Shown here: positions 1 through 64,000 of the stretch, in pieces
How the letters are laid out: each line of letters begins with the position of its first letter
How positions within the stretch are numbered: the first letter of the stretch is position 1
NCBI RefSeq assembly: GCF_000003815.2
Contig: NC_049988.1
Span: 15,389,016 to 15,453,015 of the forward strand
Direction of reading: 5' to 3'
Source of the DNA: Branchiostoma floridae
Taxonomy: Eukaryota; Chordata; Leptocardii; Amphioxiformes; Branchiostomatidae
Length of the DNA stretch: 64,000 nucleotides
The notes under the pieces: generated by a model
What the model saw: the letters and a program-made list of their open reading frames with translations, nothing else
Databases searched by the model: none
Told to the model about the DNA's origin: nothing
Translations under genes and position numbers: made by a program

Positions 1-1963
1 TCAATCATGTGCCAGTTGTGGGCACACCATGTGTCATATGGTCTCATACCCCAGTTATGCCCTCACATTTCATATGATATATAAACACGCATGGTCGTGC
101 AAAGGTCCAGGAAAGACGAACAGAGCATCTAGAGTTAACGAGACGTAAACGCAAAGAGAAACTGCAACTACTATAAACACGCAACTCTTATGGGTGGAAA
201 TCCAATAAAGAAACATTTTTTTTCTGGAGATGTTTTACTTTCAAGAGCACTTGTTCAGTAATCAACAAAAAAAAATGTTCCCAAATCCGACCTGGGGATC
301 AATTTTTATGGCATGTAGAACTGCACTTATTTACTATCCGCAAGAGGTGCTCTGCTGACATTAGTCGCAGGCCGCATTACTGAGGACAAACAATCGTATA
401 CGTCTGATACTGACTCGAATGCCAAAAAATTCCTACCCAATCCTGTCAGAAATACACAAGCTTTTATCTCAAATCCTTTCTATACGAGGTTGAGGTTGGG
501 GAATTTATCATATACATAAACACCAATGTATCGTATGGATGTTCCCACCACTGGAAAAACCTTGGCGGCCATCTTGTGGTGACCCCTACGACCCCACAGA
601 TGTTGGTGCAGGAATTGACCTGATTATTGATGTCATGTCACCGTAGGTTAGACTGAAGAGAACAGGTGGAATAGTAGAAGCTGATGGGAATATATCATGT
701 AACATTGGGTTCTTTTACACAGCTGTGCTACCATTTATTTTCAGAAGCCAAAAGTCTTGTAATTGAAGAAACACAAGGGATATTTTCACTTTCGCAGCCC
801 CAAAATAGAAATAATTGGAAAAAACAAGACAAAACAACTTCAGACCAAAAGAGGAAAACAAAGAACCATATATTAGAACATTGGCCAATATGACATACTC
901 CCTAATTGAAATTAGATGGATTTTCAATTTGGCATATGAATTATATCCCTAATTTCCGGGTGTAATTTCATACCAGCGATACATTGTGTCCTAAGCCATA
1001 TTGATGGTCGTATTCCAAACCATCCTATATAAGTAGTGACAGCTGATATTCCCTAGGAGCCAGCAATGAAAGACCCAACTGAGCAGAGAGGCAGCTCCTG
1101 TTCTATCCTTTTATATCTGCCAGAATGAGGCAATTGGGCAGGAATGCACCCCACCAATTCTACAGGAATGTACTCTGCCCGATTCTCATGTGCAGCATTT
1201 GTCCTCCCGAAATGCCTCCTCATGTCTGGAATTGTCGTTCCAAATCATGGGGATGTATCTTCCTCCTTGGCTTTGCGTTCGTCTTATAGTTTGGCAAGGA
1301 ATGTTACAACGTGAGGAAATCTGAATTCTGATTTCATAAGAAAAGACTGTGTTTGTGATTCGATTGTAGCAAATGTTGCATCTGGATTTGGAATGAGCCA
1401 GTCCCTATGAGATCACAGCACAGGTGGTGAAATCATTACAGTTGTACTGTACTGGCTGTAGTAATGGAACAACACTAGGGGTTACTAGACTGTGTTGGTA
1501 GGTAGAAGAGAAAATGAAAAACAGCAGTGATTCTTTGAAGCGGCGTTCGCGCCCACGTTCTGTAACATGGTGGGATGAAGAAGAAACAGTTGCAGTGGTG
1601 CAGGAGGCAGGGGTGAGTTGTGTGAGGGTGTGACGATAGTGACATCAAGATTTCACTGCATTGATACAGCCAACTGGGATTAGCCATTTGATTAGACATG
1701 GGTCCTACAAGCATAGGACCCCAGCACATGTCAGTTTTGGCCCTGTTTTGTGCCAAATTATTCCGTTCTGCCCACCGAGACAGATTTCTGAATATCTCAA
1801 TGCATTGGTTTTGTATGTGTTCTTTGCAGGCATTTGGCTCATAGATCTGTTCTGGACGTGCTACGGTTATGATTTTTGAGTGGTAGATAGCTCTTCAAGC
1901 CGAGAGTAAGTAGCCTTAGGCCCTCTAGTTTAAGCTGTTTTTCCCTTTTATTCTTCCATCTAG
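1..1963. other. Par-3 intron (upstream part), no gene seen
   Basis: Since the first Par-3 exon in the window begins inside PDZ2 with a good acceptor, this stretch should be the intron before it. I see no convincing exon, RNA gene or complete repeat here. The sequence around 1,840-1,900 resembles the tail of the dispersed repeat described at 19,801. The exons for PDZ1, the N-terminal domain and most of PDZ2 must lie to the left of the window. Confidence 0.5.
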
Positions 1964-1998
1964 GTGAACGGTATCGAGCTAACAGGAAAGATGCAGCC
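1964..1998 (+). pseudogene. truncated copy of the Par-3 PDZ2 exon start (decoy exon)
   Basis: A pyrimidine tract plus CATCTAG acceptor is followed by about 35 bases that match the start of the real exon at 2,091 except for two substitutions. Similarity then stops and the sequence runs on as intron. The acceptor is also duplicated (TTCTTCCATCTAG here, CTTGTACCATCTAG at the real exon). This looks like a partial local duplication about 127 bp upstream of the true exon. It has no matching donor and is probably not used. Confidence 0.7.
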
Positions 1999-2090
1999 TA
2001 ACTCAACAACAGTAACATAACAACATGTACATGTGCTACTGTGCAATCAGCATTCTTTTTGACTATTTTCATTCTTCTTGTACCATCTAG

Positions 2091-26866
<24,776 letters not shown>

Positions 26867-29800
26867 GTCAGCGCTACTTTTATACTTGTAGATAAGATAA
26901 GATGGGAATTCTGAACTGAAGGAAGAACAATCAGAAAAATGTTGAACATATGTGCCAAACTGGGTGTAACTTGTGTTTGGTCGGATGGGATGATGTTAGA
27001 AACTAAGAGGTTCTCCCAAAGTGAAAGATCATTGGTGGTTCATTGGTGGCACCTTACTTAACCCTTTCATTCTGGCACCAAATATCTTTTGGCTGAAGAA
27101 CTTGGCAATAAAAAGGGTAAAATTCGCCAAAAGGCAGTTACTCAAGCAATTGGTATGATTTTGGAAACTGTCGGACATTTCAGATAACATGATGCTTTTT
27201 TGCATATCTTATTACCTGGATGTCTAACCTTCATCGACGTAAAAAGGGTAAAAGTTTAGGAACGGCAAAGGTAGCAAAAATTTGTATGGTGAAAAAGTAC
27301 TGAATGAAAGTTTTTGGATCAAAGAAGTAACAGTATGATATTAGAGCCACCATTTATCTTTCATTTTCTGTAGAATCTTTTAGAGAGAAAAATTGCCTGG
27401 TCATATGGGGATCAAAATGATCTGGACCAAAAGTTGGAGTTTGAAATATGCTGTACTTAGCAGAGAATACTAACACAGCCATTGTATATACATGTACCCA
27501 GAGTGGCAGTTATCACATAGGGATAGTTTGATGTAGACAGGCCACACATTGGTTTTTCCTTTATCTCCTATGGTATCATAAAGGAATATCTATTGGCAGA
27601 AACCTGACCACCCCTTTGAAGCTAATAGTTTGTGCCTGTTACAGACTTTACAGAGTTGGGACAAACCATTCAGATGGACAGCGGGGGGATTTATATGGAA
27701 GTACTTCTCTTTGTATCAGTAAGGGTGCTTGTTGTATAAAGCTAGCTGTGCCTTATGCCACTGCTTCTAGGGTTCCCTTTGAAAAGGGATCATTGCGTTT
27801 TTAAAGTAGAACGTCAGAATCGTTAGGAAACGACATGATGTGAGATACGCCAAATGTGTGACCAAGCATTGAGACAAGTCTATTTTGTGAATGAATACTA
27901 TGTAAGATATATATACACTGTACAGGAATTGGGCAGGAATGAGGAATTGTTAGTTATGTTGGTTTGATAGAGTGTATCATGTAGCTAGAGTAGCCAAACT
28001 AAATCTGACAAATCAAAACATAGTGATTACTAGTATATAAACTGCAGGCCTAAACAGAAACCATGTCGCAGAAACCCTGATAGTATTTTGTGATTCTGTA
28101 TGTGCCCAAGTCTGATGTAAGGCTAAGATGATGTAGGTACTATGGTTAACTGCAGAAAGCAATAATTGTTACAAATACAACCAGAAATGTAATACGGCTT
28201 GATTGATACATAGAAGTGTTGCTTGACTGTTAACATTCTTACATTAATAAGAATTTCTTCATATCGAAAGTGTAGAATTTACAGAAAGCCAATGTGGACT
28301 TTAAATCAATGACAGACAAAAGAAAAAAGAATAATTCTTGTAATGTCAACCTAGTTCAGCCAATCTTTGCACTTAGGAAGAATGCCCCCACATAAAAATT
28401 ATGGCAAAAGCAATCTTTTGATATTGCAGATGATGAGCAATACTAATACTTCTTCAACTTGCATTAAGAAGAGTTTTTGTCCTCACATCATCAGTGCCTT
28501 TCATTAGACTTGGGCATGTTTGTAGCAATAATGATTCTCACATATCTGAAGTACAGCCTTCACACATGCAGTATGGAAGCAGCTGCTACTGTCATAAGCC
28601 AAGTTCAGTGTCACACTTGACGACAAGTTCTTACCTCCTCTGCCAATGAGTTTATCTTCACTCATTTTTACTGAAATGTTGACTGTCCACTCCTTGGCAT
28701 AAGGACATGGTGGTGAAATTTTTTTGGAAAGATCTGGATTTTGTTCCAGCATTTAATGGATTCTTTGCCACTAGGAGGTCAGTCATGCACCTAGCAGTTT
28801 CACCCCAAACTGCAGGACACAAGAATGTTAGTCCTGAAACAAAGATGACATGGGCAACCCAAGAAAGATCTTACTTGTTGAGGTCTGTCCTTATTCTGAG
28901 TGCTGTCTACTTTTGAATTTGATATACATGAGAAAATATACTGTCAAACCTGTCTATAGCGACCACCCAAGGGACTGGAAGAAGAAAATGCTTATAGTAG
29001 ACGGTTGGTCACTTGAGGCAGGTTAAGAAGGATATGTAATGCCTGGATTAATGGAAATAGTAAGCTTAAGTGGCCATTATAGCCAGGTTGTCCTTATGCA
29101 GAGGTGGTTACAGGCCTATACAGGTCTGACTAGCTATTTCTTCATATTCAAGCAGTTGGATATTCCATAAGGAATTGTTGAAATAAACACTATTTGCCAA
29201 GTCTTGGGTTTTACCATGGTAACTGCAGATTAAGCCAAAAATGATATCTTCTAGATCATATCAATAGAAATGATTTTAACGACAAGAATTCTCAACCTTT
29301 TTGTGTATCTCACATTGTACTGTAGACAATGTGAAGCAAATGTACGTTTTACAACTTGTGTATAAAAAAAACTAACTTTCGATATTTATCTGATGTTGAA
29401 GCAAATCTTCTCATTAGTTAAGTTACTTATTAAGTATTTGTTCTAAGGTTACACGGTTTCTTACTCCCTGTATAAAGTTATTTTGGTATAAGAAAAATGG
29501 CAGATTTCTTTGAAGGGTTTGATTGAATTTTTAGACTTGAATTCGAAATTATCAAACTTGTACATTATCAGTTTTACCATCCCAGCTAAAATCCCCTTCA
29601 GTACTTAGATATTATTTGTACCTAACTTAGAAATCTTACTTTTTTCGAAATTTTGCGGTAATGCAAGTATGATTTTCAGTGGGTTTCTACTATTGTAATG
29701 GACTCTCTCAGTTTGAAGCGTTTGCCATGTACTTAGCCAGATTTGTACCCTCCTAACTCATTTTGCAAAATGCAAAGCATTTTACCTCACTGATATGTAC

Positions 29801-30634
29801 CTAATAAAATTTGTATCTTACATTCGTATATCCTACTGTTTCTTGTTTGTTATTTACCATGAGTGTTTCTTATTAAAAAGTAGTTACAGTTCTAAGAAAT
29901 TGTTCAGGCAATGTCTATTTGTATATCATACAAATCCTGTAAAGACATTGACAAATACAATGTAAGTCTGTTCTGTTTCTTTATACATTGTACTTAAAAA
30001 AGATGATATTTTAGGCCACTACTCTTTGTACGTGTTGTTTGATTATAAGATCAGAGATAACATTTCGTAAAATATCTTTTGCACACTTCCCATTTAAATA
30101 TTCTGGAACTATATATGTAGAATAAACAATACGGCATGTTGAATGTGTACGTTGAAATAAGTAAGACTTGATGTACAAAAGAGAGCTTAATTCGGGTGAC
30201 TTCGTCTGCTACCCTCCAGTATCGGTTTACTAATTAAACTCACTGCGTCCATTACACCTCTATTAATATGAAGATCACCAGTTCGGAATGTTTAAGTCCT
30301 TCTACACCACCTCCGATACTTGTGCTTGTGAATGATATATTTCTGTATACATAAAATGCCTTGATTTTACGAAAATGTAACAGTCACCATTCAGAATTCT
30401 TTGCGAGCCCTTTTCGAAGCATCTTTTACATGAATGAATATGCGATTATTTGTTATAGTATCGCATGTATACTTTCGTGGAATTGGTAAAATAATACTGA
30501 AGGTCTCCATCAGAATGGACAAGTCTAGGATGGCCGTCATGTGCCTATTGTATTTAGCTAGAGACAACGCAGTTCATCCGTGTAGTCCAATGACGAAGTC
30601 AATTTCGAAGTTTGACTTGCGTTTCCATAATTCG
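26867..30634. other. Par-3 3' UTR and intergenic sequence
   Basis: AT-rich sequence with no splice-phase-consistent exon. It contains one repeat fragment at 27,133-27,240. An AATAAA followed by T-rich and GT-rich sequence at 29,803 is a possible poly(A) signal for Par-3 and would imply a 3' UTR of almost 3 kb; other AATAAA occur at about 29,184 and 30,123. Confidence 0.45.
27133..27240. mobile_element. repeat fragment related to 7,545-7,735
   Basis: CAGTTACTCAAGCAATTGGT, GACATTTCAGATAACATGATG and GCATATCTTATTACCTGGATG match the ends and flank of the element at 7,545. The central part with the hammerhead-like core is missing here. Confidence 0.5.
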
Positions 30635-30961
30635 TCAAAGCCTTGTAGTGTATGATCTCGTCGTCTCGATGGTTTCTCCCGTCTTCAAGAATTCTGCCAG
30701 AGATATGGCGCTCGCACTCCACTCGAATCTTTGTGAATCCTCTGGAGATTTTTGCGACTTGTTAGGTTGTTGGCCGTCCAAAGCTTCGATATCTTCCGGC
30801 CAGTCCATTTCGTCCGGCGGGGGCGGCCAGAAATCCACCGAGACCGTGTCTGTGTCGTCAGAGTCTGAGAAGGTGATGGAGGGTAATGTAGAGGGCGGCT
30901 CGATCGACTCTGGGGCCTGGGGGTGTATCGTGCTGACCGATTGTGTCTGTGGTCTCTTACC
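30635..30961 (-). CDS. last exon of the membrane protein: acidic, Pro/Trp tail
   Basis: Acceptor TTTTATGTTCCAG on the minus strand, phase 0. It starts GKRPQTQSVSTIHPQAPESI and ends TTRSYTTRL before the stop. A DSDDTD acidic patch with FWPPPPDEMDWPED is the most distinctive segment. Confidence 0.7.
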   Translation of the reverse strand, partial: GKRPQTQSVSTIHPQAPESIEPPSTLPSITFSDSDDTDTVSVDFWPPPPDEMDWPEDIEALDGQQPNKSQKSPEDSQRFEWSASAISLAEFLKTGETIETTRSYTTRL

Positions 30962-33900
30962 CTGGAACATAAAATATTTTCATGAATGGAATGCAAATAC
31001 AACTTTTCTTGTTACATAGGCTATTGACTACACAACCCCATACACGTTGTTGTACTATGTAACGTTATATTACCGTACTCTGGAAGTATGAGAAGAATCT
31101 GTGTTGAATGTATTCCCTTGGGTTCTGCTTATCATTTATATGCTTATCAGGTACGGTACAAGTCAAAGGAACAGCTCTTACTGGCCTAGCAGTTCACTGA
31201 AGGGTTTAGATATCTCGAAGTCGAAAATCCAGCTTCGGATAGCTATCGTTAACGTCCCTTGCCTATACGCATAGATCTGTATGCTTAGTGGGGTCAATGA
31301 CCTTGGTGCTGAAATGCCATCTAACAGTGACCCAGCCACTGTAGAGGCAAGGATAAGGTCATGGTGGCGCCACAAATGATTGTACTCAAATGAGACCTGG
31401 CCCTGTAAACTTGGGCCTACATGTTGGGTACTGATAGAGCGGTAGTGTCCTTTGTGCTGAAATGCCTTCAAATTACCACCCAGCCCCTTTGAAGTATCGC
31501 TGTGGGCACGACGGGCTCCCAATTATATCAGTGTATTCGCATGAAATGTCCCTAAACTGCACTAGCTACCGTTAATGTTACCAAGTGTGAGATTGGACAT
31601 GTTGTTTTCTATGGTACTGAAACGCATGCCCTCGTATGGCCTGAATTTTATCCGCAGTAAGATCGTTAGTTTTTCACCTTTAGACCATACTCTGCAATAT
31701 TTTCCCACCTCTTAGTTCTACTCTACAACATACCAGGAAGCTGTGAGAAAACACTTGTTGATTCAGGGTTGTCATCCCTGGTAGGTAGCGCTGTAAACCA
31801 ATACGATTCGGCCCAGCAAACGAACTTCTGGACTCTCTTGACAGCGCCCTCAAGCGGGCGTCTAGAGACTGCAGGTGTGACGGATGCAAAGTTTGCGGCT
31901 TCCAGTAAGGATGTGGTCTTCTTGAAGAATGTCCGCGAAGTTTAGAGTTGAGATGTTTCGCCTTGGGCAGCTTGTGAAGACGGTATATTTGAGGGGGTGG
32001 ACGTTGATATCTGGTTCCCCACAGACTCGGCTTGGGCTGCGGCACGCCATAGAACCTGCCCGGATAAATAATCGACAGTGCTAATATCGCTCGGTAAGTA
32101 ACAATGGCATCATAACAAAATAAGAAAATATCATATATCATAACAATCTAGGCTAGGTCCTTTACTATAAGATAAAATGCCGGCTTCAGTACGATGTTAC
32201 AATAACGATAGAATGTCTTTTGCTAGAATCTCTTAGTTTTTCTTAAAATCCTGATTTTGTAGGAGATTACGTAACGTAATAGCCTTGTTTCAGAATATCA
32301 AAGTAAAATCTTCGATAGAGTGGTCTGAAAGTTGCTGTCAAACAAGCCTTGAAAAGTTTTAACGTTTGAAAATTGTCAAAACAGGAATGATCGCTTTTTA
32401 CAAACATATCATCCCATTTTGTGCGTGTATGTTTAGTGGGGCAGATGCCCTAGCCTTGGTGCTGAAATGCCATCAAACAGAAACCCTACACTGTGTGAAA
32501 TGCCATTTGTCCCTACCAAAACGTTCGCCCCATCAAGGCCCGCTTCCCACAGAAGTGTTTTGCCGCTAGAAGTAGGATGAGTAGCACCACAACACCGACG
32601 GCGGTTAGAAATATTCCTCTTATGTCAGCACCGGAGGAGTCTGGACTTGACGTATCTAGGCATGTAGTAAGGAAAAAAGCTTGGTTAGATTCTGTCATAC
32701 GCGTTTAGCATGAGCGTAACAAACGAAACGTACATTTTAGTAAACGTTGCAACGTATTTGACTTGATACTATTTCATGTATTTCATCTTGTTTAAACTTA
32801 ACTGCTGTTTATATATTCATAATGCTGAAGATATACTTACTGGACGTCAGTGGAGAGGTAGTTGCACAAGATCCGTTCCGTTTGCCATCGCCACACCTGA
32901 ATGGCGGCACATTTTATTTAGATTCAACTTTCACCCTTTGGTAGAATATACAAAACTGTACTACTCCCTTTGATATGACTTATAGAACCTGCAGTGCGGA
33001 CACACACAGACAGGCGCTCACAAACACACAGAGAGAGAGAGAAAGAGAGAGAGAGAGAGCAACTGGTATTGTTGTCATAAAGTGCATACCGAGTGAGCGA
33101 TATTATTACTTAATAGAAAACGGACATTGATAGAATATCTTACACAGAACTTGAGTTCACTCCAAGAACTGCGCCGGCAGTATCAGAAGCTGGCAGTCCT
33201 CGATTCATCCCGGTCTCACAGGCACAGCCAGACCACGGTCAACATAACCATCGGACAACGACACAGTGCACCATCACTATCACTTGTCTGCAAACTGTCG
33301 GCCTTGGTGTCCTTGGCAGTGTTGTGGTTTTCTATTTCTGTTCGTCAGATCCATAGCTATTTTGGCTTCTCAGATTTGCCAACAGAAATCCAAGTTGACG
33401 ACATCTGCCACGTAATGCTAGTAGCAGGTAGTTGATTTCGTTCCACGATCAAAGACACAGGTATGAACAGGCATCAGCTGAAGGTGATATGTCAGAGTGA
33501 TTAATGTATAAACATATCCTCGTGGAGACATCTTGACAGCTGCCTTGGTACGTACTTAATTGAACACGAACAATACGCTTTTGTAAAGGACTCTCTAAAT
33601 ACACAAACCAAGAGCCGGTCTGTATGTGTGCAGTATCGTGAATAAGATCCTGGTTTGCCTATATTCTTAGACAAAATCCGCTTTTAAGTGACCACTAGCA
33701 CCCACCTCTTACATATTACTAACACCAACCCTACAAATTCCGTAGTACGCAACCTACCTAATAAAGCATAATTTTGAAAATCCAATCGTAATCATAAACA
33801 CGGATTGTACTTTCTAAACAAGAAGGTTCTAGCAACGCTTTAAAGCATGACTGCGCACAAGATTTTAAAGTAGAATAGTCTATGATAGGGCTTACCTTAG

Positions 33901-34577
33901 TATATTCTCTGTGCCACAGTACGATCACCGTAATCCCATGGGCTCAGATACACACAAAACAATACGATCCAGAGGGACTCAAGGTGACCCTAGCTAACCT
34001 AAACATGTCAACTCAATTTACCAACCTCCATCAAGCCAAGACGGCCATAGAATGATTATCACTTATCGTAATGAACGCATCTTTGTACGCAGACAAAATG
34101 TACCAGCCAGAAAGGTTTTTGCTGCTCTATCTAATACAAAATATGATTTGTCAACCTACGTCCCAAGCTTCACGTAGGTACTGGTCTTATTGTAATCTTT
34201 GTATCAAAGACGTCCATATCTCAGTATCTCAGAGCACAATCGAATTATAACAAAAGGTGGTCATAAATAAGAACGATATAGCGTTAGTTGTGACGAACGC
34301 ATTATTTCGTGCCGTCCCAAGACAATAGCGAGCCGGCCGAAGGACCTTACATTGTCGGTTGAATGTGTAGGAATTTCTATTCACCGTCTTTTGTGATCTA
34401 GGAATTAATCTTAGTCAAGTACAGCCGCCCATACTGTACCGCATATCTATGCCACACAATATACGTCCATCAACTAAATAAACAAAGGGACGCAGGGTCC
34501 CATGTATAGCTCAAATCACTTGCACTTACCTGCAACACATCCCTAAAATCAGGCGGTGATGTAGTTGATGTTGCCAT
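30635..34577 (-). CDS. unrecognised single-pass membrane protein
   Basis: Six minus-strand exons keep phase: 34577-34530, 33214-33144, 32896-32841, 32655-32517, 32055-31734, 30961-30635 (963 nt, 320 residues). No signal peptide. The short ectodomain holds sequons NSS, NGS and NTS and two cysteines in VCGDGKRNGSC. One membrane helix, GIFLTAVGVVVLLILLLAA, is followed by KHFCGKR, so the C terminus should be cytoplasmic. The tail of about 240 residues is basic and Pro-rich first (VPQPKPSLWGTRYQRPPP), then acidic (SDSDDTDTVSVDFWPPPPDE, MDWPEDIEAL). The last four exons are well supported; the second has a weak acceptor and the first rests on an ATG, a CAG|GTAAGT donor and phase. I do not recognise the family; the tail suggests SH3/WW-type binding, which is inference. 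Confidence 0.6.
31283..31500. repeat. local repeat (GGTGCTGAAATGCC blocks)
   Basis: CCTTGGTGCTGAAATGCCAT near 31,300 recurs near 32,455, and a shorter version (TTTGTGCTGAAATGCCTTC) occurs near 31,452. At about 32,420-32,490 the similarity includes TTTAGTGGGGCAGATGCCCTAG. Dispersed, unclassified. Confidence 0.6.
31734..32055 (-). CDS. membrane protein exon: basic cytoplasmic segment
   Basis: Acceptor TTTATCCGGGCAG and donor CTG|GTATGT on the minus strand, phase 2 in and 0 out. Reads FYGVPQPKPSLWGTRYQRPP and later RLRALSRESRSSFAG, rich in Arg, Lys, His and Pro. Confidence 0.65.
32517..32655 (-). CDS. membrane protein exon: transmembrane helix
   Basis: Acceptor TTTTCCTTACTACATGCCTAG; reads NTSSPDSSGADIRG and then a 19-residue hydrophobic helix followed by KHFCGKRALMGRTFW. 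The donor TTTG|GTAGGG is weak, but the phase (2) fits the next exon. Confidence 0.7.
33003..33060. repeat. CA-type and (GA)n simple sequence
   Basis: ACACACACAGACAGG is followed by a run of GAGA repeats to 33,059. It lies in an intron of the minus-strand membrane protein gene. Confidence 0.8.
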
Positions 34578-36050
34578 GTGAATTTTCTACATTCAAATAC
34601 AACGCTGAATGAAACAGACGTCCAGCTACTGGATAAGAGTAGATAATGCCAATAATGATGAAGATGATAATACAGCTGAATAGCCGGGCTTTTGTCAATG
34701 ATATGACATGTTTGGCCATGCGTTTTTAGGAAGGTCTGCTAGATGACGCTCATGTATGCTGCATTTGGTCTGACTTGATGACATACAGTTGCAAAGGGTC
34801 ACACCTTCATACCTGCATACCATCTTCAGTCAAGGGAGGAGTAGACTCCTGTAGTGGACTGATTTTGACACTTCAGGTCATCAGACTAAGCATGCTCATA
34901 CATCAGATGCCCCCAGAAATCTTTACCACACATTGCATAAATTTCTGCAACCTGTACCTCTTTCTGCAACCTGTACCTCAACGTGTCACCTGTAACTATG
35001 TGACAGTGATTTATATTGAGGTCATCACAATAAATAATTTAGCAGTACGTTGTAATTTATCAAGCATTGTATTTGAGGCCATAACGTTATAACGTTACAT
35101 GTATCATAGAAAATACAGCACCACGAAATAGAATAGAATCATTTTTAGACGAAAGATTTGGTAATTTATTTGATTTGCTTGTAAATGTAGCAAAGGGCCT
35201 GGGAAAGCCAAATTTTAGAAATGTATTTATCTATTTATTCAATTTTAGAAATATAGTTTAGATGCACGATATTGAAAGGGCTATGAGTGGACTGACCGTG
35301 AGTTGTTAAAATGACAGAGAGAAGTTGGCTATGCACGTGAATTGGGACCTCCTGCCTTGCCCGACAAGCTGACACACGGCGACTTCATGTGGAGAAGGAC
35401 ACAAATCTTCCGTGACCTTTTGACCCCACTATACTTTCTGGTGTCCAGCAGAGAAAGGAAGAGCCTGAGATGATGTCCATGCACATCTTCTCCTGAAAGA
35501 ATTGCACTTCCAGACGTTTTGTTGTCTTCGATATTCCTTCTCTCCTGTGTTCAGGTCATCTTCCTAATTCCAGGCACAGTCCAATAGCACTTGGGTACGT
35601 TTACAAGTCTTCTTTCTTCTATACTGTTGTTTGAAACTTTGATGGAACTTGCACTGCAGTGGACGGGACTTGCACTGCGCAAGTTGCAGTTAATTTTCGC
35701 CGAGGGCTAAAACGTGGCGACTAAACTCTGACATGTTCAAAACTGTTTGAAGTTAAATTATGTGTAAATTTATGTTAAATCTTAGACTGCAACTGTATTT
35801 GTATTGTTATGGCGTTGCTAAGAAAATTATGTCACACGTGGTGCCATAAATTTTTCAAGTGATGGCAAAATGGCGCCGTCTAATTTTTTTTTTTTTTTAA
35901 TTTTAAAGAAAAATGATTGGGTTTGCTAGTAACGTTAAAAACTGAAAACAAAAGTGAGATAAGATTATATATTGTAACTGTTACGTATCATCCGAGAAAT
36001 TGAATGTTTATGATTAGAATAAGTTGGATCATAGAAAGAAAAGAAGGGTC
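34578..36050. other. intergenic, nothing recognised
   Basis: This stretch lies upstream of the first exon of the minus-strand gene and may hold its promoter. I see no conserved motif, repeat family or exon that I can support. There is a run of T at 35,887-35,898. Confidence 0.4.
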
Positions 36051-36054
36051 TGCA

Positions 36055-36145
36055 ATATGTATCGAGAGATGGGTGAAATATTTTTCGTAGTGCTGCAACC
36101 GCTATGGTGCCGTGTGCAAAGCTCAAACCGGAAGTGACGCGTGAC
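36055..36145. repeat. left member of a long-distance inverted pair
   Basis: GAAATATTTTTCGTAGTGCT, GCAACCG and AAACCGGAAGTGACGCG occur here and, inverted, at 43,216-43,300. The pair brackets the palindromic minisatellite. The ACCGGAAGTGACG block resembles a combined ETS/CRE promoter site, so this could instead be a duplicated promoter. Confidence 0.75.
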
Positions 36146-36574
36146 CCGTGACATATGACCTCGCTCCCAGGGTGTGCAGTACACTGTGCCTTGGGAACGA
36201 CCGAGCAACCATGGCTGCGAAACTATCGTCTGCCGTGGTCGGACCGCAGTTGCCAACATATAAAATCTTTAATTCAAAGCTTTAGAGGAAACACTTGCCA
36301 GTTTTAAGAAATGAGTACTGACCAACAATTCAGAAATCAAAAAAGATAAGAAGCTTTTTGGGGAAAATGGTGAGTTTTCCGATCGGGTTTCTGACCAGTT
36401 TTCTCGCGAAATGTGCTCTATAACGTTAACTCCAATGCGCTGTATCGTTAGTATAAGTTATTGACGTTATAAGCTTTGAGTGCTCTAAAGCACTGTGTTG
36501 GAAAATGCCCCAACCACAGTCCTGCCAATGTACATGTCATTAAAACTTCAAAACTCATGTAAATCTGAATTATA

Positions 36575-36614
36575 CTTTGGGTACCTACTGGCTGGCAAAA
36601 TACACCAGATGATT
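36575..36614 (+). mobile_element. tail-only copy of the 5S-type SINE
   Basis: TTTGGGTACCTACTGGCTGG and CAAAATACACCAGATGATT match the 3' end of the SINE at 13,769-14,038; the rest is absent, as in 5'-truncated insertions. Confidence 0.7.
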
Positions 36615-36984
36615 AACGTTATATCCTAACTGAGTTATCAGAGAAGAAACGTGACTTCACAGCAATCTAATTTATTGACATTACAGACTCATTACATTAT
36701 TGAACATTGTAATTCTGAAACGTCATTCACAGCCATTGTTGTAACACTACATCATTGTACATTGTACAGCTGAACTTGCTGAAGTGTATAAAATCTTGAG
36801 AGCTAGCACACTAGCCTGGCAGGTAGGCATGCAACATGCATTAGAGACCATTAGAGATCTTAGAAATGAATTGGTCCTCATTAAAGATGCATCTATGCAG
36901 TTATACTTACACCAACGTTTCCGCATTCATATCACAAAACACCCGAAAGGCACTATGAATAAATATGAAGATTCACATTATGTC

Positions 36985-37160
36985 CTTTTGTTTACATGTA
37001 CGCTAGTTAACTACTGCTCAAGCCAAAATGATTGAAAATTAAATTTATCATTCGTATCATGAACCAGACCTACTTTTGTTTACATGTACGCTAGTTAACT
37101 ACTGCTCAAGCCAAAATGATTGAAAATTAAATTTATCATTCGTATCATGAACCAGACCTA
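36985..37160. repeat. perfect 88-bp tandem duplication
   Basis: Two identical 88-bp units, 36985-37072 and 37073-37160, starting CTTTTGTTTACATGTACGCT. No difference is visible between copies, so the event is recent or an assembly artefact. Confidence 0.92.
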
Positions 37161-38090
37161 GTGGCTTTTACAATTAGTTCTTGATAAAATCCTTGCATCA
37201 ATGACACTCCTGAATCAGCATTTTTGAATGTACATATATGTCCCCTAGACAAGTACACATAACTTTTTCAAATTTGTTGTCAACCAAAGAGAGACATATT
37301 AGCAAGTGTAAATATTGACAAGATACCTGGCAAGCAACTGACTCCAACAAAGCTGTCATCTTACAACTAACGTTATAAGAAGTTCTACAATGCCAAACAC
37401 AGTCTCAAAATATATGCTTAATGTCAAGCACAGACCACATCCCAATGTGCACTGCACTATTGATCCTTAGTAAAATAACTGTTACAGTACTAGCATAAGA
37501 TTTCATCTGTTACACAAGTTGGAAAAAAGTTCAACTATCTTCATGGTACAGTGGTGTTTTAGAAGTTTGCGATATATATATGTATATAGGCTACAAAAAT
37601 CCAAACTTTCAAGACAAGCTAGGAATATCATATCAACAAATTGGGTAATAGAAATGCAGGCAGTTTTTAATGAAGGTTTCCATCTTGCATAGATGTTGTC
37701 ACTGGTACCTGCAATGTAAAAAAAAGCCTGTCAAAATCAAACCGACTGACAAATTATTTTGAAAAGAATGAAATAAGACAAAGATATGGGATCAACCCAA
37801 CAGGAGTATTTCACAAAAATTGATCAGGGACAATCCAATGTCCACCTTGGAACAGTATAAAATATAATAGTTCACTATAACAAGTGTTGGCAGGTGATAA
37901 TACTCTCACGACTCAAAAAGTTTGTCAACAATAGCATTTTGTCAATTTGTCCAAATATGACACTGGTAATTGAAGATTGTAACAATGAGCTAGAAGAACA
38001 CCTGGAGTGTGGATGGAGAAAAGTGTAGAAACTTACCAATAGTCTTAGCCTCATATTCATGAAGTATCATAATGATTAATTATTTCCACT

Positions 38091-40053
38091 ATTATACAGG
38101 TGAGTAAGGTGTCTTTCCTTTGCCTATAGACCATGTAGGGCATTATACAGGTGAGTAAGATGTCTTTTCTTTGATTATGGTTCAGATGGGGAATTATACA
38201 GGTAAGTATGGTGTCTTTCCTTTGCCTATAGACCAGACAGGGCATTCAACAGGTAAGTACGGTGTCTTTCCTTTGACGACACACCAGGTAAGACACCGTA
38301 CAGGTAATTAAGGTGTGTTTCCTTTAACGACACACCAGTCAAGACACCGTACAGGTAATTAAGGTGTGTTTCTTTTAACAACACACCAGTCAAGACACCT
38401 TACAGGTAAATAAGGTGTGTATCCTTTGACGACACACCAGGTAAAACACCGTACAGGTGAGTAAGGTGAGTTTCATTTGACTATAGACCAGGTAAGACAT
38501 CTACAGGTGTGTAAGGTGTGTTTCCTTCGACGACACACCAGGTAAGACATAGTACAGGTGAGTAAGGTGTGTTTCCTTTGACTATGAAACTGGTAAGACA
38601 CTGTACAGGTGAGTAACATGTGTTTCTTTGACTACAGACTAGGTAAGACACCGCACAGGTGAGTAAGGTGAGTTTCATTTGACTATGGACCAGGTAAGAC
38701 ACCGTACAGGTGAGTAAGGTGCCTTTCCTTTGACTATAGACCATGTAAGCATTACACAGGTGAGTACGGTCCCTATGGTGTCTTTCCTTTGACTATGAAA
38801 CAGATAAGACACTGTACAGGTGAGTAACGTGTGTTTCTTTGACTACAGACTAGGTAAGACACCGTACAGGTGAGTAAGGTGCCTTTCCTTTGCCTATAGA
38901 CCATGTAGGCATTATACATGTGAGTAAGGTGTCTTTCATTTGCCTATAGACCAGATAAGGCATTATACAGGTGAGTGAGGTGTCTTTCCTTTGCCTATAG
39001 ACCAAATAGGGCATTATACAGGTGAGTAAGGTGCCTTTCCTTTGCCTATTGACCATGTAGGTCATTATACAGGTGAGTAAGGTGCCCTTTCTTTGCCTAT
39101 AGACCAGATAGGGCATTATACAGGTGAATAGGGTGCCTTTCCTTTGCCTATAGACCACATAGGGCATTATACAGTTAAGTAAGGTGTCTTTCTTTTGCCT
39201 ATACACCAGATAGGGCATTATACAGGTGAGTAAGGTGCCTTTCCTTTGCCTATAGACCATGTAGGGCATTATACAGGTGAGAAACATGTCTTTCCTTTGC
39301 CTATAGACCATTTAGGGCATTATACAGGTGAGTAAGGTGCCCTTCCTTTGATTATAGACCAAATAGGGCATTACACAGGTGAGTACGGTCCCTATGGTGT
39401 CTGTCCTTTGACTATAGACCATATAGGGCATTATACAGGCAAGTAAGATGTCTTTCCTTTGCCTATAGACCAGATTGGGCATTATACAGGTGAGTAAGGT
39501 GCCTTTCCTTTGCCTATAGACCATGTAGGGCATTATACAGGTGAGAAACATGTCTTTCCTTTGCCTATAGACCATTTAGGGCATTATACAGGTGAGTAAG
39601 GTGCCCTTCCTTTGATTATAGACCAAATAGGGCATTACACAGGTGAGTACGGTCCCTATGGTGTCTGTCCTTTGACTATAGACCATATAGGGCATTATAC
39701 AGGCAAGTAAGATGTCTTTCCTTTGCCTATAGACCAGATTGGGCATTATACAGGTGAGTAAGATGTCTCTTCTTTGATTATAGTCCAGATGGGGCATTAT
39801 ACAGGTAAGTATGGTGTCTTTCCTTTGCCTATAGACCAGATAGGGTATTATACAGGTGAATATGATCACTGTGGTGTCTTTCCTTTGCCTATAAGGCAGA
39901 TAGGGCATTATAAAGGTGAGTAAGGTGCCCTTCCTCTGCCTATAGACCAGGTAAGGCATTATTCAGGTGAGTAGGGTCACTAAGATATCTTCCTTTGCCT
40001 ATAAAACAGATTAGGCATCATACAGGTGAGTACAGTTACTATGGTGTCTTTCC
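38091..40053 (+). repeat. minisatellite, left arm (~51-bp unit)
   Basis: About 40 units, most near 51 bp. On the plus strand a unit reads TTTCCTTTGCCTATAG, then ACCAGATAGGGCATTATACAG, then GTGAGTAAGGTGTC. It therefore has a pyrimidine tract plus TAG, a 21-nt spacer and a CAG|GTGAGT block. Units at 38,250-38,740 are a second type with GACGACACACCAGGTAAGAC. The reverse strand is open over many units because 51 is a multiple of 3; I do not regard that as coding. Two 264-bp blocks (39,312 and 39,576 on) form a higher-order repeat. Confidence 0.95.
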
Positions 40054-40056
40054 AAA

Positions 40057-43000
40057 TGACCATACTCACCTGTATAATGCCTAATCTGGTCTATAGGCAA
40101 AGGAAAGACACTATGAGACTGTACTCACCTGTATAATTCCCTATCTGATCTATAGGCAAAGGAAGGGCACATCACTCACCTGTATGATGCCCTGTCTGCT
40201 TTATAGGCAAAGGAAAGACACCATACTTAACTGTTTAATGCCCTATCTGGTCCATAGGCAAAGGAAAGACACCATACTTACCTGTATAATGTCCCATCTG
40301 AACTATAATCAAAGAAAGGACACCTTACTCACCTGTATAATGCCCTATCTGGTCTATAAGCAAAGGGAAGACACCATACTCACCTGTATAATGCCCTATC
40401 TGATCTATAGGCAAAGGAAGGGCACCTTACTCACCTGTATGATGCCCTATCTGCTTCATACGCAAAGAAAAGACACCATACTTACCTGTTTAATGCCCAA
40501 TCTGAACTATAATCAAAGAAAAGACATCTTACTCACCTGTATAATTCCCTATGTGGTGTATAGGCAAAAGAAAGACACCTTACTTGACTGTATAATGCCT
40601 TATCTGGTCTATAGGCAAAGGAACGACACCGTACTCACCTGTATAATGCCCTATCTGGTCAATAGGCAAAGGAAAGGCACCTTACTCATCTGTATAATGC
40701 CCTACATGGTCTATAGGCAAAGGAAAGACACCTTACTTCACCGATAATGCCTTATCTGGTCTATAGGCAAAGGAAAGACACCGTACTCACCTGTATAATG
40801 CCCGATCCGGTCTATAGGCGAAGGAAAGGCACCCTATTCACCTGTATAATGCCCGATCCGGTCTATAGGCGAAGGAAAGGCACCCTATTCACCTGTATAA
40901 TGCCCTATCTGGTCTATAGGCAAAGGAAAGGCACCTTACTTGCCTGTATAATGTCCTATCTGGTTTATAGGCAAAGGAAAGACACCTTACTTGCCTGTAT
41001 AATGCCCTATCTGGTTTATAGGCAAAGGAAAGGCACCTTACTCACCTGTATAATGCCCTATCTGGTCTATAGGCAAAGCCAAAACACCTTGCTCACCTGT
41101 ATAATGCCTTATCTGGTGTATAGGCAAAGGAAAGACACCATACTAACCTTTTTAATGCCATACATGGTCTATAGGCAAAGCAAAGGCACCTTACTCACCT
41201 GTACGGTGTCTTACCTAATCTGTAGTCAACAAAACACACCTTACTCACCTGTATAGTGTCTTACCTGTTTCATAGTCAAAGGAAACACACCATACTCACC
41301 TGTACGGTGTCTTACCTGGTCTGTAGTCAAAGAAACACACCTTACTCACCTATACGGTGTCTGACCTGGTCTATTGTCAAATAAAACTCACCTTACTTAC
41401 CTATACGGTATCTTACCTGGTGTGTCGCCAAAGGAAACGCACCTTACTCACCTGTAGATGTCCTACCTGGTCTATTGTCAAATAAAACTCACCTTACTCA
41501 CCTATACGGTGTCTTACCTGGTGTGTCGCCAAAGGAAACGCATCTTACTCACCTGTAGATGTCCTACCTGGTCTACAGTCAAATGAAACTTACCTTACTC
41601 ACCTGTACGGTGTTTTACCTGGTGTGTCGTCAAAGGAAACACACCTTATTTACCTGTACGGTGTCTTGACTGATGTGTCTTTAAAGGATACACACCTAAT
41701 TTACCTGTACGGTGTCTTGACTGGTGTGTCGTTAAAGGAAACACACCTTAATTACCTGTACGGTGTCTTACCTGGTGTGTCGCCAAAGGAAACGCACCTT
41801 ACTCACCTGTAGATGTCCTAGCTGGTCTATAGTCAAATGAAACTTACCTTACTCACCTGTACGGTGTCTTACCTGGTCTGTAGTCAAAGAAACGCACCTT
41901 ACTTGCCTGTACGGTGTCTTACCTAGTCTGTTGTCAAAGAAACACACCTTACTCACCTGTACAGTGTCTTACCTGGTCTTAAGTCAAAGGAAACCTACCT
42001 TAACTACCAGTACGGTGTCTTACCTGGCCTGTAGACAATTGAAACACACCTTACACACCTGAACAGAGTCTCACCTGGCCCGTAGACGATGGAAACACAC
42101 CTTTGTTACCTTTACAGTGTCTCACCTGGCCTGTAGACTATGGAAACACATCTTGCACACCTGTAGAGAGTCTCACCTGGCCTGTAGACAATGGAAACAC
42201 ACCTTAGCTACCTCTACAGTGTGTTACCTGGCCTGTAGACAATGGAAACACACCTTACACACCTGTCGGGAGTCTCACCTGGCCTGTAGACAATGGAGAA
42301 ACACCTTAGCTACCTCTACGGTGTCTTACCTGGCCTGTAGACTATGGAAACACGCCTTAGTTACCTGTACAGAGTTTCACCTGGCCTGTAGACTATTGAA
42401 ACACACCTTACACACTTGTACGGGTTCACCTGGCCTGTAGACTATGGAAACACACCTTACACACCTGTACAGGGTATCACCTGGCCCGTAGACTATGGAA
42501 ACACACCTTAGCTACCACTACAGTGTGTTACCTGGCCTGTAGACAATGGAGAAACACCTTAGCTACCTCTACGGTGTCTTACCTGGCCTGTAGACTATGG
42601 AAACACACCTTAGTAACCTGTACAGAGTCTCACCTGGCCTGTAGACAATTGAAACACACCTTACACACTTGTACGGGTTCACCTGGCCTGTAGACTATGG
42701 AAACACACCTTACAATAAGTTACACACCTGTACAGGGTCTCACCTGGCCTGTAGACAATTGAAACACACCTTACACGCCTGTACAGAGTCTCACCTGGCC
42801 TGTAGACAATGGAAACACACCTTACACACCTGTACAGAGTCTCACCTGGCCTGTAGACAATGGAAACACTGTTCAAACACACTTTAGCTACCTCTACAGT
42901 GTCTTACCTGGCCTGTAGACGCTGGAAAAACCCTTTAATACACACATGTAACGTTACAGGGTCTGACCTGGGCTGTACTTGTAGACAATGGAAATGCACT

Positions 43001-43098
43001 TTACACACCTGTACATTGTCTCACTTGGCCTGCATGAAAAGATAACACACCTTACTGACATGTACAGTGTCTCACCTGGCCTGTAGTTAAATGAAAGA
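40057..43098 (-). repeat. minisatellite, right arm (inverted orientation)
   Basis: About 60 units of the same family in reverse orientation, starting 4 bp after the left arm ends. Moving outward, type A units (TATAGGCAAAGGAAAGACAC) run to about 41,200. Type B follows (GTGTCGTCAAAGGAAACACACC), then to 43,098 a third type with CCTGGCCTGTAGACAATGGA. Read on the minus strand, type C units still have TTTCCATTGTCTACAG and CAG|GTGAGAC, so the splice-like motifs survive the divergence. Confidence 0.95.
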
Positions 43099-44577
43099 TG
43101 CTGTCTATTAAAGATGTAGTACACCGGTGGTAGCCCGAGCCTCCTTGCCCGAGCGAATCACACTAAGTGTTGGAGTCTGCGCAGTAACATATTCCAAGAA
43201 GCAAGCAGAAAGGTCAGGAGTCACGGATACGCGCGTCACTTCCGGTTTCAGCGCACAACGGTTGCAGCACTACGAAAAATATTTTACCCGAGAGATGGCT
43301 GTCTTCACCCCGTTATCAGTACTGCTTTTCATGGTCCAGTGCCACAGGCAAAACATGTAACGTTAGTACTGATCATGAGGATGCAGAAATACTAGAACAG
43401 AGAAGCTAAAGACAGTTACTTAATCAAGTTAGTTCCTTGGGGTGAAGTAAAAATACTTTTGTAGATGTACTCTTCCTTTTTGGCTTAACACTAGTAATAG
43501 TGCATGCAAGAATTCTTCCAATGAAATCTTCTAATGTTATATAAAGGTGCAGCTGAACAGAACATGAAGATGTGGGGCCATGAACTTGATGAAGTTCAAG
43601 AATGCAAAATGGCTACGATGATCATCATCAAGATCTATGGACGACTCAAGCTTCCTGGCTGGCACCAAACGGACGATGGTGACTTTGGTTGACCTGAGGT
43701 CCTCGTCTTGTAAGGTAGGACCAGGTCACCAGGAGTATTTTTTTTTACACAAAACACATGCGACAGGTGGTTTGATGTACTTTGGACAGTTTAATACTGT
43801 AATTTTTCTCCTTTCTTGATAAGTTGATAGTCCATGGGCCTAGTCCCCCGAAAATGGCAATTTGGTGTCAAACAGAGGGACAAAGAAAGAGTAACGTACT
43901 TTTTTGAAAAGTTTATTCCTCTATATCATCGAGTATTGTAACCATGCCTCCCCCATTTATATTTTACCCTCCAGTAAGTGCTTTGCGCTCAACAGTTCCT
44001 TGGCTCTAGCTGCGATACCCTTGGTTTTCCATAACAGTTGAATTTCAAGCCAGACACCACATGCCTGCAAAGCTGGTATCATATGCTGTTACAAGCTTTT
44101 AAGATACCTATGCAAATCAGATTAACAACTATGTTTGTCTCCAGGTAAAACTGAATACATACTAGTCATAGTAGTCATTTAAAGATCATTGGCGTATTGT
44201 TTGACCTACTTCAAGGCCGCTGACCTCAGCCTACATGCCAAGATTTATTTTTGCTGTGGTTAATGATTGCCTAGGGCACTGGCGGCCTTGTTTTGTCCCA
44301 GTAGGACCTGTCATTGTGGTTGATTATTCCCAGAGGCTTTCCCCTCACCTATCAAAGGTCAAAGATAAGGTTGAAGACATGTTTGGCACACATACGATGC
44401 AGATTTAAACTGGCTTCTCGGCCAAGTATGTACGCTTTTGACGCTTTAAGAAGTCAAAAGCAAATGTATACTACCAGATGGAACCTGTTTTGTGAATACT
44501 GTCTTTGTGTGATTTATTTGTTTTGCAATGGTAGAGTGAAATTGTTGATGTCTACACACTGAGTGGTGATTTAAACA
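43099..44577. other. region between minisatellite and RING gene
   Basis: Contains the right inverted-pair copy and two small open frames. One at 43,294 starts MAVFTPLSVLLFMVQC, signal-peptide-like but only 21 codons. One at 43,637 reads MDDSSFLAGTKRTMVTLVDL and could end at an AAG|GTAGGA donor. Neither has a confirmable partner exon, so no gene is called. Confidence 0.35.
43216..43300. repeat. right member of the long-distance inverted pair
   Basis: On the minus strand it reads GTAAAATATTTTTCGTAGTG, CTGCAACCG and AAACCGGAAGTGACGCGCG, matching 36,055-36,145 with a few substitutions and a short indel. Confidence 0.75.
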
Positions 44578-44690
44578 ACCCGCTCATAGAGTGTGACGTA
44601 TTACACATACATGTGCACATTTTACTACGTCACACATTTATGTGTACATCAGCAGCACGGACGGGCGCCATTTTGGGACTGGAAGGAGAG
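44578..44690 (+). promoter_or_regulatory. probable promoter and untranslated first exon of the RING gene
   Basis: GTGTGACGTA (44591-44600) and TACGTCACAC (44626-44635) are perfect inverted CRE-like half sites 25 bp apart. They are followed by GGCGCCATTTTGGGA (YY1-like, 44664-44678) and a GGAGAG|GTGGGT donor at 44,690. No TATA box is evident. The next exon (44850-44954) has an acceptor, which supports a short noncoding exon here. Confidence 0.5.
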
Positions 44691-44849
44691 GTGGGTGCCA
44701 ATCTTTTCTGAACAATTTCCCATCTTCTAAGGCATCTTGTCAACATTTTGAATTCATACATTGCCACATGGTGTGTTGGTGACTTATCTTTGGTTCAAGA
44801 TATACCTGACAAGTCCACTGACTGAGAATTTTTGTCATTTTTCTGGCAG

Positions 44850-44954
44850 AGCAGAGATTCGTCATCCGAGGACACAGTCTGACAAAACCCATGCCAGCCG
44901 GCACAGGACAACTTTCAAAAGTCGCCGTAAAACTCAACACTTCAACGTTGACAG
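44850..44954 (+). other. 5' UTR exon of the RING gene, with upstream ORF
   Basis: Acceptor TTTTTCTGGCAG and donor GACAG|GTAAGG. It holds an ATG at about 44,892 that opens a short frame (starting MPAGTGQLSKVAVKLN). The frame crosses the splice junction and stops at a TAA ending 2 nt before the main start codon. Confidence 0.6.
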
Positions 44955-46002
44955 GTAAGGAGATGACTTTAGCTGGAAGCAGAGTGTCCTTAAGAACCTT
45001 CTGAAGAAATTTGGGTCAAGTCAAACTTTTCCCACTAACCATAATCAGTGAAATGTTTGTTGTTATTGTAACTTGTTGCACATGGCAGGCAGCAGGCTCT
45101 TTACATGCTGTAATTTGGTTTCAGGCTAGCTAATGTTCCATGAAATGTTAATTATATAGACTCTGCAGGTAGGATTGTGTGGCTATGGTAAACATTGTTA
45201 TTTGAGAATGATTGTCCTGATATCTGTAGTAGCTAAATAGGTGTTGTTATTGTCAATAAAGGTGACCCGATAATCGTTGTTGCAAAGGAAGCTTAAGGGG
45301 GTGGGAAATCGGATAGTATGTAAAAAAAGTCTATAGCTAACAAACCTAGTCTGCTTCTTCCATTTGCAAATTGTTAACTTGGAAAGACTGGTGAGTGTAT
45401 TAGGCCTAGGAAAACATGTTTTGTTTCCTGTTTCAATGTCAAACTTTCATTTTGTGCATAATAGTTACAAAACTAACCTTCATCAAACAGAACAAGCAGT
45501 TTTTTTAAATTTGAAAACGAAGCATTAGCTGTATAAAATCTCTTCCTGGAACTATGTGACTCCACTGCCCACCCTTAAAAAGGCTAGGGTCGGCAGGTTT
45601 TTCTTAAGTAGGTTTGGAACCAGGAAACAGAACATTCTTTTTCCTAGGCCTTATTGAATTGTTATGAGTTCAGCAAATATTGGGCCTATCAACTTGTTTT
45701 GTGGGATTTAGATTTTATAAGTGATCCAGGCTTTTGATCACTTTTGTAGAACACTTGAATGATCTTAAAAGCATCATAGAACCTGTTCAGAAATCTAAAA
45801 GCCATGACATTGTTACCTGTTCCATGTATACCAAATCAACATACTTGTATACATTTACATGATTGTATGAAGTACAAGTACTGAGCAAAGCCCTTCATCT
45901 GATGATCACATGATCTCCTTAGCCTGTCAACTGCAATGTATGTGTAACTTATATGTCTTAATTGCTGATGTGTGTGTACTATTTAGGTGGAGACACTTAA
46001 CC

Positions 46003-49000
46003 ATGGAGGAAGACGGCCTTGTTGCCAACCAGCAGGACCAGAATGTAGCGGCGGAGAAAAATCAACATGTAGATGGGCCCGACACATCCCGGCCACAGAT
46101 AGACTCAGGCTGCTACAGCATAGACAACTCAAGCTGTCGTCCAGGACAGAATGGGGGGTCCATGGTTAAAGACAAGGTGGAGACCAGTGCAAGAGTCGAG
46201 CAGCAGGACAACATAGCTGTGAAAGACAGTGAAGCTGTTGTTACTGAGCAGCCTTTGCCACCAAGGCCATGTGAGGTTAGTGTGTATCATAACATGTTTG
46301 ATAACTTAATTGTGTTAGGGCCAAATGTATCTTTAGGTAGTGAATGTGCATTAGGAATACCAAAAATTTTAGTTATTAAACCCCAGGATCGATCCATTCA
46401 ACTATCTTGACCCGCTTTTTTACTTGATGTGTTAAATACATAGTTTTACATTTAAGTGTGTTTGCTTTGATGACATGACATAATTTCATGTTTGACATTC
46501 TTAGAATGTGATTTTCAGAAGTTTTGCCATATTTTCAATTTATATTAGTAGAGTTAACAGTCTGTCACAATGAGTTATATGATAAGCTATAGCATGCATG
46601 ATTCGAGTATTTTAATTCAGTATGGAGCACCCATTACATTATACAATACTTGTTAATGTATAAGTATAACTATGGACTCTCTGAAGATATGTGTTCATAT
46701 TGTAGATTGTACATTTGTACACATCTGACTGATGCTCTTCTTTCCACAGATTGAAGACAATACCCCTTCATTTCCTGTTACTGGGCCACCAATATCAGAC
46801 AATGGGGTAAGTTATGGTCTCAATTATGTTTAATCTGGTACTTTAAAAATATTTTTTTAGCAATGTCATGACGTTGGTGTATTTTTTAAGTTTTTAAAGC
46901 TTCTTAACTGTTAACTGTTACATTGACAGTACCCTCCTTTACGCTTCATTGCTTCTTAACTTGGTTAAGAGGATTGAATTTGAAGGACCATCATTTCTTT
47001 GATTGTTCATTATACCATTGATATCTCAGGTTAAAGAATTTCTTATTACCTTTGCCAAGAAGGGTATGTTTTTGGTTTCATTTGTGTGTGTGATACTATA
47101 ACTGGAGAAGTTGAAGATAGATTTTAATAGATTTTATTACTTGGTATGTGGGTGGGGTTGGGAAAACAAAGGTCAACTTTGATAATGGGCTTCCTAGCAG
47201 CTTTGTATGGTAATGTAGCAAAATTTCTAGCTTTGATGTCCTACACTATAGTTTTAATTCTAAAAATTAGTTTCCTTATGTTTTTGTATAGGACACTACA
47301 GCCAATGTTCATGAGAAGGCTAGTCCCACGCAGAACATCCAAAATGAAAAGGAAGAATTAGGGATGCCTCATCTAGACACTCAGCACAATGCTTCTGGTG
47401 AAACCTTAAGGGTTTCTGGGGACAAAACTGTTTCGCTGAACAAAACAACCGAACAACCAAACTTGGACAAGTTGCACAGTCGGACTGTTGCTGTTCAGGA
47501 AAAGATGAAGGAAATCGAGACAAAAATGTGTGAAACAAGGACTATTTTGGCTCATAGACGACAGGATGTAGACCCAGCAACTCTACAGAAAATAGTTCAT
47601 GCAACCTGCCAAGAGATATTGAAGGACAGGGAGAGTCTTTTGAGCTATGCAGAAATGACAGGAGGCTCCACATGCCCTGAACCTGCCCCTAACATCAGAA
47701 AGGGTTCCCCAGGCCTTAGAGACCCCAAGGCAGCACACACGAACCTGTCAGTATCCACAACTTCAAGTGCAAGTGACATTCCCAGCCCCATGGAAGACCA
47801 ACATGTCAGTACTGCTGGGGAGGAACAAGCAGAGGAAAATGCCAAGTGTCCCGGGAGTGTTCTGAAAGACGATAAGCAGCCAGAGATGTCAAAAGTTGAT
47901 GCATCAGACAGCATGTTCCTGGAGTCAAAAGATACTCAAGGTCATAGTGCAGAAAATGTGCGAACAAACCTGGCCAAGGCAGAGCACACAAACCTGGATT
48001 CCACAACCTCAAGTTCGAGCAACATTCTTTGCCCTGCAGAAGACCCACATCAAGTCAACACTGCTTTGGAGGAACACACAGAGAAGTGTCCAGAGAGTGT
48101 TCTGAAAGGTGATGAGAAACCAAAGATGTCAAAAGTTGATACACCTGAAAGCAGCTGCAGGGTCAAAGAGTCAAAGAACACTCAAGATCATAGCACATAC
48201 AAGAAGGAAGCAAGCGACGTTACCAAGCAGGAAAATGATCTGGGCCAGATGCAAGAGTGTTCTGACTCTCCAAGCCAGAGGGAAGAATGTGCGCCTGTGG
48301 ATCCATTACTGAAGGAACAGCTTGGGGGCTTGGCCTATAATTTGGGGCCATCTGACAGTCGCAAGAATGGGAACAAGCAACCAGGAGGTGAACGACAGAA
48401 AGAGATACTTACCGGGGATAAAGACAGAAACAAACAAGCAGGAGACAAGACACAGAATGCCAAGATGTCTCGAAAGAAGAAGAAGGCAGAGACCCAGCTA
48501 GCAGATAAAAAGGAGAATGGAGTGCTTCCCAGTCCGGCAAAGGAGGAAGGGAATTTGAAGAGTCCTGAAGCAGAAACCAACTGTCTGGAGACAAAGGAAC
48601 AGTCTGAAGAATCAGTCAAGAATGCAGTTGTGCCTAGCCCAGTAAAGAAAGATCAAGAAAAGACCAAGAATAAGGGTCAAGTGGCATCCAATAACCCAGG
48701 AAAGAATGTTCAGTCAGAGAAGGTCCTATCTAACACTCAGAAGAAGAGGGGACAATCAGGCAAGCCAAAGAGTGAGGTCTTTTCTAAGAATGCATCTGAA
48801 GACAAAGACAAGACTGGGATCCCGTCTAACAGTAACACCCAGGTGAAGATGAAGAAGAAGAGGAGAGGGTCAGAAGAGCCAGCCGAGTGTGGGGTCCTGT
48901 CTCAGAACTCACCAAAGGATGATGATCCAGAAGATAAAGAGGGGACCAATAGAGTCCCATGCATCACCCAGGAGAAGACAGAGCTGTCAGAAGAGCCAAA

Positions 49001-52000
49001 GAGTGACATCTTGTCTAAGGACCCACTGATCATGAAGAAGGATCCACCAGAAGACAAGGACAATATTTGCATCCCTTCCAACTCTGGGGTGGAGAGAGGA
49101 CAGACAGAAAAACTAGCAAATCATGAAGACTCAGATGATATCACCACTGTCAAGAAAGTTTGGAGGCAGAATATTTTGCCAGAAGAAGGGGATGCCGCAT
49201 CGAAAAAAGAAAATTTTAACAAGGCAGAGATACATGCTGAGAAGAAGGGTCAGATTGTGGGTGGCAGAAAACAAGAGAAAAATGCACGAAGCAAAAGGGG
49301 AGATGGCAAGTCATCAATAAATCTCACAATGGATAGTTTGATCAGTCCTCTGAATGATGTTGGCAAAAAGTATGACTTGATTGTTCAGACACCAGACAGT
49401 ACCATCTCTTCATATGACAGCAACCGGACACTGCTGGAAGACACAAAGACTTTGACAAGTAAGTACAAAATGTATTTTGTAGTAAATTTCATAGGGTAAA
49501 CTTAGTGTATGGGAAGAAAACTGTCTTTTGGACACACTTGTTTACATTTTGACAGTGTCACATAAAAATGTGCTACTCAACTAAGCTTATTAGCATGATT
49601 ATTTTTGTTGTTGTTGTTCAGTGGTCATCACCAAGAACTGGATGAACTTGAAGAAGTCATCGCTTTGGTTTGGCTTCCTGATGGCAAGGTCACAAAAAGA
49701 GGAACCTCCAGACATGACATCCTTCCTCATGGTACATTTTATCTTATTTTTTTTAACTTTAAGTTATTGTTTACCAACAGAATAGTGAGCCTATTTGAAT
49801 AAGGATCATTTACTTTATTGTATCTTTTTTTTAAAATTCTAGTATTTTAAAACTTGACCAGTACGAGTTGAGTCTACTTTGTCTAAAGCTTAGCGTATAA
49901 TATTTGGCAACTTTATTTGCATCTGATGTCCCAACAGTTTGTGCCAATTTAGTTCTAATTACTTATTTTCTTTAAAGACAATGTAATAGAAAAGCAATAT
50001 GATAGATTCTCCTACGATTTTGACATAGGTTAAAGGTATGTGTTCAACCTTTTCTTGTTCAATCTGTAGACTAATGTCACTGGAATATCCATGGACCAAG
50101 ATGCACTGATCTACAATGTGCAGCATCAGTATGAAGACTTGCTTGGAGATGCTGATGAAGACGACCAAGATGGCTACAACCCGCCACCAGAATGGCTGGT
50201 AAGACAGACACCTAATATTTGCTATTATTGCTGTCAGTCAAGCATACAATGTGTAATAAACAAATGCCTATTATAGTAAGTATATTATATTGTACATGCA
50301 GCTCGTATTCATTTTGGAGCAAATTTTCTAACTTCATCTCTCATGTATCACGCTCATCTCTAGCATGGCTATGGTGGCAGCACTAATTAGTTACATTATA
50401 AGGCACACTGTTTTTGATTTTGCAGTTCATCCATTTGTATTTGGTAGGTATTATCAGTATGGAAATGTGCAGTTTGTACAAATGTAAACAGCTGTCATAA
50501 GATATAGTCTTTCTTTCCAGCAAGGTGGGGGACTCTGTCTCCAGTCTTCCCAGCAAACCAGCTGGTCATTCCACAACACAAAGATAGTTGAATAGGGTAA
50601 AGCTATGTAATGTATGTAATACATGTTTGTGAGTTTTTATGCATGTTGCTTGTTAGTCGTTGCAAGCAAAAAGAAGCAAACCCGAGAATTTAAAGATGTA
50701 ACTAATATACAATTAGGAACCTCTCATATAGTTTTCTTCTTTATTCGAGGTACATGTATTTCTGAGCAGCCTGACATTTGTACAGATTACTAAGTGTCCA
50801 TGTTTGACCATATTTCCCTGCTGCCAAATTAATAGTTGTCTGTATGTTGCATCACTGTCATTGCAATGGTGTAATGTCTTGTAGCAGGATGTTTGATACT
50901 TGTTCTTGTGGTAAATGAAATTACCTTTCAAACCATATGGGCTGGCTTTTGCATGACACTTGATACTTGTTTAACAATTAGATATATATACAAGTATATG
51001 TATATATATACTATTACATGGTATTGTAGACATGCAATTACAGTATGTCTATAACCGTTACGGGCATTGCTAAATGAAAGGTGTTGATTATATAAGTGGT
51101 CTTTTGAATACCTTGAAACTTTAATAGGTTCATGGTAACAAATTTGTTCGAGGAATACTCAATACATAGTCACATACTTTATTGTACTTAGTCTAAGGGA
51201 TTTGGCACTTAAAATTTGTTCATTATTTGTACATTTTGATAGAAAATACAGCAAGATCATGTAGCTTACTGGGGAGATTATACAAGGTAACATCTTTGAA
51301 TAATTTAACATCATATAATATTTTTGCAGGCCCAGGAATATGACAATATTGCAGATGAAGACTTGTACTTGGGATCGGAGGACGCTATTGCCTCCCCTGA
51401 AACTGCCGTTACAGGTAAGACTGGTTTAAAGTTAAACAGTTTGGTCATGATCAGTTTTGCAACATTATCTGCTGCTATCTACTATTATATATAGAGTTTA
51501 CTAAGATTTATGGAAGTATGAAATTCAAATAAGTAATGACCATTTCACATCTTCAACATTATACAGGCTGAGAATTGTTGAATGTGGCTACATACTAGAA
51601 ACCCTTAGAGAACCAATGACATGCATGCAAGAAAAACTGTGAATACATCCATAAAGAATGATCTTTGAAATTACCACACAGACTCCATACATTGTATACC
51701 ATGTATTCCCTTTCTGGCCATCTCATCAGGTGGAGAATGCTTAGAATGGATTGATTGCTTCTAGCATAGCTGCATGTAACCTTATTATTAAGTGGTATGT
51801 TCTTTTTTCTTCTCAATGTCCAGGTCCACTGTTCTGTAGTGAAGCTCCAGACAATGGACAGATGGCAGTGGGAGGAGGTGACAGTATCTGTCTTCTCAAT
51901 AACCAAGACTTAAGACATGTGAGTATACCTGATCAACCTGACCAGCTTGATATTCCTATTATAAGCACCCTGGTTTTGAAACAATGGATATGGGTTACCC

Positions 52001-55000
52001 TATAAACATGAACTTTCGTTCAATCTTTATTACTTTGAAGTTCCAACATTTGTACTAATTCAGCACTTACAATCACTTCAACTTTAGATCGGTGATCACT
52101 CTTCACAGCACCTCCCTACAACGCAAGGTAACATTGTCATTTCACAGAGCATTATGTTTCATTTTCACCAGATTCTTGTATTCAAATAATTATGCAGGCA
52201 TGTCATAGCTAACTATCACCAGTGTGGACTAAAGACTGAAGGAAACAGCAGCAAATGAGGTGTTCTTTCATTTCAGAATTGCCAAATGTACCTGTACTTG
52301 CATATGAACTTTCCTTGGAGGAGGAAATACGACACTACAGACGTGTTGACAGAGGTAAGCCAATCTGGTAGTACAGTAACGGTAACCATTTTGTTCAATC
52401 TGTAAACTTGGGATATCTATTAAGACATACAGGAACAGTTCATGTATTTTTCTACTATAATAATGTATAATTTGATGTATTGTAATCTTACTAACACCTG
52501 ATTAACTACTGTTACATTACTCAAATTGTCCTTGATTTCAGGGATGACTGTGACTGTGCTGGGCCTTGGGGAACAGGTTGTGTCTTCAACAAGAATCCGT
52601 AACCCCACAACACTACAGGAGCACATTTTGCAGCACACGGCTGACAAGGCAAGGATATCCCACAATAGTTTAAGTCTTTAAAAAACAAGCTTTTAAATCT
52701 GTTGATTGAGAAGGATTGAGATTTTGTCGCGGCTAATGTGTGACAATTTTCCTTCAGGCCTTTGAAGTATATCCCATGGATGGCTTCACAGTGAAGTTGC
52801 CAGGAGGAAGATCGATTCCCTCAGACATGCCCCTTGACCCCTGGACAACTCGGAACGTCATCCTTCAGCTCCACCCAGCTAACACTGGGGACATCACATG
52901 GCTGTGGAGAGTAACCCACTCTGAAGTTAGTATTTTGATCTTCATCTATCTATGTACCTGTTATAACCTCTCTCTGCCATAATACACCGACTGTCTCTAT
53001 ATCTTTTATATAATTTGAAAATATTCTAATTTGAAACCACCATCCATTGACTTGATATCCTTAAATACCCTGTTTTTAAAAGCAACGGATATAGGTTACC
53101 CTGCGGATAAAGGTGATTAAGTGTGAAGTGATGCCAAAGCATTCCATTTCGTATTTCACAGGACCTTGGTAGAGGAAGGTACTGTGTAGAAGTGAGCATG
53201 CACAGGATTGTTGGCAGAGGAGAGGCAAGGGATACAGATGATGCAGAACATGGTGAGAATAACAAGTTCAAAGGTATTTAAAGGGGAGCACCAGGGATTA
53301 GCAGGAGTTTTTGTTTCATTAACAATATATCCCAATAAAAACGTTTTTGCAACTGTCGCTCTGGTCCACCGTACTTGTTGTTTTTGCCGGCCGTCTCAAG
53401 TTACCGCCTGCCCCCGGCTCCGGGGCTGCCATTTTGGCAGGGGAATCCCAACATCCGGGACCTTATTGACGTCACTGTGAATGGAATCAACACTGTCACT
53501 TTGGAGTGCGTTCGCAAACCACCGGTTTTCGCTTGATTTTCGCCCTGAAGTCGCCGTAGAGGCAGTGCCGTAAAGGCGTGTACTTGAATCTTCCTATGAT
53601 TTGCACAGTTAAAGGCCCCGGCTCGAGCGGGAGTGAGTGTTTATTTTTACGCCAGCTTCGCGGCCCGGAAGTGGGGAGGGGGAGTGCCGCGCCATTATGC
53701 CGTCGTGCGTAAGCTGTCACAACAACAACATCAACACGAAGAGCAAAGCGATAAGCTTCCATCGTTTCCCTTCGGAGGACAAAATCAGACTACAGAGGTG
53801 GCTAATCGCCGTCCGGTCGAATTTGAGGGAACCATGGACACTGGAAAAGATTCAAGATAGTATCGCCTCGAAAAACCCGGCATTCGTCTGCTCCGAGCAT
53901 TTTTCGGCAGACTCTTGTATCGACAACCCCAAGGCGAGATATGTTCCCTACTCTGTTCCTGCTAAAGTCCTTCTTCAAGACGCCTTCCCCACTCAGTTTG
54001 GGAGAAGCACGTCACGCGTGTCGTCAGAGAGACAGCGTGAAAAAAGGGATCGGAAAGAGGTATGTAATTACGCCGTGATTTTGCCGAATTTATCTGCATG
54101 TAGGATGTGTTTGTTTTGATCCTGAAAAGTAGTGATATAATTTACCTGCAAGGTTTTTGTAACATTTATATGATATATCGCGTCATCGAAGACAAACCAA
54201 TGTAACTTTCAACTTGACTTCCACATTTTTGGTAACTTTACATGTATTTTTAAGGATTTTTATTCTACTTTTCCTGGAATTGTTATGTTATCATAATATG
54301 ACATACAAATTACAGTGTAACATGATAATACCAAACATTTTGATGTTTTGGTTTTGTTGTGTTGTCTACATTTATCATGGATAATTTTTGTGTTTTATAC
54401 TTATGGATTTTCTAATGTATGGATGTAATCTAATGTAATATTTTTTTTTAAAATTTTTTATGCAAATGTTTTGTTATGTCCATAGCATAGCTATAATGTG
54501 TCTGTGTGTTTGGTGGATTGATTCTGGAAAAATTCAGTCCAGTTTTATTTTGAAGTTCTTTGGATGGATTCTTAAATTGATATTTGTACCTATTTTTTAT
54601 TAAATATTGTCATTTCTTTTATCATAAGTTATCTTTTATCATCCATCTTTCAGCTTCTTCAGAAGTTACTTCAGCAAAGCAATGATGCATGTGATCATCA
54701 GATGACTGAGCCCATGAGCAGTGTTGATGAAACAGGAATGACCGAGGCAAGCGATGCTGGTGCTGCATCACCATCTGCACCCCAAACAAAGTTCGATTCA
54801 GGCATCGTTACATCACAAGGATTGTTGGATTCAGGCGTGTCTACATCCTCGCTCTTATCCGACTCAGGCTCATCTACAGCACAATCCATGCTGGATTCAG
54901 GCGTGTCTACATCCTCGCTCTTATCCGACTCAGGCTCATCTACAGCACAAGCAGAAGTAGCACAAGGGTATGGACTGAAATTCCATACATACTGCAAGCC

Positions 55001-58000
55001 ACCAAGTGCAGAACCTGACAAGTTTGTCACTGCTTCTACACAAACAGAGCTGACCGGTGAGATGATAGAATCACTAATGTCCTCAACGTTATGTTCAACT
55101 CCGAAGGCGAAAGCCAATATGCGTGAACTGTCATTTGCGACATTGTCTCCAGTTGCCAGCCCGTCAGATAAGAATGACCCCACATTCAATCTATCAAGTT
55201 TTGAGACAGATATGGATGATACAGACACCGACTACGAGTATGACAGTGAAGAGGAGGAGGAAGGAAATGGCTCGCAATTCTACATAGTACACAGAAGCAA
55301 GCTTCTCGAAAGGTTCCAGACATGTGAGTGCGGCCAGCCCCTCGCTGTTTGGAACATGAAATCAACTGGCTCCATGCTTGCCATTGAATATGAATGTTCC
55401 AGCTGCTCCAACCGAGGAACTTGGCACTCCCAACCAAAGATTGGCAGTATGGCTGCAGGTAACCTTCTCATTCCTGCAGCCATACTGTTTACAGGTGGTA
55501 CCTATAAGAAGTTCGCTGACATATGTGACACTCTAAGGCTGCAGAAGTTCTCAGAGTCACACTACAACAATGTCCAAAGAACATACCTCCTTCCAGCGGT
55601 CAACGATTACTACCTCAACGAACAGCAACTCATCCTCAGACGTTTCCAAGCAACAGCAGAAGAGGAAGCACAGCAGGTCACATTGCTGGGAGATGGGAGG
55701 TGTGACTCCCCAGGTCACTGTGCGAAGTACTGTAGTTATACACTGATGGAGGAGAAGACACAGTTCATCCTGGACTTCCAGCTGGCACAGGTGACCGAAA
55801 CAGGAACCTCCCAGGCGATGGAAAGGCATGCCTTTGAAAAATCACTGGAGTTCGTCCGGGACAACGGTATTGATGTCGAGTGTATAGTCACTGACAGACA
55901 CCGGGGTATTGGAGCATCACTTAAGCAACGCAACAATAGGCACATCAATCACCAATATGATGTATTTCATATGGCCAAGTCTATTCAAAAGAAGCTGTCA
56001 AAATCTGCAAAGAGGAAGGCCAACAGAGCCCTCGGCCCTTGGATTAAATTCATAAAGAACCACCTTTGGTATAGCTCAAGTACCTGCGAAGGAGATGACG
56101 TGGTAAGATTAACTTCTATAAATGCGGTTAATAAGTAATAAATTCCCAGCCAAACATCAGAGGCCCTATTATTATTGCAGCCATCCTTGTTGAAAGTTAA
56201 CATACATGCCATCATATGGACAGTAGACGTAATATTGGTCAACAGAAAATACTGAACATTTTGAGTAACAGGGCTTTAAAGTGACATGTAATAATCATCT
56301 GGTGGATTTTGCCCTTCTAAACTAGTATTCTTTATTATGTCCATGTAGCTCCTACAAGAGAAGTGGCTCTCTCTGATTGACCACATTGCCAACCGCCACA
56401 CATTCAGAAAGAACCAGCTGTTCAAGAAGTGTGCTCACCATCGACTCACCCCTGATGAGAAGGAAAACATCACTTGGCTGAGACCAGGAAGTGCCCCACA
56501 CCGTGCCATGCGGGAGATAGTCTCCAATAAGACTTTTGTCAAGGACATGGCACATCTGACAGGGTTTAAGCACACAGGTAATTATATATTGTCCTCAGAA
56601 TGTCCCATTTTTTGTACTATAACTGAGGATATAAGTAGCCAAATTCATATGTGTTTAGATAAATGTGTTAGAGGATACATGAAGTGTGTGTATGTCTATT
56701 GTATTACTTTGGATTCCAATGTTGTAAAGGTATTCAAATGTACAGTATGAAAATAATGTTCCGTTTTACAGGGGTACTGGAGGTCTACCACAACATGCTG
56801 ACAAAGTACACCCCGAAGCGCCTACATTTCCCCTACCTGTCCATGCGGGCTCGTCTGCAGCTTTCTGTGCTGGATCACAATAACAACGTGTTCCGCGAGC
56901 AGGCAAAGACACTGGAAGGTGAGATCACAACTTTTGTACAATATATAGACATTACCAATAGAGAAGAATAAGCATACTGTGTTTGTTACAATTCATTGTT
57001 CATATATGTTAGTCAGGGTTTGTTTGAGAAAAAGTAACTTATCTATGATACACTGAATTACCATTTGCTGTCTCCATGTGCTGTAACAATTTGCTGTGAC
57101 AATCATGTATGCCATACTTTTCTTCTTATGTCACTGCCACAGGGGACCCGAGATGGTCTGTTGTGTATCCCAAAAGGACCAGTCTGTGGGTAGCCCGGAA
57201 ACTGTTTGAGGCGAAAACCTATGAGTACCGACAGCAGTTGATGGAGGAAGTTGTGCGCAGGAAGGAGAGCGGACAGTGGAAGTATGGACAACACGTCCTG
57301 CCTGATCCAGAGATGCCTGCAAACATTGCCCCCGTGGAACGTGGCAGCAAACAGGAGGCCGTAGATGCATACCGGACCAGATTCAGGCCGCGTTGAACTG
57401 TAGCTGCATAAGACAGCATTTTTGCTGTATGTAGTTCTTGATAATGATATACATGTACAAGCTTGTGTAGCTTTGTATGATATAGCTAAGGTCAAAACAT
57501 TTTTTTTGACAAGTCAGAACTATTATAGGTATGTTATAATATACCAACATGCTGCATTAATGAGAAAGACACTTGATGAAGAAACAATACTTTTTACAGA
57601 GGAATGCTGACATGTATCAGAGTGTGATAGTGTATACATGAACATTTTTTAGAAAAGCTCTAGGCAAACTATCTAGCCTGTCACATTAGATAATCTGACA
57701 AAGTGTAACTAGTGATACCTGGAAAATACAAATTTATGTAGGTTACACAATGCTTTTAACTTTCTACCTTCCATCTAACTTTTACTGACTTGGTGTAAAA
57801 TGTAAGTTGCATTTTACTATACAAACATTAGTATTTATAGAGGAATGTTGACAATATTGTATCAGATTGTGATAGTGTATACATGAACATGTTCCAGAAA
57901 AGCACTAGGCAAACTGTCACATTAAATAATCTGACAAAGTGTATCTAGTGTTACCCGGAAAATACAAATTTATGTAGGTTACACAGCTCTTTAACTTTTT

Positions 58001-60834
58001 ACCTTCCATCTAACTTTTACTGACTTGGTGAAAATGTAAGTTGCATTTTACTATACAAACATTAGTATTTATAGAGGAATGTTGACAATATTGTATCAGA
58101 TTGTGATAGTGTATACATGAACATGTTCCAGAAAAGCACTAGGCAAACTGTCACATTAAATAATCTGACAAAGTGTATCTAGTGTTACCCGGAAAATACA
58201 AATTTATGTAGGTTACACAGCTCTTTAACTAAAATAAAGAGTATTAGCAAGTTACATCCTATCTTTTCCTAATTCAAACATTAGAAAAAATGCTGATGGT
58301 GAAACAGGTTAACAAGAATCTAGTAATCTGGTGTATTAATAATAATAATTATCTAGTCCAGTTAAACATCAACTTGCATAATTATATTCGAAAATTGCAT
58401 CTTTACGGACTTGACAGCAAAGTGTATACAAACTATATACATATATAACGTTGTATATAATGTCAAGGAGCATGAAAGGGGTACTCAAAAAAAAATTTTA
58501 ACACAACTTCAAAACATATTGTGAGTGAGTGTTTGGTCCGCACATAACTTTAAAAACATTATGTAGAACTCTCAGAAACGTCCGCCTCATTCGTAGATGT
58601 AGTCGTAGATTTCGTCGTCTGCGTCAAGAAAACCTCGGTAGTTGCCGCCGGCCGGCTCGGGGTAGGCCTCCCTGATCGCCCAGACGGCACAAGACGGCAG
58701 GACACGCCGGATCTTTCTCCCCAGCCGCTGATGCAACCAGGCAGTGCACTGCCGGTACGCCTGGAGACGGTACGTGCGTGGTGGGTACTCATCCCTCAGC
58801 GGCTCCAGCTTGATATCAACCCGGAAGTTGAGTGCCGCGTCCAGGACGGCTTTGTTCAGAACGACGGCGCTGAAGTCGGGATGATCCCGCAGGCAGTGGA
58901 TGCCGTCCCACTGCCCTACGCCCTTTGTCTCCGCTTCTGTCAAATCATGACAACAGACGCACTCGCGAACTGTTGTCATCGGCCGGCAGTTGGTGCACCT
59001 GCACCACAAAAAATCATCGAGGCGCCACTCCTCCGTCTCTACGTCTTCCCCGTCCCAGTACGCCGTACTGTGTGCTCCCAAGCACTCCGGTTCGGAAGGT
59101 GGGGCGACAGGATCGACCGGCAGCGGACCAACGTCTCCCTCCCCACTTCCTCCTAACGCCGGCGCCGGCGCCTGGCGCCTGGGTTGAAAATTGTAGGCAA
59201 TAATGTTGGCCGGGTCAAACTCCTCTCTGTAAAGTCTCTCCATGATTTTGTCGAACGTGATGTTGTGTTGATTCCATTCACAGTGACGTCAATAAGGTCC
59301 CGGATGTTGGGATTCCCCTGCCAAAATGGCAGCCCCGGAGCCGGGGGCAGGCGGTAACTTGAGACGGCCGGCAAAAACAACAAGTACGGTGGACCAGAGC
59401 GACAGTTGCAAAAACGTTTTTATTGGGATATATTGTTAATGAAACAAAAACTCCTGCTAATCCCTGGTGCTCCCCTTTAATACTAATTTGATACTGCTGC
59501 ATAAAGACTGAAGAAAGGCCAGCTCTTAGTATAAAATTGTGGTTCGGGTGGCAGGGGAGGAGAAGCACCCGACATAAGTCAAGTAAGTCAAGTACAAAAA
59601 TGTAAGTCAATTCATCCAAAACGGAATGAAAATCTCAGAATTACGGAATTATATTGATCTTGAGGATCGGTATATAAAAACTGGTTTGAACTCACATTTA
59701 GGATTTTTTTCACTCTATACATTTTACAAATATTACATGCATGAGATAACATGTATGTCCGTAAGCTTAACTGGTAGCAGCCTCACAGTTCTGTCCAATC
59801 CTACGTAGGGCATATAGGTTGGGACTCTAGCCATCTTTCAGAAGAGACCTAAGATTGGGGTTTGAGGTGCCTCAAGCACATTAAAGGGGAGGATTATCAA
59901 CCCCCCTTTATACTGATATATACCCTGCTATTGAAACAGCTGGTGGCCATATGTGTCACTTGGAGGAACAAGCCAGCATTAACTTGTATTGGAACCCCAG
60001 AGTTCTAATTTTTTCCTACTTTTTTTTAAATCCAGGAGTAGACTGCGGTATCTGCCAGGACACAGAGCCTGGTAGTCTGCTGGTGGAAACAACTAAGTGC
60101 CGGCACAGGTTTCACTTTGATTGCCTGGTCAAGTGGCTACAGGTAAATGTACATGTACATTGTATATAGATTGTCTGAAGTGGTTATCAGTTATCATTGT
60201 GTATCAATTCAAAAGAGAGATTCTGGAGAATGTAGATAACAGGTCACCTTACAGATGCTTGATTCCTAGTATGGGTTGATAGTAGGGGTGGGTACCAGTA
60301 TGGTGTACCAGTACAAAACAGTTTTTTCTTGTTGGACCTAAAAAAGTATATCGGCAAACATTCACGTGTTTCGGGGATTACAGTTCCAAGAAAAGAACAA
60401 GAGCGAAGTAGAGGAGAGTTGATGCCAATGGATGTCAGATACTCTGCCAAACAGAATCCTTTGTAGTGAAATGAACCATTCTTTTGTGTATCGCCCATTT
60501 TTTTCATAAGTTTTCAGAGATAATTAGGTCCAGGATCAGGTCCAGACCTGGACCTGATTCCCTGTACCTGAACTTCTGTCCCTGTACCCACCCCTAGTTG
60601 ATAGTGATTAATGGTAATCTCTTAAAGGTAAAATCTCTGTTCATACAGCATTATGTACATCTGATTTGAAATGGTTTTTTTTTGTCTTGACAGGAGTAAT
60701 CTGGGCATGTATTTTATTAAATTCATGATGTTGTAACCTCGCATTTCCTAACTTTTAAATACTTTTTCTTCCTTATCAATTAGGAACAAAATGTTTGCCC
60801 CCTCTGTTGGCAAGAAGATCCCCTGAGGCCATAG
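46003..60834 (+). CDS. large disordered protein with C-terminal RING-H2 finger, probable E3 ubiquitin ligase
   Basis: Coding exons: 46003-46275, 46750-46806, 47292-49458, 49622-49731, 50070-50198, 51330-51414, 51824-51918, 52088-52127, 52277-52354, 52542-52648, 52758-52925, 53162-53252, 60036-60142, 60784-60834. They total 3,558 nt, giving 1,185 residues with every phase matching. The start is AACCATGG, a good Kozak context. Residues 1-830 are low-complexity, rich in Lys, Glu, Ser and Asp, with two long imperfect repeats. An acidic segment (LLGDADEDDQDGYNPPPEWL) follows. About 985-1130 are ordered (TVTVLGLGEQVV, FTVKLPGGRSIPSDMPLDPW, ITWLWRV). The end is a C3H2C3 RING: CGIC, CRHRFHFDC, CPLC. 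RING-H2 domains recruit E2 enzymes. The family is not recognised. The RING exons are cut off from the rest by a 6.2-kb Kolobok insertion in the intron. Confidence 0.88.
47056..47240. repeat. dispersed repeat copy
   Basis: GCCAAGAAGGGTATGTTTTTGG, TTGGTATGTGGGTGGGGTTGGG and AACAAAGGTCAACTTTG are diverged versions of the repeat at 9,000-9,250. It lies in the intron before the giant exon. Confidence 0.5.
47292..49458 (+). CDS. giant exon of the RING protein
   Basis: A 2,167-nt exon, phase 0 in and 1 out (donor ACAA|GTAAGT). It encodes a short predicted coiled coil (VQEKMKEIETKMCETRTILA) and then a highly charged disordered region. Two related stretches occur: LSVSTTSSASDIPSPMEDQH with its DDKQPEMSKVDASDS partner, and STTSSSSNILCPAEDPHQ with GDEKPKMSKVDTPES. 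Basic patches such as SRKKKKAET and KMKKKRRGSEE could be nuclear-localisation signals (inference). Confidence 0.88.
50521..50596 (+). other. candidate alternative exon with in-frame stop (RING gene)
   Basis: A CTTTCTTTCCAG acceptor and an AATAGG|GTAAAG donor enclose 76 nt. In phase 0 after exon 50070 it reads QGGGLCLQSSQQTSWSFHNT and stops 24 codons in. It could be a poison or terminal exon that yields a RING-less protein. Confidence 0.35.
51940..52020. mobile_element. half copy of foldback MITE family 1
   Basis: CAGCTTGATATTCCTATTAT, AACAATGGATATGGGTTACCC and TGAACTTTCGTT correspond to the right half of copies A-C. It begins about 20 bp after the donor of exon 51824. Confidence 0.55.
53025..53115. 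mobile_element. half copy of foldback MITE family 1
   Basis: TTTGAAACCACCATCCATTG, TTGATATCCTTAAATACCCTG and GCAACGGATATAGGTTACCC match the right half of copy C. It lies in the intron before exon 53162. Confidence 0.7.
53282..53493. repeat. Kolobok left terminal inverted repeat
   Basis: Contains TTGACGTCAC (a CRE palindrome), the small palindrome CTGCCATTTTGGCAG with a YY1-like CCATTTT core, and CCCCGGCTCCGGGG. The transposase start codon lies 204 bp inside it. It probably acts as promoter as well as transposase-binding end. Confidence 0.92.
53697..57396 (+). CDS. Kolobok transposase with N-terminal THAP zinc finger
   Basis: Exons 53697-54059, 54654-56102, 56349-56577, 56772-56918, 57143-57396 total 2,442 nt (813 residues), all phases matching, no internal stop. 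Residues 1-90 form a THAP domain: MPSCVSCHNNN start, HRFPSED, LQRWLIAVR, FVCSEHFSADSC and a final FP (FPTQFG), with C2CH ligands C-x2-C and C-x2-H. A Ser/Thr/Asp-rich linker has two identical 22-residue repeats (about 180-224). A zinc-binding-type CECGQPL...CSSCSNRGTW follows. The catalytic region has GDGRCDSPGHCAKY (Asp468, Asp472), TDRHRGIG (Asp535) and HINHQYDVFHMAKSI, matching RNase H-like Kolobok transposases. The third acidic residue cannot be placed by eye. It cuts and pastes the element at TTAA. Confidence 0.9.
54828..54959 (+). repeat. 66-nt direct repeat inside the transposase exon
   Basis: Two 66-nt units starting GATTCAGGCGTGTCTACATC at 54828 and 54894 encode DSGVSTSSLLSDSGSSTAQ twice in the disordered linker. 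They look identical except near the end of the second unit. Confidence 0.9.
57397..58586. other. intergenic spacer inside Kolobok, with long tandem repeat
   Basis: This separates the two convergent genes of the transposon. Units of ~241 and ~234 bp starting GAGGAATG at 57599, 57840 and 58074 make about 2.6 copies, ending near 58,225. An AATAAA at 58,233 could serve the transposase transcript. Nothing coding was seen. Confidence 0.75.
57599..58225. repeat. tandem repeat of 234-241 bp, ~2.6 copies
   Basis: Shared blocks are GTGATAGTGTATACATGAAC, GGAAAATACAAATTTATGTA and TAAGTTGCATTTTACTATAC. Copies two and three are nearly identical; the first is more diverged. Confidence 0.9.
58587..59243 (-). 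CDS. P2X7-type C-terminal (ballast) domain protein carried by Kolobok
   Basis: A single-exon frame of 218 residues. Residues 1-75 are Pro/Gly/Glu-rich. From about 80 it has FLWCRCTNCRPM, RECVCCHDL and HCLRDHPDF, then AVVLNKAVLDAALNF, RTYRLQAYRQCTAWLHQRLG, LPSCAVWAIREAYPEPAGG and NYRGF. The cysteine pattern and the order WCxC..C, CC, C, YRxCxxW, LPSCxxWxIRxxFP, YxGF match the zinc-coordinating ballast domain of the vertebrate P2X7 receptor. There are no P2X channel or membrane segments. The start codon lies 21 bp inside the right inverted repeat, so that repeat is the likely promoter. The gene is convergent with the transposase. Its role for the transposon is unknown; it could be regulatory, anti-silencing or a captured host gene. 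Confidence 0.88.
   Translation of the reverse strand: MERLYREEFDPANIIAYNFQPRRQAPAPALGGSGEGDVGPLPVDPVAPPSEPECLGAHSTAYWDGEDVETEEWRLDDFLWCRCTNCRPMTTVRECVCCHDLTEAETKGVGQWDGIHCLRDHPDFSAVVLNKAVLDAALNFRVDIKLEPLRDEYPPRTYRLQAYRQCTAWLHQRLGRKIRRVLPSCAVWAIREAYPEPAGGNYRGFLDADDEIYDYIYE
59265..59476. repeat. Kolobok right terminal inverted repeat
   Basis: Inverted copy of 53282-53493, including the TGACGTCA and GCCATTTTGGC palindromes. It lies directly upstream of the ballast-domain gene on the minus strand. Confidence 0.92.
60036..60142 (+). CDS. RING-H2 exon 1 of the RING protein
   Basis: Acceptor TTTTTTTAAATCCAG, phase 1 in and 0 out. It reads VDCGICQDTEPGSLLVETTK and CRHRFHFDCLVKWLQ, giving six of the eight zinc ligands (C, C, C, H, H, C). 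Confidence 0.92.
60283..60596. mobile_element. 314-bp hAT-type MITE with 8-bp target duplication
   Basis: The left end TAGGGGTGGGTACCAG and right end CCTGTACCCACCCCTA are inverted. GTTGATAG is duplicated on both sides (60275-60282 and 60597-60604). An 8-bp duplication is typical of hAT elements. It lies in the last intron of the RING gene. Confidence 0.88.
60784..60834 (+). CDS. last exon of the RING protein: end of RING-H2
   Basis: Acceptor TTATCAATTAG. It reads EQNVCPLCWQEDPLRP and stops. CPLC supplies the last two zinc ligands. Confidence 0.92.
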   Translation, partial: EQNVCPLCWQEDPLRP

Positions 60835-60839
60835 CAGGA

Positions 60840-61143
60840 TACTCACATCATGAAACACCACCGATGCTGCCATAGATTATGACTGTTATAATTGTTATAA
60901 TCACAGTTAAAGTTGTGGTTTGTTCTTGAGAAAGTACTGCATTGTATATGACATTGTATATAATTGTATATGACATTGTATATAATTGTATATGACATTG
61001 TATATAATTGTATATGACATGCAGTATGCAGACTGTACATATAGTACTGTCAGTGACAGTTGTATTTAGAGTTCCAAACTCTGAGGAATTGAAAAAACTT
61101 TATTAACATATGGACCAACTAGGGTCGTCTTTTCCTTGCATTA
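60840..61143. other. 3' UTR of the RING gene with a 22-bp tandem repeat
   Basis: ATATGACATTGTATATAATTGT repeats about four times between 60,945 and 61,020. No clear AATAAA lies before the transposon that starts at 61,144, so transcripts may terminate beyond or use a variant signal. Confidence 0.6.
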
Positions 61144-62789
61144 AGGGACCGTACGATATTTATCGGGGGGGAGGGCTGGTGCATTGGAAGTTGGATCAAA
61201 AAATTTTTTGATGGCCCTCCCCCCCATCTCAAAAAAATTTAACGTGACCCTCCCCCTCCACCTAAAAAAAATCAACATGACCCTCCCCCCGACAGGCACA
61301 CAGGTAGAAAAACAACCGAAATAATCTTGATATAGACGTCAGGGCACAAGGGCGCCAGTGTTCTTGCCAGGATTTTTTCACAGCGTCGGGGCAGGGGTCC
61401 GGGGGCATGTTCCCCCGGGAAAATTTGGATTTTCAAACCCTCTAAAACAGAATTTCCTGCAACTTGAGAGGAAAATTATGCCCTTGAGATTGGATGCCGG
61501 TTGCCTTTTTTACTCCCGTTTTTCAGTAATCGACGTCCGCCCTCTCCCCAAAAATACGTTATTATAAGCTCGGGGAATCAGCAGTCCGTGATCTGGCCCG
61601 GGTATTATTTGTCCAGTCATGTCTATATAAAAATTTTGGGGTTTTGATGCTTCCAAACAGGGCTCTAGCCAGTGAGCTCGTCAGCCCATGGAAAAATCCT
61701 GCCAATTTTTTTCTGGCATTGAATATTAAAAGAATGCCTACCTCGTGCGATCGATGTTGCGCCCTTCCGCATCAAATGCTAGTAGTTTTTCCAGAGGATA
61801 GAATAAACGGCGCCATCACACCTTGTGTTTTTTTTTTCTATTTTGCCCGATGATTTTACTCAAATTTATCGAATCGGTCGGGTTTTACAAGGCCGCGACG
61901 TCATTTTCCACGAGCGTGCGTTTGTTTCGTGCGACCTCAGGTAACCCCGTTTTCGGCGTGAAATCTTTGGCTCACCGCTGGATTTCTTTTTACATAGAGT
62001 AGAGTAGACCAAGAACGTTATACATTATACGAAGGAGGGCGATCTGCTGCATCTTTGGCAGTGATCAGTGCCGGTGTAGTCTTGAAGGAATACCCAGAAA
62101 AGACGTGCTGGTCGCTGCGATCGACAGTCCGTCAGGGGAAGGGGGGCCTGCCGCGCCATGTGCTACGGACGCCANNNNNNNNNNNNNNNNNNNNNNNNNN
62201 NNNNNNNNNNNNNNNNNNNNNNNNNNNNNNNNNNNNNNNNNNNNNNNNNNNNNNNNNNNNNNNNNNNNNNNNNNGACACTTGACAACAATATTGCGGCCC
62301 CCTTTTTCTGCCGCAAATTTTGTCCTTTTTGAAACAAAAGAAATGTTTTAAATAAAAAATAAAGTGTATAGTTTTGGATTCTTCACATATTTACCGTGCA
62401 CCGCTTTTGTAACTTAAATATTTTGGGAAACTCAGCCGAGCCGAGTGCGTCTTTCCAGAAAAAAATAAGTCTGTAGACGGGATGACGTATGCCTGGCGGG
62501 AACACTGGTCCAGGGCAGCGCCACTTTGGGGGGCCTAGGGGGGCAAAGCCCCCCGGAAGCTCTTGCATTTTAGGCTATACAGAAGGCTTATTTTATCAGT
62601 TTTAGGGCCATGTCAAGATATCAAAACAAAAAGAGTATAAACAATTCTTTCAAAAAAATTAACATGGCCCTGACCCCCCTATCTAAAAAAAAAATTAACA
62701 TGGCCCTCCCCCTACCTCAAAAAAAATTAACATGCCCCTCCCCCCCTAACGCACCAGCCCTCCCCCCTGATAAATATCGTACAGTCCCT
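61144..62789. mobile_element. DNA transposon with ~40-bp inverted ends, interrupted by an assembly gap
   Basis: AGGGACCGTACGATATTTAT and the following GGGGAGGGCTGGTGC at 61,144 are mirrored at 62,789. Both ends continue into subterminal CCCTCCCCC-AAAAAAATT tandem blocks. Inner arms GGCGCCAGTGTTCTTGCCAGG and CCTGGCGGGAACACTGGTCC also pair, suggesting a nested or foldback structure. A 100-N gap lies inside. No transposase seen; target duplication not clear. Confidence 0.8.
62175..62274. other. assembly gap (100 N)
   Basis: Exactly one hundred N, the usual placeholder for a gap of unknown size. It lies inside the transposon at 61,144-62,789. Confidence 0.99.
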
Positions 62790-64000
62790 AAGTAAGATAC
62801 TAGTAATACATTTGCAATGCAAGGAAGATGTATATTGTGCCTGACATGTGTAGTGTCACACCATTAACACTGTTGTTACCTAGAAAGTAATTTTTGTTGG
62901 TGCCTTAAGGTTACCTTGAGTTGATAATACACATAGGATAAAAAGTACTGTTACTAGATATGGCTGAGCCATATTAGAATCTTACATGTATATGCTATAG
63001 GATCTACTGTTACAGTAACAGCTTCATGCTGACAGATGCAGTGCCATTGATATTCATTGTATGTATCAACAACCTCTATAGAAGTATGACATTGTGAATT
63101 GTTGTCACTAAGCTGTATCTATAGAGAATGTATGAATGATCCCTCAGTTTACATGACAGATTGATACTACATCAAGTTAACAGGAGGGTTTATCTGTTTA
63201 GTGATTCTCCAGATTGACATTGCCCACCCTCACATGTAAGGGAAGGCATGTTATGAACCTGCAAAGAAACCACTAGGCCACACCAATTTAATATGTTGGT
63301 TCTCAGATTTAAAGAAAACAATGCTATATATAATTGCAAATCAGCATGAAAATAGTCTCAAAGTGAATGTCTGTATCTATAATGTACCCGCTGTCAGGGA
63401 GCAAACTGAGTCAGATGCTAGTTTTCTTCCCAGCTTTCTAATATATACACAATGTACATGATGGTCTCTTGCTGAGATTTTGCAAGGGATGTATGGGATC
63501 CAAGAATCATATTGCTGTTGCCCTAAGACTACGTTTTGTATTTTGTCTTACACTGGGAAATTCCATGGAGGCATTCCATGTACAGGATGCCAAGGGAAGG
63601 AACAAAATCATACTTATCTAAGTTCTACAGTCTTTGTCATTTGGCTCCCTGTATCTGTGTCAAAAGACCTTAACACGGGTCACAACAGTCTCCTTGGATT
63701 AAAGCATACAGCAATGCCTTTTCCTAACGGGGTATCTGAGGAAGTTGCCTACATTTTTATGATGAGAGTTGAATGTCTGGGAAAATGTCAGGAATTTCTG
63801 GAAGGTATCGTAAAATCAAGGTGATTTTAAGGCTTTCTTATAAGTAAAAGTAATCCTAAATTCATCAGAAAAAGTATTTCTAAGAAGTAACAACTGATAA
63901 TATTCTCTTTGGGATTGTAAATTGGGTGTAAGTGGGACGCTTCTGCACTGATGGAGTCTTGGTCTTCCCAGTTGATCTAGAATGCAAGGAAGGGTGGGTG
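62790..64000. other. intergenic or intron, nothing recognised
   Basis: A 114-codon plus-strand open frame at 63,480-63,824 (MQGMYGIQESYCCCPKTTFC start) has no recognisable domain and no clear splice context. I do not call it a gene. Confidence 0.35.

Follow-up and report, generated by a model that had tools for sequence, protein, structure and literature searches.

The window (the whole stretch of 64,000 nt analysed here) contains an intact Kolobok transposon, at positions 53282-59476, in which a gene for a THAP-domain transposase faces a gene for a protein related to the cytoplasmic ballast domain of P2X7. The features of the second gene agree with those of KolX, which accompanies the transposase in Kol0-type Kolobok elements, the match to published KolX being by description only. 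In diverged families of this genome, the two genes co-occur, are convergent where paired and have diverged to matching degrees. Their arrangement inclines us slightly towards a two-gene transposon that would have a promoter in each end and use KolX as a co-expressed accessory of transposition.

Structure of the element

The element is flanked on either side by TTAA (Table 1), a target site duplication typical of the Kolobok superfamily. Its termini (AG...CT) follow the 5'-RR ... YY-3' rule given for Kolobok elements (Kojima & Bao 2022, PMC9587614); among the related elements described below, a single end, the left one of C1, starts with AC against this rule. The two inverted repeats are identical at 212 of 212 bases. 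Used as a genome query, the repeat retrieved its own two ends and one 36-bp match only; by this search, the exact family is single-copy in the assembly, and the copies lacking the second gene that the first-pass annotation had proposed as a refutation did not appear, nor did any copy containing it. The element is an intact, autonomous Kolobok of the KolX-bearing kind, probably inserted recently.

The first-pass annotation had described a TTAA-flanked Kolobok-type element with near-identical 212-bp inverted ends, an open five-exon THAP transposase gene and a convergent single-exon gene with a P2X7-type cysteine pattern. The limits proved exact to the base, and both gene structures and the cysteine pattern stood up to analysis. 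Assignment to Kolobok is supported by the TTAA copies, the termini and the existence of related TTAA-bounded elements. Only the wording on the ends needs amending: they are inverted and 212 bp long, but identical rather than near-identical.

The five transposase exons have GT/AG borders and join into an open protein of 813 aa. Pfam searches detected the THAP domain in it (E=7.8e-13 and 1e-10 in two scans) and matched no transposase model. The motifs GDGRCD, TDRHRG and DVFH were picked by eye as candidate parts of the DDD/E core, in which Kolobok transposases have C/DxxH between the second D and the E; the catalytic E is a putative assignment. A 66-bp unit is also repeated in tandem within exon 2 without breaking the frame (1.9 copies at 100% match, 54826-54950).

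Table 1. Features of the Kolobok element and its flanks (positions in the window)
Feature	Position	Strand	Basis
TTAA target site copy, left	53278..53281	.	
Terminal inverted repeat, left, 212 bp, first bases AGGGGAGCACC	53282..53493	+	
GCCATTTTG, left end, base 147 of the repeat	53428..53436	+	
TGACGTCA, left end, base 186 of the repeat	53467..53474	.	
Transposase exon 1, THAP domain (PF05485)	53697..54059	+	splice model
Transposase exon 2, motifs GDGRCD, TDRHRG, DVFH (DxxH)	54654..56102	+	splice model
Transposase exon 3	56349..56577	+	splice model
Transposase exon 4	56772..56918	+	splice model
Transposase exon 5, including stop	57143..57396	+	splice model
Tandem repeat, 234-bp unit, 2.6 copies, separating the ends of both genes	57613..58230	.	
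KolX-type gene, one exon, 218 aa, P2X7 ballast domain	58587..59243	-	PF20478 match
Terminal inverted repeat, right, identical to left	59265..59476	-	
TGACGTCA, right end, 41 bases upstream of the KolX ATG	59284..59291	.	
TTAA target site copy, right	59477..59480	.	

About 0.6 kb to the right of the element lies a RING-finger exon (PF13639, E=1.8e-07, positions 60041-60164), so the element may sit within an intron of a host gene or adjoin one. Elsewhere in the window, a 51-bp unit forms two large arrays, at 38091-39977 and 40122-43086, that are oppositely oriented. This unit contains CAGGTGAGTAAG, presumably resembling a splice donor, and the head-to-head array thereby presents dozens of donor-like sites. 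A low-complexity, lysine- and serine-rich open frame of 711 aa (47364-49499) matched nothing in Pfam up to E=1.

The KolX-type protein and the P2X7 ballast domain

The 218-aa protein matches the Pfam family P2RX7_C (PF20478) with E=6.2e-16 (59.3 bits, cut-off 23.5), a score that rules out a chance match. The same profile search had been named in the first-pass annotation as a way in which its proposal might fail. Against solved P2X7 chains, the best match (E=6e-05) extends over the cytoplasmic tail. Seven zinc cysteines (WCxCxxC, CC, C, PSC) are present in order by eye, and zinc binding is predicted from them; in the HMMER alignment with P2RX7_C, the CC pairs are not superposed. The PF20478 match provides the defining trait of Kol0, a second gene KolX with the ballast fold.

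KolX has been described as a protein encoded next to the transposase in Kol0-lineage Kolobok elements; it resembles human P2X7 residues 476-595 and has the ballast fold (Kojima & Bao 2022, PMC9587614). The same paper concluded that P2X7 originated when a P2X4-like gene was fused to KolX, and that nanor probably derives from KolX by domestication. Capture of the ballast domain was described by Rump et al. 2020 (PMC7016195), a paper in which terms for transposons and lancelets had no match. Literature searches combining KolX with Kolobok, or P2X7 with DNA transposon and ballast, found nothing beyond Kojima & Bao 2022; P2X7 and Kolobok are also co-mentioned in one review, once each. As far as similarity goes, the evidence is in keeping with the suggestion in the first-pass annotation that such transposons could be a mobile source for this fusion, an idea already published as a conclusion in 2022 (PMC9587614).

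Five residues of rat P2X7 are named as contacting guanine nucleotide (R546, H547, R574, R578 and K583; PMC7016195), and fish P2X7 also lacks some of them (PMC7016195). Two of the five are found in the window protein at hand-counted positions. Among eight KolX proteins compared, again by hand-counted positions, R546 and R578 are present in all, H547 in two, and R574 and K583 in none; these residues are not needed for membership of P2RX7_C. Conversely, an LGxxxR stretch occurs in 8/8 KolX and in 0/2 P2X7 fragments. The eight KolX C-termini show 31-40% identity to the two P2X7 fragments, the C3 protein being nearest to both (40%); since the P2X7 side consists of two mammalian fragments and of identities only, this comparison settles no placement. 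On that thin basis, the zinc fold would be the ancestral trait, with nucleotide binding belonging for the most part to the receptor.

KolX is regularly carried by related transposons

Genome searches covered 513 Mb in 431 contigs and returned at least 64 matches to the KolX protein, at least 16 to P2RX7_C and at least 33 to the transposase core, which merged into at least 56 KolX clusters and at least 25 transposase clusters. KolX lies within 10 kb of 13 of the 25 transposase clusters listed, and all 13 pairs are convergent; random placement gave a mean of 0.054 pairs, with a maximum of 2 in 2000 trials. Because C15/C16, C13/C6:26.0M, C2/C5 and C19/C202 resemble near-copies in the identity tables (C15 and C16 share 98.9% identity along their length), the paired loci amount to about nine lineages.

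Ends were examined at 10 of the 13 paired loci (all except C2, C202 and C6:26.0M), and seven of these are TTAA-bounded. Long inverted repeats with TTAA outside are found in the window element (212 bp), C15 (343 bp) and C16 (343 bp). Shorter TTAA-anchored ends bound C1, C278, C19 and C13, with 13-14 of the first 16 bases alike, as against 7-10 for the next best pairs. No convincing TTAA-bounded pair was seen at C3, C5 and C6:3.96M in the stretches fetched. Regular carriage of the ballast gene by such transposons, anticipated in the first-pass annotation, is thus supported.

The other 12 of the 25 listed transposase clusters have no KolX match within 10 kb. Many are short or broken; one of them (C2:2785201), however, retains an 872-aa open frame, so certain elements may do without KolX. 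Among the matches listed, 43 KolX clusters have no transposase match nearby. The end AGGGGGATTCCACT, which bounds C278, is present at nine loci fetched for transposase-less KolX clusters, in eight of them directly after TTAA. These loci (L017, L020, L022-L026, L028 and L030) are dispersed KolX remnants with a C278-type TTAA-bounded end and no transposase match within 10 kb. In an alignment of eight of the nine, similarity starts at the AGGGGGATTCCACT end; they look like C278-family copies without detected transposase.

Two further searches concerned other carriers. KolX beside piggyBac, reported in a few families by Kojima & Bao 2022 (PMC9587614), was rejected here: the nearest of 25 listed PF13843 matches lies about 26 kb from a KolX cluster (C18), by eye over 56 clusters. 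Viral contigs searched for relatives gave three pattern matches, none of them confirmed.

Transposase and KolX have diverged together

The transposase and KolX identity tables of eight elements are correlated (Mantel r 0.71, a value reached in 5 of 5000 permutations) and show the same four sister pairs. The KolX input was about 50 C-terminal residues, and C3 and C6 were compared over about 165 transposase positions; C15 was left out as near-identical to C16, and C5 and others because their sequence was wanting. The selection comparison suggested by the first-pass annotation was run between the window element and C16. KolX gave pN/pS 0.34 (0.28-0.43) over 213 codons and the transposase 0.32 (0.27-0.39) over 392 codons of exons 1 and 2; as synonymous sites are saturated (pS 0.75 and 0.71), the values are raw ratios and should not be read as calibrated dN/dS. 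On this measure, constraint is similar in KolX and the transposase.

These data bear on whether the ballast gene is a recent host-gene capture or a nested insertion with no role in the element. The gene is single-exon in the window element, and host proteins, P2X7 and nanor among them, contain related domains (PMC7016195, PMC9587614), as a captured gene would lead one to expect. However, it occupies the same position and orientation at 13/13 paired loci, its divergence matches that of the transposase, it is constrained, and the KolX matches at C13 and C278 are interrupted as if by introns. We regard such a recent capture as very improbable, and the conserved position and order rule out nested insertion. 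The latter, along with copies of the family lacking the gene, had been put forward in the first-pass annotation as grounds for abandoning its proposal; related elements hold the gene in the same place and orientation, next to the 12 of 25 clusters without KolX already described.

A motif anchored at the element ends

No blastn match links the inverted repeats of the window family to those of C15/C16. The two sets nevertheless have GCCATTTTG, ACATCCGGG and TGACGTCA in common, in the same order, with the distances of ACATCCGGG and TGACGTCA from the terminus equal within one base; as many shared 8-mers were obtained in 5 of 500 shuffles. We take TGACGTCA to be a CRE-like palindrome and GCCATTTTG to be YY1-like; ETS is the third label applied to these motifs.

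Having been noticed in these two families, TGACGTCA was then sought in the others. Across seven elements, it recurs 164-187 bp from the terminus at 11 of 14 ends, which represent 7 of 10 distinct end sequences. The window element, C15, C16, C1 and C19 have it at both ends, and C278 at the KolX end. It is absent from both C13 ends and from the C278 transposase end. In C1, where the inverted repeat extends for only about 14 bp, the stretch that aligns best locally between the ends is this motif block (ATGACGTCAC..CCGGGAGAG, 19/21). As to background, the 57,798 window bases outside the element contain no TGACGTCA, and 97,650 bases from 30 other loci contain 11, eight of them at one Kolobok end family and the remaining three at L006 (KolX match), L040 and L054 (transposase matches). 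On the transposase side of C278 (L083), whose end is without TGACGTCA, a repeat spaced at about 205 bp lies upstream of the transposase with a GCCATTTTT motif in each unit.

Is this motif part of a promoter? The ATGs lie 416 (transposase) and 234 (KolX) bases from the ends in the window element, and 380 and 364 in C16. Since TGACGTCA keeps its distance from the terminus better than its distance from the ATG, it could instead be a transposase-binding site, with the genes using other promoters. This alternative is a possible one that we hold to be somewhat doubtful. In two families TGACGTCA is accompanied by the other promoter-like motifs, GCCATTTTG and ACATCCGGG, and in the window it lies directly upstream of KolX; promoter and binding functions can, moreover, coexist. 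CpG observed/expected ratios are 0.73-1.32 in the first 400 bp of the ends, as compared to 0.50 in the whole window, but they reach 0.96 or more at bases 800-1200 in 6 of 14 ends, which makes CpG richness a weak argument. The end-anchored TGACGTCA does not figure in the account of KolX elements in Kojima & Bao 2022 (PMC9587614, in the parts consulted), and represents a modest addition to a known system. It offers a concrete test case for a motif that may be promoter, transposase-binding site or both.

A working model

A promoter in each end fits the location of the ATGs just inside the ends and the MuDR precedent (PMC3440606). The left end would drive the transposase and the right end KolX, much as the MuDR ends drive mudrA and mudrB, so that two proteins would be made in step from promoters in the two ends. 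KolX would be a zinc-folded accessory acting with the transposase on element DNA or on the transposition complex, and the guanine-nucleotide site of P2X7 would then belong largely to the later history of the receptor. A more ambitious version, which we put forward tentatively and consider rather less than an even bet, supposes that KolX-bearing Kolobok elements conserve a two-promoter plan around TGACGTCA at about 165-190 bp from the ends, kept even in C1; KolX would be an obligate partner made in step, and P2X7 would have inherited a transposition-cofactor fold and acquired nucleotide binding later. Both versions are somewhat weakened by the CpG control and by the transposase clusters that lack KolX.

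Long co-inheritance and constraint would also result if KolX served to counter host transposon control (chromatin or RNA-based silencing) and took no part in the transposition reaction. We find this unlikely, as no motif or relative in the searches made points that way. Alternatively, KolX could be a regulator that limits the transposase and keeps copy number low. The window family is single-copy in the assembly, and equal promoters would presumably hold the two products in proportion; yet a self-limiting gene should be lost easily, whereas KolX is kept in diverged families, and C278-family copies with KolX remnants and no detected transposase are frequent. Such a limiting role seems to us quite improbable, and we retain the co-expressed accessory as the preferred reading.

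Comparison with known systems

The window element resembles the Kol0 lineage (Kolobok-1_XT type; PMC9587614) in combining a transposase with a KolX like the P2X7 ballast region, and in its TTAA target and 5'-RR ends; it was assigned by KolX, not by a transposase tree. KolobokP, known from three Branchiostoma species (PMC9587614), is a Kolobok element too. It differs in having long terminal direct repeats and a His-Me nuclease (PMC9587614), whereas the window element has inverted ends and KolX; a repeat search of the region recovered the inverted ends, with long terminal direct repeats absent, and identity with KolobokP was rejected.

In its layout, the element recalls MuDR of maize (Mutator), whose transposase and second gene are convergent and whose inverted ends of about 215 bp hold promoters (PMC3440606). 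MuDR belongs to another superfamily, no kinship between KolX and MURB is claimed, and the promoters of the window element are putative. With the cytoplasmic ballast domain of P2X7, the KolX-type protein shares zinc cysteine motifs in the same order and the P2RX7_C profile; it is without the channel part and retains only two of the five guanine-nucleotide residues. In conclusion, the window element is a well-preserved, identical-ended new example of the kind of transposon proposed as donor of the vertebrate P2X7 tail, and therefore convenient material for studying the role that the ballast fold had prior to its fusion to a receptor.
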